This document shows positions 1 through 64,000 of a stretch of 64,000 bases of DNA, piece after piece. The stretch covers positions 6,650,334-6,714,333 of the forward strand of contig NZ_CP037422.1 of the NCBI RefSeq assembly GCF_007748175.1. Direction: 5' to 3'. Under the pieces are notes generated by a model. That model made no database searches. It saw nothing but the letters and a program-made list of their open reading frames with translations, and was not told the origin of the DNA. Numbering within the stretch: position 1 is the first letter of the stretch; each line of letters begins with the position of its first letter. This DNA comes from Gimesia aquarii (GTDB taxonomy: Bacteria; Planctomycetota; Planctomycetia; Planctomycetales; Planctomycetaceae). The translations under genes were made by a program, and so were the position numbers.

Positions 1-1
1 C

Positions 2-1639
2 GAACCACAAAGACAGCTTGCCCAGGCTATAGAGCAGCAGGCACCTTTAGCGGCCAGTAAACCTGATACGAATGAACCACAAAATCAATCAGCTGCCCAG
101 GATGTAAAAAACAAAGATTCTGAAAATCAACCTCAAACGGCTTCTACCCCTGGAAATGAAACCGCTAAAGGGCCTGAGATCCAAACGGCAGCAGCTGGCC
201 CTGGAGATTCTGAACCGGTGAAAACAGCCCAAGCAACCGAACCCCAAATGAGTCCCACGAATACTCCTGCGGCTCAGAATCTGTCAGAATCTGTTCTGGA
301 TTTACAAAAACAACAACAAGATTTAGCCGCAGCAGCAACAAATTTTGTGTTGGAAGCAGCACAAGAATTTGGTCCCCAATCGGAACCGACTCGCAAAGCG
401 ACTCAATTAGCCGAAGAGTCAATCAAGGCACAAAAAGAGGCAAACGCCGGTCGCTTACATGAAGCCAGCCAGGCTGCCAATCGTGCCGCCAAAATCGCCG
501 AAGAAATCATGAGTGCACACGAGGCGCAAAATAAAGACCAGACAGAACGAGACGCTTTTAAAGAGCAAACTGAGAAACTTGTGAATATGCAGCAAGAGCT
601 CGCAGGAAAACTGGAAGAAGCTTCCACATCAGAAGCTTTGCGTCAGGAGGCACTTAAAAATTCACAGCAAGCCTTGGCACAACAAACAAAAGCATTGTCG
701 CAACAACTGGCAGAAACTTCACAAAAGCTAAACACGAATCCGATTGGATTGAAAAAAGAGGGAAAACAAGCGGAACGCACCCAAGAGAAAACTGCAAAAG
801 CCGAACAGCAAATGCAGAAAGCAGTGGAAGACCTTTCGAAAGAAGACCTCAAACGCGCGTCTCAACAAGCACAACAAGCAGCCAGAACACTGCAAGAAGC
901 GGCACAACAGGCTCAAAAATCAAGACCACAGCGTCAGGCAGAGACTCCCGTTCCTGAAAAAGTCGGTAATCAGGTTACTGATGCCGCGATGCAACTACGT
1001 AACGCACAAAAACAACTTGAACAAACCCCTGAGTTTAAAGCTGGTGACCAAACTCTGGCTCAAAAGAGCCAGGCGAAATCCGGAGAATCGAACTCAAAAT
1101 CAAATCAAACTCAGTCATCACAACAAGAAGACTCTCAAGCCAGAGAGCAAAACAAATTAGAGGATACAAAGCGCGGGAAAGACGCACAATCCTCGAAAGA
1201 ACAGGTCGCCCAGAATTCAAAAAGTCAGAGTCAACAATCGAAATCCGGAAAACCTTCTCAATCCTCTTCATCTAAAAAAGCAGCAGAAGCGCTGAAACGT
1301 GCAGCAGAGTCGCTTTCACAGGCAGCGACAGAACTGAAATCAAAAGCTCAACAAGGCTCGAATCCCGGAAAAGGACAGGAATCACAGACCGCATCCAAAA
1401 ATATGGCTTCTGGAAAGGGGCAAGGCCAAAGTGAAGGCGGGGGTGCCATAAACAGTGTCGACTTTTCACAACTCAAAACAAAGTTAAAAGCGATGTCCAG
1501 TCGGAACTGGGGAGAACTACCGGGTAATCTGGATACGGAAATTTTGCAAGGCTCGCGAAGCAAAACAGATCCGGAGTACGCGCGTTTGATCAAACACTAT
1601 TTTGAAGCAATTGCCAAATCGAAATCTGATAACAACTAA
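2..1639 (+). CDS. Ala/Gln/Lys-rich coiled-coil protein, 5' end outside window
   Basis: The reading frame is open from base 2, so this is the C-terminal part of a longer protein (at least 545 residues visible). An in-frame GTG at 218 is not a convincing start because the same low-complexity composition continues upstream. The visible part is almost entirely Ala, Gln, Lys, Glu and Ser, with heptad-like helical stretches (roughly 300-1000 nt), then a Ser/Lys/Gln-rich linker. The last 45 residues differ: a compact segment beginning NWGELPG and ending with YARLIKHYFEAIAKS. From memory, this type of tail closes large planctomycete coiled-coil membrane proteins of the DUF4175-like kind; that assignment is inference. 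It is followed after 36 bp by the prenyltransferase-repeat gene on the same strand, so the two may be co-transcribed. Confidence 0.75.
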   Translation, partial: EPQRQLAQAIEQQAPLAASKPDTNEPQNQSAAQDVKNKDSENQPQTASTPGNETAKGPEIQTAAAGPGDSEPVKTAQATEPQMSPTNTPAAQNLSESVLDLQKQQQDLAAAATNFVLEAAQEFGPQSEPTRKATQLAEESIKAQKEANAGRLHEASQAANRAAKIAEEIMSAHEAQNKDQTERDAFKEQTEKLVNMQQELAGKLEEASTSEALRQEALKNSQQALAQQTKALSQQLAETSQKLNTNPIGLKKEGKQAERTQEKTAKAEQQMQKAVEDLSKEDLKRASQQAQQAARTLQEAAQQAQKSRPQRQAETPVPEKVGNQVTDAAMQLRNAQKQLEQTPEFKAGDQTLAQKSQAKSGESNSKSNQTQSSQQEDSQAREQNKLEDTKRGKDAQSSKEQVAQNSKSQSQQSKSGKPSQSSSSKKAAEALKRAAESLSQAATELKSKAQQGSNPGKGQESQTASKNMASGKGQGQSEGGGAINSVDFSQLKTKLKAMSSRNWGELPGNLDTEILQGSRSKTDPEYARLIKHYFEAIAKSKSDNN

Positions 1640-1675
1640 GCCTTAGATTCAAAGCTCTATAACAGGAAATTTCCT

Positions 1676-2716
1676 ATGATGCGCTGGTTAGTAGTATGCA
1701 TTGTTCTTGTTTTTTCTGTATCTAAGCAAACACATTGCTGGGCCCAAGAACTCGATCAACAAAAAAAACAACTTGATGAAGGTATTCAACGGGCAATTCA
1801 GTTTTTGTCAATCTCACAACAGCCTTCAGGAGCCTGGTCCTTCAATTCCTACGGTGAATCAACGGCTGCGACTTCATTGGCAATCATGGCGTTTATGGCC
1901 GCAGGCTATGTTCCAGAAGAAGGCCCCTACGGCGAGCAGATGAATAAAGGCATCGACTGGGTCCTGTCTCATCAGGCAGCGAACGGCCTGGTCGTACATC
2001 ATAAAAGTCACGGCCCGATGTACAGCCACGGCATCAGCACACTGATGCTGGCAGAAGTAGCGGGAATGCTGAAAGGAGAACGAGAGAAAAAATGCCGTCA
2101 GGTATTGGAACGCGCCGTGAAAGTGATCATCTCTGCGCAGGATGTTGCTAAAGATAAAAGGAACGCGGGTGGCTGGCGTTATTCTCAAACGAGTAAAGAT
2201 AGCGACCTGAGTGTCACAGGGTGGCAACTATTAGCACTACGTGCCGCAAAGAATATTGGATGTGATATTTCTGCAGACCATATCGACCGGGCAGTCGCCT
2301 ATGTGCGTCATTGTCGGGGACGAAATAATGTTGGCTTTGCATACCAACCCGGCGGAGCTCCCAGCGCAACAAGAACGGGTACAGGAATTCTCGCTCTGGA
2401 AATCTGTGGAAAACACCATACGAGAGACGCGCTGGAAGCAGGCGATTACCTGGTTCAGCACCCTTTGAAACCCGATGAATTTTATTACTACTATGGAGCC
2501 TATTACTGCAGTGTGGGCATGTTTAAAATGGGGGGAGAGTACTGGAAAAAGACACGAGCAGCAATTATTCCGCAATTACTGGAAATGCAGAAACATGATG
2601 GAAGCTGGCTCGCTACGAAAGGCAGTGAAAAGGGAGCGGGTAAAGTTTATTCCACTTCTCTCGCGGTCCTGGCTCTCGCCGTCGAATATCAGTACCTGCC
2701 GATCTACCAACGTTGA
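1676..2716 (+). CDS. Secreted prenyltransferase/squalene-cyclase repeat protein
   Basis: A 346-residue protein with a signal peptide (hydrophobic residues 3-16, probable cleavage near residue 23). The mature part consists of alpha-alpha barrel repeats of the prenyltransferase and squalene oxidase type: short blocks with Gly-x-Trp (SGAWSF near residue 44, GGWRYS near 164, DGSWLA near 309) and Ala/Leu-rich helices between. The fold is shared by terpene cyclases and complement-like proteins, but the DxDD or DCTA catalytic motifs of true cyclases are not seen, so a binding or structural role outside the cytoplasm is more likely than cyclisation. AGGAAA lies about 8 bases before the ATG. It follows the coiled-coil gene closely, a combination I associate with planctomycete genomes. 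Confidence 0.8.
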   Translation: MMRWLVVCIVLVFSVSKQTHCWAQELDQQKKQLDEGIQRAIQFLSISQQPSGAWSFNSYGESTAATSLAIMAFMAAGYVPEEGPYGEQMNKGIDWVLSHQAANGLVVHHKSHGPMYSHGISTLMLAEVAGMLKGEREKKCRQVLERAVKVIISAQDVAKDKRNAGGWRYSQTSKDSDLSVTGWQLLALRAAKNIGCDISADHIDRAVAYVRHCRGRNNVGFAYQPGGAPSATRTGTGILALEICGKHHTRDALEAGDYLVQHPLKPDEFYYYYGAYYCSVGMFKMGGEYWKKTRAAIIPQLLEMQKHDGSWLATKGSEKGAGKVYSTSLAVLALAVEYQYLPIYQR

Positions 2717-2989
2717 ATTGAGCCTGATTCTCATGCCTGAAACACTTAACCTGTTTTGGTTCAAACGTAGATCGAGTGATGTCACTCAGCCTAAAAGCGA
2801 TGAAAACTGCCCTCTTTCTAAAACCAGTATCTTCTGCTCTCTGGCATCTGTTTGATATTATTAGAGTTAGCGTATTCTATCAAATCCGACTGGCTTCGAA
2901 TTGACCTTGGAGAACCAGCGGATTACTCTTAGAATTCGTTTCCGAAATTTTCCAGATCCCCCAAATATTAACACACTTGGATACTGACT

Positions 2990-4285
<1,296 letters not shown>

Positions 4286-4332
4286 AAGTCTCTTTAAAGA
4301 TGATCAGGAAGATCGTCAAGAGATCACTTTTG

Positions 4333-4355
4333 GATCAGCACGTCTGATCTTGTTT
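4333..4355 (+). terminator. Possible weak terminator or attenuator after larC
   Basis: GATCAG and CTGATC (4333-4338 and 4344-4349) form a perfect 6-bp stem with a 5-base loop, followed by TTGTTT. It lies 48 bp after larC and just before the ribosome binding site of the next gene, so it may be an attenuator rather than a full stop. Confidence 0.4.
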
Positions 4356-4380
4356 GGAAGTAAAGGATGACTTACCAATC

Positions 4381-4914
4381 ATGTTTAATTTAAGTGACCC
4401 CAATGTCATACTGACAGGTATATTATTGATTGCAATTGCATGGTCATTAAAGAAGAATTTTCGCATGCAAAAGCGCGTACGCGATCGTGATCCGTTACAA
4501 GAAGCAAAACACGAAATTGCCCGAACCGAACAAAAACAAGTCAACCGGCTCAATCAACTTGAAGTCAAGCTCTTTGATTACGGTCGAGAAGTAGAAGCGC
4601 GTTCCGATGACCGCCTGCGAGTCCTTGATGAGTTATTGCAGGATGCAGACCGAGAGATTAATCGACTACGTCAGCAACTGGCTCTCACCCAACAGAATTC
4701 CAGCGAACCTACTAATCAACCGGGACCAGATATTTCAATGTATGAGAGCTCTCGAAAAATCAGTGCATCACTTGAACAGAGATCAATGATTGTTTTCCTC
4801 AGCCAGGCAGGATTTTCAGTACAGGAAATCAGTAACTGTTTTCAACACAGTGTGTCTGAAATAGAAACCATCCTGACTGAAGAAAATGAACAACACAATA
4901 CAGATGTTGCATGA
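4381..4914 (+). CDS. Small membrane-anchored coiled-coil protein with C-terminal HTH-like segment
   Basis: A 177-residue protein if read from ATG 4381; a TTG at 4354 in the same frame is less likely. AAAGGA lies 13 bases before the ATG. Residues 7-24 form one transmembrane helix, followed by a basic stretch and a coiled coil (about residues 40-105) rich in Glu, Arg and Gln. The last third contains FLSQAGFSVQEISNCFQHSV, which resembles the helix-turn-helix segment at the end of DUF6115/YlxL-type proteins. The likely topology is an N-terminal anchor with a cytoplasmic coiled coil. The function is unknown. It follows larC by 95 bp on the same strand. Confidence 0.65.
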   Translation: MFNLSDPNVILTGILLIAIAWSLKKNFRMQKRVRDRDPLQEAKHEIARTEQKQVNRLNQLEVKLFDYGREVEARSDDRLRVLDELLQDADREINRLRQQLALTQQNSSEPTNQPGPDISMYESSRKISASLEQRSMIVFLSQAGFSVQEISNCFQHSVSEIETILTEENEQHNTDVA

Positions 4915-4944
4915 GTCGCTATTGACTCAAATTTTGAATTCTGG

Positions 4945-6123
4945 TCACGCTGTTACTAATTCCTGAACCGGTGCTGCTTCTATCAGTTTGATTTCCTGAT
5001 CATCCGTTTGGGCAAGCAGGCTCTCAGGATTTAAACCCAAATGACGATAAATCGTTGCCGTCAATTCAGACGCATGAACGGGACGATCTACGGGAGCACT
5101 GCCCCGCGCATCACTTGCCCCCACAACCTGCCCTCCAGGTGTGCCGCCGCCGGCAATCAATGCCGACCATACATGAGGCCAATGATCCCGACCGCCATAA
5201 GCATTGAGTTGTGGGGTGCGGCCAAACTCTCCTGTCGTAACCACAAGCGTATCATCAAGCAATCCTTTTGAAGAGAGATCATCAAGTAATGTTGATAATG
5301 CTTTATCAAAGGCGGGCCCCAGTGAATCCCGATAATCATAAACTTTTCCGGATGTTCCCGCTCCTGTGCCATGACAGTCCCAGGACAATTGCTGATGTAG
5401 ATTATCAAACAAATTGACAATCACACACCGCGTCCCCCGTTCGACTAGCTGCCGAGCCTGAAGTAGTAACCTGCCGAATCGCTGTTTTCCGTATTGTTGC
5501 TGGATCGCCATCGATTCTCCGGCGACTTCAATCTCATGTTCGCTCGTAGCCGATAATTCTCCCATTGATGTTGCAGGCTCGAATTCTTCGCCTAAAAATG
5601 TTGCCTGCTGTCCACGATAGGTATTCACTCCTAATGAGCCGATCAAGCGTGGTAAAACAACAAAGGGAGGTGCATCACCACGTGGCCCCCATTGCCTGGA
5701 TACGACTGAACCAAAACAAGGATAATTGATTGCTCCTCGCGACAATCTTCCTGTCTGAATGAGTTGATGCCCCGTCTCGTGAATGGGAGCAGCTTCGTGA
5801 TACATTGATCTTATTATCGAGAACTGTCCAGCTCGCTGGGCCAATTGAGGAAAGCACTCGCTAAGAAAAACACCAGGAACAGACGTCGAAATTGCTTTTA
5901 GTGGACCACGAATTTCAGAAGGCGCTTCAGGCTTAGGGTCAAATGTTTCCAGTTGGCTGGCGCCACCTGTCATCATGATCAAGATACAGTTTTTCTGTGA
6001 ACGATCTCTTTTCGAAGCTGATAAGGCAGCTCGCTCAGACATTGACAATCCGGCGAAGCTCAGGCTTCCGACACGCAGGAAATCTCGCCGCGATACCTCG
6101 GAGTGATTTTGCTTGGAACGCAT
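4945..6123 (-). CDS. DUF1501 protein, Tat-exported
   Basis: A 392-residue DUF1501 family protein, related in fold to alkaline phosphatase and sulfatase enzymes and greatly expanded in Planctomycetes. The twin-arginine signal is visible at residues 11-16 (SRRDFL) followed by a short hydrophobic segment (VGSLSFAGLSM). Family landmarks follow: MMTGGASQLETFDPKP near residue 50, a central NLFDNLHQQLSWDCHG segment, and TTGEFGRTP with GGRDHWPH near residues 293-310. These contain the conserved Asp and His residues expected to bind metal. Many planctomycete homologues are paired with a DUF1553/PSD1 cytochrome protein; no such partner is adjacent here. It is a single gene, convergent with the upstream coiled-coil gene. 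Confidence 0.9.
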   Translation of the reverse strand: MRSKQNHSEVSRRDFLRVGSLSFAGLSMSERAALSASKRDRSQKNCILIMMTGGASQLETFDPKPEAPSEIRGPLKAISTSVPGVFLSECFPQLAQRAGQFSIIRSMYHEAAPIHETGHQLIQTGRLSRGAINYPCFGSVVSRQWGPRGDAPPFVVLPRLIGSLGVNTYRGQQATFLGEEFEPATSMGELSATSEHEIEVAGESMAIQQQYGKQRFGRLLLQARQLVERGTRCVIVNLFDNLHQQLSWDCHGTGAGTSGKVYDYRDSLGPAFDKALSTLLDDLSSKGLLDDTLVVTTGEFGRTPQLNAYGGRDHWPHVWSALIAGGGTPGGQVVGASDARGSAPVDRPVHASELTATIYRHLGLNPESLLAQTDDQEIKLIEAAPVQELVTA

Positions 6124-6263
6124 AAAAGACAGTTCTCACTACTTTATGGATTACATTGTTTTATTTCGGGATGGTAACATTATAACAAGGTTCGACTATT
6201 GGCGAAGATTTCCTCTAGTAGAATTCAATATGTTTCGAGATCTTAGAAATCTATATCTAATGT

Positions 6264-7295
6264 TCATGCAATGTTTCTCAACTGAGTATAAGCACCACGG
6301 TTTAAAGGCTTTACAATTTTAATCGAACAAAATTCTCCGTAACCATTTTCAAATAATATACTTGAAACATATTCAGCGTGTGTAGAATCCCGGCAAACGA
6401 CCGATAAAGTCGGCCCCCAGGAGGTCTGGGTCATTCCCAGAATTTCTTTTAAACTCAGTAAATTTTCTAGCTCGGCCATCCGGGGATGAGCAAAGATTCC
6501 CCCTTGAGCAGGCTGAAAAAACTCACCTACAGCGTGTCCATACTCTGTCAAACCCGCACTAAAACCTTCAAAGTCCTGTACCCTTATTGACGGAATAAGC
6601 TGCATCAGAATAAGGCGACAAAGCTTGTCGGTAAGAGAAACAGGCATAGAGCCTAACTTCTGAATGGCTTTCGCTTCTATGTTACCGGAAATGCCTGCCC
6701 GATCAGTGGGTGTGATCAATAAAACTTTCCAGTCTACGGGAAAATCAACCCGCAGAACCAAGGGACTGATTTCACTTGAATCGTTTTTGCCTCCTTCTAC
6801 GATAAATCCACCCGATTCAAAACCATGTATCCCGAGGGCAGAGCGTGCCCCACGTTGAACGCACTGTGCCAACTCCATAGAAGAAAACTGATCTTTTTCA
6901 TTTAACATCAAAATGGCGCGCGCGACTGCCAAACTCAATTGAGTTCCCGAACCAAAACCACAATGTTGTGGAATTTCAGATTGTACTTCTACAGAATAAT
7001 AACACTCACGTGACGCACCAGTCAGATTTCGGCGAGTCATGTTGATCACATTTTCAATTTTTGAAATGTAATTCTCACTACAAACAATATGATCTTTTTC
7101 TTCAGCTGATTTTTTTACTGAGAGAGTCAATCGTGGCTCATCGACCATTAAACCAATGCCACCAAATTCCCGGCCTGCTAACGGGGCAATTGACAGCAAT
7201 CCCCAATGTAATCGGCTTCCCGTGGTTACGATGACTTCGCGTGACATGACAGATAAGTGCTTCTGAGAGTTGTTGAGTTTTTGGTTCACGATCAT
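6264..7295 (-). CDS. Beta-RFAP synthase-like GHMP-fold protein (H4MPT biosynthesis)
   Basis: A 343-residue member of the GHMP kinase superfamily, closest to beta-ribofuranosylaminobenzene 5'-phosphate synthase, which makes the first committed intermediate of methanopterin from p-hydroxybenzoate or p-aminobenzoate and PRPP. The Gly/Ser-rich phosphate loop is at residues 111-118 (HCGFGSGT), with an N-terminal SRLHWGLLS segment and a C-terminal GMTQTSWGPT loop. The ATG at 7295 abuts the stop codon of the DUF447 gene, so the two are translationally coupled; an internal ATG at 7247 is an alternative start. The assignment fits the fae and mtd-type genes found 5-6 kb away. Confidence 0.85.
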   Translation of the reverse strand: MIVNQKLNNSQKHLSVMSREVIVTTGSRLHWGLLSIAPLAGREFGGIGLMVDEPRLTLSVKKSAEEKDHIVCSENYISKIENVINMTRRNLTGASRECYYSVEVQSEIPQHCGFGSGTQLSLAVARAILMLNEKDQFSSMELAQCVQRGARSALGIHGFESGGFIVEGGKNDSSEISPLVLRVDFPVDWKVLLITPTDRAGISGNIEAKAIQKLGSMPVSLTDKLCRLILMQLIPSIRVQDFEGFSAGLTEYGHAVGEFFQPAQGGIFAHPRMAELENLLSLKEILGMTQTSWGPTLSVVCRDSTHAEYVSSILFENGYGEFCSIKIVKPLNRGAYTQLRNIA

Positions 7296-7859
7296 CTAAG
7301 CATACGCTTTGGAAATATACTCTTCCAGTAAGTTGAAAGCCGTGTGTTCTTCCGGACCGGCAGTTTTTTTCACAATCTCTGCCAAAGCACGATACTGTGT
7401 CTGCAAATCATGTTTCTCTATTATATGAATGCGTGTTGCCAGAATCGCTGCTTCCAGCACAGCATGCTTAGCCCGGTTAAGGCCAAAATAATCCCGAATT
7501 CTACCATGATGGACTACTGAAGCCTGCATCACAGTGCGATCGGCAGATTCATCAATCGTATCGATTTGAAATTCATACCAGCGACAAGCTGAGGAGATCA
7601 CATCACCTTCAATTTGCTCCGCAGGAAATGTGTTTGGGGGCTCATCCAACTGACTGATAGCCGCTTTTGCCAGCAATAACACATCATCAACAACGTGGAA
7701 TACTCCGCAACGGGTCTCCTTCAGATTATGGAAGGTTCGAGACGTCTGAAATGGTCGTAACACAAACTGGCTCATCTCAGGATTGACCAGTGGTCCCATC
7801 GGGGCAATATTCAATTCTCCCTGTCGATTTCTACTGCTGACAATGCCTTCCAAAATCAT
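7296..7859 (-). CDS. DUF447 family protein of the H4MPT-linked C1 cluster
   Basis: A 187-residue protein starting at ATG 7859 (MILEGIVSSR), which is where family members begin; a TTG at 7898 would add 13 residues without support. DUF447 proteins have a flavin-reductase-like split-barrel look (NIAPMGPLV near residue 16) and are found in archaea and in H4MPT-using bacteria, usually next to methanopterin genes. The biochemical role is not established. The stop codon is directly followed by the start codon of the beta-RFAP synthase-like gene, so they form one operon. Upstream of the start lies a short purine run (AGAG). Confidence in family is good and in function low. Confidence 0.82.
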   Translation of the reverse strand: MILEGIVSSRNRQGELNIAPMGPLVNPEMSQFVLRPFQTSRTFHNLKETRCGVFHVVDDVLLLAKAAISQLDEPPNTFPAEQIEGDVISSACRWYEFQIDTIDESADRTVMQASVVHHGRIRDYFGLNRAKHAVLEAAILATRIHIIEKHDLQTQYRALAEIVKKTAGPEEHTAFNLLEEYISKAYA

Positions 7860-8008
7860 CTGAGCTGCTCTCTGAACGAACAATCTGCCACATAACAATC
7901 CACTATCATAGCCCAGAAGAAAGCCCGATGAAACTGGTGGCGACGTAGAAATTCCGTCCTGTCAGCAGTTATATTCACACAAAAGCGTTGTCGGGAAACA
8001 TTGATCAA

Positions 8009-10708
8009 TTAACGGGTGAACCCAACATAGAAGCTGAAGACCTGTGTTTCGTCGAATGTCTCTTTTGCCAATGGAACAGCAAAATCCAAAGCTACTGGAA
8101 CAGGTCCCATTGCAGGAACTGTTAAACGAAGACCGGCACCAACAGAAACACGGAACTGATCGAGAGAAACACTTTCTTCAACGGTACCAAAATCACTGAA
8201 GAACACCATTTGGATCATCTCATCGGCAGTAATCGGAACCATATACTGTGCACTACCCAGAAAGCTCCATCGACCACCTACGGCAATTCCATTTTCCCGC
8301 GGTGTGACTCCACGGAATTCAAAACCACGGAAGGTCTGGAAACCACCGGCATAGTATCGTTCAAATACGGGAGTATCTGAATCGGTCCAACCCAGCGAGG
8401 CACTGATAGAGAGGATATGACGTCCGCCACCATCGGGGCGACTGAAAAGAGTAAAATATTGACTGGCATTGGTTTCCAGTCGGCTATAATCAAAATCTCC
8501 CACAGCTTGCTCGACTGCAGCTTCGAAAATATGTCCTTCTGCCGGTAGAAACGCTGCATCACGTGTATCATGTGTGGCGGCAATTCGAAATGTATTCAGC
8601 AAATTATTACCGACAGACTGTTGAACAATGGGAGGTGTCGGTGTGCGCGGGTTTCGCAGGTCGACATTTTCCAGTCGGAACTGTCCGTTAATTGACCACT
8701 CTTGAGTCAATTGACGCCCCAGAGTCAAACGTGTACCTACGCGTTCTTCATCCCAATCCTCATAGAATCGTGTGAAGTAAAAACCACTGACTCCCAAACT
8801 GAAATTAGTATCCAGGAAATAAGGATCGGTCCAGTTGAGTAAATATCGGCTGACCTGATCACCGGGAACTGCTTCCGCACGGAAACGTTGCCCGCCACCA
8901 CGCCAAGCAGTACCGTCCAGCAGATCTTCCATGCTACGGGGAGGTCTTAGAATATCAAAGTTTTCTTCCTGCAGAACGATCGAACCAACAACCCCCGCAT
9001 CACTATTGACGCCGACTCCAAACATCAAACGCCCAGTACGGCTTTCGGAAGCATAAACATCCAAATCCACCCAACCCGGTTGTTGCTGGGGAAATTCGGT
9101 TCCCATTGGATCGCCAAGTGGGCTGTTGCCAAATAAAGGATTCAGAGGTTCTGGAATGCCATTATCGTAATTTTGTCCGCGAAATATTTTGTTTTGTCCA
9201 CGTAATATTTTCTGGGTTCGATTTTGTTCGTTTAAAATACCGTCATCGTAAATTTGCCCACGTTCATAATTTTGGTCGAGTTCGTTATATCGGGTACGTT
9301 TTATATTTTGGTCACGTTCATTATTTTGACCTCGCAAAACATCGTTTTTGCGACTGTTAATCACTTCGCGTTGCGGATCGACTTTTGTTATGTTAATCCG
9401 TGGTCCATTTTGACCTTTTTCAAAAACCTGTCCCCCTTCGATACGACGCTTACTCTTCTGAATCAAACGTTGATTTGCCAGATCACCGGGAGCAACAAGC
9501 AATGGATTCGTTAAAACTGAACTCTTGGTGCGCGGATTGTCTCCTGCAATATGCGGTGTAATACGACGAATACGGTACGGTTTGTCTTCGTTGATCTGAT
9601 AGACCAAATCGACTTGGCCTGGTGCTTCCAAAAATCGGGGAACCGGATTCACTTTTGCAAATAAATGCCCTATTTCTCCATATCTTGTGGTTAGTTTATC
9701 AACATCCTTTGAAAGAGTACGACTGTTGAAAAACTCTCCCGAGACTAATTTAAAATCGTCGCGAATTTCTTCTTCCGAGAAAATCCGATTTCCCTGAATC
9801 AGGATTTCACGAATTTTGTAGCGTTTACCCTCGTTAATCGTATATTCAATTTGAACGCGAGAACGATCTTTGTTATAGCCTACCTTTTCCTTAATTTTCA
9901 CATCGAAAAAACCCAGACCGTTGTAGTATTGCTTCAGAGAGACTAGATCATCTTCGACTGTGGAAGGATCATATTTTCCTCCCAAAATACTCAGACCAAG
10001 AGGCGCTTTTTTGGTCTGCAGTTTTGTTTTGAGCACACCTGAGCTCACAAATTTGTTACCCCGGAATTTGATTCCTGAAACAACCACCTTGGGGCCTTCT
10101 TTGATCTCGAAAATCACTTCACGATCATCGGCAAGACCTCCTTTGACGAGTGTAATCTCGGCAAAACGATATCCGCGTTCTACATAAAGTTGCTTAATCC
10201 GATGTACTGATTCCTGATTAGCAGAAACATCAAACGGGGAACCGACTTTTAAACCGGTTGTCGCTTCCAGGCGTTTGGTTTTGATTTTCTTATTACCACG
10301 AAATTCGACCTTTTCCACTATAGGACGTTCTTTGACCTTGAAGATCAACACCAAACCCTGTTCCGTTTTTCGATAAACGGGTTCCACGCTGGAAAACCAA
10401 CGGGTCGCAAATAGGAGCCGCATATCTTCAAGCACTTGTGTGCGTGAGGCAGGTCGGCCGCGTTGGCTTTTGGTCTTTTGTAAAATCGAGAGTGCTGGAA
10501 TGGACTCATTTCCTTCCACGCGGATGTCGAAAAGAGGTTCATCCAAGGATATGGCGCTCTTTTTTCCTTCCTGCGCAGAGGCTGATTTCATCACAGGAAA
10601 ATTCCCGTTGATGCAGACTCCGAACAAAATAATCTGTACCAGGATCAGGCTCGATGCCCATCGCAATGCGTTGCCGCATCTGGTGTCAGACAAGACACCT
10701 CTTATCAT
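8009..10708 (-). CDS. bamA: BamA/Omp85 outer-membrane assembly protein with RGQN-rich insertion
   Basis: An 899-residue protein from ATG 10708; a TTG at 10786 would add 26 residues ahead of the signal peptide and is less likely. BamA inserts beta-barrel proteins into the outer membrane. A signal peptide (SSLILVQIILFGVC) is followed by several POTRA domains, recognisable from repeated VxFRGNKK/VSGIKFRGN/EILIQGNR strands. The Omp85 beta-barrel occupies the last 370 residues, with GFQTFRGFEFRGVTPRENG corresponding to the conserved L6 VRGF loop region and a C-terminal strand ending in aromatic-containing YVGFTR. Between POTRA region and barrel is a long insertion full of RGQN, RDQN and RGQI units. 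This indicates a real outer membrane. No bamD, skp or lpxD gene is adjacent. Confidence 0.9.
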   Translation of the reverse strand: MIRGVLSDTRCGNALRWASSLILVQIILFGVCINGNFPVMKSASAQEGKKSAISLDEPLFDIRVEGNESIPALSILQKTKSQRGRPASRTQVLEDMRLLFATRWFSSVEPVYRKTEQGLVLIFKVKERPIVEKVEFRGNKKIKTKRLEATTGLKVGSPFDVSANQESVHRIKQLYVERGYRFAEITLVKGGLADDREVIFEIKEGPKVVVSGIKFRGNKFVSSGVLKTKLQTKKAPLGLSILGGKYDPSTVEDDLVSLKQYYNGLGFFDVKIKEKVGYNKDRSRVQIEYTINEGKRYKIREILIQGNRIFSEEEIRDDFKLVSGEFFNSRTLSKDVDKLTTRYGEIGHLFAKVNPVPRFLEAPGQVDLVYQINEDKPYRIRRITPHIAGDNPRTKSSVLTNPLLVAPGDLANQRLIQKSKRRIEGGQVFEKGQNGPRINITKVDPQREVINSRKNDVLRGQNNERDQNIKRTRYNELDQNYERGQIYDDGILNEQNRTQKILRGQNKIFRGQNYDNGIPEPLNPLFGNSPLGDPMGTEFPQQQPGWVDLDVYASESRTGRLMFGVGVNSDAGVVGSIVLQEENFDILRPPRSMEDLLDGTAWRGGGQRFRAEAVPGDQVSRYLLNWTDPYFLDTNFSLGVSGFYFTRFYEDWDEERVGTRLTLGRQLTQEWSINGQFRLENVDLRNPRTPTPPIVQQSVGNNLLNTFRIAATHDTRDAAFLPAEGHIFEAAVEQAVGDFDYSRLETNASQYFTLFSRPDGGGRHILSISASLGWTDSDTPVFERYYAGGFQTFRGFEFRGVTPRENGIAVGGRWSFLGSAQYMVPITADEMIQMVFFSDFGTVEESVSLDQFRVSVGAGLRLTVPAMGPVPVALDFAVPLAKETFDETQVFSFYVGFTR
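9163..9360 (-). repeat. Imperfect RGQN/RDQN-coding repeat inside bamA
   Basis: Within bamA, degenerate units based on CGxGGxCAAAAT (minus strand) encode RGQN, RDQN, LDQN and RGQI about every 6-13 residues. The segment is strongly hydrophilic and lacks the alternation of beta-barrel strands, so it is an insertion expanded by repeat duplication rather than part of a POTRA domain. Confidence 0.7.
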
Positions 10709-11069
10709 GTCGAATCCAATTGTAATTTTTGCGAGAAAAGATACGAGGTTCACTTCTGTGTGACAGGTTGAAAATCTCTTTTTCAATGGCCCTGTGATCT
10801 CAGGGAGGAAATGAGAAAAGGGAGTGTTAGACAGGAAATGTTCCCTCCGGTTAACAGTGGGTTACGTACAAATAACGGAAATTGAAAACAGCCGCAAGAT
10901 GAGTTTTTCAATGACGATCAGAATTGGTGACATCAATTGAAAAAAGTACTGTTTGTGGCAAAATTACTTGTAAGACTTACAAGTTTTGTTACACGTATCA
11001 TGCGAGATATCAAGACGGGAAAGGCGAAGTGAATTGACTGAATTGATTGACGGTAATTAGATCCATCTG
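10709..11069. other. Non-coding stretch between anti-sigma gene and bamA
   Basis: About 360 bp without a gene. It should hold the bamA promoter, though I see no convincing -35/-10 pair. It holds one clear inverted repeat (10966-10984), listed separately. Confidence 0.6.
10966..10984 (-). terminator. Inverted repeat, possible terminator of the sigma/anti-sigma operon
   Basis: ACTTGTAA and TTACAAGT are perfect 8-bp arms with a 3-base spacer. Read on the minus strand it comes 85 bp after the anti-sigma stop codon and is followed by AATTTTG. The stem is A+T-rich, so it could equally be an operator for bamA. Confidence 0.4.
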
Positions 11070-11678
11070 CTAGTCAGTGGTTGAACTTAAGTGACAGGCA
11101 ACACAGGACAAAACCACATTGCTGGCTGACATTTTATCCATTTTTGCCCGAAAAGTTCGATTCGCTTTCTCTTCACGCTGGGCGATCCAAAGGCAGGACT
11201 GTTGTTTCTGTAAATTATTTGCTCCTATGGGGATGTGATTTTCGGGAGCAAATGTAGAAACTCCCCACCCCATTAGAATCCCAGCAAATAGAATCAACGC
11301 TGCGTTCATAAGCCGTCTTTGATAAAGCTTTGACTTTGCAGACCGTTTTGTAAGTTGATGCGATTCTGCTTCTGCCCTTAAACGTGTTGCCGCTTGATCC
11401 GCCATCCGTACAGATTCTGCAGACAAAAATGGATGCTCAGCTTGTGGGAAAAGGCCGAAAGATTTCTGATCCTGAGTCTGATGAAGATCAGTACCGTACT
11501 CGTTGAAATCATCAGCTGCCATATCATCATTTAGAATCTGATGAAATGTATCCAATGCTGGCGCAAGAGTTTCTTTCATCTGCCGACAGCGAGAGCACAA
11601 TTGAAGATGCCATTGCAACTCTTCGCAATTGTGATCAGTAGGATGAGTAATTAGATCAAACGCTTCGTCACAATTCAT
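11070..11678 (-). CDS. Transmembrane anti-sigma factor with N-terminal ZAS-like motif and C-terminal CVACH
   Basis: A 202-residue protein overlapping the ECF sigma gene by 4 bp (ATGA), the classic sigma/anti-sigma arrangement. Residues 24-31 read HLQLCSRC, the HxxxCxxC zinc-binding signature of ZAS anti-sigma domains that hold their sigma factor in the cytoplasm. A single transmembrane helix (LMNAALILFAGILMGWGV) sits near residues 125-142. The remaining ~55 residues should be outside the membrane and end in CVACH, eight residues from the C-terminus, which is a CxxCH pattern as in c-type haem attachment. Whether haem binds is unknown, but a redox or haem-linked signal is possible. The likely role is to release the sigma factor on an envelope signal. 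Confidence 0.8.
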   Translation of the reverse strand: MNCDEAFDLITHPTDHNCEELQWHLQLCSRCRQMKETLAPALDTFHQILNDDMAADDFNEYGTDLHQTQDQKSFGLFPQAEHPFLSAESVRMADQAATRLRAEAESHQLTKRSAKSKLYQRRLMNAALILFAGILMGWGVSTFAPENHIPIGANNLQKQQSCLWIAQREEKANRTFRAKMDKMSASNVVLSCVACHLSSTTD

Positions 11679-12253
11679 GATACATCTCCTTCCGAAGTCG
11701 AAGCTTCAGAAAAACGATGGGCCAATTGAAGCAATCCGTTTTTCACACGTATTTTTGCTGCTGACAAACTACAATCCATGGTTAAAGCAATCTCAGTAAA
11801 TTTCATTCCGCCGAAAAAACGCAATCGCAGCGCATCGGCTTGCACTTCCGGTAATTCACAAAGGTATCGCGCCAATAGCGCAAATTGTTCTGTTTTCAAG
11901 GCAATTTGTAAGGGAGTCTCTGACGAACTGGGTTCGGGTACCACAACTGCATCAGTCATTGACGAATGAACAATTTCACGCGGCTGGCGTTGTTCCCGCT
12001 TATAATGACGACGACACAAGTTTAAAAAAATAGTCCAGAGCCAGGTCGAAAATGCAAATGAAGGATTATAGGTCTCACGTGCAGCGAATGCAGACAAAAA
12101 TGCTTCCTGCACCAAATCTTCCGCGGCCGAAAAATGACCAAATTTACTCCAGGCAAACCGTAACAGACGCTTACGATAACGTACCACCAATTCATCGAAC
12201 AGAAGATACTCTCCTGCACAGACGCGTTTCATAATGGTGGCATCGTCATACAT
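11675..12253 (-). CDS. ECF-type RNA polymerase sigma factor
   Basis: A 192-residue sigma-70 family protein with region 2 at residues 18-85 (FDELVVRYRKRLLRFAW, then AEDLVQEAFLSAF, the -10 recognition helix) and region 4 at about 128-180 (ADALRLRFFGGMKFTEIALTM, helix-turn-helix for -35 binding). Regions 1.1 and 3 are absent, as in ECF sigmas. It starts at ATG 12253 and overlaps the downstream anti-sigma gene by 4 bp, so the pair is co-translated and probably autoregulated. The target genes cannot be read from this window. Confidence 0.92.
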   Translation of the reverse strand: MYDDATIMKRVCAGEYLLFDELVVRYRKRLLRFAWSKFGHFSAAEDLVQEAFLSAFAARETYNPSFAFSTWLWTIFLNLCRRHYKREQRQPREIVHSSMTDAVVVPEPSSSETPLQIALKTEQFALLARYLCELPEVQADALRLRFFGGMKFTEIALTMDCSLSAAKIRVKNGLLQLAHRFSEASTSEGDVS

Positions 12254-12405
12254 GAAAATGATCCGGAAGTTAAACTGCTATAGCTCCAAGAGCTTACAAA
12301 ACGCATTTCCCTTATTTGGAAGTGTATTCTCAACTCACCAATTCTATCGAGACTCAGAGAGTCGATGCAACCTGAATTGCTCATTCTCCAGTTCTTAAGC
12401 AGCAT

Positions 12406-13269
12406 TTAGTCTTTAAGATCAACGCCAATCTGGTAAATTTCTTCGGTATCCAGCAGGAGATCATTCGATTCAAACAGCTTTTGGATGGCCGCTTTATGAA
12501 TCTTCATCTTTGTACCTCCTGCTCCAATCGCTCCGTAACAGAGAACCCCTTCCCGATCTGTAGCCTTATCCATCACGTCAACTTCCTCAATCCCCGCTGG
12601 TGGAACCGCATTCAAATCAATGGCAACTTTAAGCTGCTTCATCGGCTTCCAACAGGCTGCCGGGAGCAGTTTCACCCCCGCTGCACCAGCGGAAATAATG
12701 AGGTTTGTATCCTGATTGACTGCTTCAATCTGCTTGTGGTCTTTTAAAGAGAGGGCTTTTAATTGTGCTCCTTGCACAACAGTAGTAATTGCATCACAGG
12801 TAGCCTGAGCGCGCTCTTCAGAACGGGAAGCCACAATCACATTTGCCCCGAGTTTTGCCAGTAATTGTGCTGCACGCTGACCAACGGGACCGGTTCCTCC
12901 CAAAATCAATGCAGTCGTTTCAGAAAAGTTGAGATGCTTCCCCGCCGCCAAGACTGCAGCGGCCGCTGTCGTATTGGAGCCATTGGAATCAATCATTACG
13001 GAGACACGAACCGGGCCGAAAAACAACTCTTGAACTCTTTGAAAGAGTGTCTCCCCTTCCTGAATCTGGCTCCCCCCCACAAACAACGCCGTGTGATGCA
13101 AGTCTTTGGCCCCGCGAGTAAACATCGCTCCATGTACCAATGGTGTCACATTTTCAGGTGTGATATCACCGTAACTCATCAGCTCATCAACACCAGCGTC
13201 GATGGCGACAACACGATCAAATGTGCTGGGCTGCGCATCAGTATCCAATTGAATCAATATCTTTTTCAT
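12406..13269 (-). CDS. mtdB: NAD(P)-dependent methylene-H4MPT dehydrogenase (MtdB/MtdA type)
   Basis: A 287-residue protein starting at ATG 13269 (MKKILIQLDTDAQPS). It resembles the bacterial methylene-tetrahydromethanopterin dehydrogenases, which oxidise methylene-H4MPT to methenyl-H4MPT with NAD(P)+ in formaldehyde oxidation. The N-terminal part has the family's QLDTDAQPSTFDRVVAIDAG and a Pro-Leu-Val-His-Gly segment; the nucleotide-binding loop LGGTGPVGQRAA lies near residue 135, followed by VIVASRSEERA, a basic patch consistent with NADP use. Its neighbour upstream on the same strand is fae, which supplies methylene-H4MPT. I cannot tell MtdA-, MtdB- and MtdC-type enzymes apart with certainty by eye. 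Confidence 0.85.
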   Translation of the reverse strand: MKKILIQLDTDAQPSTFDRVVAIDAGVDELMSYGDITPENVTPLVHGAMFTRGAKDLHHTALFVGGSQIQEGETLFQRVQELFFGPVRVSVMIDSNGSNTTAAAAVLAAGKHLNFSETTALILGGTGPVGQRAAQLLAKLGANVIVASRSEERAQATCDAITTVVQGAQLKALSLKDHKQIEAVNQDTNLIISAGAAGVKLLPAACWKPMKQLKVAIDLNAVPPAGIEEVDVMDKATDREGVLCYGAIGAGGTKMKIHKAAIQKLFESNDLLLDTEEIYQIGVDLKD

Positions 13270-13316
13270 GTTAGTTCTGAAACTCATCAAAGCCAGGGAA
13301 TTGTAATAGACAGAAC

Positions 13317-13346
13317 GAAAAACCCCTGCTCTGAATGAACAGGGGT
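13317..13346 (-). terminator. Intrinsic terminator after fae
   Basis: On the minus strand ACCCCTG and CAGGGGT form a perfect 7-bp stem with an 11-base loop, followed directly by TTTTT. It lies 32 bp after the fae stop codon and 47 bp before the mtdB-like start codon, so it should set fae expression well above that of the downstream gene. Confidence 0.85.
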
Positions 13347-13378
13347 CTGAATTCGATCTTTCCACCTAATCAAAAATT

Positions 13379-13876
13379 TTAGCCAGCGTAGAAGGGATGA
13401 GAGGCTTCACTCTTCTTGGCTAGCATTTCGTCAGCAGAAGGCTCGCTTTTCATGGCGCGAGCAATTGCTTCCTTGGTGGCTTCGTAATTGTAATCAAAGA
13501 TCTTCTTGTCATCATCTGCTTCCCAGTGAATGAATACACCACAGACAATCACGAGATCTTCACACTGGTCTTTGGGAATGACACCTGCTTCAACACTGTC
13601 TGCAACAGCTTTTGCAACAGCGTACTGAGCGGGTCCAAACATTTGAACTGCTTGCTTAGCCCCTTTAATAGTTACCTTTGTCACCATAACTGTAGCAGGT
13701 TTCACAGCCAAGTTAGGTGAGAGTACCGCAAGCAGATTACTATGTCCCATTTTCTGGCTGGAGAGAGCATTTGCAAAAGCCACTCCGACAGGACCATTTT
13801 TGTCACCAATCAATAAATCGATATGAGAAACTTCATTACCTTCACCAACAAGTGACTCACCGACAAACATTGACAT
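13379..13876 (-). CDS. fae: Formaldehyde-activating enzyme Fae
   Basis: A 165-residue protein from ATG 13876, preceded by GGAGAACGAAG; the frame is open further upstream but the family begins here (MSMFVGESLVG). Fae catalyses condensation of formaldehyde with tetrahydromethanopterin to methylene-H4MPT. The catalytic His lies in EVSHIDLLIGDKNGPVG near residue 18, and the pterin-binding segment LAVLSPNLAVKP follows. Length and sequence are full. The gene sits directly upstream of the methylene-H4MPT dehydrogenase gene with a strong terminator between them, and is divergent from an ATP-grasp gene likely to belong to the same pathway. Planctomycetes are known to carry H4MPT genes, though the physiological formaldehyde source is often unclear. 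Confidence 0.96.
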   Translation of the reverse strand: MSMFVGESLVGEGNEVSHIDLLIGDKNGPVGVAFANALSSQKMGHSNLLAVLSPNLAVKPATVMVTKVTIKGAKQAVQMFGPAQYAVAKAVADSVEAGVIPKDQCEDLVIVCGVFIHWEADDDKKIFDYNYEATKEAIARAMKSEPSADEMLAKKSEASHPFYAG

Positions 13877-14114
13877 TCTTCGTTCTCCATTTCGTATTAG
13901 GTTCTTACAATTATGCGCAGTGCACAAATTAAAACGGATCACGAATACCGCAGTCCTGGAGGGACGACGAAGCAAACTCTCGTTTTGATTCGCCTTGGAT
14001 CATTCGTAGCCTGTCCTATTTAATAACAATTTAAGAACAGGATTGCCAGTAATCCGCTAGAATTCACACTAAATCCTCATAAAATATTATCACCTACTCC
14101 CAATTCACAATTTG

Positions 14115-15452
14115 ATGAATAAACAAGAACAGATAGAAATTCCAAAGAACCCTGAGCTACTCATTGTTGGAGCGAGCACACGAGCTGCCGCATTTTCTGC
14201 CCTGCGTGCCCAATTCCAGCCGCTCTGTGTAGATCAATATGCCGACCAGGATCTTCGTGAAATTGCGCAAATGCTTCCCAAAACAAGCGATGAATCAAAT
14301 TGGTTGCAGGACCTTGACGAACGTTCTTCAATGGAGTGGATCTATACTGGGGGAATGGAAAATCATCCGAAATTTATCGAGCAAATCAGTCTAAAACATC
14401 AGCTGCGAGGCTGTGATCCAGAAAGTCTGTCTTATGCCCGGGATCCTTTTTTCCTAGAAGAAATCCTGTCTCGAACAAAAGTCCAAACTCCCACCTGTCT
14501 TACGGCTGACTCCAAGCCAGATGGAAATTTGAAATGGTTGAGTAAACCAACGCATGGTTCAGGAGGCCACGGAATCCATTTTGTGGACGCGACCTATTCA
14601 AAGTCTCTGAGAAACAAAGCTTGCTATATACAGCGCTACCAACCTGGAATTCCACTTTCGGCCCTGTTTATTGCTTTTCGCCACGTCTCTGTTTTAGTGG
14701 GTATTTCCATGCAATTTGTTGGAAATGCCGCCCTCAATGCGAAACCATTTCAATTTTGTGGTGGAGTCACACTTAATTCTTTTCCATCCTCATGGAATCA
14801 TGCCATACAAGAACTGGGGCAAACAATTGCACAACGGTGTCACATACAGGGCATTTTTGGCTGTGATCTCATCCTGGACCCAATGCAAGAAAATCGAATC
14901 TGGTTGAATGAAGTTAACCCGCGCTATACAGCGTTAACTGAATTATTTGAACTACAATCTCAGCTTCCAATCCTATATTGGCACATGGCCGCCTGTCGCA
15001 CCTTTGAAGAGCAAAAGATCGACTTTGAGACTCCGTTACAACTACAAAAACAGCTTCTAGAAGCCCAAAACCAGACGCGACCTCAAATTGCCAAAGGGAT
15101 TCTCTACGCGGCTCAGGATACGACTTGTCCTGACATTGATTGGAACCACAATTTGTCAAAAGACCTCTACCAAATCCCGGAACTCGCTGATATCCCCCAT
15201 CCAGGAACAGTCATTCAAAATGGTTCTCCCATCTGTTCAGTTTATGGAGTCGGAGAGAACCACCAATCCTGTCTCCAGTCACTGGCTGAGAGAATCGTCG
15301 AGTATACGCGGCTTTTTCAAGCGGATTCCCGGAGAGAAAATAACGCGAAGGCCATCATTAACAAGCTATGGCCTGAAATGAAAACAGAAAATTCCCTTTT
15401 TTCCCGTTTTTTCACAAGCGAGAATGAATCGCATTCGTTTCTTGAAGATTAA
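14115..15452 (+). CDS. ATP-grasp ligase (COG2232-like) of the H4MPT cluster
   Basis: A 445-residue ATP-grasp protein from ATG 14115. The N-terminus has a Rossmann-like LLIVGASTRAAAFSALRA; the ATP-grasp core shows KPTHGSGGHGIHFV near residue 140 (phosphate-binding loop) and FGCDLILDP with WLNEVNPRYTALTEL near 250-280, the magnesium-binding Asn/Glu site. Proteins of this kind are annotated as predicted ATP-dependent carboligases and occur in bacterial methanopterin gene sets, where they may add a carboxylate or glutamyl group during cofactor synthesis. That role is inferred from context: it is divergent from fae by about 240 bp. No standalone biochemical evidence can be read from the sequence. 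Confidence 0.8.
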   Translation: MNKQEQIEIPKNPELLIVGASTRAAAFSALRAQFQPLCVDQYADQDLREIAQMLPKTSDESNWLQDLDERSSMEWIYTGGMENHPKFIEQISLKHQLRGCDPESLSYARDPFFLEEILSRTKVQTPTCLTADSKPDGNLKWLSKPTHGSGGHGIHFVDATYSKSLRNKACYIQRYQPGIPLSALFIAFRHVSVLVGISMQFVGNAALNAKPFQFCGGVTLNSFPSSWNHAIQELGQTIAQRCHIQGIFGCDLILDPMQENRIWLNEVNPRYTALTELFELQSQLPILYWHMAACRTFEEQKIDFETPLQLQKQLLEAQNQTRPQIAKGILYAAQDTTCPDIDWNHNLSKDLYQIPELADIPHPGTVIQNGSPICSVYGVGENHQSCLQSLAERIVEYTRLFQADSRRENNAKAIINKLWPEMKTENSLFSRFFTSENESHSFLED

Positions 15453-15567
15453 ACGAAATGGTTATAAAATCAACTTAGGAAATGACATTCTAGCGGATGA
15501 TCTACAAAACAAAAAATAAACCATTGCAATAGTTTATCACGCAGTATGAAGGATTAATTACAGAGCG

Positions 15568-16920
15568 ATGTCCAAGTCAACTGATATCAAAATTGTTGAG
15601 GCGAAATTTTCAACTGAAGAAGTTCCATTTCGTACCCCTCTGAAATTCGGTGGACGAGTAATGGACAGCAGTGTCCTGTTAAATGTGGAAGTCGTTGTTG
15701 AAACACGCAATGGAAAACAGGGTATCGGAATTGGCAGCATGCCTGCTGGAAACATCTGGGCTTGGCCATCGACTGTTGTCAGCCCCGATGACGGCCTGAA
15801 AGCCATGATCGCGTTCCTGGAAGAAGCTGTCGAAATTGCCAATATCTGTCCGGAAATTGCGCACCCGATTGATCTGATGTATCATATTTCGGCTGAGTAC
15901 CATTTCATGGGAAAAAAACTTTCGAAAAAACTAGGCCTTGAGGAGGAAATTCCCGAGCTGGCCCAGCTCGTTGCATCCAGTCCATTGGATGCAGCCATTC
16001 ATGATGGTTTTGGACGTGCGAATCATATCAACAGCTATAACGGCCTCTCCTCGGAATATATGAACTATGATCTGATGGAATACCTGGACGATCAGTTCCA
16101 GGGAGAATACCTGGATCAGTACACACTCCGTGACCCCAAACCAATGCTGCCGCTCTACCATCTTGTGGGAGCGCTAGATCCGATTACTGAAGCCGATGTT
16201 TCTGAACGCATTGATGATGGTTTACCTGAGACACTGGGAGAGTGGATCAAAGCAGACGGGCTGACCCATCTAAAAATCAAGCTCTCTGGCGATAATCTCG
16301 ACTGGGATATCAGCCGTGTGATTGCTATTGAAAATGAAGCAGTCAAAGCACAAGGAGAACGAGGGCAAGATACCTGGTTTTACTCACTGGATTTTAATGA
16401 GAAATGTGAAAATGTAGATTATGTTCTCGACTTTTTGAACAAAATACGCGAGCAGACACCGGCTGCCTTTGATCGAGTTCAATATATCGAACAACCCACA
16501 AATCGGGACCTTAAAGCCAATCCGGAAAATAAAATGCATGAAGCAGCCAAGATCAAACCAGTGGTCATTGATGAATCTCTGGTCGACTATGATTCGCTGT
16601 TACTAAGTCGCGATCTGGGTTATTCAGGTGTCGCTTTAAAAGCCTGCAAAGGTCAAACGGAATCACTGTTTTTGGGAGCTGCCGCGCAGAAGTTTGATAT
16701 GTTTCTCTGTGTGCAGGATTTGACTTGCTGCGGTTATTCTTTTCTGCATTCTGCCAGTTTAGCGGCTCGAATTCCAACCATAGCCGCAATTGAAGGTAAT
16801 GGCCGCCAATATTGCCCTGGCCCAAACAAAAAGTGGACACGCTCTTATCCGGGTATGTTTAACATCACTGATGGAACAGTCAAAACGGCCGAACTCAACG
16901 GTGATGGTCTCGGGTTCTAG
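15568..16920 (+). CDS. Enolase-superfamily (mandelate racemase/muconate lactonising-like) enzyme
   Basis: A 450-residue protein with the enolase-superfamily plan: N-terminal capping domain (residues 1-150) then a TIM barrel. Barrel residues are visible in order: KIK at 236-238, metal ligands D275 (LDFNE), E308 (YIEQPT) and D335 (VIDES), and Lys358 in ALKACKG. Such enzymes abstract a proton alpha to a carboxylate and stabilise the enolate on magnesium. The substrate cannot be named; the unusual acidic N-terminal section and length are above the ~370-400 residues of typical mandelate racemases. The gene stands alone, convergent with a site-2 protease gene 15 bp away. Confidence 0.85.
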   Translation: MSKSTDIKIVEAKFSTEEVPFRTPLKFGGRVMDSSVLLNVEVVVETRNGKQGIGIGSMPAGNIWAWPSTVVSPDDGLKAMIAFLEEAVEIANICPEIAHPIDLMYHISAEYHFMGKKLSKKLGLEEEIPELAQLVASSPLDAAIHDGFGRANHINSYNGLSSEYMNYDLMEYLDDQFQGEYLDQYTLRDPKPMLPLYHLVGALDPITEADVSERIDDGLPETLGEWIKADGLTHLKIKLSGDNLDWDISRVIAIENEAVKAQGERGQDTWFYSLDFNEKCENVDYVLDFLNKIREQTPAAFDRVQYIEQPTNRDLKANPENKMHEAAKIKPVVIDESLVDYDSLLLSRDLGYSGVALKACKGQTESLFLGAAAQKFDMFLCVQDLTCCGYSFLHSASLAARIPTIAAIEGNGRQYCPGPNKKWTRSYPGMFNITDGTVKTAELNGDGLGF

Positions 16921-16935
16921 ACACGAGAAACACTT

Positions 16936-17634
16936 CTACCAGGGATTATTCCGCTGTTGGTATGCCTGAAAGTTAAAAAAGGCAAATAAAGCAAACATAA
17001 TGCCTGCAAAGCGATATTGCTCTTTGAAAAAATAAAAGGCTAGTGCGCCCGCAGCGACCATTGAAATCTGTAGAGCCAACACATCACCTCGATAACGTTT
17101 GACGGCTTTGCAGATATCCTCACAAATGTGTCCCCCATCCAGGGGCAGCACGGGAGCGAGATTAATCAATCCCCAATATAAATTGATGAAATACAAGTAA
17201 TGGAATGTAGTACTAACATAGATTGCCCCTTGCTGATCCAAGTTATTCCAAAAACCGAACCTTATGGAAATGTATTTAAAAAACATGACTGCTCCGAGCA
17301 GTCCGAAACCGGCCAATGGTCCTGCTGCTGATACAATGATTGACCGCTGGGTTGTCATCCCCGAATAAGGCTGAAACGTGGCCAGACCTCCAAAATGATA
17401 TAACATAATTTCAGGGGGCCAACCAAAGTGTTTTGCCATGACGGCATGACCCAACTCATGAATCAGAATTGATACAAAAACACAGGCAATCCAGATCAGC
17501 GTCATTTTTGGATCATCGGGGTACCATCCCATGAACGCTGACACAGCCCAGAATAATGGATGTACGCGGACTGGAATCCCAAACAGAGAGAAACGCAAAT
17601 CAAATTCTGTGGGATTAACGTTCCCCAGCATCAT
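16936..17634 (-). CDS. Site-2 protease family (M50) zinc metalloprotease
   Basis: A 232-residue polytopic membrane protein. The zinc site HELGH is at residues 59-63 inside a transmembrane helix, and the third ligand segment is in NLAPVLPLDGGH near residues 158-170, the NPDG-type motif of the M50 family. About five or six hydrophobic helices are visible. M50 enzymes cut transmembrane substrates such as anti-sigma factors or regulators. This one lacks PDZ and CBS domains, so it belongs to the small rhomboid-free, SpoIVFB-like group. Two anti-sigma genes are in this window, but no direct link can be shown. Confidence 0.88.
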   Translation of the reverse strand: MMLGNVNPTEFDLRFSLFGIPVRVHPLFWAVSAFMGWYPDDPKMTLIWIACVFVSILIHELGHAVMAKHFGWPPEIMLYHFGGLATFQPYSGMTTQRSIIVSAAGPLAGFGLLGAVMFFKYISIRFGFWNNLDQQGAIYVSTTFHYLYFINLYWGLINLAPVLPLDGGHICEDICKAVKRYRGDVLALQISMVAAGALAFYFFKEQYRFAGIMFALFAFFNFQAYQQRNNPW

Positions 17635-17908
17635 CTTAACTTTCTATTTTCACTATTAGCAAAACGGCTCCGCAGTAATGAGAAACTAAAGTAGTACCAG
17701 ACAGCATACTCGATTTCTATTTGAATCGTTCATCGCTGGAATCTCTTAATTCTGTTTCAAATGTATCCTAGCTATAAAATCAAGGCAATTGCAGTTCATG
17801 TGACATGCATAATGCTACTTTTTTTGTATCAGTTTTTATTGAATCAGTTTACAGTACTGAAATCGTGTTGGAATATAGGGGCTTTATCCAGATTCACAAG
17901 ACTTAACA

Positions 17909-17936
17909 TTGACGCAGTTCACGAAAAGGATACGAT
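17909..17936 (+). promoter_or_regulatory. Predicted sigma-70-type promoter of the retron RNA
   Basis: TTGACG (17909-17914) and TACGAT (17931-17936) are separated by 16 bases, matching the consensus at five and four positions. Transcription would start near 17943, about ten bases before the a1 arm of the retron RNA, which is where a retron promoter is expected. Confidence 0.6.
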
Positions 17937-17952
17937 TTGCAGTCTTGATGGG

Positions 17953-18122
17953 CAGTGGGTCGCACAAGTTCTGACTCTAACTGAATCCTGACGGATCACT
18001 TAGAGTACTGCGGGGATACCCCGTGGGAGAAGTATTGACCATTCTACGATATGTGAAGTATCGCTACGATAGACTCTTATCGTAGCAATACTTCGCTACA
18101 GGATCGGTTGTGCGGCCCGCTG
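17953..18122 (+). ncRNA. Retron msr-msd RNA
   Basis: Just upstream of the retron-type reverse transcriptase. Arm a1 CAGTGGGTCGCACAA (17953-17967) pairs over all 15 positions with a2 TTGTGCGGCCCGCTG (18108-18122), with two G-U wobbles. G17968, immediately after a1, is the natural branching guanosine. The msr part then has a stem-loop at 17974-18006 (ACTCTAA/TTAGAGT outer stem, ATCC/GGAT inner stem) and another at 18008-18026 (CTGCGGGG, ATA loop, CCCCGTGG). The msd part has a 17-bp hairpin with one mismatch (18055-18071 with 18078-18094, loop GACTCT). Reverse transcription from G17968 would copy leftwards from about 18107. Size (170 nt), order msr-msd-RT and structure all match retrons. The exact msDNA ends are not known. 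Confidence 0.87.
18055..18094 (+). repeat. msd hairpin of the retron
   Basis: GAAGTATCGCTACGATA and TATCGTAGCAATACTTC form a 17-bp stem with one mismatch and a 6-base loop (GACTCT). It is the longest stem in the retron RNA and the expected template for the DNA hairpin of msDNA. Confidence 0.88.
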
Positions 18123-18132
18123 GTCATCTTTG

Positions 18133-18153
18133 TTACTTTATTGAGTAAAGTAA
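18133..18153 (+). promoter_or_regulatory. Hairpin between retron RNA and reverse transcriptase gene
   Basis: TTACTTTA and TAAAGTAA form a perfect 8-bp inverted repeat with a 5-base loop, lying just after a2 and before the RT start. A second weaker stem, AACCTG with CAGGGTT (18165-18181), would cover the AGGG ribosome binding site of the RT gene. Together they may separate RNA from RT expression or limit RT translation. Confidence 0.5.
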
Positions 18154-18186
18154 TACCATATTTTAACCTGACTGCAGGGTTTCTGA

Positions 18187-19479
18187 ATGGGCATATTTCA
18201 ATTCATACGCCGGCTCCTGTTTGGTTCATCACCAAGTAGACCAATTGCGCCTGCAGATACCCATTCAGCCCTGAAACAAATTAAGCCTTCTCGGCCACGT
18301 CGCAAACCACGTCTACAACCACTGCGATTTAACAAAAAGAAAAATCGCGATTCACCTGACATGGTTGATGTATCACCGTTGCCGTATAAGCTTGCACGCC
18401 CGTATGAACTGCTGCGATACCGATCACAATCTGATCATTATCTTGATATGACTCAAGATGTGGATCATCAAAAACTAAGACAATACCATCTACCCGCGTT
18501 TTCTACACCCGAAGAAATTGCAAACTGGCTCGAATACCCTCTCGGAAAACTGGCATGGCTAACTCACCGATTTAATCAAGCTGATCGACCGGATGATGTG
18601 AATGAATCGCATTATACTTATCATTGGCTTCCAAAACGGAATGGCTATCGGCTAATTGAATCCCCGAAACCCTTTATGAAAATGGCTCAACAACAGATTT
18701 TACAAGACATACTCAATAAAATCCCAGCGCATCCAACTGCACATGGATTCGTCACCGGCCATTCTCAGGTGACCAATGCAGTACCTCATACAGGCAAACG
18801 TGTGGTAGTGAAATTTGACCTGGAAAACTTTTATGCCAGTGTCAAATTCTCTCGCGTCATTTCCATCTATCGCAGTGTTGGCTACTGTCGTGAAGCTGCG
18901 ATTTGGCTCGCGCGGCTGACGACGACTGCCATTCCCATGAGCATGCCTTTTCCTGATGGAAGTTTGCGACCACTATATCCTTATCTCTCTCGCCATCTTC
19001 CGCAAGGCGCACCAACATCCCCTGCACTGGCGAATCTGTCTGCATTTTCCCTGGACGTCAGGCTCTCAGGTTTAGCGCGATCGTTTGATGCAGAATACAC
19101 ACGCTATGCCGACGATTTAACCTTTTCCGGTTCCGACCAATTTTTGCGTTCTCTGCGTGTCTTTATTCCACTGGTGGAGCAAATCATTCGGTCAGAACGA
19201 TTTCAGGTCAATCAATCGAAACGACGCATCCTCCGAAATAACCAACAACAAAAAGTGACTGGCGTTGTTGTGAATGAACACACGAATGTGCCGCGCAAAG
19301 AATTCGATCTGTTGAAAGCGATCCTCACGAATTGCATTCGAAAGGGGCCTGCCAGCCAAAACCGGGAAGGTCACCCCGATTTCGCCAGTCATCTCCGAGG
19401 ACGCGTGGCCTATGTTCAACAACTGAACCCAAATCGTGGCCAACGTTTACTCCAGCTTTATCAGCAAATCCGCTGGTAA
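18187..19479 (+). CDS. Retron-type reverse transcriptase
   Basis: A 430-residue reverse transcriptase that starts at ATG 18187, with AGGG 8 bases before. The polymerase motifs are complete: motif A FDLENFY (D211), motif B LPQGAPTSP (271-279) and catalytic YADD (307-310). Retron-specific signatures are also present: region X NAVPH (197-201, NAxxH) and region Y VTG (357-359). The end carries HLRGRVAYVQQLNP, usual for the thumb of retron enzymes. The first ~100 residues are an extension, basic at 31-52, not found in short enzymes such as that of Ec86; length and the TRYADDLTFS context recall myxobacterial retron enzymes. Maturase, HNH and CRISPR domains are absent, arguing against a group II intron or Cas1-linked enzyme. 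It makes msDNA from the RNA just upstream. Confidence 0.93.
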   Translation: MGIFQFIRRLLFGSSPSRPIAPADTHSALKQIKPSRPRRKPRLQPLRFNKKKNRDSPDMVDVSPLPYKLARPYELLRYRSQSDHYLDMTQDVDHQKLRQYHLPAFSTPEEIANWLEYPLGKLAWLTHRFNQADRPDDVNESHYTYHWLPKRNGYRLIESPKPFMKMAQQQILQDILNKIPAHPTAHGFVTGHSQVTNAVPHTGKRVVVKFDLENFYASVKFSRVISIYRSVGYCREAAIWLARLTTTAIPMSMPFPDGSLRPLYPYLSRHLPQGAPTSPALANLSAFSLDVRLSGLARSFDAEYTRYADDLTFSGSDQFLRSLRVFIPLVEQIIRSERFQVNQSKRRILRNNQQQKVTGVVVNEHTNVPRKEFDLLKAILTNCIRKGPASQNREGHPDFASHLRGRVAYVQQLNPNRGQRLLQLYQQIRW

Positions 19480-19654
19480 TTTCACTACATGAATTTGCCT
19501 TGGTATGTTGGCTCTGATTGATGCATAATAGGTATTCTACTACCCTTCTTGCTGGAAAAAACTGTGATTGTTTAATCCCAATTTAATTGGAATCCGTTTT
19601 ATACACTAATAAGTCATTTTCATGCCATACTCTCACAAAATGTAAGGAATTATT

Positions 19655-20422
19655 GTGGGTGGATTTTTAAATTACCTGGTAAAACCGCTGTTAAAACCAT
19701 TAACGCGTTTTATTGTCGGGCTTATTGCGATCCCGATTTTTCATCTGATCCTTAACAAGGTTATTCGTGTTCAGGAATTAGATGCAGAATTGGAAAAGGA
19801 TCTCGAACAATGGTTTCGCGGTTCTTTGTTACTTCTGGTAGCGACAGTGAATATGGAAGCAGCTCTGTTTGCCTGGGTACCTGACCTATTTGACAAGGTC
19901 TCCCCAAGCCTACAGGGAATCGAGAGTATAATACTGACAGGATTTAGGATCTTGCTGGCTATTAGTGTGATTGAAGCCATGCCCGATCAGGAATTATTTT
20001 CAATCATTCACCCTGGTCCCCCCAAGCTATTGTTATCAAAAAAATATGGCATTTTCCGGGAACTGAGAGAAAAATGGCGAGCCATTCTGAAGGGGGTTGT
20101 GTGCCAGCATATCAATCGCTCCTCCCCTGTATTTGCGATTTTGTCAGCAATCATCCCCGACATGATAGGTTGGGTCTGTTATGGAATAGCGATTACACAA
20201 TACTTGATTATCGGCTTAGTCACTTCGCGTGATCGTGCGCTGGATGTGCTCTCAGAGTTTGACCGTCAGGTGAATATTCGCCGTCGTGAACTAATTGAAG
20301 AATTTGATTTGAGCGATAAAGAAGTCAAATCAGTAGATCGTAGGAGATGTGAGGAAGAAGCAGAACAAAATGCGCTTTCCCTAGATCCGGCGGAAGGAGA
20401 TGACCCCAAAGTGTCTGCTTGA
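19655..20422 (+). CDS. Multi-spanning membrane protein of unknown function, downstream of retron RT
   Basis: A 255-residue protein starting with GTG 19655, with AAGGA about 9 bases before. Hydrophobic helices are visible at about residues 17-35, 57-76, 90-107 and 158-188, with a conserved-looking HPGPPKLLL loop (119-127) and a charged C-terminal tail (190-255) that is probably cytoplasmic. I do not recognise the family. It follows the retron reverse transcriptase by 175 bp on the same strand and stops 15 bp from the convergent topA gene. It may be a retron partner, since several retron effectors are small membrane proteins, or an unrelated resident protein. Its orderly sequence with no low complexity suggests a conserved cellular protein, which argues somewhat against the first option. 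Confidence 0.7.
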   Translation: MGGFLNYLVKPLLKPLTRFIVGLIAIPIFHLILNKVIRVQELDAELEKDLEQWFRGSLLLLVATVNMEAALFAWVPDLFDKVSPSLQGIESIILTGFRILLAISVIEAMPDQELFSIIHPGPPKLLLSKKYGIFRELREKWRAILKGVVCQHINRSSPVFAILSAIIPDMIGWVCYGIAITQYLIIGLVTSRDRALDVLSEFDRQVNIRRRELIEEFDLSDKEVKSVDRRRCEEEAEQNALSLDPAEGDDPKVSA

Positions 20423-20436
20423 CCTGAATCAGCCGT

Positions 20437-23181
20437 CTATTCTTCAGCAGTTTTTTTCTTGGCGGATTTCTTCTTAGCTGCTTTTTTCGTTGTCTTCTTT
20501 TTGGCGGCTGCTTTTTTCGTGGTTTTCTTCGCAGCTGCTTTCGCTTTCTTGGCAGGTGTTTTCTTTGCGGCTGTTTTTTTCGCCTTGGTCCCCGCTGATT
20601 TCTTAGTTGTCTTTTTCTTGGCGGCCTTCTTCTTTGTACCTTTTTTGGCTGCTTTCGCTTCCAACCATTCGAGCGCCTGTTCTAGCACCACATTTTCAAC
20701 TTCGTACCCTTTGGGAATGGTCGCATTGATTTTGCCATGTTTTACATAAGGCCCGTAGCGACCATCAAAAATGGCAACCGTTTCTTCGTCTTCCGGATGT
20801 TTTCCTAATTCACGAATGGGTGTCGGTGCACTTCGTTGACGCGCCTGCTTTAAGAGTTCTACAGCACGAGGTAACTCAATCGTCAGAATGTCATCATCCT
20901 TCGTCAGAGATTTGTAGACCTTGTCGTGCAAGACATAGGGACCGAAGCGACCAATGCCCGCGTTGACTTTCTTTCCTGTTTCGGGATGCTCACCCAAAAA
21001 ACGTGGCAGACTCAAGTATTTGAGCGCCTCTTCCAGACCGATCGTGTCCGGGTCGACCGTCTTGGGAATACTGACGCGTTTTGGTTTTGGTCCATCTTCA
21101 ATCACATCCCCCAATTGCAGGTAGGGACCAAAAGGACCAAATAACTTGTAAATGGGCGTGTTTTCTTCAGGATGCATCCCGAGTGACTTCGGCCCTTCAC
21201 TTTTCTGGCGAATGAGTTTTTCTGCAAGTTCATTGGTGAGATCTGCTGGTGCGATATTGTCGGGAATCGAAGCAGAAACAGGTTCTTCTTCTGCACCGTC
21301 AGTGACATACGGCCCATAACGACCGACGCGCACTGCCGACTCAATCCCTTCTAAATTAAGCGTACAGATTTCCCGCGCATCGATTGTTTCTTCCTTGGAT
21401 TTGACCTGCTCATCGAGGCCTTCTTTTCCTCGGTAGAATTGGTTCAAATACGGTAACCGATCCCCTTCGCCGACGGCGATATCGTCTAATTCCTGCTCCA
21501 TGGCGGCCGTAAATTGCAGGTCCACCAGATTGGGGAAGAACTGTTCCAGTAAGCGAGTGACTGCCAGTGCGGTAAATGTGGGCACAAGTTGGCTACCTGA
21601 CTTTTTCACATAGCCGCGGTCCTGAATGGTCCCGATGATGGAAGCGTACGTACTCGGTCGTCCCACCCCTTCACTCTCCAATTTCCGCACGATAGTCGCT
21701 TCTGTATAGCGCGCGGGGGGTTTTGTTTCGTGCTTGAGGGGATCAACCTGGTTGGTTTCGAGGGCCTGATTTTCCTCCAGCGGTGGCAGCATCGATTCAC
21801 TGTCGTCCAAAGCGGCTTCCGGATCGTCAACCCCTTCAACGTAGGCACGGAAGAAGCCAGGAAATTCCACATGGCGTCCTGTGGCACGAAACTCAGCATT
21901 ATCGGCGGTGATGGTCACTGTTTGAAAACGCAGCTTGGCTTCTTCCATCTGTGTGGCCATCGTCCGTTTCCAGATCATTGCATACAGTTTGGCTTGTTGT
22001 CCCTTTAGTCCGATCTCTTCTGCCGTTTTCATCGACTTGCCAGCGGGTCGAATCGCCTCGTGTGCTTCCTGGGCGCCCTTGGACTTCGTATCAAATCGGC
22101 GTATCTCCGGGTTGAGGTAATCTTTGCCATATAAATCTTCAATCCGATCTCGCGATGCAGAAATCGCTTCATTCGAGAGATTCACGCTGTCAGTACGCAT
22201 ATAAGTAATGTGGCCATCTTCGTATAAACGCTGAGCAACCTGCATCGTTTCACGGGCCGACATGTTTAACTTGCGGTTCCCCTCCTGTTGCAACGTGCTG
22301 GTAGTAAACGGCGCAGGGGGCTTGCGTGACTGCAGTCGTTGTTCGACTGAAGTGACAGTCCAATCAGACTTTTTGACACGTTCGAGCAATTCGTCTGCCT
22401 GCTGCTCATTCAACAACAACACATCCGCATCGGTCTTCAGCTTGCCTGTGGACTCGTCGAAATCTTTACCGCTGGCAACTTTTTTGCCTCCGACCGCTGA
22501 GAGCATCGATTCAAATTCGGCTCCATCAGAAGTCTTTAATAATGCCTTCAAGTCCCAATAGGTACCACTTCGAAAAGCAAGTCGTTCCAGCTCCCGCTGG
22601 ACCAGAATTCGGACCGCGACAGACTGCACACGCCCAGCAGAGAGTCCACGGGCAACTTTTTTCCAAAGTAGGGGGCTTAATGTAAATCCATACAAACGGT
22701 CCAGTACACGTCGCGTCTCCTGGGCAGAGACCAGATTCAAATCAAGTTCCCGCGGATTAGCAATCGCTTCCTGAATGGCATCTTCTGTGATTTCAGAGAA
22801 AACCATGCGTTTTACGGGTACTTTTGGTTTCAATAGCTCAGTCAGATGCCAACCGATACTTTCACCTTCACGGTCTTCGTCAGTCGCAAGAATGAGCTCT
22901 TCGGCATCCTTTAGCGCGTCTTTGAGTTCCTTTACCGTCTTTTTCTTCTCTTTGGGTACCAGATAATAAGGCTCAAATTCTGACTCGGTATTGACCCCCA
23001 AGGTAGCCCATTTGTGCTTTTTCTTGAATTCGGAAGGAACATCAGAAGCCTTTGCAGGCAAATCACGTACGTGCCCCATACTGGCCAGGACCCGATACTT
23101 ACTGCCTAAATAGCCACCGATTTTCTTGGCTTTGGCCGGTGATTCAACAATCACCAATGCTTTCAGCTTTTTCTTTGCCAC
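20437..23181 (-). CDS. topA: DNA topoisomerase I with Lys/Ala-rich C-terminal tail
   Basis: A 914-residue type IA topoisomerase that relaxes negatively supercoiled DNA. The N-terminal Toprim domain contains VIVESPAKAKKI (10-21) and the acidic TDEDREGE (100-107); the active-site tyrosine is Tyr327 in HITYMRTDS. The C-terminal part has at least four topoisomerase C-terminal repeats (GRYGPYV, GPFGPYL, GRFGPYV, GRYGPYV) instead of the four-cysteine zinc fingers of E. coli TopA. The last ~73 residues are almost only Lys, Ala and Thr (AAKKKTTKK type units), resembling histone H1-like tails and probably raising DNA affinity or processivity. It is convergent with the membrane-protein gene upstream in the window. 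Confidence 0.97.
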   Translation of the reverse strand: MAKKKLKALVIVESPAKAKKIGGYLGSKYRVLASMGHVRDLPAKASDVPSEFKKKHKWATLGVNTESEFEPYYLVPKEKKKTVKELKDALKDAEELILATDEDREGESIGWHLTELLKPKVPVKRMVFSEITEDAIQEAIANPRELDLNLVSAQETRRVLDRLYGFTLSPLLWKKVARGLSAGRVQSVAVRILVQRELERLAFRSGTYWDLKALLKTSDGAEFESMLSAVGGKKVASGKDFDESTGKLKTDADVLLLNEQQADELLERVKKSDWTVTSVEQRLQSRKPPAPFTTSTLQQEGNRKLNMSARETMQVAQRLYEDGHITYMRTDSVNLSNEAISASRDRIEDLYGKDYLNPEIRRFDTKSKGAQEAHEAIRPAGKSMKTAEEIGLKGQQAKLYAMIWKRTMATQMEEAKLRFQTVTITADNAEFRATGRHVEFPGFFRAYVEGVDDPEAALDDSESMLPPLEENQALETNQVDPLKHETKPPARYTEATIVRKLESEGVGRPSTYASIIGTIQDRGYVKKSGSQLVPTFTALAVTRLLEQFFPNLVDLQFTAAMEQELDDIAVGEGDRLPYLNQFYRGKEGLDEQVKSKEETIDAREICTLNLEGIESAVRVGRYGPYVTDGAEEEPVSASIPDNIAPADLTNELAEKLIRQKSEGPKSLGMHPEENTPIYKLFGPFGPYLQLGDVIEDGPKPKRVSIPKTVDPDTIGLEEALKYLSLPRFLGEHPETGKKVNAGIGRFGPYVLHDKVYKSLTKDDDILTIELPRAVELLKQARQRSAPTPIRELGKHPEDEETVAIFDGRYGPYVKHGKINATIPKGYEVENVVLEQALEWLEAKAAKKGTKKKAAKKKTTKKSAGTKAKKTAAKKTPAKKAKAAAKKTTKKAAAKKKTTKKAAKKKSAKKKTAEE

Positions 23182-23612
23182 CAGACCTGCCCTTCCTGAG
23201 AAACCGGCGTAAACCTTGTCACCAATGTAATCTTGGATACAATACGCGGCTTAATTTCTGCCATTATTTTCTTACTTTGAGATCTTTAGCCGGATCAGAT
23301 TGATACTTTATCTCGGCAATCCATAACCGCCACAAAACTCTCTGTCAAGCCTGTATTTATTTTTTCATCCCTAATGTGCTCTCAGAATGAGGTACTTTTT
23401 GCCTTAAGATCAGCCAGGAAACAACAGGATTCTTTGAGAGAAGACTTTCACGAATGGCCCGAATAAATTACAACACATAAAATAAACAGAAAACTCTTTT
23501 CTAATTTGAAGATACGAAAAGTAGTGATCTCGTCAATCAGACATGGTTGCAGTCAAATTTTCACTACCAAAATTCGATTTCATTCGACTTGCAGACTGAA
23601 GAAGGAAACAGA
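23182..23612. other. Divergent promoter region of topA and the SurA-N-like gene
   Basis: About 430 bp with no convincing gene. It must contain the promoters of topA and of the divergent membrane-protein gene; I see no clear consensus boxes or long inverted repeat. Confidence 0.5.
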
Positions 23613-26009
23613 ATGGCCTCGCCACTGGAATTGTTTCGTAAAAAACAAAAAGTGTTAATGGTTCCGCTCACCATCCTGGCAATGTTCGCATTTATCGTCA
23701 TGGACCAGTTGAAACCTGAGCAATTTCCACCGATTTTAGGAATGCTGGTCTTTGGCGCCCTATTCTGGTACCTGGGAAAAGATCGCGGCAAGGGAACGTT
23801 ATTCGCTGTCATTGGTATCATTATTGGCTTCTTTTTGGGCTATGCTTATATGCCCCGACCTGGTGCTGCGATGGTTGTGACCACTACGGCAGGTGACATC
23901 GACCAACGGGAATTTCAGGAACTCATCAGGAATCGACAAATTGCGAATCAGTTCATTGTCAGGACTTACTTTGAGTCATTGACCGAGGAAGAACGACAGC
24001 GTGCTCAACCGCCACGCGGATATATGTTTGGTTTTGGTCGGGATACAGAAGATGACATCATTCTGGAATTCCTGTTCCGCAAAGAAGCTGACAAAATGAA
24101 TCTCATCGTTTCTGACGATGCAGTGACTCAATATATTTCACGCTATACCAATAATAAACTCAGCAGTGAATCCTTTCAGAAAACCTGCCTAAGCATGGGG
24201 ATAACGGAAGGGCAGATCTATACGATTTTCAAAGATCAACTCAAAGCACGTCTCGTATTTCGGTTACTCATGCCTGAAGTTTCGCTGACTCCCGATCAAT
24301 ACTGGAACTTCTACAAAAAGTTCAACGTGCGCGAAGAATTAGAAGTGGTCGCGTTACCAGTCAAAGACTTTGAAGATCAGGTCCCTGCCCCTACGGAAGC
24401 AGAAAAACAAGAATTCTTTGAGAAATACAAGGCGGTTTTCCCCAATGAAACAGGCCCCGGATCTCCGGGATTGCGTCAACCACAAAAAGTGGAAGTAGAA
24501 TATTTAATGGCCGACTATGAAGAGACTGAAAAGTTGGTCCCCCCTGTAACTGAAGAGGAAATCACCGCTTTTTATGAAGTGAATAAAGAGCGGCTGTATA
24601 AGAACAATCCGATTCCGGATATGCCTGACATGGAAGCGCCCTCTGCACCAGACCAACCAATCGAAGCAGTGAAACCAGTCAACGATGATCAGAAATCAAC
24701 GAAAGAAACGACACCCTCATCTAAAGCAGATAAAGAACCCTCAAAAGAAACCAAACCCAAAGACCCCACGCCCCAAAATGCGACAGAAAAGAAAGAAGAA
24801 TCGAGCGCGCTTGATTCCGATCTCACCACATTTGTTTCTCTATTAGATGAAAAGCCCTCAGAAAAACCTACGGTCGCAACGAAACCTAATACACCGCCTG
24901 TTGAGGATAAGAAAAAAAATCCTACGACAGCTCCAGCACCACTCGAACCTTATCGTCCACTAGACGACGATTTAAAAAGTGAAATTCGTGATCAATTATT
25001 AAGAGAACGTACTCTCGCTCTGATGAAGGAAAAAATTGCGGCTGCTGTGATCTTCATGAACGATCTTAGCTACCTCATTAATAGCCCTGCGGAAGGTACA
25101 ACACCGCCCACACCAAAAGAAATTACAGAAAAACTGAAAGCTTATGCGGCCAAACACCAGTTGATCTACAACATTACTCCTCTGATGTCGGCTCAGCAAA
25201 TTGAAGAGTCTGAAAAATATCCACTGGGAACGGCAAAAGAACCCAGCCTCAATCAATTTACTGCGCAACCCAGAACCGTCATTGAACAATTGTTTGAGAC
25301 ACCCCTTGAGTTGCTTTACACGACCTATGAAGCAGAAGACTCATTTTCAAGTGCATTAATTGCTTACTGGAAAGTGAAACATGTTGATGCCACGATTCCA
25401 AAATTTTCTGACCCGGAAACCCAGGAATCGATTACTCAGCAATTAAAAATAGAAGGTGCCCGCCCGATTGCCACAAAACGGGCAGAAGAACTGAAAAAGT
25501 TAATTACCGATGCCGGTGATAAAGAAATGGCCGAAGCGCTCAAAGGTCAAACAATAACTGGTCAAAAAGAAGGAGAAGAACTCTTAACTCAAACGACTGA
25601 GTCATTCAGCTGGATGCGAACTTCCACTGCTGGAGCCAGTAATCCGTTTTCAATGCCTCGTCCCGAGTTATCCAGTATTAGCGCCATTGATGGTGCCGGG
25701 AATGAATTTATGGAACAGGTATTCGATAACATGGATAACGGTGATGTAGCAGTCGTCATGAATGCAGACAAATCAATCTGCTACGTGGTAAAAGTAATGA
25801 ATCGTATCCCTTCGACTTCGGGCGGGCTCACTGCCATGTACCAGGAATTTCTAAAAACAGACTTATTCTTCTTTTTCTCTCCTTATCTCCCACTAGCTCA
25901 GATGGAACAACAGCAGACTAACTACGAATGGAGCCGTGGCATTGAAGAAAAATATCAGGTTCAGAAATTCTTTGAGCAGGTGGAAGGACCTGAAGAAAAC
26001 GTCGAATAA
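23613..26009 (+). CDS. Membrane-anchored SurA-N/PpiD-like protein
   Basis: A 798-residue protein from ATG 23613, preceded by GAAGGAAAC; a further-upstream TTG in frame lacks support. Three transmembrane helices are packed in the first ~85 residues (LTILAMFAFIVM, ILGMLVFGALFWYL, FAVIGIIIGFFLGYAY). The following region (VVTTTAGDIDQREFQELIRNRQIANQFI and the helical EFLFRKEADKMNLIVSDDAV) matches the SurA N-terminal chaperone fold found in PpiD and planctomycete homologues. A Pro/Lys/Thr/Glu-rich linker spans about residues 340-445. A parvulin isomerase domain is not clearly recognisable in the rest. The likely role is periplasmic folding or quality control from the inner membrane. A possible terminator hairpin follows at 26034-26068. 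Confidence 0.72.
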   Translation: MASPLELFRKKQKVLMVPLTILAMFAFIVMDQLKPEQFPPILGMLVFGALFWYLGKDRGKGTLFAVIGIIIGFFLGYAYMPRPGAAMVVTTTAGDIDQREFQELIRNRQIANQFIVRTYFESLTEEERQRAQPPRGYMFGFGRDTEDDIILEFLFRKEADKMNLIVSDDAVTQYISRYTNNKLSSESFQKTCLSMGITEGQIYTIFKDQLKARLVFRLLMPEVSLTPDQYWNFYKKFNVREELEVVALPVKDFEDQVPAPTEAEKQEFFEKYKAVFPNETGPGSPGLRQPQKVEVEYLMADYEETEKLVPPVTEEEITAFYEVNKERLYKNNPIPDMPDMEAPSAPDQPIEAVKPVNDDQKSTKETTPSSKADKEPSKETKPKDPTPQNATEKKEESSALDSDLTTFVSLLDEKPSEKPTVATKPNTPPVEDKKKNPTTAPAPLEPYRPLDDDLKSEIRDQLLRERTLALMKEKIAAAVIFMNDLSYLINSPAEGTTPPTPKEITEKLKAYAAKHQLIYNITPLMSAQQIEESEKYPLGTAKEPSLNQFTAQPRTVIEQLFETPLELLYTTYEAEDSFSSALIAYWKVKHVDATIPKFSDPETQESITQQLKIEGARPIATKRAEELKKLITDAGDKEMAEALKGQTITGQKEGEELLTQTTESFSWMRTSTAGASNPFSMPRPELSSISAIDGAGNEFMEQVFDNMDNGDVAVVMNADKSICYVVKVMNRIPSTSGGLTAMYQEFLKTDLFFFFSPYLPLAQMEQQQTNYEWSRGIEEKYQVQKFFEQVEGPEENVE

Positions 26010-26459
26010 ATTCTAATTTTTTGCTAACAGAAAAAGGGTTGCCTCCGTATTGATAGGCGTATGCCCTTAATTTCCGACGTTTTGATTTTTAGATTTATGA
26101 GAAACTATTTTTCAAAAATCACCAGCGAAAAGACTGGACATCATGAAATTTGTATATTAATCATATAGGAAACCGCTGGTCGTATTTCATTGAAAATAGA
26201 CCATAGGTAGTCAAAGAGACTTATCAGTTTTTTTGATTTATGATTTTTTAAACAAAAGAAATTCAGTTAAGTCAAAACGTAGACTCCCTCTTACGTTGTG
26301 TTTTTAACGCTATCAAGTTAAAAATGGACAAGTTCGGTAAATTTACCATGCCATCCTCACTGGCTACGAATCGAAGACTTTTGAGTTTCAACGAAACCCT
26401 AAACATAGACTTATTCTGTTGAATCAACCCACAAGACAATCATCGGGAGTATTATTGCA
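26010..26459. other. Non-coding stretch before the ABC exporter operon
   Basis: About 450 bp without a gene. Apart from a possible terminator near its start (26034-26068) and the promoter of the ABC operon, which I cannot place, nothing is seen. Confidence 0.5.
26034..26068 (+). terminator. Weak terminator candidate
   Basis: AAGGG pairs with CCCTT and, inside, GCCT with AGGC, 24 bp after the stop codon of the preceding gene. The stem is interrupted and the following T-run is imperfect. Confidence 0.35.
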
Positions 26460-27227
26460 ATGTCGGAACAGGTTCAGCAATCTCCTGCAGAACAGTCAAA
26501 CAGTTCAGCTCAGGAGATGATGATCGAATCCATTGGATTGAGCAAATTCTATGGTCAGTTCACTGCAACAAAAGATGTCACATTTTCTGTCCCCCGCGGT
26601 CAGGTGGCCGCCTTCCTCGGTCCCAATGGCGCGGGCAAATCAACCACAATGAAACTGCTCTCGGGCTTTCTTTCTCCCAGTGAAGGTCACGCGCGCGTGG
26701 GTGGTTTTGACGTGAGTACGCATCGGATTGAGGCCAGTCAGAAACTGGGCTACCTTCCAGAAAATGGACCACTTTATGAAGAAATGACACCTCGAGGCTT
26801 TTTGAAGTATGCCGGAGGTGTGCGAGGTATGTCAAAAGCGGAACTCAGTAACAGGCTAGAGTTCGTGATGGATAAATGCGACTTGAGCAGCGTCTGGAAG
26901 AAACCCATTCGGAAATTGTCGCGTGGTTTTCGACAACGCGTAGGCATGGCACAAGCATTACTGCATGACCCGGATATCTTAATATTGGATGAACCAACGA
27001 GTGGACTCGATCCGAATCAGAATCAGTCAGTGCGCGATTTGATCCGCAGCCTGGGAAAAACAAAAACGATTCTGCTTTCCACACATATTCTCCAGGAAGT
27101 GAAAGCTGTCTGTAGTCGTGTAATTCTGATTAATCAGGGCTCCATTGTTTTTGATGGATCTGTATCAGACCTCGGTGGCAGTCAGGATGATATGGAAACC
27201 AGCTTCCACAAATTGACACACGCGTAA
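26460..27227 (+). CDS. ABC transporter ATP-binding protein (Gld/ABC-2 type)
   Basis: A 255-residue ABC ATPase with every nucleotide-binding motif: Walker A GPNGAGKS (54-61), signature LSRGFRQR (153-160), Walker B ILILDEP (173-179), D-loop SGLDP and switch His in LLSTHILQE. It belongs to the ABC-2 subgroup that drives exporters such as GldA, NosF and CcmA-like proteins. About 56 bp later comes the gene for a permease fused to a GldG domain, then a DUF4340 gene, so the three form one exporter operon. An extended Gln/Ser-rich N-terminus of ~22 residues precedes the ATPase core. The substrate is unknown. Confidence 0.93.
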   Translation: MSEQVQQSPAEQSNSSAQEMMIESIGLSKFYGQFTATKDVTFSVPRGQVAAFLGPNGAGKSTTMKLLSGFLSPSEGHARVGGFDVSTHRIEASQKLGYLPENGPLYEEMTPRGFLKYAGGVRGMSKAELSNRLEFVMDKCDLSSVWKKPIRKLSRGFRQRVGMAQALLHDPDILILDEPTSGLDPNQNQSVRDLIRSLGKTKTILLSTHILQEVKAVCSRVILINQGSIVFDGSVSDLGGSQDDMETSFHKLTHA

Positions 27228-27283
27228 ACTCTAAACCGATTCATTCTAATTCATGATAAAGCTGACGTAAGGACCCTTCTATT

Positions 27284-29932
27284 ATGTTGCGGAACAACGT
27301 TGTACTGGCCATCTTCAAGCGAAACGTACAAAGTTACTTTTCTGGAGTGCTGGGTTATCTGTTTATTGTCGTCTTCGTAGTTGCTGGTGCTTTTGCCGCC
27401 TTCAATCAACAATTTTTCGCGAACAACCAGGCAAACCTGGATCAACTGACTCTCTGGTACCCCTTATTGCTGCTATTCATTATCCCGGCAATTACGATGA
27501 GCGTCTGGGCTGATGAAAAGAAAATGGGCACCGATGAGTTGCTGTTTACACTCCCTGCTTCCGATGTCGAAGTCTTACTTGGCAAGTTCTTTGCAGTGCT
27601 GGCCGTCTATACGATCGCGCTCCTGTTTTCTGTCACACACATCCTGGTATTATTGCGAATTGGAAATCCGGATATCGGTTTAATGTTTACCACATACTTT
27701 GGATACTGGCTCGCCGGTGCGTCTTTACTGGCGGCAGGGATGTTTGCTTCCGCATTAACCAGTAGCACCACTGTTGCCTTTGTTCTGGGAACCGCCATCT
27801 GTGCGATCCCCATTTTTATCGGTCAGGTTGCCCCCACTAATAATCTGGTTCAGGGCTTGAGTCTGGTCACACAATTTCAAGATTTTGGTACAGGGGTCCT
27901 GCCATTAGGCTCGATCCTGTATTTCATCTCGCTGGCTGTGATGATGCTTTATTTGAACCGAGTGCTGATTACCCGCAGACACTGGAGTTCTCAAGAACAA
28001 AACTCCATGGGATTACAATTTTTGGCTCGCACAGTTTCTCTGGCAGTCATCTTGATCAGTGTGAACGTTATCGTCTCTTATGGCAGTAGCCGTATCGACA
28101 TGACCAATGAAAAAGTATTCAGTCTGTCACAAACAACCAAGGATCTGATCTCGAAAATCGATGATAAGAATCCCGTCACAATGGAAGCATTTATCAGCCC
28201 CGATGTTGCACGAGAGTATGTCCCCATTCGCAAACGCTTAATTGGCCTGTTACGTGAATACAATCAGATCGGTGGGAAAAAATTACAGGTCCGGTTTGTT
28301 GATGTCGTGCCTTTCAGTAAAGAAGAGGAAGAAGCCAGACTGCTGAATATTACTCCACAACAAGTTCAAACAGAACGCGGCGGTCGTGCCTATGTCGATA
28401 CGATCTTCATGGGGGCTGTCGTTAAAAGTGGTACCGATGAAGTTGTCATTCCATTCTTTAACGTGGGAACTCCCATTGAATATGAATTAACGCGTTCGAT
28501 TCGTACCGTCTCCAAAGATGATCGGCTGACAGTAGGAATCTTAAATACCGATGCCAACATCTTTGGTGGATTTAATATGGCAGCAGGCGGTAACCAGCCC
28601 CCCTGGCTCATTGTCAGTGAACTCAAGAAACAGTACCGCGTACAACAGGTTTCTCCCGACTCGCCCATTAGTGATACGGAATATGATGTATTGATTGCTG
28701 TTCTGCCTTCCTCATTGACACAACCACAATTAAAGAATCTGGTCGACTACGTGAAAAAAGGAAAACCAACGCTGATTTGTGATGACCCACTGCCTGTCTT
28801 TGGTGGTGGTCGAGGTATTCAAGCCGCTCCACGTATGCCCAAACCCAGCCCGGGCGGAGGCATGATGGGAATGCGGCAACCTCCTCCAACCCCTAAAGCA
28901 GATGAAGGCCGATTGACCTCGCTGCTCAACGTATTACAGATTGCGTGGAATAACGGTGAAGTTGTATTCGATTATTTCAATCCTCATCCTGAATTTTCTG
29001 AAGTCGTACGTCCTGAGTTGATTTTCATTACTCCGAAAAGTGGTACACGGGGAGCCTTTAATTTAGACAGTAACATCACCAGTGGATTACAGGAAATCTT
29101 AACGTTCTTCCCCGGTAGCATTCGTCCTCGTAAAGGCAGAGACCTCAATTTTGAACCGCTCCTGAGAACGGGACCAAACTCGGGACTTTTGGATTGGGGA
29201 GAAATCACCAGCCCCTTCTTCAACTCGATTCGGATTGCTCAAGATCCACCGCGGCAGATTGATTCTGACGCCCATGTGCTGGCAGCCCATATCACTTCAA
29301 CATCGAAGTCAAAAGAGAAGAACATCAATGTCATTTTTGTCGCAGATGCTGATTTGATTTCCGATGAATTATTCAATATTCGTGAACGACAGGCATTCGG
29401 CTTAAAGATTGATAATGTGACATTTTTACTTAACTGCGTCGATCAATTAGCGGGCGATGATTCCTATATTGCACTACGAAAACGTCGTTCGAAGCATCGC
29501 ACACTGACGCTTGTTGAACGGGAAACCTCTGTCTTTGTTAAAGAACGTAACGAGGAACGCGAAAAAGCGACGAAAGATGCAGAAGCAAAACTGCAAGATG
29601 CCCGTGATCGATTGAAGGCGGAACGGGAGAAAATCGAGCAGGATAAAGCACTTAATAGTCGAACGAAACAGATCATGTTACGCATGGCCGAAGAAAATGA
29701 AAAACGACGTCTGGAAGTTGATGAAGCGAATATTGAGTTGGAAAAACAACAACAAGTTGCAAAAATCAAGGCCAGGACAGAACGCCAGATTCGTGAAATC
29801 GAAGACCGTATCCGCTGGTATGCGATTCTTGTGCCACCCTTTCCGGCAATTCTGTTAGGGATCTGCTTCCTGTTTTTCAGAACGACCAATGAAAACCAGA
29901 ACATTTCCCCTGACCGAAGATTAAAGAAATAA
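27284..29932 (+). CDS. ABC-2 permease fused to GldG-like domain
   Basis: An 882-residue protein. Residues 1-230 form an ABC-2 permease with six hydrophobic helices (start LAIFKRNVQSYFSGVLGYLFIV). A further helix near 245-263 introduces a large extracytoplasmic domain with the GldG/ABC-transporter auxiliary pattern (NEKVFSLSQTTKDLISKID, then PVTMEAFISPD). The domain includes a Pro/Gly/Met-rich loop near 520-545. Near the C-terminus is an 80-residue charged coiled coil (about 750-845) followed by a final transmembrane helix (ILVPPFPAILLGICFLFF). In Bacteroidota GldF and GldG are separate and act with GldA in gliding and type 9 secretion; here they are joined, as is common in Planctomycetes. The role is presumably export across the inner membrane. 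Confidence 0.87.
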   Translation: MLRNNVVLAIFKRNVQSYFSGVLGYLFIVVFVVAGAFAAFNQQFFANNQANLDQLTLWYPLLLLFIIPAITMSVWADEKKMGTDELLFTLPASDVEVLLGKFFAVLAVYTIALLFSVTHILVLLRIGNPDIGLMFTTYFGYWLAGASLLAAGMFASALTSSTTVAFVLGTAICAIPIFIGQVAPTNNLVQGLSLVTQFQDFGTGVLPLGSILYFISLAVMMLYLNRVLITRRHWSSQEQNSMGLQFLARTVSLAVILISVNVIVSYGSSRIDMTNEKVFSLSQTTKDLISKIDDKNPVTMEAFISPDVAREYVPIRKRLIGLLREYNQIGGKKLQVRFVDVVPFSKEEEEARLLNITPQQVQTERGGRAYVDTIFMGAVVKSGTDEVVIPFFNVGTPIEYELTRSIRTVSKDDRLTVGILNTDANIFGGFNMAAGGNQPPWLIVSELKKQYRVQQVSPDSPISDTEYDVLIAVLPSSLTQPQLKNLVDYVKKGKPTLICDDPLPVFGGGRGIQAAPRMPKPSPGGGMMGMRQPPPTPKADEGRLTSLLNVLQIAWNNGEVVFDYFNPHPEFSEVVRPELIFITPKSGTRGAFNLDSNITSGLQEILTFFPGSIRPRKGRDLNFEPLLRTGPNSGLLDWGEITSPFFNSIRIAQDPPRQIDSDAHVLAAHITSTSKSKEKNINVIFVADADLISDELFNIRERQAFGLKIDNVTFLLNCVDQLAGDDSYIALRKRRSKHRTLTLVERETSVFVKERNEEREKATKDAEAKLQDARDRLKAEREKIEQDKALNSRTKQIMLRMAEENEKRRLEVDEANIELEKQQQVAKIKARTERQIREIEDRIRWYAILVPPFPAILLGICFLFFRTTNENQNISPDRRLKK

Positions 29933-29963
29933 TCGCAGGCTCACTGAAAAAGTCAGCCTGTGA
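29933..29963 (+). other. Intercistronic hairpin in the ABC operon
   Basis: TCGCAGGCT and AGCCTGTGA form a 9-bp stem with one wobble, directly after the permease-GldG stop codon. There is no T-run, so it is more likely a processing or stabilising element than a terminator. Confidence 0.4.
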
Positions 29964-30036
29964 TCTCACATAGAAGTTGAACTGCGTCCTGTTTGAATTC
30001 AATTGAAACCACTGTTTTTAAGTAAAATCGTTTACC

Positions 30037-31899
30037 ATGAATGAAACGACCAAAACACTGACCTTTGTAGGGATTGCTGCCGTTGCTTTAGTAGCGGCTT
30101 TCATCACCGATCGCGCATCTCAACCGGCTCAATTAACTGGCTATGAAAATGTGGGAGAGGAATTCTATCCTGAATTTTCTGATCCGACACAAGCCAGATC
30201 ACTGCGTGTCGTCAGTTACAACGAAGATTCTGCTACTCTGAAAATCTTCAATGTCGAATTCAAAGACGGCGTTTGGAAAATCCCTTCGCATCACGATTAT
30301 CCGGCTGACGCCGAAGACGAATTGGCTGAAACCGCAGCATCACTGGTAGGCGTTGTGCGGGGTGCTTTGGAAAGCAGACGAAAAAGTGACCACGAACGCT
30401 TCGGTGTGATTGATCCATTAGACGAATCGAATACGAATCTCAAAGGTCGTGGGCAAAGGCTGACGCTCGCAAAAGAAGGTGGGACACCACTGGTCGATTT
30501 TATTATTGGTAAGGAAGTTCCTGAACAATCAAACGAGTATTACGTCCGCAAAATTGACGAAGATTCTGTGTATCGAACCAAACTCAATGTGGATCTCTCC
30601 TCAGAATTTTCTGATTGGATTGAGCCAGATCTGCTGAAAGTGGAACGAGACAGGCTGGTTGAAATCATTGTCAATAAGTATTCAATTGATACACAACAAC
30701 GGCGGATCGTGAACCGGGAGTTGGCCACGCTAAAACGTAAAAAATCGACTGAGCCCTGGGAACTGGAAGGTTTGAATAAAGAAACCGAAAAGCTGAATAC
30801 CAGTGATGTCAACCAGATGATCAATACGTTAAGTGATTTAAAAATCCAGGGTATTCGTCCTAAACCTCCTGGCATTGCCAAGGAACTGAAAACTTCGGGT
30901 AATCTACGGCTTGATCCCCTCGATTTTGTGGATCTGCAAAGTAAGGGCTTTATCCTGGCCAGTGACCCCCAGGGAAATCAACAGCTGGTCTCTAATGAAG
31001 GAGAAGTGATCGTCGCTACAAATCAAGGCGTCTTGTATTCACTCTACTTCGGAGAAATATTTACTGGTAGTACTCTGGATATTGAAGCAGGTAACAGCGC
31101 AAAAAAGAAAGAAGAAAAACCAAAAGAAAAAGCAGACGCTTCTGATTCAGAGGAAAAAACAGATGCGGACAAAAAAGAAGACGAAAAGACGGATGATAGT
31201 GCCTTAAAAACCAGTCGCTATTTATTCGTGACTGTTTCGTTTAATCCTTCCTTTATTGGTGATCCTCCACAAAAACCAGAAGAGCCCCAAAAACCCGCGG
31301 GTCTCAAAGAAAAAAAGGCGGAAGATAAAAAGAAAGTCGATACCAAACCTGCTGACAAAAAAGAGGACACCTCTAAAGAAAACAAGAAGAAAGAGGAAGA
31401 AAAACCCACCCCTGAAGAAGAATACGAAATTGCGATGAAAAAGTATCAGTCAGAACTCAAGACTTATGAAAAGAAGTTGAAAGAGTATGACGAGAAAGTG
31501 GTGAAGGGTAATGAAATCGTACAAAAACTGAATGAACGTTTTGCAGACTGGTATTATGTGATTTCTGCTAAGAGCTTTGAAACTCTGAGAATGTCACGCA
31601 AAGCACTGATTGAACCCATTGAGAAACCCAAAGAGGAAAGCAGCAAAACAACTCTTCCAGAAGGTGCAGGCAAACCAGCAGCCAAGGATGGTAAACCAGC
31701 CCCAAAACCAAATGCTGGTTCTACGAAACCCAAGCCTTCACCCAACAAGAAACCAAGTCCTTCGAAGAAGGAATCTGATACCCAACCGAAAAAGCAGCCA
31801 GCCAAGCAGTCCACGAAAGAAAAAGAAACGGGTACTGCAAAAGCTCCCAAAGCAAAACCAAAAGAACCATCTCAGTCCAAAACGCCTCAAAAAAACTGA
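30037..31899 (+). CDS. DUF4340 protein of the ABC exporter operon
   Basis: A 620-residue protein with an N-terminal membrane anchor (TLTFVGIAAVALVAAFI, residues 7-23). The region up to ~350 shows DUF4340 features: repeated beta-rich modules with VDFIIGKEVPEQSNEYYVRK (ca. 150-170) typical of the fold. Two low-complexity Lys/Glu/Pro segments flank a short conserved SRYLFVTVSFNP strand, and the last 90 residues are Lys/Pro/Ser-rich. DUF4340 genes are regularly found after GldG-type genes, where the protein is thought to be an extracytoplasmic part of the exporter; that is established only by association. It is the third gene of the operon, 104 bp after the permease-GldG gene. Confidence 0.85.
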   Translation: MNETTKTLTFVGIAAVALVAAFITDRASQPAQLTGYENVGEEFYPEFSDPTQARSLRVVSYNEDSATLKIFNVEFKDGVWKIPSHHDYPADAEDELAETAASLVGVVRGALESRRKSDHERFGVIDPLDESNTNLKGRGQRLTLAKEGGTPLVDFIIGKEVPEQSNEYYVRKIDEDSVYRTKLNVDLSSEFSDWIEPDLLKVERDRLVEIIVNKYSIDTQQRRIVNRELATLKRKKSTEPWELEGLNKETEKLNTSDVNQMINTLSDLKIQGIRPKPPGIAKELKTSGNLRLDPLDFVDLQSKGFILASDPQGNQQLVSNEGEVIVATNQGVLYSLYFGEIFTGSTLDIEAGNSAKKKEEKPKEKADASDSEEKTDADKKEDEKTDDSALKTSRYLFVTVSFNPSFIGDPPQKPEEPQKPAGLKEKKAEDKKKVDTKPADKKEDTSKENKKKEEEKPTPEEEYEIAMKKYQSELKTYEKKLKEYDEKVVKGNEIVQKLNERFADWYYVISAKSFETLRMSRKALIEPIEKPKEESSKTTLPEGAGKPAAKDGKPAPKPNAGSTKPKPSPNKKPSPSKKESDTQPKKQPAKQSTKEKETGTAKAPKAKPKEPSQSKTPQKN

Positions 31900-32217
31900 T
31901 CATAAATCCAGCATTTTTATAAAGCCGAATCGATGGTGCACTTCCGTCTGCAAGTGTATCCCTCAGATACGGCTTCTTTTATAGGCGCCTGAACCCGCGC
32001 TCTACCGGTTAGATAAACTTTACTGGCCACGTCCATATTATGCGGAAATTTCGGATCGAATCGTTCATGAAAGATCCTCATCTCCTACCGATAAAGCTTA
32101 ATGGATGAGTTATAACGATTTTGTAAGTTCAGCTCTCTTAACCGGGTCATCAAATTATCACTCATATAAGACAGTTGCAAAGGAATTGCAGCTTGTACTT
32201 GTGAAGGAGTCACAGAA
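31900..32217. other. Non-coding stretch with terminator before thioredoxin-like gene
   Basis: About 318 bp. It starts with the terminator of the ABC operon (31922-31980) and ends with the ribosome binding site of the thioredoxin-like gene (AAGGAG, 8 bases before ATG 32218). Nothing else is seen. Confidence 0.55.
31922..31980 (+). terminator. Likely terminator of the ABC exporter operon
   Basis: AAGCCG pairs with CGGCTT across a 42-base branched loop that holds CACTT/AAGTG and GTATC/GATAC stems; CTTTT follows. It begins 22 bp after the DUF4340 stop codon. Confidence 0.6.
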
Positions 32218-32721
32218 ATGCAAAGACTTCAAACTAAAAATCAATGGATCCTGACTTGCTTATTGACTGTCCTGTTAGTGGGGTTATTTTTCGATCTCTC
32301 TCAGGCAGAAACGAAAACGCGTTCAGCCAGTCAGACGGAAGATCCCATTAACTGGCATACGGATCTGGAAACAGCACATCAAGCTTCATTAAAAAGCAAT
32401 AAGCCAATTTTTATTGTCTTTGATGCCAGTTGGTGTACTTACTGCCGAAAGCTGGAAAAAGATACACTTTCTGACCCCAGAATGGCTAAATATCTCAATC
32501 AAGCCTTTGAACCAGTTCATCTGGATTTTGACAAAGATCGAGAAATTGCCAACGTTCTGAAGGTAAAATCGATACCCTGTACTGTCATTCTCAGCTCAGA
32601 AGCAGATCTCTTAGCGCGGCAGATTGGTTATTCGAAAGTTCCTCGATACCACGCGATGCTGGAAAAAGCCCGTAAATTACAGGCCGTAATTCGACATATC
32701 GAATACGCAAAAGGACGCTAA
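32218..32721 (+). CDS. Secreted thioredoxin-fold protein
   Basis: A 167-residue protein with an N-terminal signal peptide (WILTCLLTVLLVGLFF, cleavage near residue 30). The thioredoxin-like core carries DASWCTYC at 69-76, so C73 and C76 form the redox pair, and a cis-proline loop SIPCTVIL near residue 120. This is the DUF255/thioredoxin_7 type that reduces or oxidises extracytoplasmic disulfides rather than cytoplasmic thioredoxin. The ribosome binding site AAGGAG is very clear. The partner is unknown. Transcription probably ends at the hairpin 23 bp downstream. Confidence 0.88.
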   Translation: MQRLQTKNQWILTCLLTVLLVGLFFDLSQAETKTRSASQTEDPINWHTDLETAHQASLKSNKPIFIVFDASWCTYCRKLEKDTLSDPRMAKYLNQAFEPVHLDFDKDREIANVLKVKSIPCTVILSSEADLLARQIGYSKVPRYHAMLEKARKLQAVIRHIEYAKGR

Positions 32722-32743
32722 TTTCGCTGAGAAGCTTGATTCA

Positions 32744-32774
32744 CCCCGAGGCAAATCTTGAAAAATCCTCGGGG
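32744..32774 (+). terminator. Stem-loop after thioredoxin-like gene
   Basis: CCCCGAGG and CCTCGGGG are perfect 8-bp arms around a 15-base loop, 22 bp after the stop codon. No T-run follows, so termination may be incomplete and the next gene may be reached by read-through. Its position also argues that the next gene starts at 32793, not further upstream. Confidence 0.6.
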
Positions 32775-32792
32775 AACGTGTACTTTGCGCAT

Positions 32793-34136
32793 ATGAATAA
32801 AAGCAAAGAGCCTTTTGGCATCAATCCGTCAGGCGAAGGTGACTCCTGGGAGTCTCTCGCTGGTGATCTGTTTGGAATCGATTTCAATCAAGAAGTTGAG
32901 CCTGTACCTACGAATATTGAAGAGGAACTGGCAGATGAGGGCGAAGAAGCATCCTCTGAAGAACAGACTCCAGCAGAAGAACCTCCGGTTGAGCAACCGG
33001 TATCAGAGACTTCATCAGAAGCATATATAGATGACAATCATTTCGGTTCATCCATATTTGAAGAAGATGAGGAATTCAGTCCCTCAGTTCCTGAAACAGC
33101 CGACGACACAGAGCAAGATCTTGATTCCGAGGCTGACTTCGAAATTGAAGAGGAAGACCTGGAAGAAGAGTTCATCGAGGTTTTTGAAGCCGAAGAGGAA
33201 TTAGAAGAAAATGAGGTTGAGTTCTCCCCTGTTTCAAATATGACTGAAATAGAAGAGGAAGACGACGCCGAAGAAGAAGAAAAAGATACGTACTGGGACG
33301 CGCTTGATGGCTGGAATTGGGATGAAGATGATTCTGCGATTGTAAGTACCGACGTAAACGCAACTGAGGAAGATGATGAGGCCCTAGACGAAACTGTTGA
33401 ATCAAAACAACCTGCTCAGAAGAAACCGCGAGCGAAAAAGTCTCGTTCTAAGCCTGCAAAAAATAGTCAAACACGAGCAGATGAGCGCCTTGACGATGAC
33501 GATTCCTTCGGTTTTGGCCTCATTTCTCAAGAAGTCGAATTTGAGGAAGTTGCCTTTGATTCTGATGAAGACGAACTCGAATCAGAAGAAGAAGCTGTCG
33601 CTGAGGAACGTGAAGAAGAAGCAGAATCAACGGAAACAAAACGTCCCCGAAGGCGTCGGCGACGCAGGCGTTCCCGTTCTCGTAAAAATCAGGAGACCAT
33701 CGAGAGTGCTGAAGACGAACAAGGTGAAGAAGACGAAGATGTCGAACTCCAGACTGACAGCGAAGATGAAGAATTAGAGGAATCTGAAGAACGCAAATCG
33801 AAGAGACCTTCACGAAGGCGCTCCCGTAGACGTAAAAAAACGCCTCGTTCGGATTCAACCGACTTGGAAGAACTTTCTGAAGACGAATCCTCTTCACACC
33901 CAAATAAAAGTGAAGCAAAAAATAAATATCCCAACGTCCCAAGTTGGGAAGAAGCAATTTCCTATCTTCTGAATCCTAAACTTGTTGATAGTAAATCAGG
34001 TAAAGACGACGAGGGGGAAAAACAATCTTCATCGAAGTCCGAAAGTCCCAATCGAAGACACCCTAAACGATCACGACGCTCGTCTAATAAGCGAGGTGGA
34101 AATCGCTCACGGTCTTCTAAAAAGTCTTCGACATAA
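32793..34136 (+). CDS. Highly acidic protein with Arg-rich blocks
   Basis: A 447-residue protein from ATG 32793. The N-terminus (GINPSGEGDSWESLAGDLFGIDF) and a short motif near the end (YPNVPSWEEAISYLLNPKLV, 20 residues) look ordered. The remainder is low complexity: long Glu/Asp runs broken by two Arg/Ser/Lys blocks (about residues 285-305 and 350-365) and a basic Lys/Arg/Ser tail. The design, acidic spacer with RNA-binding-like Arg clusters, recalls the non-catalytic region of RNase E, but no catalytic domain is present. The function is unknown. The Trp-containing C-terminal motif is the best handle for finding relatives. Confidence 0.7.
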   Translation: MNKSKEPFGINPSGEGDSWESLAGDLFGIDFNQEVEPVPTNIEEELADEGEEASSEEQTPAEEPPVEQPVSETSSEAYIDDNHFGSSIFEEDEEFSPSVPETADDTEQDLDSEADFEIEEEDLEEEFIEVFEAEEELEENEVEFSPVSNMTEIEEEDDAEEEEKDTYWDALDGWNWDEDDSAIVSTDVNATEEDDEALDETVESKQPAQKKPRAKKSRSKPAKNSQTRADERLDDDDSFGFGLISQEVEFEEVAFDSDEDELESEEEAVAEEREEEAESTETKRPRRRRRRRRSRSRKNQETIESAEDEQGEEDEDVELQTDSEDEELEESEERKSKRPSRRRSRRRKKTPRSDSTDLEELSEDESSSHPNKSEAKNKYPNVPSWEEAISYLLNPKLVDSKSGKDDEGEKQSSSKSESPNRRHPKRSRRSSNKRGGNRSRSSKKSST

Positions 34137-34242
34137 CGGTTATTTTAAGATGGCTGAGTTGTCTCAGTCACTTGAAATAGTCTAATGACTTGACACTCCG
34201 GTTTAATCAGGACATCTAGCACATCCTGAAAGTTTTGATCTC

Positions 34243-35109
34243 ATGTCGGAACCATTCACCTCACCTATCAAAACTGTCCAGGAAATTCCCGAACTACGAA
34301 CGTTGATCCAATCACAACGAAAACAGGACGCTTCGATTGGTTTCGTTCCTACGATGGGAGCACTTCATGCTGGTCATGTCAGCCTGATTGAGGCAGCACG
34401 AGAAGAATGTGATTTTGTTGTCGTTTCCATTTTTGTGAATCCGACTCAATTCGGACCAAATGAAGACTTTGACAGCTATCCTCGATTGTTAGCACAAGAT
34501 CTGGAGAAATGCCAGACAGCAGGAGCAGATCTGGTCTGGGTACCAACAACCGATATCATGTATCCTCCTCATTTCTCGACATATGTTGAAGTGAAAACAC
34601 TCTCTGAAATTCTCGAAGGGGCAACACGTACAAATCATTTTCAGGGTGTCACGACCATTGTTACCAAACTCCTCCTGAGTTGTTTGCCAGACAAAGCGTT
34701 TTTTGGAGCGAAAGACTACCAACAGCAGGCAATCATTCGACAGATGTGCCTCGACTTGAATATCCCTGTCGAAATTAAAACCTGCCCTACTGTTCGAGAT
34801 GCGGATGGCTTAGCTCTAAGCAGCCGAAATACATATCTCTCAGAGACGGAACGTGAGTCAGCCTTATCACTCTCACATGCTCTGAATCTGGCGAAAGAAA
34901 AAATACAAGCTGGCGAAACCAACCTGAGCCACATTAAAACCGAGATGCAACGACTTTTAACAACAACCCCGTTGGTAAAACTCGACTACGCCACCATCGT
35001 GGATGCCCAGACTCTGGAAGAGATAGAAACTCCTCACCCCAAAATGGTCGCTTTGGTGGCAGCTTTTGTAGGAACCACTCGTTTGATTGACAATTGCACC
35101 TTAAATTGA
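34243..35109 (+). CDS. panC: Pantothenate synthetase
   Basis: A 288-residue enzyme that condenses pantoate with beta-alanine using ATP, the last step of pantothenate synthesis. The family motifs are complete: FVPTMGALHAGHVSLI (34-49, the HIGH-like ATP site), FVNPTQFGPNEDFDSYPR near 66-83, FFGAKDYQQ near 150 and the KMSKS-like ALSSRN near 190. Length is typical (about 280). No panB or panD is next to it. The gene starts at ATG 34243 and is followed 130 bp later by a sigma-factor gene, presumably under its own promoter. Confidence 0.97.
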   Translation: MSEPFTSPIKTVQEIPELRTLIQSQRKQDASIGFVPTMGALHAGHVSLIEAAREECDFVVVSIFVNPTQFGPNEDFDSYPRLLAQDLEKCQTAGADLVWVPTTDIMYPPHFSTYVEVKTLSEILEGATRTNHFQGVTTIVTKLLLSCLPDKAFFGAKDYQQQAIIRQMCLDLNIPVEIKTCPTVRDADGLALSSRNTYLSETERESALSLSHALNLAKEKIQAGETNLSHIKTEMQRLLTTTPLVKLDYATIVDAQTLEEIETPHPKMVALVAAFVGTTRLIDNCTLN

Positions 35110-35240
35110 GCCTCAATAGACTGAAATCTACTTTCCTGGTCTGTATTTACCATCTGGTATTGACGTAACGTGTTAAAAAATAAGAAGATACTTACATATC
35201 CCCTAAAATCCCCGTTTTCTTTTGAGAGCGGGAACTTATT

Positions 35241-35891
35241 TTGTCTCTCATTCGTCAATTAGATACTGTGACCAACAATGATCAACACTTGATTCAAGAA
35301 TGTTTGGCAGGTCGTACAGAGGCGTTCGATCAACTGGTTCTGAAATATCAGGATCGCCTGTTTCGAACGTTAGTGCGGATTCTGGGTTCGAATGATGATG
35401 CGCGCGATGCGGCACAGGAAGGTTTTACACAGGCTTTTTTTAAATTGAACACATTCAGAGGAACAGCCGCATTTTATTCCTGGTTATTTCGCATCGCCTT
35501 CAATGCCGCGATTACTCAGAAAAGAAAAATAAAACGAACTTCCACCACACTGGATACACAAGATAACCCGGCTGGCAATTGGCTGGTTGATACACACCCT
35601 GAAAACCGCCCCTCCGATGTTGCCGAACTCTCCGAACGAAAAAAAATGGTCCATCAGGCCTTAAATGAATTACAAGAGGAATATCGTACCCCTCTGATAC
35701 TGCGAGAACTGGAGGGAATGTCATACGGGGAAATTGCAGAGATCACGGAAATTCCATTAGGAACTGTAAGGAGCCGCATTTTTAGAGGAAGGAACGAATT
35801 AAAACAGAAATTGAACACGCTTTTCCAGACCGAACCAGTCTCGCGTGCTTTCAAATCTGACCACGAGTCATCGGTAAGTGAATCAAAATGA
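35241..35891 (+). CDS. ECF sigma factor (RpoE/SigW-like)
   Basis: A 216-residue sigma-70 family protein. Region 2 covers about residues 25-95 (FDQLVLKYQDRLFRTLVRIL, DARDAAQEGFTQAFFKLNTF, YSWLFRIAFNAA), region 4 about 135-185 (LQEEYRTPLILRELEGMSYG, then EIPLGTVRSRIFRGR, the helix-turn-helix). The start is uncertain: TTG 35241 gives the full frame, GTG 35268 is the alternative; both follow a purine-rich GAGAGCGGGAA. It overlaps the next gene by 4 bp (ATGA), which is its anti-sigma partner. Confidence 0.92.
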   Translation: MSLIRQLDTVTNNDQHLIQECLAGRTEAFDQLVLKYQDRLFRTLVRILGSNDDARDAAQEGFTQAFFKLNTFRGTAAFYSWLFRIAFNAAITQKRKIKRTSTTLDTQDNPAGNWLVDTHPENRPSDVAELSERKKMVHQALNELQEEYRTPLILRELEGMSYGEIAEITEIPLGTVRSRIFRGRNELKQKLNTLFQTEPVSRAFKSDHESSVSESK

Positions 35892-37585
35892 GTAGTCAAC
35901 AACCATCAAACGAAGATCTTTCTGCTTACTTCGATCATGAAGTCTCATCCGAGGAGCGCAGACAATTAGAGTCGCTTCTGGAGAATTCAGTTGAAGCACG
36001 GCAGGAACTACACGAAATCGGAGAACTTTCCCGACTTCTTCAGGAAACTGCTACGGAATCTGCCCCACCTGAACTGGCACCTTCCATTCGTAAACGAATT
36101 GAGCAGGAAACTCTGCTGACTCAAACAACTCACGCTGCAGTAAAACATACTCCCTCTGTATTTCGTTATCGTATTGCTGTTGCAGTTAGTACCTGTTCTT
36201 CACTGGCGGCACTCGTTTTATTCGTATTGTTGATGAACTCTTACGTAACTCCCACCCAACCAGAATTCAGCCAAGGTTTTGCTATATCACGACCGTCTAC
36301 TCCGCGCTCCAGCATGGAAACTGCAGTTAAAACAACAGAACTCGTTCGAGAAGAAAACGCCAGTGCCGATGTGAGTACAGACGGCGTTAGTGCAGACTTA
36401 GAAGCCCACCAAAATGAGAAGGTCACTGCATTACTTGATGTTCTGATGGCCGATAATCAGACTAATCGTCTTGGTCTTAGAGGAAATGTCTCGTCTGGCA
36501 AAAAGGAAATGGTCGTCGAAAGTTTGAATGCACCAACGGCAGCTAAATCATTGGGTAAATTCTCGGTCATGAATAAACTTCCTGAGGGTGTTAATTTTAG
36601 TGACCATTCTAGCAATAGACTCAGGACTTCTATGGTACCTCCTTCACAAGGGATTCCCGCTCATATTCCTCTCGATACCATTCGTATTGGAGACGTTTTA
36701 CCTTACATTGGTGATATTGATGGAAAAGTGGCAGTGATTGAAGTTCGTGTTGTCGATGTTCAACAGGCTCTGGGAACGATGGAATTGCTTCTGGCGCGCA
36801 ACAATATTCCCATTAATCAAAAGAAACAGTCTGAGGTGGAACGCCAGCTTCAGAATCCTCAATCCAGTTCTAAAAGTGAACTCAAAGCCAAAGGGCAATC
36901 ACTGGCTCAGAGAAGGGACGAATCTGAAAATGAATTGTTTGCTGTCTACGTGGAAGCCACTGACAATCAATTATCTACGGCACTCCAGGAGTTCCAAAAC
37001 GATCTTAAACGAGATCAGCTTGTGAGCCTCTCATTACAGCCTGCGATTAGCGAACGGTCTCTCACTGAGAAGATTGAAGAACTGCCAAAACTTCTGGCAT
37101 ACAAATCCAACACGCCACGATCTAATCATGATGCTTATTTTGAAGCCAAAAATGGAGCAAAAAAACCTACTGATACTGAAAAATCCAATGGAGCGGCACA
37201 AGAAAATCGTTCATCCGCAAAGTTTAAAAAAACGATTGCCGATTCAAAAGTCGGTAAAGATTTAAAACGGGATCTTTCGCGTTCATTTCAGACTCGTTAT
37301 CGCATGCAACTCCCTGAAGAAACATTAGTACGATCTAAAGCCACCAAAGGCAGAAAATCCATGCTATTGGGGTCATCAGCGGGGGCACTGCCATCACCGG
37401 AATCTCCTCTCGCTGCCTCAAAACCGACTGGGAATAAAGCGACCGATAAACTGACTCACCTTACTAAAAACCGTTCTCTACCGTTCTCTAAATCGCGGAA
37501 TCTCAATCAAACGAAAACACCAATCAAAGTGCTCTTTGTGTTTAAAAACTCAACAGGAACCCCTACCCCGGCAGCTCCTCGCTAA
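35888..37585 (+). CDS. Large transmembrane anti-sigma factor
   Basis: A 565-residue protein overlapping the sigma gene by 4 bp. The N-terminal ~85 residues are a helical anti-sigma domain (DLSAYFDHEVSSEERRQLES) without zinc-binding cysteines. One transmembrane helix lies near residues 99-118 (TCSSLAALVLFVLLMN). The remaining ~440 residues are extracytoplasmic. They contain an ordered module at about 265-390 with VAVIEVRVVDVQQALGTMELLL and FAVYVEATDNQLSTALQEF, two related alpha-beta segments, within Ser/Lys-rich linkers. This size is much larger than usual (around 200-250 residues), and the outer module, which resembles a repeated ferredoxin-like fold, is a likely sensor. Signal and regulon are unknown. 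Confidence 0.82.
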   Translation: MSSQQPSNEDLSAYFDHEVSSEERRQLESLLENSVEARQELHEIGELSRLLQETATESAPPELAPSIRKRIEQETLLTQTTHAAVKHTPSVFRYRIAVAVSTCSSLAALVLFVLLMNSYVTPTQPEFSQGFAISRPSTPRSSMETAVKTTELVREENASADVSTDGVSADLEAHQNEKVTALLDVLMADNQTNRLGLRGNVSSGKKEMVVESLNAPTAAKSLGKFSVMNKLPEGVNFSDHSSNRLRTSMVPPSQGIPAHIPLDTIRIGDVLPYIGDIDGKVAVIEVRVVDVQQALGTMELLLARNNIPINQKKQSEVERQLQNPQSSSKSELKAKGQSLAQRRDESENELFAVYVEATDNQLSTALQEFQNDLKRDQLVSLSLQPAISERSLTEKIEELPKLLAYKSNTPRSNHDAYFEAKNGAKKPTDTEKSNGAAQENRSSAKFKKTIADSKVGKDLKRDLSRSFQTRYRMQLPEETLVRSKATKGRKSMLLGSSAGALPSPESPLAASKPTGNKATDKLTHLTKNRSLPFSKSRNLNQTKTPIKVLFVFKNSTGTPTPAAPR

Positions 37586-37629
37586 AGGAACTACCAGAGG
37601 ACAAGAGTTTGATATCGTTGTGAAATCAA

Positions 37630-38670
37630 CTATTTAGCAGCGCCAATACGGCCTTTGGTTTTGGTTGGTATGCGTACCAGATAAGTGTCAGCGGTCAGAT
37701 AGAGTGTTGAACCATCACCACCCCAGGCGCAGTTGGCTGTGCGCTCACCGGTACTAATTCTGCCCAATAAATCTCCTGATGGGGTAAAAACATAACAGCC
37801 ACCTGGTCCTGTTGCAAATATGTTGCCCTTAAGATCCGTTTTCATACCATCGGGTAAACCCGGAAGTTTACCAACGGCTGAAGTGGCATCATAGAGTATT
37901 TTCCCTTTTTCCAACGTTCCATCTTCGTTCACAGGGAATGCTTTCCAGATTGCCGCCTTGGGATCAGATTGTGCCACATATAATGTTTTTTCATCGGGAG
38001 AAAAGGTAATCCCATTCGGGCGTGTCATTTCCTTCGTTAATAAAGTCAACGTGCCATCCTTTGCCAGTCGATAGACACCGCAGAAATCAAGTTCTCTGCG
38101 AGGATCGTCATAGCGATTCGGCAGACCATAAGGCGGGTCTGTAAAATAGAGATCGCCATTTGACTTATAAACCCCATCGTTGGGACTGTTGAGTCGCTTA
38201 CCCATATAGTTATCGACGAGCGTCCGCTTTCCTCCGTCTTTAGTAAGAACCGAAACACGACGATCGCCGTGTTCACAGGAAACGAGACGCCCTTTCTGGT
38301 CTAGTAAAAGACCATTCGATCCGGGTTCTCCCCCATATTTGACAACTCCGGTGTATCCAGAGGGTTTCAGAAACAATGAGGCACCAACTCCCTCTTTCCA
38401 TTTCATTACGGAGTTCTTGGGAATATCCGAAAATAGCAAATATCCATCCTTGGCATCTCCGATCCAAACAGGACCTTCGCTCCAATCAAATCCAGAGGAG
38501 AGAACCTGGATCTTGGCATCTTTATCAATGAGTTCATCCAGCCGCGGATCAAGTCTGACCACTTCTCCAATGGTTGGAAAATTCACGGAATCCTGAGCCT
38601 GCGTTGCTAATTGAAAGAGACTCAATACGAAAGTGATTAGAATCATGCAGGTGAGTCTAAGTGTTTTCAT
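37630..38670 (-). CDS. Secreted SMP-30/gluconolactonase-like protein
   Basis: A 346-residue protein from ATG 38670, with AGGG 11 bases upstream; the frame extends further but without a binding site. A signal peptide (LTCMILITFVLSLFQLATQAQ) precedes a six-bladed beta-propeller of the SMP-30/gluconolactonase/LRE family. Landmarks are FDWSEGPVWIGD, GSNGLLLDQKGRLVSCEHGDRR, LNSPNDGVYKSNGDLYFTDPPYG and LPDGMKTDLKGNIFATGPGG, which include the Glu, Asn and Asp residues that bind the single catalytic metal. It probably opens a sugar lactone outside the cytoplasm, though family members act on varied esters. No sugar dehydrogenase is adjacent. Confidence 0.92.
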   Translation of the reverse strand: MKTLRLTCMILITFVLSLFQLATQAQDSVNFPTIGEVVRLDPRLDELIDKDAKIQVLSSGFDWSEGPVWIGDAKDGYLLFSDIPKNSVMKWKEGVGASLFLKPSGYTGVVKYGGEPGSNGLLLDQKGRLVSCEHGDRRVSVLTKDGGKRTLVDNYMGKRLNSPNDGVYKSNGDLYFTDPPYGLPNRYDDPRRELDFCGVYRLAKDGTLTLLTKEMTRPNGITFSPDEKTLYVAQSDPKAAIWKAFPVNEDGTLEKGKILYDATSAVGKLPGLPDGMKTDLKGNIFATGPGGCYVFTPSGDLLGRISTGERTANCAWGGDGSTLYLTADTYLVRIPTKTKGRIGAAK

Positions 38671-38944
38671 GTTTTTTTCCCTGTTTTCATTGTGTTTGTT
38701 CTGTGTTGATTTCATAGGGAAATCTTGATGCATCAATTCTACAGATTCTTGACAGGAGATGCACGTATAGAGGGAATTTTACTGATTCGAAGCCATAGAT
38801 TCGTTGCATCTCTAAATCCGCTTTGATAACGTAAAAATTGAACCTTTTGTCTCAGCAGGAGTCTTTTCAGACGTACAATATTTAGTTAGAATCGGATCTA
38901 TGCTGACAGAAACTGGCAAAATCATCAGCCAGTCGACTTCATGT

Positions 38945-39019
38945 GGTGGGTATAGCTCAGTTGGTTAGAGCGCCGGATTGTGATTCCGGAGGTCGCGGGT
39001 TCGACCCCCGTTACTCACC
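38945..39019 (+). tRNA. tRNA-His (GTG anticodon)
   Basis: A complete cloverleaf: acceptor GTGGGTA pairs with TACTCAC, D-stem GCTC/GAGC, anticodon stem CCGGA/TCCGG with loop TTGTGAT and anticodon GTG at 38980-38982, and T-arm GCGGGTTCGACCCCCG. An extra G at position -1 (38945) faces C73 (39019), the identity element of bacterial tRNA-His. CCA is not encoded. Confidence 0.97.
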
Positions 39020-39492
39020 CTTTTCAATTTTAGTCGAATAGCGCTATCAAATTCTGTATCACAGTTAATACGAAATTAAGAATCACTGTGATTTAGAATC
39101 ATTCAAAGTCCCCACAAATCTCAGTATGGTGTGCATTCTCTCTGCTACCTCATGTGCTTTGAATCGCCTCTCACGCTAAGTAAAAACGCACACTCTCCCT
39201 AATTGGGATGCTTAAACAATCGTTAATCTTGGTATCCAATGATTAGAGGCGTGAGACAGCTACTCTGAATAAACCGTAAAATAGGAATTTTGCGAAAACA
39301 GCGCAGATTTACACATATATATGCTTGAGTTCATTATTGTATACGGGCATTATTGTATATGTAATCTATATTCTATCATGCGTTATGAGTATTCATAACT
39401 GGCATCAAAGAGTGATCTGGAGAATCGCGAATGTGTCTGCCTCATTCAGGCACACGTCTATTACTATCAACAAACAATCGGGAACCGCGAAA
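39020..39492. other. A+T-rich stretch after tRNA-His
   Basis: About 470 bp without a supported gene. The reading frame of the next protein extends back to 39325 but the upstream part does not look like protein. The region 39310-39380 is strongly A+T-rich with TATA-like steps and may hold the promoter. I saw no copy of the tRNA 3' end that would mark an integration site. Confidence 0.5.
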
Positions 39493-40740
39493 ATGAGAAA
39501 TCTGTTTTTAAAGTCCATGGTATTTGTAATGGCACTTTCCCTGGCGGTGAATTTCACGTGCGCTGATGCAGCAAAAGACCAAGAAATAAAAGACCTAAAA
39601 GCAAAGATTAAGCAACTCAATGCCAAATTAAATGACAAAAATAATGAAAACACGATAGAAATTCTTAAAAATGCGACGGCTGAGCAACTTGAAGAACTAA
39701 AAGGTGAATGGCAAGAAGCTTCCGTTGCGACCAAAAAAGCAAAAGCAGAACAAAAGAAAAGTCGTGAAGCACTCAAAAGTGTTTTTGATAAATCAAAGGC
39801 AATTTTCGAAAATGAAATTACGTCTGAAGAAGCAAAAAAACTAGATCTCGAAGAGGCTGAAAACAGACTTGAAAAGTTCATAAAAGAAGAAGCTGATATT
39901 TTAAATCCGTCAGAAGATAAATTATTAAAAAATCTTCTGGAAGCCGTAAAAAAAACAATTGCTGTAGAAAAAATACTTGAAGCAAAAAAAGCTACCGAAG
40001 CCAATAAAAAAGCTGCTTATGATGAGTTATTGAATAGTGTAAAAGCAATTGAAAAGACTAATGAAGATAGAGATTCAACTCTCTCTGTTCCAGATTCTCC
40101 TTCGAAAGAAAATGAGTTAGCGGCTCTCAATAAGACGGTTATCGATCTTTATAATGCTCATCGAGATGTGATTCAACTCGACCCTCAAAATGATAAAAAA
40201 ACAATCCCTTTTCTAGTTAAGCTCTATTCAGACCTTCTGGAATCCAGCAAAGGAATTGATTCTAATCAAAAAATTCGGAAGTTGTCAGAAGACCTGATAA
40301 CCAAGCGTAATGCATTCTTTAAAAAAATGGCTAGGCCAGGCATAGCAATTAAAATTGCTGGAAAGCCAAATACCAGTTCTTTTGCAAGAATTAATGCTAG
40401 TAAGAAATGGGAATCACTATTTAAGACAGTAGATAAAGATTTGTCAGTCATAGAACAGCAAGGAAATATTAAACAAACTCGACTTGCATATGATGCGATC
40501 AGGAATGGGCTTATTAATAGGCAAAAATATGAGACTGCTCGAAATTTGGGAACAGGAAATGTAACAAGAATACAAAGTACGACCAGCACATCATCTACGA
40601 ATGTAATCAACCAATTACAGGGTCTTTACCCAAATAGACTACCAGACACTAACAATGCACACAGTCTGAAACGCGCACTAAAATATCGACGAAAAGTTTT
40701 ACAATATCGACGGAAACTGCAAAAACTGCCTCAACAATAG
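39493..40740 (+). CDS. Secreted coiled-coil protein of unknown function
   Basis: A 415-residue protein from ATG 39493, where a signal peptide begins (FLKSMVFVMALSLAVNF, cleavage after ADA near residue 27). The mature part is mostly charged helix: a leading heptad coil (EIKDLKAKIKQLNAKLND), then long Lys/Glu/Ala helices to about residue 215, followed by a less charged helical half and a basic C-terminal end (KRALKYRRKVLQYRRKL). I do not recognise a family. Codon use is visibly more A+T-rich than in neighbouring housekeeping genes. It is followed after 56 bp by the matrixin-like protease gene on the same strand, so the two may be an operon. Confidence 0.72.
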   Translation: MRNLFLKSMVFVMALSLAVNFTCADAAKDQEIKDLKAKIKQLNAKLNDKNNENTIEILKNATAEQLEELKGEWQEASVATKKAKAEQKKSREALKSVFDKSKAIFENEITSEEAKKLDLEEAENRLEKFIKEEADILNPSEDKLLKNLLEAVKKTIAVEKILEAKKATEANKKAAYDELLNSVKAIEKTNEDRDSTLSVPDSPSKENELAALNKTVIDLYNAHRDVIQLDPQNDKKTIPFLVKLYSDLLESSKGIDSNQKIRKLSEDLITKRNAFFKKMARPGIAIKIAGKPNTSSFARINASKKWESLFKTVDKDLSVIEQQGNIKQTRLAYDAIRNGLINRQKYETARNLGTGNVTRIQSTTSTSSTNVINQLQGLYPNRLPDTNNAHSLKRALKYRRKVLQYRRKLQKLPQQ

Positions 40741-40796
40741 ATCGCAAAGATTATTTTTTCTTTCAAAACTACGACTAGACTAAATTGGAGTTTACC

Positions 40797-41633
40797 ATGC
40801 CTGCAACTACTGGGTTCGCCATAGCCACATTAGTCTTGAACATTGCCAAAAGACTCAATGAAAAAAATAAGAGTGATCCGACTCTTTCCGCTGGCAGCAT
40901 CCCTTCTGAAGTTGGCTTAGCAAATGGTATTCATACGCTAATTGAAGAAGGCTTACTTAAATTAAATCCGATTGATATCGAAACGCCTGAGGTTGTTAGC
41001 GATCTACTTTTTGAGCGTGTTCTCGAATCTATTACAAAATTCCAAGAATCAGTGAAGAAGCATGTGACTGTCGATGGAATTCTTGGAAACCAGACTCTTA
41101 ACTTCCTACAATTACCATCCTGTTTGGGTACAAGAGCATTTCGCACCTTTACAGCAAGTGGTAATAACGCTCCAAACGCATCGCCAGATGGTGGCGAAGA
41201 TGGTGATGAGCCAAAACTTCGCTATGAAATTGAAATAGATTCATTACCAAACATACCTGATGCAATAGACTTAATTGCTGACGCATGGAGTATCTGGGCT
41301 AGTATTATTAAACTGGATATTCAAGAAGCCACTAGTTCTGATTCAGCAAATGTCGTCATTCGAGGTGCTGCGCTTGACGGGTTGGGGGCTAAACTAGCTG
41401 ATGCCGATGTTGGGCCGCCTGAAAAGAATTTGATGGAGGTACGATTTGATATCTCCGAAACCTGGACACAAGATAAATTTCTTTATGCCGCCATTCATGA
41501 ATTTGGGCATATTCTTGGGCTACACCACACTGATATTCCTGGAAACATCATGTTTAAAAGATATCAACCAGATATCGAGATTGGGCAAGATGATATTGAT
41601 AGAGCAACTTTAATTTGGGGCGCCAGGGACTAA
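40797..41633 (+). CDS. Matrixin-like (M10) zinc metalloprotease with peptidoglycan-binding-type pro-domain
   Basis: A 278-residue protein from ATG 40797, with GGAG 8 bases before. The catalytic zinc site is HEFGHILGLHH at 234-244 (H234, E235, H238, H244) followed by the Met-turn in PGNIMF, so it is a metzincin of the matrixin type. Upstream, VDGILGNQTLNFLQLPSC (about 92-109) resembles the end of the peptidoglycan-binding pro-domain of matrix metalloproteases, and Cys109 sits where the cysteine switch would be. No clear signal peptide is visible; residues 5-18 are hydrophobic but lack a basic start. The protease may act on the secreted coiled-coil protein or on host or environmental proteins; this is inference. 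Confidence 0.85.
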   Translation: MPATTGFAIATLVLNIAKRLNEKNKSDPTLSAGSIPSEVGLANGIHTLIEEGLLKLNPIDIETPEVVSDLLFERVLESITKFQESVKKHVTVDGILGNQTLNFLQLPSCLGTRAFRTFTASGNNAPNASPDGGEDGDEPKLRYEIEIDSLPNIPDAIDLIADAWSIWASIIKLDIQEATSSDSANVVIRGAALDGLGAKLADADVGPPEKNLMEVRFDISETWTQDKFLYAAIHEFGHILGLHHTDIPGNIMFKRYQPDIEIGQDDIDRATLIWGARD

Positions 41634-41686
41634 TCTTATATTAGTAAAGTATTCTCAAAGAAAATCTTGAAAAGAAACTGGGAAAG

Positions 41687-42604
41687 TTAATTTTCGGGAG
41701 ATTGTGGCGCAGGTGGTAAAGATTCACTCCCAAATCCCCCTAAAATCGAGTCTTCAGATGCTGTCTGATAAACAGCAGGAGGAGCTAAGGTTTGTCCCAA
41801 ACCACCAAATATGCGTTTTTTCTTTGTTGTTGGCAAACACTGAGTGCAACCATCAAGACAGCCTTTGCAACACTCATCCTCCAGCGCTTCTTTACACTCT
41901 AAAAGTGGAACTGTGGTACGTTTGATATTTGATTGTCTTAATGAAGGGTTTTGTAATTCAACATTCAAGGTTACGGGAAGCATCAATGGGATTTCTGTTG
42001 GCAAGATAGCTAATTTTGGGGGTGCTTCCAGATTTTCTTTATCTATTAATTTATCCTTAAGTGGCCGCGCACAATCTTCACTCCCTGATTCTAAATTTTG
42101 TTTTCCACTTCTTAGTTTCGCTAAATTCTCACGATGCAACTTTAGTCTTTTCGCATAGTCTTCATCTAGCTTCTTCTGCTCCTGCTTTCGATCATCAAGC
42201 AGCGCTTCCATTTTCTTTAAATCAACTTGTAACTGTCCTACGTTTAACCGCTGGTTGAATTTCAAGCCAAGATCCGTCTCTAGTTGCTCCCGAAATTCTG
42301 GACGGCTCGCTTCAATCTCAGCTCTGGCATCAGCCATTAATGCTTCTCGTTCAGCACGACGTTTTTCTACTAAAACATCACGAGAAATCTTGAGAACAAC
42401 CCGCTCATCTTCTAAATCTGCCAATTTTGCTTCGTGAACGGCCGCTTTATCTAGCTGTTTTTCGCGCGCGATCTTGGAGCGATACGTCCATTTCTCTCCT
42501 ATACGTTGTGGGATGAGCGCAATACTATTCACGGCTGCACAGCCATTAAGAATACTGGCCAAGATCAGGCAACATGAAACTCGAATGCTCAGAGCTGATG
42601 GCAC
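41687..42604 (-). CDS. Lipoprotein with coiled coil and Cys-rich cluster
   Basis: A 305-residue protein starting with GTG 42604, preceded by AAAGGA. The signal sequence ends in ILNGC with lipidated Cys22. Residues 45-175 form a charged Lys/Glu/Arg coiled coil (KLADLEDERVVLKISRD, KMEALLDDRKQEQKKLD). Near the C-terminus there is a dense cysteine cluster, CCKGCLDGCTQC, which could bind metal or form disulfides. A Pro/Ser-rich end follows. I do not recognise the family. It is convergent with the protease gene and belongs to the same A+T-rich group. Confidence 0.75.
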   Translation of the reverse strand: MPSALSIRVSCCLILASILNGCAAVNSIALIPQRIGEKWTYRSKIAREKQLDKAAVHEAKLADLEDERVVLKISRDVLVEKRRAEREALMADARAEIEASRPEFREQLETDLGLKFNQRLNVGQLQVDLKKMEALLDDRKQEQKKLDEDYAKRLKLHRENLAKLRSGKQNLESGSEDCARPLKDKLIDKENLEAPPKLAILPTEIPLMLPVTLNVELQNPSLRQSNIKRTTVPLLECKEALEDECCKGCLDGCTQCLPTTKKKRIFGGLGQTLAPPAVYQTASEDSILGGFGSESLPPAPQSPEN

Positions 42605-43427
42605 GAGGAATCCTTTCCCATTTTAATACGGTAATTAAGGAGGTGTCTCCTTACACTATGGATTGATATCTTTGTATATCGTAATCTTCAGCAGACATGT
42701 TCATATCTGCGAATGCAGAGAATCACTTTTCGTAATTGATCAGCTTTTTTCATGCTAGTTACCAAAGAATGGTAAAGTTTAAGTATCGAAGGAATTTGCC
42801 TGTTTTTTTCAGTTCTGCATGCTTAGAGTCCGTCAAAACGAAATCCGTAACCATTGCGGACGTTTTGGTGAAGCTTGAGTCGTCTATTCAAATTGAAACT
42901 CCTGACTTTTCAACATAAATGGCAATCATTTTTATTCCTGTATAGAGCAATTTGTATTTTTTACAACAAATTTTAATTCATCCATGTGACAACATGGCGC
43001 CATACACTTTACTAAGATGCCTTTTGTAAATTCCGAGATATTCTCTGGTCATCAATTTTTCGAAGAAGTTTGTCTGCATTCACCTGAATTGAAGTTATCC
43101 CTCATTGAAAAGCTGATTACGAAGTACTTTAAAATGCTACCTGGATATGAAAATTGGGAAATCAAATATACCTATGTAATAAGTCATGAATTCTCATTTC
43201 CGTGTTGCTGATGAAATGTTCCAGCAAACAAAGAGATGGATTTGAATCAATATTGTCATCCTTTTTCTGATTCAACTATACTCCTATCTCAGTAAATCTC
43301 TTGATACAACCTATTCAAACTTTGTAGCAATAGCAGGAAAATCTCGTCTGGCTCTTTTCATCGGTGATCATTTTTCGAATCCGATCCACTTTGAAAATTT
43401 TGGCATAGAGATTTTGGAGCGAATCAT
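42605..43427. other. Long non-coding stretch between lipoprotein gene and gmhA
   Basis: About 820 bp, A+T-rich. Two short open frames (42736-42918 and 43017-43211) lack ribosome binding sites and protein-like composition. The only clear structure is the hairpin at 42636-42653. The promoter of gmhA must lie near the right end. Confidence 0.5.
42636..42653 (-). promoter_or_regulatory. Hairpin in the 5' region of the lipoprotein gene
   Basis: TAAGGAG and CTCCTTA form a perfect 7-bp stem with a 4-base loop, about 30 bp before the GTG start codon. Both strands carry an AAGGAG, but no frame starts after either at suitable distance. It may be an operator or an mRNA 5'-end stabiliser. Confidence 0.4.
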
Positions 43428-44021
43428 ATGAAAAAGGCAATCAGAATCATCTGCCGTAATTTGGAGAGATCGATTGAAGCCAAAAAACTGCTTCTGGAAA
43501 ACCCGGATATCCAGAATGAGTTTTCGAAATCTGTTGATTTAGTTCTTAACAGCTATCATCAGGGAGGCCGAATCTATATTGCAGGAAACGGTGGATCTGC
43601 CGCGGATGCACAACATCTGGCCGCAGAATTTGTGAGCCGACTGGCAAAAGACCGTGCACCACTGGCTGCTGAAGCATTAACGGCAGATTCTTCTATTTTA
43701 ACGGCCATTGGAAATGATTATGGTTACGATTCTGTGTTCTCTCGCCAGATTAGGGGGAAGCTCACAACGCATGATGTTTTCCTGGGGATCACCACATCAG
43801 GTAATTCTCCCAATATTGTAAAAGCTCTACAGGCATGCAAGGAAAAGGGAATTCCGAGCATTGTTTTTACGGGACACGATGGAGGGGAAGTTCGTAAATG
43901 GAGCGACGTTTGTGTGATTGCTCCGGGCGAACTCACAAGCCAAATCCAGGAAGTACACTTAGTTCTTGAGCACACCCTGTGTGAATGCGTGGAAGCGGAA
44001 CTTTTTGGTTTTGATCTTTAA
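43428..44021 (+). CDS. gmhA: Phosphoheptose isomerase
   Basis: A 197-residue SIS-domain enzyme that converts sedoheptulose 7-phosphate to D-glycero-D-manno-heptose 7-phosphate, the first step of ADP-heptose synthesis for lipopolysaccharide. Landmarks are IAGNGGSAADAQHLAAEF (51-68, sugar-phosphate loop with zinc-binding His64 region), LTAIGNDYGYDSVF, GITTSGNSPNI (Ser-rich loop) and the C-terminal VHLVLEHTLCECVE, where a conserved Gln-x-x-His-type site lies (IQEVHL). GGAGCG lies about 8 bases before the ATG. The next gene, 25 bp later, is GmhB, giving a pathway pair. Confidence 0.94.
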   Translation: MKKAIRIICRNLERSIEAKKLLLENPDIQNEFSKSVDLVLNSYHQGGRIYIAGNGGSAADAQHLAAEFVSRLAKDRAPLAAEALTADSSILTAIGNDYGYDSVFSRQIRGKLTTHDVFLGITTSGNSPNIVKALQACKEKGIPSIVFTGHDGGEVRKWSDVCVIAPGELTSQIQEVHLVLEHTLCECVEAELFGFDL

Positions 44022-44046
44022 ACCTTGAAAGAGAGGTTTTTTCATT

Positions 44047-44622
44047 TTGCAAAAAGCGTTGTTTCTTGATCGTGATGGTGTCGTCAATGTTGAAAAACAC
44101 TATCTGCATCTGATCGAAGACTTCGATTTTATCGAAGGAATTTTCGAGTTGTGTCATGCGGCAACATTGTCGGGATATTGCTTAATCATAGTCACAAATC
44201 AGTCTGGAATTGCGCGTGAGTACTACACAGAACAACAATTCATTGACTTGATGTCCTGGGTTGTGGATGAGTTTGCAAAACGGCATCTTACGATTTTAGA
44301 CTTTTTTTACTGCCCACATCATCCAGTACATGGAATGGGAGGCTATCGAATTGACTGCACCTGCCGAAAGCCTAAGCCAGGGATGTTGCTGGAAGCAGAA
44401 AGAAAGCACAATCTGAATCTCTCAGAGTCAATCTTAGTGGGAGATAAATTGTCTGATATCAAAGCAGGAAAAGCCGCTCGGCTGAAGACAGCGGCGCTCG
44501 TAGGAACCGGGCATCGTGTTAGCGAGCAGGAAATCAATACGGCAGATGTCTTTGCACGCTCTTTAAAAGAACTTAAAGACCAACTGTTTCCTTTCACAGT
44601 CAAAGCCAATCATGGAATTTGA
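44047..44622 (+). CDS. gmhB: D,D-heptose 1,7-bisphosphate phosphatase
   Basis: A 191-residue HAD-IIIA phosphatase that removes the C7 phosphate in ADP-heptose synthesis. It starts with TTG 44047, with GAGAGG upstream; no ATG is available near. The nucleophile motif is FLDRDGVVNV (6-15), motif II is VTNQSGIARE (57-66), and the GmhB zinc loop is CPHHPVHG...CTCRKPKPGM with the cysteine and histidine ligands present. Motif III/IV is VGDKLSDIKAGKAA. It lies 25 bp behind gmhA and is clearly in the same operon. The bifunctional HldE that would follow in the pathway is not in the window. Confidence 0.93.
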   Translation: MQKALFLDRDGVVNVEKHYLHLIEDFDFIEGIFELCHAATLSGYCLIIVTNQSGIAREYYTEQQFIDLMSWVVDEFAKRHLTILDFFYCPHHPVHGMGGYRIDCTCRKPKPGMLLEAERKHNLNLSESILVGDKLSDIKAGKAARLKTAALVGTGHRVSEQEINTADVFARSLKELKDQLFPFTVKANHGI

Positions 44623-44644
44623 CAAGTTCATTTTCAGATTCAGC

Positions 44645-47611
44645 TCAGTTCGTAGTTTGTGCTTGTTCTCGCATAGTGTATTTACAAATCAGACTCAGCA
44701 ACTGTTTACGATTAATCGGTTTGCTTGTATAGGCATCACAGCCTGCTGCAATACACTCCTGCAATTGGGTATTCATTGCATGCGCCGTGATCGCAATAAT
44801 TGGTTTCGAATAGCCGGAAGCTCTTAGCGTTTTCGTAGCAGTGTAACCATCCATCACCGGCATTTGGATATCCATTAAGATAATATCAAAAGGAGTTCCC
44901 TTCTCCTCTGCAGTCTGTACTGCTTCTACAGCCACTTTTCCATTTTCAGCAAGTTCATATTCGCATTGCCATTTTTTGAGTATGTAAGAAAGTAAATGTT
45001 GATTATCAGCCCCATCATCTGCCACCAGTACTCGTGGAGAAAAACCAAAGTATTCTTTCAGACTGTCTGGTACAGCAGGCGAGGCTTCTTCTTCAATCAC
45101 CAGATCCTGTTGTCCTTCAGAATCATAATGAACCAGATTCACGTCTGCCGGGACTCCCGTTGGAATTTTAAGGACAAAAGTAGAACCTACTGCTGAAACA
45201 CTGGTCACAGAAATTGACCCATTCAACATTTCGATCAGTTTTTTACAAATCGTCAGCCCCAGTCCCGTACCACCAAAACGTCGGGTCATTGACACATCTG
45301 CCTGGATGAAGGGTTGAAATAGTTGTTGCATCTGGTTGTCTGTAATACCAACTCCGGTGTCTACGACTTCAACTTGTAAGAAAGGAACCTGATCTTCAAC
45401 CAAGTAACGTGCAATTACTTTTACCGCCCCCTGGTCCGTAAACTTGATGGCATTCCCGATCAGATTGACCAGTATTTGTTTGAATCTCGTAGGATCTGTT
45501 TGTATATACTCTGGTATGGCGCCATCAAATTGTGTTGTGTACTCAATACTCTTCTTGTCTGCACGTACTTTAAGCAATGACTCTACATTGAATAATATTT
45601 GTGTGGGAGAACATTGCATCAATTCCACTGTCATTTTTTGTGAATTGATTTTTGAGAGATCGAGCAGGTCATTGATCAAACAAAGTAAGTAATCGCCATT
45701 TTGTTTAATGGTCTCAATCATTTTCACTTGGGATCTGGATTCCAATTGCTCCGTTAAAATTTCTGAATACCCTAAAATAGCAGTCATCGGAGTACGGATT
45801 TCGTGGCTGATATTTGCCAGGAATAAATCCTTGGAGATGTTTGCTTCCACTGCTTGCTGCTGAGCCGCTTTCAGATCTTCAGTCAATCGATCATTAATAA
45901 TGGCCATACCAATCAAATCACCAATGGATTGCAAGAACCGTATCTGGTCAGGATCATCATCCGGAAACGTTTCACTGGATAAAACCATTGCGCCGAGAGA
46001 CTCTCCCAGATGCGAAATGGGAACCAGGTAATGGCCATGCGATCCGTCTGATTGACCTTCTGCTTTAGTTTTGGAGTCACAGTGACATTGATTAATGATA
46101 TGTGTCTGAATCACCGAATGAGGATATTCTGCATACTCTTCTTTAAACCAATACTCATGATAGGTGAAGTGAGGAGAGACAACAAAATCTCCAAAACGAG
46201 AGAGCAGTTCACATTGTTTAGTCTTTGTATTATTCAGATAGAGACACCCCCGCTTCAGATGCTGGAATTCAGGAATGTCAATCAGTGCACTCAATACCTG
46301 ATCCAACTTTTCTTTCAGAGACGTCTGTTGTTGTAAGCTTTTTGCCACCCTGGCTCGAATGACAGCTTGAAGATGTTTCTGAGACTGCTTTTTCTCGTTC
46401 AAAACCTTATTCGTAATATCTCTTTGTACTGCCACATAGGAGATACATTCCCCCTGTTTATCATAGATCGGGGAAACCGTCATGTGTATCCAACGATATT
46501 GTTCCAGCCAGTTTTTCTCCTGCCGTGAACTCTGTCCTAATAAAGGTAAACTTGAAACCGTTTGACCTACCTTGCGACGATTAATTAACGTTCCCTTCCA
46601 GGTTTTTCCTGAAAGTAGTTGATTCCACATTTCCTGATATGTTTCTTCAGGATTGAGATGACTCTTGAGACAACGCGGAGTCTGCCCGAGAGCGTCTGCA
46701 GCCGACCACTCATAAAGTTCAGAGAAAGCTGGATTGACATAAGTGATTGTGCCTGTAGTGTCTGTAATAAAGACTGCATCAGCGCTTGATTCAATCGCGC
46801 GTGCCAACCGCTCGACCTGCTCTCGTTCCTGTACCAATTTGGTGATATCCATCACCAGAGCCACAATCGCCGGTTTAGAAAAGACCGTAGTTCTCTGAAG
46901 ATAAACTTCAGCAGGATAACAGGTCCCTCCCTTTCTTTTAAATTCTGCATTGAGAAATGTTTGGGAATCGTGACTCTCTAATAAAGAATGAAATACCTCT
47001 TCAAGTTGCGCTCTGAAATCTTCCTTGACTAATTGAAAAGGAGTCATCGAATTGAGTTCCTGCGAAGTATAACCCAGATTTTTTGTGGCACCCCGACTCG
47101 CATAAAAAAGCTGCAGAGATTCGGCGTCAAAAATATAAATCTCGTTTAATGATTCTTCGAGCACATTGCTCAGTGCCATCTGGATCCGGTCAGACTTCTG
47201 ATTGGCAATGATCTGGAGTGTATTTCGAATGCGTTTGTGAACAAGTGCCGGGCAATAAGGTCGCAGCAAAAAATCATCCACGCCATTCGCAAGCGCGATG
47301 GTGATTTTCTCCGATTCCTGGAACTGAGATGTAGCCATAATCGCAGTATTGGCGAGTACTGCGTGTGATTTGTAAAACCCGATCACCTCAATCAAATCCA
47401 TCTCCTGGATTTCGAGGCTTAAGATAATAATGTCTGGCTTAAGTTCTAATGCTTTCAACAATGAATTTTTTACATCCAGACAATGATGTATTTCATATCC
47501 CTCTTCTGTATTAATTCTCTCAAATTCAACAAAATGGTTTGCCTGGTCATCTACATATAGAATGCACGGAGACCATTGCCTCTGCTCATCGAGCAAGTTC
47601 AAAAGCTGCAT
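44645..47611 (-). CDS. Hybrid sensor histidine kinase with N-terminal pseudo-receiver
   Basis: A 988-residue soluble hybrid kinase without transmembrane segments. Domains in order: receiver-like 1-130, PAS about 140-265, PAS/PAC about 280-405 (DTTGTITYVNPAFSELYEW), GAF about 430-590, HisKA with phospho-accepting His in ANISHEIRTPM (about 600-610), HATPase with LIGNAIKF, VDTGVGI and GGTGLGL, and a C-terminal receiver with LMDIQMPVMDG and a Lys in TSKP. The first receiver keeps the acidic pair D21-D22 but has Ser65 where the phosphorylated Asp should be and Arg117 in place of the conserved Lys, so it cannot take part in normal phosphotransfer. No DNA-binding partner is adjacent; the output may be by protein interaction. 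Confidence 0.93.
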   Translation of the reverse strand: MQLLNLLDEQRQWSPCILYVDDQANHFVEFERINTEEGYEIHHCLDVKNSLLKALELKPDIIILSLEIQEMDLIEVIGFYKSHAVLANTAIMATSQFQESEKITIALANGVDDFLLRPYCPALVHKRIRNTLQIIANQKSDRIQMALSNVLEESLNEIYIFDAESLQLFYASRGATKNLGYTSQELNSMTPFQLVKEDFRAQLEEVFHSLLESHDSQTFLNAEFKRKGGTCYPAEVYLQRTTVFSKPAIVALVMDITKLVQEREQVERLARAIESSADAVFITDTTGTITYVNPAFSELYEWSAADALGQTPRCLKSHLNPEETYQEMWNQLLSGKTWKGTLINRRKVGQTVSSLPLLGQSSRQEKNWLEQYRWIHMTVSPIYDKQGECISYVAVQRDITNKVLNEKKQSQKHLQAVIRARVAKSLQQQTSLKEKLDQVLSALIDIPEFQHLKRGCLYLNNTKTKQCELLSRFGDFVVSPHFTYHEYWFKEEYAEYPHSVIQTHIINQCHCDSKTKAEGQSDGSHGHYLVPISHLGESLGAMVLSSETFPDDDPDQIRFLQSIGDLIGMAIINDRLTEDLKAAQQQAVEANISKDLFLANISHEIRTPMTAILGYSEILTEQLESRSQVKMIETIKQNGDYLLCLINDLLDLSKINSQKMTVELMQCSPTQILFNVESLLKVRADKKSIEYTTQFDGAIPEYIQTDPTRFKQILVNLIGNAIKFTDQGAVKVIARYLVEDQVPFLQVEVVDTGVGITDNQMQQLFQPFIQADVSMTRRFGGTGLGLTICKKLIEMLNGSISVTSVSAVGSTFVLKIPTGVPADVNLVHYDSEGQQDLVIEEEASPAVPDSLKEYFGFSPRVLVADDGADNQHLLSYILKKWQCEYELAENGKVAVEAVQTAEEKGTPFDIILMDIQMPVMDGYTATKTLRASGYSKPIIAITAHAMNTQLQECIAAGCDAYTSKPINRKQLLSLICKYTMREQAQTTN

Positions 47612-48023
47612 ACCGAACCTAAACCTATCTATTCTTCAGTGCCAAAATCATAGATGGACGTATTCACGTTTTCACATGTTATAGCTTGTTTCAGCCCGTC
47701 TTATAGTAGTTCTACCTACTCATACTTTTGTTGATCGGATGCTTTTTCGCTATAAATCCAATATTTTACCATGAAATTAGAACACGAAAGAATCGAAGTA
47801 AGAGGGCTCTCAAGCAAACTATTCCAAACAGAACAAACGGTTTTATCGGCCCGTTCGGATTGATCGCTTTGAGAAGGAGAGAGGCAGGAGGGATAGTGCT
47901 GAAACGATTCAGGATTCAGCTTGAGCTTCACCGGTTAAAGGAGCTTGTCTCAGCGAGTTGACCGCAGTCTGGAATCCGTTTTCAGTGTGTGAAGTGGGCT
48001 TGATGTGATCTTCAGATCAGATT
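47612..48023. other. Non-coding stretch upstream of the kinase gene
   Basis: About 410 bp. A 77-codon open frame at 47728-47961 has no ribosome binding site and an unprotein-like composition, so I do not call it. The kinase promoter is expected here. Confidence 0.5.
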
Positions 48024-48827
48024 TTATTTTGCTGAGGTTTTCTCGAAAATAAGGATGTGCTGTCGAGGCAAAATCCCGATGGTCTCTTTCCATTTCAAAT
48101 TCAATTCTGGTCGAGAGACTTCTTTTTTCGCTTGTGCCTCGGACATTTTATGGACGAGTTTGATCGGCACAGTAGGATCTTCTTTGCGATATTCCACCAG
48201 CACCACACGCCCTTTCGGCTTTAATGCTTTTGAAATTTCCTGCATCATTTCAAAGGGAAATTCAAATTCATGATATACATCTACCATAATCGCTACATCA
48301 ATTGATTCTGGTTTGAGTCCGGGTGATTTCTGAGTTCCCAACACGGGATGAATATTCTTGACACCTTGTTTTTCAAGTTTTTTATTAAGCAGTTCCAGCA
48401 TCTCTTTTTGAACATCCACCGCATAAACTTTACCGTCAGGGCTCACATGATCGGCTAGAATCACGGAAATGACGCCGCTGCCCGCACCGATATCTGCAAT
48501 CGCCATGCCGGGCTTCAGTTTCAATGCTTTCGGAAGCAAAGACAGTCGTTCTTCCTGCTCGCGTGTTTTGCGTTCCAGCCAGGGAGCTCCCTGATAACCC
48601 ATTACACGGGCGATTTCGCGTCCCCGATAGAATTTACCGATACCATTCGGGTCATGATCCCGCTGATAAGTATAGAGCGTTTTTTTTGAATCCTGCTGGC
48701 TCTGCTTCTGAGATACTGTCGCAGGTTCATCGGCAATGAGCGGAAGAGTAAACCCACCACTTACCAGAACATAAAATGAGAATCTGATGAAACGATTCCA
48801 AGCTAGAAATTTCTGCGATGCATCCAT
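48024..48827 (-). CDS. Exported class I SAM-dependent methyltransferase
   Basis: A 267-residue protein with a membrane segment at its start (RFSFYVLVSGGFTLPLIA, residues 15-32) and a Rossmann-fold methyltransferase domain. Motif I is AIADIGAGSGVISV (about 109-122), motif II VYAVDVQKEML, motif IV IDVAIMVDVYHEF. The presence of a signal-like N-terminus on a methyltransferase is unusual because S-adenosylmethionine is cytoplasmic, yet similar secreted-looking methyltransferases are common in Planctomycetes. The substrate is unknown. The Trm112-like gene lies 29 bp upstream of its start on the same strand, suggesting co-transcription and perhaps functional partnership. Confidence 0.83.
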   Translation of the reverse strand: MDASQKFLAWNRFIRFSFYVLVSGGFTLPLIADEPATVSQKQSQQDSKKTLYTYQRDHDPNGIGKFYRGREIARVMGYQGAPWLERKTREQEERLSLLPKALKLKPGMAIADIGAGSGVISVILADHVSPDGKVYAVDVQKEMLELLNKKLEKQGVKNIHPVLGTQKSPGLKPESIDVAIMVDVYHEFEFPFEMMQEISKALKPKGRVVLVEYRKEDPTVPIKLVHKMSEAQAKKEVSRPELNLKWKETIGILPRQHILIFEKTSAK

Positions 48828-48856
48828 CAGTTTCTCTCCTCTGGCAGGAATTTAGT

Positions 48857-49096
48857 TCAGGAAACCAACTCTCCTGAAACAGGATTTCGGTCATTGCGTT
48901 TCATGATTTCAGCCCACTCTTCCTGAGGAACTTTAGTCGCTTCCTCCACCAGCATCACCGGTATCCCATCTTTGATAGGATACCTCAACCGCGATGCTGG
49001 ATCGATAGAAACTAGAAAATCACCATCACGCACAAGTTTTGCTTTTGTTTTCGGACAGGCGATAATGTCCTGCAAATGCTGAGGATCAAAAGACAT
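48857..49096 (-). CDS. Trm112-family small protein
   Basis: A 79-residue protein with the bacterial Trm112/YcaR pattern: IIACPKTKAKLVRDGDFLVS at the N-terminal half and RLRYPIKDGIPVMLVEEA in the second. Only one cysteine of the usual zinc pair remains, as in many bacterial members. In eukaryotes and archaea Trm112 activates methyltransferases; in this genome the next gene on the same strand encodes a methyltransferase, which fits but does not prove a joint role. Confidence 0.88.
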   Translation of the reverse strand: MSFDPQHLQDIIACPKTKAKLVRDGDFLVSIDPASRLRYPIKDGIPVMLVEEATKVPQEEWAEIMKRNDRNPVSGELVS

Positions 49097-49214
49097 TGTT
49101 TTTACTCTTGGACAACTTTAGTGTAATTGTAACAAATACAGCAGGCAACCACGGTTTTCTCTTGAACCAGGAATTTCTACCATTCGATACTCATTGAAAA
49201 GCAAATAAGAGGAA

Positions 49215-50234
49215 TTAGAAACCGCGTAAAATCTGGATATCTTTGAAGGTTCGTAGATCATAATCAATGCCGACATAATCGAGAACCGAACAAAGGGCTC
49301 TTACCGCCACTCCAATGCCGTCGGGTCCACTAAACCCGCCAAATTGTCCCCCGCCCTTCAAATGTGGTTCTACTTCCAGAAAGACACCGGGCGCCCCCAG
49401 CTTCTTCATTTTTTTCTCCATTTTTGGAAGAATCGTACGCAGTTCACGTAAAACAAATTCGTGCCCGGCATCACCAACGTTTGCCGGCACAAAGTTTTTC
49501 AAGCGTTCTTCATCGACAACGCCGGTCCATTCCAAATCAGAATCGACGGCATAGTCTTTGATATGTAGCCAACCCATCGATTTGCTCATATCATGAAACT
49601 CGCTCAAACACTGCATTGCATCTTTATTCTGCGCCGCGATATTTCCGCCATCATAAATAGTTACCATGTTAGCGCGTTTGACTTTACGCGCCAGCTCAGC
49701 CAGTAAGGGTCCGGTTTCTCCAATTAAGTTCGGCTCGATTTCGAGACCGTAAATCAAACCCTTTTTCGCACAAAGATCAGCAATCTGACCAATCTGGTCG
49801 ACGGCCTGATTCATATAGGGCTTGGGATCTTCTCCTTTGGGAGGATAAAAAGAAAAACCTCGAATCAACTTCGTTCCCAACGTGGTGGCGGCATTAATCG
49901 TGTTGGCAACTTCTGTTTTCAAATACTTTTTGAAGGGTACAAACACATTATGAGAACCATCATCTTTATCAACCAGCTTGATCTTTCCAACACGGGCTCC
50001 AATGCTGGTGACGCTCATGCCATATTCATCATGCAGCTTAAGCAGCTGTTTATATTCCGCTTTATTCAAATCCACGACATGTTTGACGTTTCCATCACCC
50101 TTCACATCGATAAACCGAGGACTGTAATATTTCAGCCCTAAAGCAGAGAGTGCCACCATTTGTTCAATTGCAGTTTTATGATTTGCTGCTTCATCTGCAA
50201 ATGCACTTAAAATCACACGTGGGTTGTCTGACAT
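49215..50234 (-). CDS. Sugar phosphate isomerase/epimerase-like TIM barrel
   Basis: A 339-residue protein of the AP endonuclease 2/xylose isomerase-like TIM barrel superfamily. It begins [20 protein letters not shown], with later family elements [15 protein letters not shown] (Glu ligand), [10 protein letters not shown] (Asp), [11 protein letters not shown] (His and Lys-Asp) and [14 protein letters not shown] (Glu), giving the four-ligand metal site in order. It probably interconverts a keto and an aldo sugar or an inosose. Its promoter region is shared with or follows the GntR regulator gene 180 bp upstream, so it may be regulated with that group. The substrate is not assigned. Confidence 0.85.
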
Positions 50235-50413
50235 GACGAATTTTTGCCTTTTGTTTCAAAATCTAAAGCGGATAAAAGAGTAAACCAACGAAATTGTCTT
50301 CGTCGAAGCCATTTTTGACAGGTTGGGGATAACTTTCAAGAGCCAGGAGAAAATCGCACTCGCTTTTCAACTGCATTTCATCATTTTGATCATCGAACTA
50401 CCAGTTGCACCTG

Positions 50414-51148
50414 TCAAACAATCAAGCGATCGGGCCGCATCCGGGAAGCATTTCGTAAATGCATCTCCATGGCAACAGAAGCGGTTTCAGAGTCGCGATT
50501 CTTTAAGGAATCCAGGAGAACAGTATGATCATATAAGCCCCGCGTCATAATTTCTGGAGTTTCTTCAGCTGCGGAATAGGAAACCCGCTTATAACTCCAG
50601 CATTTATGAATGGCTTCAGAAATTGGTAAATTCCCACAATATTCGGCAATGGCCAGATGTAAAGCGTAGTCAAACGAACGAGATGCCGTGCTCCACTTCT
50701 GTAAGTGTTCGCTAGAATGGTCTCCCGCTTCATACTGCTGCTGACAGGCTTTGACTTCAGCCGCCTGGTTTTCCAATTGTATCAACTCAGCTTCAGTAAT
50801 CGTTTGTGCGGCCATCGCAGCAGCGGAGGGTTCTAATAACAATCGCAGTTCATGAATTTCGACTAACCAGTTCTCAGCCCCTTCTCTGACAACGGCACGA
50901 TGGTTCTTTTGCTGAATCACAATTCCATCAGCCTGTAAACGGGCTAAAGCTTGTACTACTGGAGTTCGGCTCACACTAAGTTCACGTGCTAATTGCGTAC
51001 TTTTCAGTTCCGTCCCGCCGGGAAGTTCACAACGAATGATCCTGAGTAACAGTTTCTGATAAACCTCATCGACAAGAGAAAGACTCTCATCGTCTTCTCG
51101 AACATTTTGTTCACTCAAATCGGATACTAAAGAAACGTCATTAGTCAC
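50414..51148 (-). CDS. GntR-family regulator, FCD ligand domain
   Basis: A 244-residue transcription factor. Residues 25-95 are a GntR winged helix (VYQKLLLRIIRCELPGG, LARELSVSRTPVVQALARL), and about 110-235 is a helical FCD domain that binds a small carboxylate with metal (VEIHELRLLLEPSAAAMAAQTI, FDYALHLAIAEYCGN, YDHTVLLDSLKNRD contain the expected Asp and His ligands). It is divergent from the oxidoreductase-aminotransferase pair starting at 51402, and a good promoter for that pair lies in the shared region, so it is the likely regulator. An acidic ~20-residue N-terminal extension precedes the DNA-binding part. Confidence 0.92.
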   Translation of the reverse strand: MTNDVSLVSDLSEQNVREDDESLSLVDEVYQKLLLRIIRCELPGGTELKSTQLARELSVSRTPVVQALARLQADGIVIQQKNHRAVVREGAENWLVEIHELRLLLEPSAAAMAAQTITEAELIQLENQAAEVKACQQQYEAGDHSSEHLQKWSTASRSFDYALHLAIAEYCGNLPISEAIHKCWSYKRVSYSAAEETPEIMTRGLYDHTVLLDSLKNRDSETASVAMEMHLRNASRMRPDRLIV

Positions 51149-51254
51149 GCGAACCTCGTTTCATCTGAAAAGTTCGAAATCTAACAATCACTAAAATAGC
51201 CAGAACGGACACTGCGAGATCAGCTTCTTTGATTGACAAAGCCCTCTGATTGAC

Positions 51255-51283
51255 TTGACAATCCCTCAGCAAACGCATAAAGT
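51255..51283 (+). promoter_or_regulatory. Predicted sigma-70-type promoter of the oxidoreductase-aminotransferase operon
   Basis: TTGACA (51255-51260, full consensus) and TAAAGT (51278-51283) are separated by 17 bases. It lies about 120 bp before the start codon at 51402 and within the region divergent to the GntR gene, where its operator is expected. No clear operator palindrome was seen. Confidence 0.6.
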
Positions 51284-51401
51284 GCATTCACTTCAAGAGA
51301 ATAACATTGAGCGCAAGATTCACACAACCCTGATTATAACAGATTATATGAATTTTACAGACTTTAAATCCACATAATCTGAATTCACTTAGGAATATTT
51401 C

Positions 51402-52682
51402 ATGAGTTCAAAAACACAAGAAAACAAGCTGAAAGCTGGTTTGGTCGGATTTGGGATGATCGTTGATGAGACATATCGTCCCTTCTTTGAAACAGTCCAC
51501 GAAACGGGCCTCTACCAACGCAACACAGGTCCCATTGAGATTTCACTGGAGGCGGTCGCTACGCGAACCGGTGCTCGTGCTGAGAAGTATCTGGCTGAAC
51601 GTGGTGAAAAAGTGGGAGGATTTCAAAGCTTCTCAGGAAATAATGCGATTGAACAGATGGTCGCTTCGGGACTGGATTTTGCCTGTGTTGCTTCTCCCGA
51701 TGATCGCCACTTTGATTCCTGTAAAAAAGTTCTCGAGTCCGAAACACATTTGATCGTTGAGAAACCCTCGGTTCTGAAATTGCAGGAACTGGACGAACTG
51801 ACTGCACTTGCTGAGGAAAATAATGTTGCCGCAAAGATTGTTTATCATAAGCTGCTCGATCCCGATCATAAAAAACTGAGAACGCTCGTCCATGACGATG
51901 TGCTGCAACATGTCAATAACGGCTATTGCTCTTTGCTGGAGCCCAAATCCATTTCTGGAAGTCAGTTCGCACAGTGGATTACCGGCCGCAACCCGGGTAC
52001 TTATGTCGCCGTTCACTATATCAAACTGATTGATTTTACGTTTGGTGGAAAACTAAAAACGATTACCGCATCAGGTCAACGTGGTTTGGTTGGCGAGAAA
52101 TATGGTCCTACCTGGGATAGTTGCCAGATGCGGATGGTTTATGAATATGACTCCGGACGCGAAGCCGCCTTTGATATTCACACATCATGGGTCACACCGG
52201 ATAATTTTCCCGGTTATGTCGAACAGGAAGTTCAATTTCGTTTCGACAATGGGTTATGGAACGGCCATTCCCGCAAACGTGGTGTTGAGTGTACGGTAGA
52301 AGAGAAAACACCATTCACACTCAAAAACTCGATGAACAACCATTATAACGGCACTTTTGTCGAACCCTGGGGAACCTGTTCACAACGCGGTTATGGCATT
52401 GAGGTCATCGAACGTTTTGCCCGTGAGGTCGCTTTCATTGAGCATGGCGGTCCCTCAGCGGAACGCCAACAGCGTCTGGAAGAAGTACGAGGATTAAGTT
52501 ACAACGACTTATCAGCTGACCGCCAGACCGTTGCAGCCGTGCAGGCATTGGAAGCGATTCTCGAAAAACACGTTCAAGGTGAACCGGATTGCGTCGTCCG
52601 TGTTAACGACAAACGTGGCGGTCTGGTCCTCTTCAGTCCAGGCTCATCGGAGGCAGAAGTGCTTTACGAAGGTACGGTTTAA
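51402..52682 (+). CDS. Gfo/Idh/MocA-family oxidoreductase
   Basis: A 426-residue NAD(P)-dependent sugar oxidoreductase. The Rossmann domain begins LKAGLVGFGMIVDETYRPFF (11-30), and EKPSVLKL near residue 120 supplies the EKP catalytic/cofactor motif; the C-terminal alpha-beta domain follows, with YHKLLDPDHKKLRTLV. Members oxidise or epimerise sugars and inositols. AGGAA precedes the ATG by 8 bases. The next gene, 73 bp later, is a class III aminotransferase; together they suggest oxidation of a hydroxyl to a ketone and then transamination, or the reverse catabolic order. The substrate is not known. Confidence 0.9.
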   Translation: MSSKTQENKLKAGLVGFGMIVDETYRPFFETVHETGLYQRNTGPIEISLEAVATRTGARAEKYLAERGEKVGGFQSFSGNNAIEQMVASGLDFACVASPDDRHFDSCKKVLESETHLIVEKPSVLKLQELDELTALAEENNVAAKIVYHKLLDPDHKKLRTLVHDDVLQHVNNGYCSLLEPKSISGSQFAQWITGRNPGTYVAVHYIKLIDFTFGGKLKTITASGQRGLVGEKYGPTWDSCQMRMVYEYDSGREAAFDIHTSWVTPDNFPGYVEQEVQFRFDNGLWNGHSRKRGVECTVEEKTPFTLKNSMNNHYNGTFVEPWGTCSQRGYGIEVIERFAREVAFIEHGGPSAERQQRLEEVRGLSYNDLSADRQTVAAVQALEAILEKHVQGEPDCVVRVNDKRGGLVLFSPGSSEAEVLYEGTV

Positions 52683-52755
52683 GCTTTAATGAATTTTTCA
52701 CTCTTTAAAACATTCTTTAGTGTCCCTTTATCATCCTAAATCAAAAGAGAAAACT

Positions 52756-54162
52756 ATGACCACAGCCATTCAATTTGATAACGAAAATCAATCGAACGCG
52801 ATTCGTCAAGATCTGTTTCAGACAGAACCCCTGGCCTTACGGACATTCACTCCCAGTCAAGCGGTGCTCGCAAAATCAGCAGGTTGCTTTCACTGGACGC
52901 CTGAAGGACGTCGTCTGTATGACTTCACCTCGGGTGTGCTCGTTGCAAATTTAGGGCACAACCCTCGACGCTGGATGAAGCGGTTCAGTGAGTATCTTGG
53001 ATGGAAACCCGAACACATTACCGGCGAAGGGGAAGGTGATTACTTTGAAGCAGTCACACTCACCGCCTATAACGCCGTCACTGAAATTGAAACGGAAGCC
53101 AGCAAACGGCTCATCGCCAATATTCAATCCTTCAAGGGAGGCAATCGTTGCGACAAGGTTATCTGGGCCGCTTCAGGGTCAGAAGCCGTGCAAAAGGCAC
53201 TTTGGGCTTGTTTACACCGAGATCCCGAGCGAGATATTATCCTGGCAACACGTTATGGATTTCACGGTAAAAAAGGGTTGGCTGGTGCAGTCACCGGATC
53301 AGAGACAGATCCGGATCGCGATCCCCATGTGAAATTTATCAGTTTCCCCCGGACAGAATGTGATGATGTCACCAAATGTAATCAACCTCTGGATACAAAC
53401 AAATATCGGAACGAGTTAGAAGAACTCTGGAATGCCTATGGCGACCGGATTAACTGCTTGATTACCGAACCTTATCTTGGTGGAGGGGGAAGTTACCATC
53501 CGCAGATTGAATACCATCAAGTTTTGCAGGATTTCTGCCGGGAGCATGATATCATGTTAGTTCTGGATGAAGTTCAAGCGAACTTTGGGCGTACCGGATG
53601 CATGTATGCCTTCGAAAAATACCAGATCGAACCTGACTTCGTAGTACTCGGAAAAGGGCTGGGAAATGGAATTCCTGTCGCTGCGACTGTAGGACGCTCT
53701 GATGTCATTTCCTGCCTGAAGTATGGGGAAGCATCCGACACTTGGAGTGCAAACCCCGTCTCCTCTGCTTCTGTGTTGGCGACACTTGATGAATTCGAAA
53801 GCACTGACGTGATGGAAAACACTCAGAAACTTTCGAAAATCTATATCGAAGGCCTGCAAAGTCTGAAAGAAACAGGGGTCATCGCCAAAGTTCGCGGAGA
53901 AGGAATGGTATTTGGAATTGAGTGCGCCGAACTGGGTGGTAAAACCAGCCAGGAAGTCGCTATCGAGTTTGTCAAAGCCTGTTATCTTGGTGAAGAAGGT
54001 GGAGACGGCATTCACCTGCTGGGTGCTTTGGCCGGCAACGTATTACGCGTCAGCCCCCCCATGACGATGACAGAAGAACAGGCGCGAGACTCAATTGCAC
54101 TTCTACAACGTTTGTGTGGAAAACTGGCGATCGAACTTCAGGCTGCAACTGCCTCCGCCTAA
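52756..54162 (+). CDS. Class III PLP-dependent aminotransferase
   Basis: A 468-residue aminotransferase from ATG 52756, preceded by AAAAGAGAAAACT. Motifs in order: FTSGVLVANLGHNPR, the PLP phosphate segment ASGSEAVQKALWAC, Asp in LVLDEVQANFGRTG and the Schiff-base Lys300 in VLGKGLGNGIPVAA. Class III enzymes transfer amino groups to ketones, often omega-amino acids, acetylornithine or sugar ketones. It lies behind the Gfo/Idh gene and ahead of a strong terminator, so the operon ends here. I cannot name the amino donor or acceptor. Confidence 0.93.
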   Translation: MTTAIQFDNENQSNAIRQDLFQTEPLALRTFTPSQAVLAKSAGCFHWTPEGRRLYDFTSGVLVANLGHNPRRWMKRFSEYLGWKPEHITGEGEGDYFEAVTLTAYNAVTEIETEASKRLIANIQSFKGGNRCDKVIWAASGSEAVQKALWACLHRDPERDIILATRYGFHGKKGLAGAVTGSETDPDRDPHVKFISFPRTECDDVTKCNQPLDTNKYRNELEELWNAYGDRINCLITEPYLGGGGSYHPQIEYHQVLQDFCREHDIMLVLDEVQANFGRTGCMYAFEKYQIEPDFVVLGKGLGNGIPVAATVGRSDVISCLKYGEASDTWSANPVSSASVLATLDEFESTDVMENTQKLSKIYIEGLQSLKETGVIAKVRGEGMVFGIECAELGGKTSQEVAIEFVKACYLGEEGGDGIHLLGALAGNVLRVSPPMTMTEEQARDSIALLQRLCGKLAIELQAATASA

Positions 54163-54178
54163 TTGAAAATCACTGGCC

Positions 54179-54224
54179 ATCAACGCAACAAACCCTGGTA
54201 ATTACCAGGGTTTGTTGCGTTGAT
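54179..54224. terminator. Bidirectional terminator, perfect 46-bp palindrome
   Basis: A perfect inverted repeat with 23-base arms and no spacer, centred between 54201 and 54202 (GGTAA/TTACC at the centre, ATCAACGCAA at the outer end). It lies between the convergent aminotransferase (ends 54162) and TPR lipoprotein (ends 54250) genes. A G+C-rich core (CCCTGG) is flanked by an AACAAA/TTTGTT segment, so it can act on both strands. Confidence 0.85.
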
Positions 54225-54249
54225 ACAATTATTAGTCGATGTCTCTGAA

Positions 54250-55227
54250 TTAAAACTTTCGTTGATTACGCCACTGTTCCAGTTGTTCAGCAGTCAGGTT
54301 TGCAGGTGGTGCGGCTGATTTCGCATTGGATCCCAATTTATGTTTTTGTGGTGATACGCTTGCACGGCTCATGCCTTGTACAGCACCCGATTTTTGTTGC
54401 CTGACTTGAGCTGACCTTTGATTTTTTGCTTGTGAGTTGGAATACGAAACCTGTTTGGCTCCCGCATTGAGGCCTTTCGTTTCACCTGATGTCACTCCTG
54501 CTAACATCAGACGATTTTCTTTCTCTCGACGAATTTCGTCGAGCCAATACTGCGCCTCGTTGAATTCCGGTTTCAATAAGACTGCCTGGAGGAACTGCTG
54601 CTCACTCGCCTGTAGCTGTCCTCGATCTCTTAAAATGTAGCCAATGTTATAATGGGCTTCTGCTTCACCCACAGCACGAATCAAATGGGGCATTGCTCCC
54701 TGATAGTCACCAGAAGAGGCCATTGCGATTCCCAGTTGATAACGAATGTTTTTATCTGCTGGAGCAGACTGCACTGCTTCATTTAACAGAGCGACCGCTT
54801 GATCCCACTTTTTCTCAGCCGCATAAAATTGACCGATGCTGGCACGGACCTTGGGATCTTCCGGGGCCATTTCGAGCGCTTTCTGAAATCCTTTTTCTGC
54901 AGAAGCTTTATCGCCGGCAACCTGATCTAAGCGGGCAAGTCCCAACACAGCTTCTACTGATTTTGGGTTTTGCCCCAAAGCAACTTCATAGGAAGAACGC
55001 GCTGTCTTCACATCGCCCATTTTTTCCTGAAGCTGACCATGCGTAATGTAAAACTTGTCTGGATCTTTCAGTTTTTGTTTCGCAACAAAAATTTTATCTT
55101 TCAAACTGGTCGGTGCTTCATCTGTACTGGCAACTGATGCCTGGCGCATCGAAGAACAACCATTACAGAGTAGTAAGGCACAGGCAATTCCAGTAATCCA
55201 TGTTTGTTTAGTCATCCGTACTGACAT
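54250..55227 (-). CDS. TPR-repeat lipoprotein
   Basis: A 325-residue protein from ATG 55227, preceded by a strong GGAGG. The signal sequence (TWITGIACALLLCNGC) ends in a cysteine consistent with lipidation. Five or six tetratricopeptide repeats follow, at about residues 55-210 (for example ITHGQLQEKMGDVKTARSSY and EKGFQKALEMAPEDPKVRAS), which form a protein-binding superhelix. The last ~100 residues are Ser/Gln/Lys-rich and end AEQLEQWRNQRKF, a short helical tail. It could act in envelope assembly, as does BamD or NlpI, but nothing specific points to this. Confidence 0.88.
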   Translation of the reverse strand: MSVRMTKQTWITGIACALLLCNGCSSMRQASVASTDEAPTSLKDKIFVAKQKLKDPDKFYITHGQLQEKMGDVKTARSSYEVALGQNPKSVEAVLGLARLDQVAGDKASAEKGFQKALEMAPEDPKVRASIGQFYAAEKKWDQAVALLNEAVQSAPADKNIRYQLGIAMASSGDYQGAMPHLIRAVGEAEAHYNIGYILRDRGQLQASEQQFLQAVLLKPEFNEAQYWLDEIRREKENRLMLAGVTSGETKGLNAGAKQVSYSNSQAKNQRSAQVRQQKSGAVQGMSRASVSPQKHKLGSNAKSAAPPANLTAEQLEQWRNQRKF

Positions 55228-55422
55228 TTCATTACCTCCATGAGGTGCACGTGAAAGACGTGAATTGCGAATCAATCATTTTTCTGATGGGGCACTACCC
55301 ATTCATATTGTGATTTCCAATTGATGGAAAAACAGCAATTGGCAGGTACGAATAAAATGAAAGAATCCAGTTGCTTTATGACCTTATATGAAAGGTTCAA
55401 TCAAGCGATGTAAGAAAGGAAC

Positions 55423-56985
55423 TTATATTTGACAGAAGAAACGTTGCGCTGCTTCTGAGATTAGTTGGGTGGAAATGATGGGTTTCTGTCCTTTAAATCG
55501 GCAGATTGACTGAATAATCTCCAGTAAATCTCGCGGGTCGCTTGATCTGGGAGCTTTTCCCTGACGATAGCAATTGTCATATAGGTAGTTTACAAAAGAT
55601 GGATCATATTCGATGTCGCGCTGACGACAACACAGCTTGCAAATTTCTGTAAAGATCTGCCGGGAGGGAGCGCTAATCTGAATTTTATGTCGAATCCGCC
55701 GTAGAAAGGCTTCATCTACAAGATCATTGGGATCCAAATTTGTCGAGAATACAATCAGCTGTTCAAAGGGAACGGAGAATTTTTTGCCTGTTGCCAGCGT
55801 CAAGTAATCTACTCGGTCTTCAAGCGGCAAAATCCACCGGTTGAGAAGGTTTTTGGGGCTAACCAACTGTCTCCCAAAATCGTCGATCAGAAACACACCG
55901 CCATTCGCCTTAATGTGAAGTGGCGCTGTATAATAGTTGCTGGATTTATTGTAACGTAAATCGAGCATTTCTAAGGTCAGTTCGCCACCGGTAATCACAA
56001 CCGGCCGTCTGATTCGTCGCCATCGCAGGTCAATTTCAGGCTTATCCCAGTCTTTCATTTTTGAAATTCTGTCGGCATTCTGCGTTTCAACCGAATTCCG
56101 TTCCTGCAATTCAAGATCGTCGGTTGTTTGATGAATCGTTGGGTCAAACAATGTGATAATGCTGTTTTCCATCTGCAACGCATAGGGCACATAGATGTCT
56201 CCTCCCTGACGATTCAGAAATTGCCCCAATCCTTTTGCAATCAATGTTTTACCATTCCCGGGCGGACCATAAATAAATATCGAACGTCCACTACAGACTG
56301 CGGGGCCCAATTCGTTCAGAAGTCCTTCGCGCAGAATGAAATCCTCAAAGGCATGCTCTAATTTCTCGGGAGTACAATCAATGCCTGTAACAGTTTGCAA
56401 ACGACACTGACGTACATAATCATGTAGTGGAACTGGAGCAGGTCCGACATAGCGACATTGTTCAAACGCTTCCCGTGCGCGAATACGTCCCAGTTCAGTC
56501 AGATTAAAACGATACGAAGATCGACCGATCATCTTACCTGAACTCACCTCAATGCATTTGTCTTCTTTCAGAAAAATCAATGCTTCATCGATAATCCCAA
56601 ACGGAAGGTGTGCGCTGCGGGAGATTTCAATTCCCAGAGCACTGCCTTGCAAATAGAGTTGCTTCAAAACCAGATTGCACAGCTGCATTAAGGACAAGCC
56701 ACTCTCTTCCAGTGTCTGTGGCGCTGGAATCGATTCGCCCTCATACTGGTCGTTGCCTAAAGGAACGACCTCTTCGGGTTCCTCTTTGACAACGACTTTT
56801 TGTGGGTCCTCAGTCGGCTTTTTTTTCTGAAACAAGTCGTTATACAAATCAGAGAGATCGTGGTTCTTCGCAGTATATCGAGGCTCCTCTTCTGAACCTG
56901 TCTCTTTTGTAGAGCCTTTCATATACTCTAAAATGGAATCATCGGGTGGATTCTGAGATTCGTCTTCCGTAGGTCGATCAATCAT
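55423..56985 (-). CDS. AAA+ ATPase of unknown role
   Basis: A 520-residue protein. The N-terminal ~75 residues are acidic and disordered. Residues ~80-185 look like a winged-helix-type module (LMQLCNLVLKQLYLQGSALG, EKLEHAFEDFILREGLL). The AAA+ core has Walker A FIYGPPGNGKTLIAKG near residue 235-250, Walker B GGVFLIDDFGRQL near 365, and sensor-1 FSTNLDP near 420, with LRRIRHKIQI following. It is not of the MoxR or ClpB types. The sequence suggests an ATP-driven remodeller that binds nucleic acid or protein through its N-terminal module. A planctomycete-specific function is possible. Confidence 0.85.
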   Translation of the reverse strand: MIDRPTEDESQNPPDDSILEYMKGSTKETGSEEEPRYTAKNHDLSDLYNDLFQKKKPTEDPQKVVVKEEPEEVVPLGNDQYEGESIPAPQTLEESGLSLMQLCNLVLKQLYLQGSALGIEISRSAHLPFGIIDEALIFLKEDKCIEVSSGKMIGRSSYRFNLTELGRIRAREAFEQCRYVGPAPVPLHDYVRQCRLQTVTGIDCTPEKLEHAFEDFILREGLLNELGPAVCSGRSIFIYGPPGNGKTLIAKGLGQFLNRQGGDIYVPYALQMENSIITLFDPTIHQTTDDLELQERNSVETQNADRISKMKDWDKPEIDLRWRRIRRPVVITGGELTLEMLDLRYNKSSNYYTAPLHIKANGGVFLIDDFGRQLVSPKNLLNRWILPLEDRVDYLTLATGKKFSVPFEQLIVFSTNLDPNDLVDEAFLRRIRHKIQISAPSRQIFTEICKLCCRQRDIEYDPSFVNYLYDNCYRQGKAPRSSDPRDLLEIIQSICRFKGQKPIISTQLISEAAQRFFCQI

Positions 56986-57052
56986 TTTAGTTAACGTTTA
57001 CACTAAAGTGAATTAGAAATACCAACGAAGTCACAGCAGAAAAAAACAGGAG

Positions 57053-57736
57053 TTATTCCCCCCCATTAGCGGCTGAACCTCCACCGGCTGTATACTGAAT
57101 TCGCGGTGCTAAAATAGAACCCACGTAGGCTCGGTATTTCAGATCTTCTTCGCGTGCCGGACGACCATAGGCAGGAGCGACTCTTAGCATTGCCGATGGA
57201 ATACTTTGACCACCTGACATCTCAGAAGCCGCATATTGGACATTCGCCAATCGTTCCTGGCTCGCAATAGAATGATCTGCTGTCTGAACAAAAATCACGC
57301 GACGGTTCTCAGGAGCATGTTCCAAAATCCAACGTAAATGGATTAAACCTGCTTCTGTCAACTTGTTTCCATCTTTATCAAAGTGATAATCATAAAGCGT
57401 TGTTTGATCGGTCCATCCGTTGTGTATCTGTCGCGCCATGATGTCACGCACGTAAGCCTGATCTTCACAATTATAGGGATACGGCCAATAGTGAGCATGA
57501 TGGTATTTGTTCCAAAAGTGCCGTTTTGGTCCAGTGGGTCGGGGAACTGGCGGCCAAAGCTCACCAAATTTGTATTTTTGTCGGGAGCCAACAGGTCGAG
57601 CAGCTTTCTCTGCCCACTTCGCTTCTTTTTCTTCTTTAGAATGCCAAGGCCAGCCTGCTTCGGCTTCGGCAGTAGTTGCTAAGCTAACCACTAATAAGAT
57701 AAGCAGATACGTGTTTACTTTGACGGCAGTCGTCAT
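57053..57736 (-). CDS. Secreted protein of unknown function
   Basis: A 227-residue protein with a clear signal peptide (TYLLILLVVSLATTAEAEA, cleavage near residue 27). The mature N-terminal region is rich in Trp, His, Pro and Tyr (WPPVPRPTG, FWNKYHHAHYWPYPYN). The C-terminal half has regular alpha-beta character (LTEAGLIHLRWILEHAP, RRVIFVQTADHS), faintly like an OmpA-type peptidoglycan-binding fold, but the defining residues are not obvious. It ends in a Gly/Ala-rich tail. I do not recognise the family. It is separated from the AAA+ gene by 67 bp on the same strand. Confidence 0.72.
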   Translation of the reverse strand: MTTAVKVNTYLLILLVVSLATTAEAEAGWPWHSKEEKEAKWAEKAARPVGSRQKYKFGELWPPVPRPTGPKRHFWNKYHHAHYWPYPYNCEDQAYVRDIMARQIHNGWTDQTTLYDYHFDKDGNKLTEAGLIHLRWILEHAPENRRVIFVQTADHSIASQERLANVQYAASEMSGGQSIPSAMLRVAPAYGRPAREEDLKYRAYVGSILAPRIQYTAGGGSAANGGE

Positions 57737-58366
57737 GCCATCTCCCCCTTAATTTGATCGTGGTAGAATCACTCGTCAGTACGCGAAGGCCCCTCTTGCG
57801 CATGTCAGACCGATAACCATTTGAGGCTATCCCTTTGTCTTTGTATCGGCAGACAAAAGGTTCGGTCCTAACGAGAAAAACGATTCTATCGAAAGAATAA
57901 GAGAGATAATTACATACACTAAAAGCAAAAGGCTTGAGATGGCTTACTCACAACATGTTAAGCAATGTCACCCTACTTCCTGTTACAGACAATCAGCAGA
58001 AAAAAGTTGGCTGAAATGTGATGCTCAAATTTGTTTGTACTGTTAAGTAACCACACATGTTAAAGACATAAGAAAAGACATAGAATTGTGAAGCTCAAAA
58101 AGCGGATGAGTCACTTACTTTCAAAGTGGAATCCGGTTTCGCAAGGCATCTTTTGGGCCACTTAAGCCTATCAGACTTGAGCATTCCCCATTACACTTTC
58201 CAGAAATGCCGCGCAGTCCTCTCATTGGATGATACCGTGTTACCGTTTCTATTTTTTCTTAAAATCGTTATTCTTAATAAATTGTTTGTCAGTAGATCCT
58301 GTCATTGAATCTAATTCAAAATTTGAGTTTAAAAAACTTAATTGATCGGAACGAATCGAGATCGGG
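57737..58366. other. Non-coding stretch between secreted-protein gene and tex
   Basis: About 630 bp. An imperfect hairpin (CCTTTGTCT with AGACAAAAGG, 57832-57860) is the only clear structure. A 60-codon open frame at 58126-58308 lacks a ribosome binding site and looks spurious. The divergent promoters of the secreted-protein and tex genes must be here. Confidence 0.5.
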
Positions 58367-60817
58367 ATGGATACGATTGAGATAAAATCGAATCAGTCGA
58401 ACAAGCATTTCTCTGAACACGATGCAGAGCAAATGGCTTTGGATTTGAATCTCTCCTCACAGCAAATTCTCAATGTGATTGCATTGCTGGATGAAGGGAA
58501 TACGGTTCCCTTTATTACACGCTACCGAAAAGAACGAACTGGCAATCTGGATGAAGTTCAGATTCGCAATATTCAAAAGCGGGTACAATCAAAACGACAA
58601 ATATGGGAACGTGCTTCCACAATCCTGCGTTTAATTGAAGCACAACAGCAACTCACGCCTGAGTTAAAAGCAGAAATAGAAAAAGCCGATACACTCAAAC
58701 GTCTCGAAGATCTTTATCGCCCCTATCGGCCCAAACGAACCTCCCGTGCCGCGACTGCCAGAAAGCGTGGTTTCGAACCATTGGCAGATGCGATCTGGAA
58801 AGGTGACGCTCACATTGAGGATCTCTCAAAAGAAGCATTAAAATATACGAAAGGTGAAGAAGGAGCCCGCACAACGGATGAGGTATTAAAGGGGGCTGCT
58901 GACATCCTGGCGGAAAAGATTGGTGAAGATGCCGACGTGCGTGAAATCTCTCGCAAGATTGCCTGGAAATCGGGACGGCTGGTTGCGAATGCCACAAAGA
59001 ATGCTGAAGAGTCCGGTCAGGAATATCGCGATTACTTTAAGTTCTCAGAGCATGTTGTCAAAGTGCCTCATCATCGCACATTGGCGATGAACAGAGGAGA
59101 AAAGTCGGGCGCACTGCGCGTCCGCTTTGAATGGGACGAAGAGTCTGCCTGCACATCAATCGCCCGCCAATTGAATTTAAGTCACCATCGCTTTGCAAAA
59201 TTTCTCACACAGGTAATCAACGACGCGCAACAACGTTTGATCCTACCCAGCCTCGAACGCGAAATCCGCCGCGAGCTGACCGAAAAAGCAGAAAAACATG
59301 CTGTTTCCGTTTTTGCCAGTAACCTGAAAAACTTACTGCTCCAGCCCCCCTTGCGAGGCGAACGCATCCTGGCCATCGATCCCGGATTACGAACCGGCTG
59401 CAAATTAGCGGTACTTGACGAACTCGGAAATTGTCTGGCGAATGACTTGGTATATGTCACGGGTTCCGCAGAGAAAAAAGATTATGCACGCAACAAATTA
59501 GCTGAGTTCATGCAGGAACACGAATGCAGACTGGTCGCCATTGGTAACGGTACTGCCTGCCGGGAAACGGAAGAAATCATTACAGAGATGATCGAGCAGA
59601 ACTTACCCGAAGCACGGTATTTAATCGTGAACGAAGCGGGAGCCAGCATCTATTCTGCCAGCCCGGTGGCACGCGAAGAATTCCCCGACCTGGACGCAAC
59701 AATTAGAGGCACCATTTCCATCGGACGACGATTGCAGGACCCTTTGAGCGAATTGGTAAAAATCGATCCTCAACATCTGGGTGTCGGCATGTATCAACAC
59801 GATGTCAATTCGAAGCGTCTTAAAGAATCACTGGATGAGGTAATCGAATCGTGTGTCAATTATGTTGGCGTAAATCTGAATAACGCCAGTGCGTCATTAC
59901 TACGACATGTTTCAGGTATGAATCAATTGATCGCCAGACGAATTACAGAATGGCGCGACAAACATGGCTCATTCCAGAATCGAAAACAACTTCTCGATGT
60001 CGCTGGAATTGGGGAAGCCACTTTTACACAAGCCGCAGGTTTTTTGAAAATTGACGAAGGCGATGAACCTCTCGATTCGACCTGGATTCACCCAGAGAGT
60101 TATGAACACGCTCACAAAGTTCTCACACAACTCAATCTACCGCAGGACAGCCTGAAAACGTCAGCCAACGATCGCGCTGCGATTATTGAAAAGGTCTCTC
60201 AGGTTGATAAAACGCAATTGAGTGAGAGTCTCAAGATCGGCTTACCAACTCTGGAAGATATTCTGGAGGCGATTGGAAAACCAAGACGCGATCCACGTTC
60301 CGACTTACCCGGACCAATTTTCAAGAAAGGAGTTTTAAAACTTGAACAACTGGTCAAAGATATGGAGTTGCAGGGAACCGTTCTGAACGTCGTTGATTTT
60401 GGTGCGTTTGTCGATGTTGGTTTAAAAGACAGCGCACTCATTCACGTGAGCGAAATGGCCACTCACTTCATTGAAAATCCCTATCAGTTTGTATCCGTGG
60501 GTGATGTGATTACGGCCTGGGTTCTAGGTGTAGATCTGGAACGGCGCCGGGTATCACTGACGCTGATCAAACCGGGTACGGATCGCCAGTCGAAAAAAGA
60601 ATCCTTTTCGAAACCAAAGGCTCCTCAAAAACAGTTCGACAAAAAAAAGCCCACTCCCTCAGGATCCAGTCAAACTGAGCAGAGACCCAAAAAGAAACGA
60701 ACTCCGAAAAAGAAGACGCCCCCTGCGGCTAAACTTTCGGATGAAATGAAATCGGGTGAGCAGCCATTACAAGGTTTCGATCAATTAAAAGCACTTTGGA
60801 ACCAGAAAAAGAAATAG
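58367..60817 (+). CDS. tex: Tex-family RNA-binding transcription accessory protein
   Basis: An 816-residue protein of the Tex/Spt6-like family. Domains in order: N-terminal helical region (PFITRYRKERTGNLDEVQIR near residues 48-67), YqgF-like RNase H fold (RILAIDPGLRTGCKLAVLD near 340-358), helix-hairpin-helix pairs (FQNRKQLLDVAGIGEATFTQAAGFL near 540-565) and the S1 RNA-binding domain (LQGTVLNVVDFGAFVDVGL, near 668-686, with DSALIHVSEMA). The final 90 residues are a Lys/Pro/Gln-rich tail ending in LKALWNQKKK. Length and order match the family. Tex binds single-stranded nucleic acid and affects transcription and stress recovery in other bacteria. A thpR gene follows 44 bp later. Confidence 0.96.
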   Translation: MDTIEIKSNQSNKHFSEHDAEQMALDLNLSSQQILNVIALLDEGNTVPFITRYRKERTGNLDEVQIRNIQKRVQSKRQIWERASTILRLIEAQQQLTPELKAEIEKADTLKRLEDLYRPYRPKRTSRAATARKRGFEPLADAIWKGDAHIEDLSKEALKYTKGEEGARTTDEVLKGAADILAEKIGEDADVREISRKIAWKSGRLVANATKNAEESGQEYRDYFKFSEHVVKVPHHRTLAMNRGEKSGALRVRFEWDEESACTSIARQLNLSHHRFAKFLTQVINDAQQRLILPSLEREIRRELTEKAEKHAVSVFASNLKNLLLQPPLRGERILAIDPGLRTGCKLAVLDELGNCLANDLVYVTGSAEKKDYARNKLAEFMQEHECRLVAIGNGTACRETEEIITEMIEQNLPEARYLIVNEAGASIYSASPVAREEFPDLDATIRGTISIGRRLQDPLSELVKIDPQHLGVGMYQHDVNSKRLKESLDEVIESCVNYVGVNLNNASASLLRHVSGMNQLIARRITEWRDKHGSFQNRKQLLDVAGIGEATFTQAAGFLKIDEGDEPLDSTWIHPESYEHAHKVLTQLNLPQDSLKTSANDRAAIIEKVSQVDKTQLSESLKIGLPTLEDILEAIGKPRRDPRSDLPGPIFKKGVLKLEQLVKDMELQGTVLNVVDFGAFVDVGLKDSALIHVSEMATHFIENPYQFVSVGDVITAWVLGVDLERRRVSLTLIKPGTDRQSKKESFSKPKAPQKQFDKKKPTPSGSSQTEQRPKKKRTPKKKTPPAAKLSDEMKSGEQPLQGFDQLKALWNQKKK

Positions 60818-60861
60818 GGAAATCAAATTTCTGCGATGCTGACAGAAATACAAATTGACTC

Positions 60862-61434
60862 ATGATGCACACGAATCGTACCCGCACTTTTATCGCTGTC
60901 CCCATTCAACCTCCGCGCGGCCTCAAAAAACTAATGCCCAAGTTGGAAAAACTAGGCTCAGGAGTGAGACCCATTCCCGTAAATCAGATGCATATTACGT
61001 TGAAGTTTTTGGGTCCGACTGATTTAGATGACATCATGCCCCTTAGTTCGATTCTGAAAACCATGCGAACTCAATTTTCACGTACAAAACTGGCATTCAA
61101 GGGCCTGGGCGCATTCCCCCGCCCTGACCGCCCGAATGTGATTTGGGCAGGTATCACTACCAATGCTACGGTGTTAACAGAAATGGCAGAGTATTTAGAA
61201 ACAGAAACAGGGAAACTGGGCTATGCTCCTGAACGCAAAAGTTTTCATCCACATCTCACACTGGCCCGTATCAAAACTCAACCCCCGGATGAACTGTTTC
61301 AAATTTTAGAGGATCGGCGAAACGCAGAATGGGGTGAAACCACGATTGATACAATCAAATTTTATCAGTCGGAACTCAGATCTCAGGGCGCACGCTACCA
61401 TGAGATGCAAACAGTGAAGCTCTCTCAAGGTTGA
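60862..61434 (+). CDS. thpR: RNA 2',3'-cyclic phosphodiesterase
   Basis: A 190-residue 2H phosphoesterase of the LigT/ThpR family, with both HxTx motifs: HITLKFLG (about 44-51) and HPHLTLAR (about 129-136). Each contributes a His and a Thr to open 2',3'-cyclic phosphates at RNA ends. The start is ATG 60862; a second ATG follows directly. It lies 44 bp behind tex and is probably co-transcribed, giving two RNA-linked genes in a row. Its last 10 bp overlap the 3' end of the convergent EamA gene. Confidence 0.93.
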   Translation: MMHTNRTRTFIAVPIQPPRGLKKLMPKLEKLGSGVRPIPVNQMHITLKFLGPTDLDDIMPLSSILKTMRTQFSRTKLAFKGLGAFPRPDRPNVIWAGITTNATVLTEMAEYLETETGKLGYAPERKSFHPHLTLARIKTQPPDELFQILEDRRNAEWGETTIDTIKFYQSELRSQGARYHEMQTVKLSQG

Positions 61435-62333
61435 TCCGGATTCGGTTCCAAAATCAATTTTGGTCTGAAAAACAAAAATCGTACTGCTAACCCCAGAACA
61501 ATCAACGTACAGCCAACAAGCGTTGTGAACGAGACAGTCTCACCCCAAAATATCCAGACCCAGATCGGATTCAAAATCGGTTCAGCCAGAACCAATAGTG
61601 CCGCTTCCTGTGAATTGACTGTTTTGACCGCGTGGGAAAAGATCACATACGGGGCTCCCATCTGAATCACACCCATTAAGGCGATCAGACCAAATTGCAC
61701 ACCAGTGAGAGAGATTCCCAGTGTCAGCGCCCAGGGAGCGACCAGTGCGGAAGAAAACAACAGACATAACGCAACCAGCCAGGCGGGATGTTCATCCCTC
61801 AACATTCGAAAGAAAATGACAACAAGCGCATAAGTAATCCCACTCAACAAAGCAAACAGATTTCCCATAAAATTTTTGCCCGCGCCATCTGCAAACACGA
61901 TAAAACCAATTCCCATCATCACAATCAAAATGGAGAGAATCGATCCTCGTTCAATTCTCTCTTTCAAAAGGAGAAAACCAAACAGCATCGCCCACGCCAC
62001 ACTTGTATTCTGCAGAAAAATCGCGGCCGCCGCTGATGTCTTGGTCATCGCGACCATAAACAGTAGATTCATCAAACCAAAGGTAACCAAGAGTGGTATC
62101 AAAACAGGGCGCCAACGGATTTGGTTTAATTTAACAAACGGCAGCAGGAATAAACCCGCAAAGAAGACGCGATAACAGGCCAGAATCAGCCCGCGGTCTG
62201 CCTCAGGAATGGACAAGAAAGGTGGCGACTTAATAAACAGACCGCTCAGACTCCACAATACGGAAGCCAAAAGTATTAAGAGTCGGGCTCGGAACAGCTT
62301 TCTACGATCAACGTCATTCATGATTGAAGGCAA
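61425..62333 (-). CDS. EamA-family (DMT) transporter
   Basis: A 302-residue membrane protein with ten hydrophobic helices in two EamA halves of five, the plan of drug/metabolite transporters such as RhaT and YdcZ. The first half starts LLILLASVLWSLSGLFIKSPP, and the second has the typical conserved end with PILNPIWVWIFWGETVS and a short basic C-terminus. It may export a small metabolite such as an amino acid or nucleoside; the substrate cannot be read. Its 3' end overlaps thpR by 10 bp on the other strand. The hisA gene starts 26 bp upstream of its coordinates only on the far side, so it is not in that operon by clear evidence. Confidence 0.92.
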   Translation of the reverse strand: MPSIMNDVDRRKLFRARLLILLASVLWSLSGLFIKSPPFLSIPEADRGLILACYRVFFAGLFLLPFVKLNQIRWRPVLIPLLVTFGLMNLLFMVAMTKTSAAAAIFLQNTSVAWAMLFGFLLLKERIERGSILSILIVMMGIGFIVFADGAGKNFMGNLFALLSGITYALVVIFFRMLRDEHPAWLVALCLLFSSALVAPWALTLGISLTGVQFGLIALMGVIQMGAPYVIFSHAVKTVNSQEAALLVLAEPILNPIWVWIFWGETVSFTTLVGCTLIVLGLAVRFLFFRPKLILEPNPDQP

Positions 62334-62359
62334 TCTGTTCCTGCTACTGCCAAAATCGA

Positions 62360-63100
62360 TTACAGATTTGTGGCAGCAATGGCGGCGGGGACTTCAATCG
62401 TTCCTTCGTATAAGGCACGACCAATGATTGCGCCCATTAATCGAGGATGTTGTTGATGGACTTCCCCCAGACGTGAAACATCTTTGAGCGTTGTGACTCC
62501 CCCCGAAGCGATGACAGGCAACCCGAGTTCTGTTAACTGGATCATGTCCTGAATCGTGGCTTCATCGACTCCCTGCATCATGCCGTCATTGGCAATGTTC
62601 GTATAAATGACGGCAGCCAGATCGACGCCGACATACTCTTTCGCCAAATCGAGGGCTGAAGTTTCAGAGACATCCAGCCAGCCCTCGGTAGCAACTTTCG
62701 AATCGCGGGCATCCAGACCCAATGCCAGCCTTTGCGGATAACGCTGTACCATTTCTTTGAACCATTGCGGGTCTTTCAACGCCTGCGTACCCACAATCAC
62801 CCGATCAATGCCAATGTCATCCAGCATCAACTGAATCGCGGCTTCATCCCGGATTCCACCACCCATCTGACAGGGCACTGAGACTGCATCCACAATCTTT
62901 TTCACGACTTCATGATTGACGGGTTTTCCAGCCTTGGCGCCATCGAGGTCCACCAGATGCAAACGTTGTGCGCCTCCCTCTGCCCAGCGGAGTGCCATTT
63001 CTGTGGGATCATCACCGAAGACGGTTTCCTGGCCGTAATCGCCTTGTCGCAAACGCACACACTTGCCTCCTCGAATATCGATGGCGGGCAATATTTCCAT
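62360..63100 (-). CDS. hisA: Phosphoribosylformimino-5-aminoimidazole carboxamide ribotide isomerase
   Basis: A 246-residue (beta-alpha)8 barrel that catalyses the Amadori rearrangement of ProFAR to PRFAR in histidine synthesis. [17 protein letters not shown] carries the catalytic Asp8, and the second catalytic Asp is in [11 protein letters not shown] (about residue 127); phosphate-binding loops are QMGGGIRDE and [10 protein letters not shown]. The two-half-barrel repeat is visible. It follows hisH by 47 bp on the same strand, so the two form a his operon segment. The usual partner hisF is not in the window and may lie elsewhere. Confidence 0.97.
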
Positions 63101-63147
63101 AGTTGATCAGTCTTTCTAGATTCCTGTTTAATTCGATTTGTCTCGAA

Positions 63148-63753
63148 TTAGAATGAAGCAAAATTTTCCAGTAGTTTCAATCCTGCACTTTGACTTTTTT
63201 CAGGATGAAACTGGGCAGCGACAATGTTATCGCGGGCAACCATCGAAGCAAAGCGACAGCCATAATCAGTGTAAGCAGCAACAACTGATTCCTCTTCAGG
63301 GGCGACATAATAACTGTGCACAAAATAGAAATATTCCTGTTCGGGAATGCCTTCCAGAATCGGATGAGGGGCCGTTGGTTCAATCTGATTCCAACCCATG
63401 TGTGGAATTTTCAGACCGGGCTGATCCTGAAAACGGATCACTTTTCCCGGAATCACGCCCAACCCTGCGTATTCTCCGTCTTCATAACTGGTTTCGAAGA
63501 GCAATTGCAAACCCAGGCAAATTCCCAGAAAGGGTTTGCCGGATTGAATCTGCTCCAGAATGGGTTCGACTAACGACTGCTCTTTTAAAGCATGGATTGC
63601 GTCTCGGAAGGCTCCCACACCGGGGAGCACCAATTTAGACGCCTGCGAAATTTCTTCCGGCCGGCAACTGATAACCGCCTGTGAGCCCACCTTTTCAAAG
63701 GCTTTCTGGACACTTCGCAGATTTCCCATTCCATAATCGACAATCGTAATCAT
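63148..63753 (-). CDS. hisH: Imidazole glycerol phosphate synthase, glutaminase subunit
   Basis: A 201-residue class I glutamine amidotransferase that supplies ammonia to HisF for imidazole glycerol phosphate formation. The start [20 protein letters not shown] is typical; the nucleophile Cys79 is in [12 protein letters not shown], and the His-Glu dyad is in QFHPEKS near the C-terminus. Length is usual for the family. HisA follows directly downstream. The gene starts at ATG 63753; no other ATG is nearby. Confidence 0.97.
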
Positions 63754-64000
63754 AGCTGCTTCTAAGTTAAGGTTTTATATCAAGTTCTGGCAAATATACT
63801 ACTACGGATACCTAAAGAGACACATTCGAAACGGATGAGTTCGACGTGTGTAGCAGATTCTAGTCTCTGAACCGGTTTTTGTGAATGATGCGTACAAAAA
63901 TGGTCGTATTCCTGAAATTACAAGCACACAATTCCCATTTCAGAATTGTTGATCAGGGCCATGGATATTAGAGAAATAAGACAAAGCAATAAGTGTGCTT
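63754..64000. other. Upstream region of hisH, to window end
   Basis: About 247 bp to the window edge without a gene. It should contain the hisH promoter; I see no clear boxes, leader peptide or attenuator. Confidence 0.5.

Follow-up and report, generated by a model that had tools for sequence, protein, structure and literature searches.

Layout of the locus

We analysed a 64,000-nucleotide window of the Gimesia aquarii genome (positions 6,650,334-6,714,333 of a 7.22-Mb single contig), in which a structured RNA and a reverse transcriptase (RT) gene lie between a divergent M50 metalloprotease gene and mem255, which encodes a membrane protein. The features are as follows, in window coordinates.

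16936-17634, minus strand: M50 metalloprotease gene (Pfam), a divergent flank outside the retron unit
17909-17936, plus strand: predicted sigma-70-like promoter (sequence and conservation)
17947-17967, plus strand: a1 arm (fold; G.G mismatch 17952/18123; compensatory changes in 44 homologues)
17968, plus strand: candidate priming (branching) guanosine, conserved in homologues, its role proposed from known retrons
17974-18006, plus strand: msr stem-loop 1 (SL1; fold and alignment), its length and sequence varying by genus
18008-18026, plus strand: msr stem-loop 2 (SL2), CTGCGGGG-ATA-CCCCGTGG, the most conserved hairpin, with GGGG/CCCC invariant
18027-18052, plus strand: msr-msd linker with a conserved TTG (alignment)
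18053-18096, plus strand: msd hairpin (fold), highly variable in sequence with its structure kept
18097-18107, plus strand: CACAGGA-type conserved joint before a2 (alignment), the presumed start of reverse transcription
18108-18128, plus strand: a2 arm, followed by a T run in several genomes
18187-19479, plus strand: retron RT, 430 aa, with an N-terminal helix, a basic linker and the retron RT fold
19655-20422, plus strand: mem255, an all-helical membrane protein; flanking gene and possible partner

A preliminary description of this DNA had proposed a retron with its parts in the order a1-msr-msd-a2-RT, and that order was confirmed, with the RT at 18187-19479. The arms it named, a1 CAGTGGGTCGCACAA (17953-17967) and a2 TTGTGCGGCCCGCTG (18108-18122), do pair at 15 of 15 positions, two of them as wobbles. 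A wider fold gave a closing stem of 20 bp rather than the inner 15 bp alone: beyond a G17952.G18123 mismatch, five further pairs join 17947-17951 with 18124-18128, and the folded RNA spans 17947-18128, about 180 nt. Both msr stem-loops are present (SL2 has 8 bp), and the guanosine reported directly 3' of a1 is G17968. The msd hairpin also exists, although not as the perfect 17-bp helix described; it measured 19 bp with one C.A mismatch. The folding energy of 17953-18122 was -84.9 kcal/mol, compared with -46.2 ± 3.8 for shuffled sequences (z = -10.3; 0 of 200 as good), and when the 600 nt preceding the RT were dinucleotide-shuffled 200 times, only one shuffle held an arm pair this long. No Rfam family reached its gathering score for the retron RNA, the only match in the window being a tRNA (38946-39019), and the literature searched yielded no planctomycete retron RNA, so within these searches the label 'undescribed' stands for the RNA.

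The promoter-like boxes lie where they had been reported, TTGACG at 17909-17914 and TACGAT at 17931-17936 with a 16-nt spacer. Among 16 Gimesia genomes, mean identity was 0.96 in the promoter, 0.98 in a1 and 0.97 in a2, against 0.51 and 0.55 in the immediate flanks, giving the conserved block sharp edges. In most other genera TTGAC and TANNAT-like boxes are similarly placed upstream of a1, within surrounding sequence that differs.

The RT start codon lies 58 nt downstream of the RNA on the same strand. The protein carries the NAxxH motif of region X (NAVPH, N197-H201), YADD (307-310) and VTG (357-359), all invariant or nearly so in 50 RT homologues, and RTs from different genera are approximately 47-60% identical. 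Its AlphaFold model (pLDDT 90) had the Ec86 retron RT (7v9x) as top Foldseek match (E = 7e-22), and PDB profiles matched the protein as well. PADLOC models scored it at 435 bits for RT_other, 412 for RT_outgroup and 348 for RT_XIII; as the RT_XIII score is the lowest of the three, we do not place it in type XIII. The clade itself is represented in PADLOC as RT_other/RT_outgroup, and it is from PADLOC alone that we judge how far it has been described. Profile searches and the model revealed no fused effector domain, the protein being all RT past residue ~60.

Upstream of that point, the RT begins with a hydrophobic to amphipathic helix (residues 3-12) followed by a disordered basic linker to residue ~60, and an MG[LF]FxFLxxLLFG-like start recurs across the family. 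In three genomes from three genera (G053, G056 and G120) the helix is replaced by a transmembrane-type hydrophobic stretch. That the same end has two different solutions suggests that tethering is important, and from these sequences the N-terminal helix probably anchors the RT to the membrane. It is the transmembrane-like replacements that carry this argument, since the amphipathicity of the helix was weakly significant on its own (102 of 2000 column permutations scored as high). Among the fully covered Gimesia copies of the RT, a single one lacks an open frame. The G001 copy (L048) has an apparent frameshift near residue 33, within the disordered linker, which may reflect decay or a sequencing error.

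Conservation of the RNA across the family

The preliminary description had suggested covariation in related planctomycetes as a check, and had named an intact RT whose upstream a1/a2 and msd stems neither persist nor covary as the outcome that would speak against it. We found the opposite: the a1/a2, SL2 and msd stems are kept by compensatory changes in more than 30 genera. In an alignment of 44 homologues made with MAFFT from sequence alone, using no structure, standard pairs occupied 95.8% of cells, falling to 39-44% when partners were slid by one to three columns. Two-sided compensatory changes occurred in 25 of 34 pairs, and none of 500 shuffles reached any of five measures; there were 218 two-sided cells, compared with 57.5 in shuffles and 26-49 with the partners slid. 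Such changes were seen in 16 of the 20 pairs of the a1/a2 helix and in 6/6 scored pairs of the msd helix, and the msd hairpin persists though its sequence differs almost everywhere across homologues. SL1 is conserved by position only, whereas SL2 and msd are conserved by covariation. By this comparison the structure of the RNA is under selection. The junction between a1 and the candidate priming G reads AAG in 71 of 72 homologues (AAGC in 40, AAGA in 20 and AAGT in 11), and the lone exception, GAGA, still keeps the G.

A covariance model built from the 44 sequences was used to scan 120 genomes of the family, Planctomycetaceae. Matches of the model on the reverse strand are echoes of the near-palindromic stems and were left out of the counts. 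The RNA was found in 78 of the 120 genomes, at about one per genome (the source genome has a single match), and the cognate RT in 80. Both were present in 78 genomes, the RT only in two, the RNA only in none and neither in 40 (Fisher P = 7.5e-30 over 120 genomes, ignoring kinship). The RNA goes with the RT, every one of the 78 RNA-bearing genomes carrying its cognate, and in the two RT-only genomes (G050 and G156) the contigs stop just upstream of the RT. By genus, the RNA is present in 41 of the 58 sampled; the count is 41 and not 42 because one match (G167) is weak and of a sister kind. Among 392 genomes sampled across the phylum, the strong matches all fell within the family, and weak ones (39-55 bits) occurred in two other families. 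One locus (L161; G067 C274:3933-4081 and 4252-4400) has a tandem pair of RNA copies upstream of one RT.

In one genus, g4 (G019, G112 and G137), the RNA lies among unrelated genes and the RT at another locus. Both are conserved in the three species; the fold and the promoter-like boxes of the RNA are retained, and a T run follows a2. The arrangement suggests, from sequence, that the retron RNA is able to function in trans. For Retron-Nex1, msr-msd copies standing alone, with no RT close by, are on record (PMC6868368).

Genomic site and inheritance

All 16 same-genus genomes searched were matched, two of low completeness by fragments only, and wherever the site is assembled in Gimesia the gene order is constant: MLE, M50, RNA, RT, mem255, topA. 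Across the family, mem255 directly follows the RT on the same strand at 39 loci and lies behind an insertion at two more; the divergent M50 gene is upstream of the retron at 32 loci, and the full arrangement M50-[RNA-RT]-mem255 occurs at 23. The insertion, of ~2.4 kb, separates RT from mem255 in G013 and G016 (L035 and L036) and carries one gene that is small and lipoprotein-like and one that is prepilin-like (DUF1559-style), both named by inspection.

mem255 is found in most genera of the family, whereas every other family sampled lacks it. It has invariant MPDQ and HPGPP motifs and gave no match to Pfam, NCBIfam or PADLOC models and no fold match. It is present in 100 of the 120 family genomes, 75 of the 80 with the RT and 25 of the 40 lacking it (P = 3.6e-5, ignoring kinship), and in several genera it is unlinked from the RT. 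At six loci of RT-lacking genomes (L194, L198, L199, L200, L202 and L203) M50 and mem255 are directly adjacent and divergent; on comparison, these six junctions are empty sites. The simplest reading of the sequences is that an RNA-RT pair entered, or left, the M50/mem255 interval, both genes being flanks. The only linked genes found in a search for a dedicated effector were M50 and mem255, and since these also stand side by side without the retron, the unit appears to be RNA plus RT with no dedicated neighbouring effector. mem255 had at first been favoured for that part, as it follows the RT in 39-41 loci, and was demoted by the 25 RT-lacking genomes and the empty sites.

Several observations concern local divergence at the site. 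Between G000 and G002 (L037), most flanking genes are 97-99% identical at the protein level, whereas the 5' half of the RT, the RT-mem255 gap and mem255 are just 55-84% identical in DNA (window 18051-18950 and 19401-20450), around a 95-97% identity island in the RT palm region; the mosaic looks like allele replacement. Similar divergent patches affect mem255 alone in G012/G001 and in G003/G010. Elsewhere in the window, an ATP-grasp protein (14112-15452) evolves very fast in Gimesia, with a mean identity of 55% against 93% for topA; by inspection, its gene neighbours resemble formaldehyde-activating enzyme and methylene-H4MPT dehydrogenase.

We compared RT divergence with that of topA. Pairwise distances were correlated (Spearman 0.39; 1 of 2000 permutations as high). 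Both trees come from quick searches, and many of their branches are weak. Within that limit, five changes on the topA tree are needed to explain where the RT is absent, RT-lacking genomes are interspersed among RT-bearing ones, and some groupings recur in both trees, for example G070, G042, G113, G059, G101 and G068. G060 is placed differently in the two trees, so some horizontal transfer is likely; this genome probably acquired its RT that way. The sequences are best explained by inheritance that was mostly vertical, with several losses and an occasional transfer.

Interpretation and comparison with known systems

The locus has the features by which retrons are recognised: the RT motifs, an upstream ncRNA with paired a1/a2, a G after a1, and msr followed by msd hairpins. 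In the mechanism we propose, the sigma-70-type promoter at 17909-17936 would drive an RNA of ~180 nt whose a1 and a2 ends pair, and the downstream RT would bind it through the msr hairpins. Priming from the 2'-OH of G17968, the RT would copy from ~18107, near the CACAGGA joint, back through msd; RNase H trimming would follow, and the product would be a single-stranded DNA some 60-75 nt long, branched and linked to RNA. The steps after RNA folding are taken from established retron biochemistry (PMC6868368).

Given selection on the RNA, its promoter, the RT motifs and fold, the co-occurrence, the synteny and the empty sites, all established by sequence and comparison, we think it very probable that this is a functional, msDNA-producing retron of two components, RNA and RT, with no dedicated effector beside it, and that, as one joint proposition, the pair is an ancestral unit of the planctomycete family, passed on by what appears to be mostly vertical descent and lost several times. 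Known retrons have a priming context of mostly TAGC, with some CAGA, CAGC, GAGC and ACGC (PMC6868368); the AAG[CAT] context found here is unlike these and counts against a functional retron, as do the failure to find an effector, the G001 frameshift and the G060 tree conflict.

Two other accounts of the RNA fare poorly. It could be a cis-acting leader (an attenuator or riboswitch) of the RT mRNA that is not reverse transcribed: it precedes the RT start codon by 58 nt, with both on the same strand, and the T run after a2 in some genomes could make the a1/a2 stem a terminator. We judge this very improbable, since in g4 the RNA stands away from the RT with its fold and promoter conserved, which speaks against a mere RT leader, and since the architecture and the adjacent RT, with its retron-specific NAxxH and VTG, are of the retron type. 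Least credible of all is a decayed or purely selfish remnant without function. The G001 frameshift and the several losses in the family would suit it, but the RNA arms are 0.97-0.98 identical in Gimesia against 0.51-0.55 in the flanks, compensatory changes occur family-wide, and the RT is open in all but one fully covered Gimesia copy.

The remaining alternatives concern what a functional retron would do here. Should there be an effector, mem255 and a partner encoded elsewhere are the two leading candidates. A three-part system in which mem255 is a dedicated membrane effector restrained by RT-msDNA, as in membrane-effector retrons, would account for its position directly downstream on the same strand at 39 loci (and behind the insertion at two), its co-occurrence with the RT (75/80 versus 25/40), the apparent membrane tethering of the RT, and the mosaic divergence that mem255 shares with part of the RT in G000/G002. 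It is nevertheless unlikely: one would not expect a toxic effector to persist once its antitoxin is gone, yet 25 genomes keep mem255 without the RT, with six examined empty sites beside M50; mem255 is also unlinked from the RT in several genera, and it matches no known effector family and no fold. An anti-phage retron whose effector is encoded at another genomic locus is a possibility that we entertain tentatively. Phage defence is the main role of the retrons studied so far (PMC12548924), locally divergent mosaic alleles between close relatives fit an arms race, and PADLOC files the RT among defence RTs. On the other hand, the retron is near-universal, single-copy and at fixed sites, unlike sporadic defence islands; its flanks are ordinary genes; and viral contigs gave no relative of the RT or mem255 and no match to the RNA pattern tried. 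Just as tentatively, the functional retron may be a domesticated, effector-less one, in which a membrane-anchored RT and its msDNA serve conserved envelope sensing or regulation rather than a mobile anti-phage suicide module. We give roughly equal odds to a housekeeping role and to sensing of phage or stress through mem255 or a partner elsewhere.

The prevailing view of retrons today is of accessory anti-phage toxin-antitoxin modules. The one described here is near-core in a bacterial family, often at an ancestral site, with its RNA under strong selection and no toxin beside it, and lends itself to studying roles of retrons other than anti-phage suicide; what chromosomal msDNA does for its host becomes testable by deletion in a cultured bacterium. 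For retron engineering, the covariation set provides dozens of natural RNA/RT pairs to draw on, and g4 supplies a naturally split pair. The preliminary description had missed how widely the retron is conserved in the family, that it lacks a dedicated effector, and which genes flank it.

The closest precedent for common, vertically inherited retrons is in the myxobacteria (PMC6868368; PMC8867640), where msDNA was found in 27 of 28 strains and the retrons were judged to be vertically inherited (PMC6868368). Mx162/Sa163 (Retron-Mxa1 and Retron-Sau1) share with the planctomycete retron an extended RT N-terminus and the order msr-msd-RT. However, Mx162 has a 162-nt DNA and a CAGC context, compared with a 44-nt msd hairpin and AAG[CAT] here, and the N-terminal helix, the fixed M50/mem255 site and the planctomycete host are further differences. 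The resemblance to Mx162-type retrons, drawn from published features, is a lead only. Retron-Eco1 (Ec86) has the closest solved RT fold (7v9x) and the same a1-msr-msd-a2-RT layout. The two RTs are 27% identical over the structural match, the planctomycete one having the extra N-terminal helix and linker, and the RNA and neighbouring genes are unlike. Among PADLOC groups, RT_other, RT_outgroup and RT_XIII are the best family matches and were matched by all 50 aligned family RTs; these groups label the RT only, and no effector was found beside the RT of the window.

A sister planctomycete clade, 'b' (L056, L057, L058, L060, L183, L187, L189 and L190), has RTs that fall in the same PADLOC group (for example L056, L057 and L183). 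Upstream of these RTs is an RNA that matches weakly and resembles ours in its SL2, CGGGG-N[UA]A-CCCCG, and no shared effector neighbour was seen at the loci examined. Unlike the RTs described here, those of 'b' have a different N-terminus of ~140 aa, occupy other genomic sites and form a separate clade (support 100). By sequence comparison, 'b' is a second undescribed retron group.
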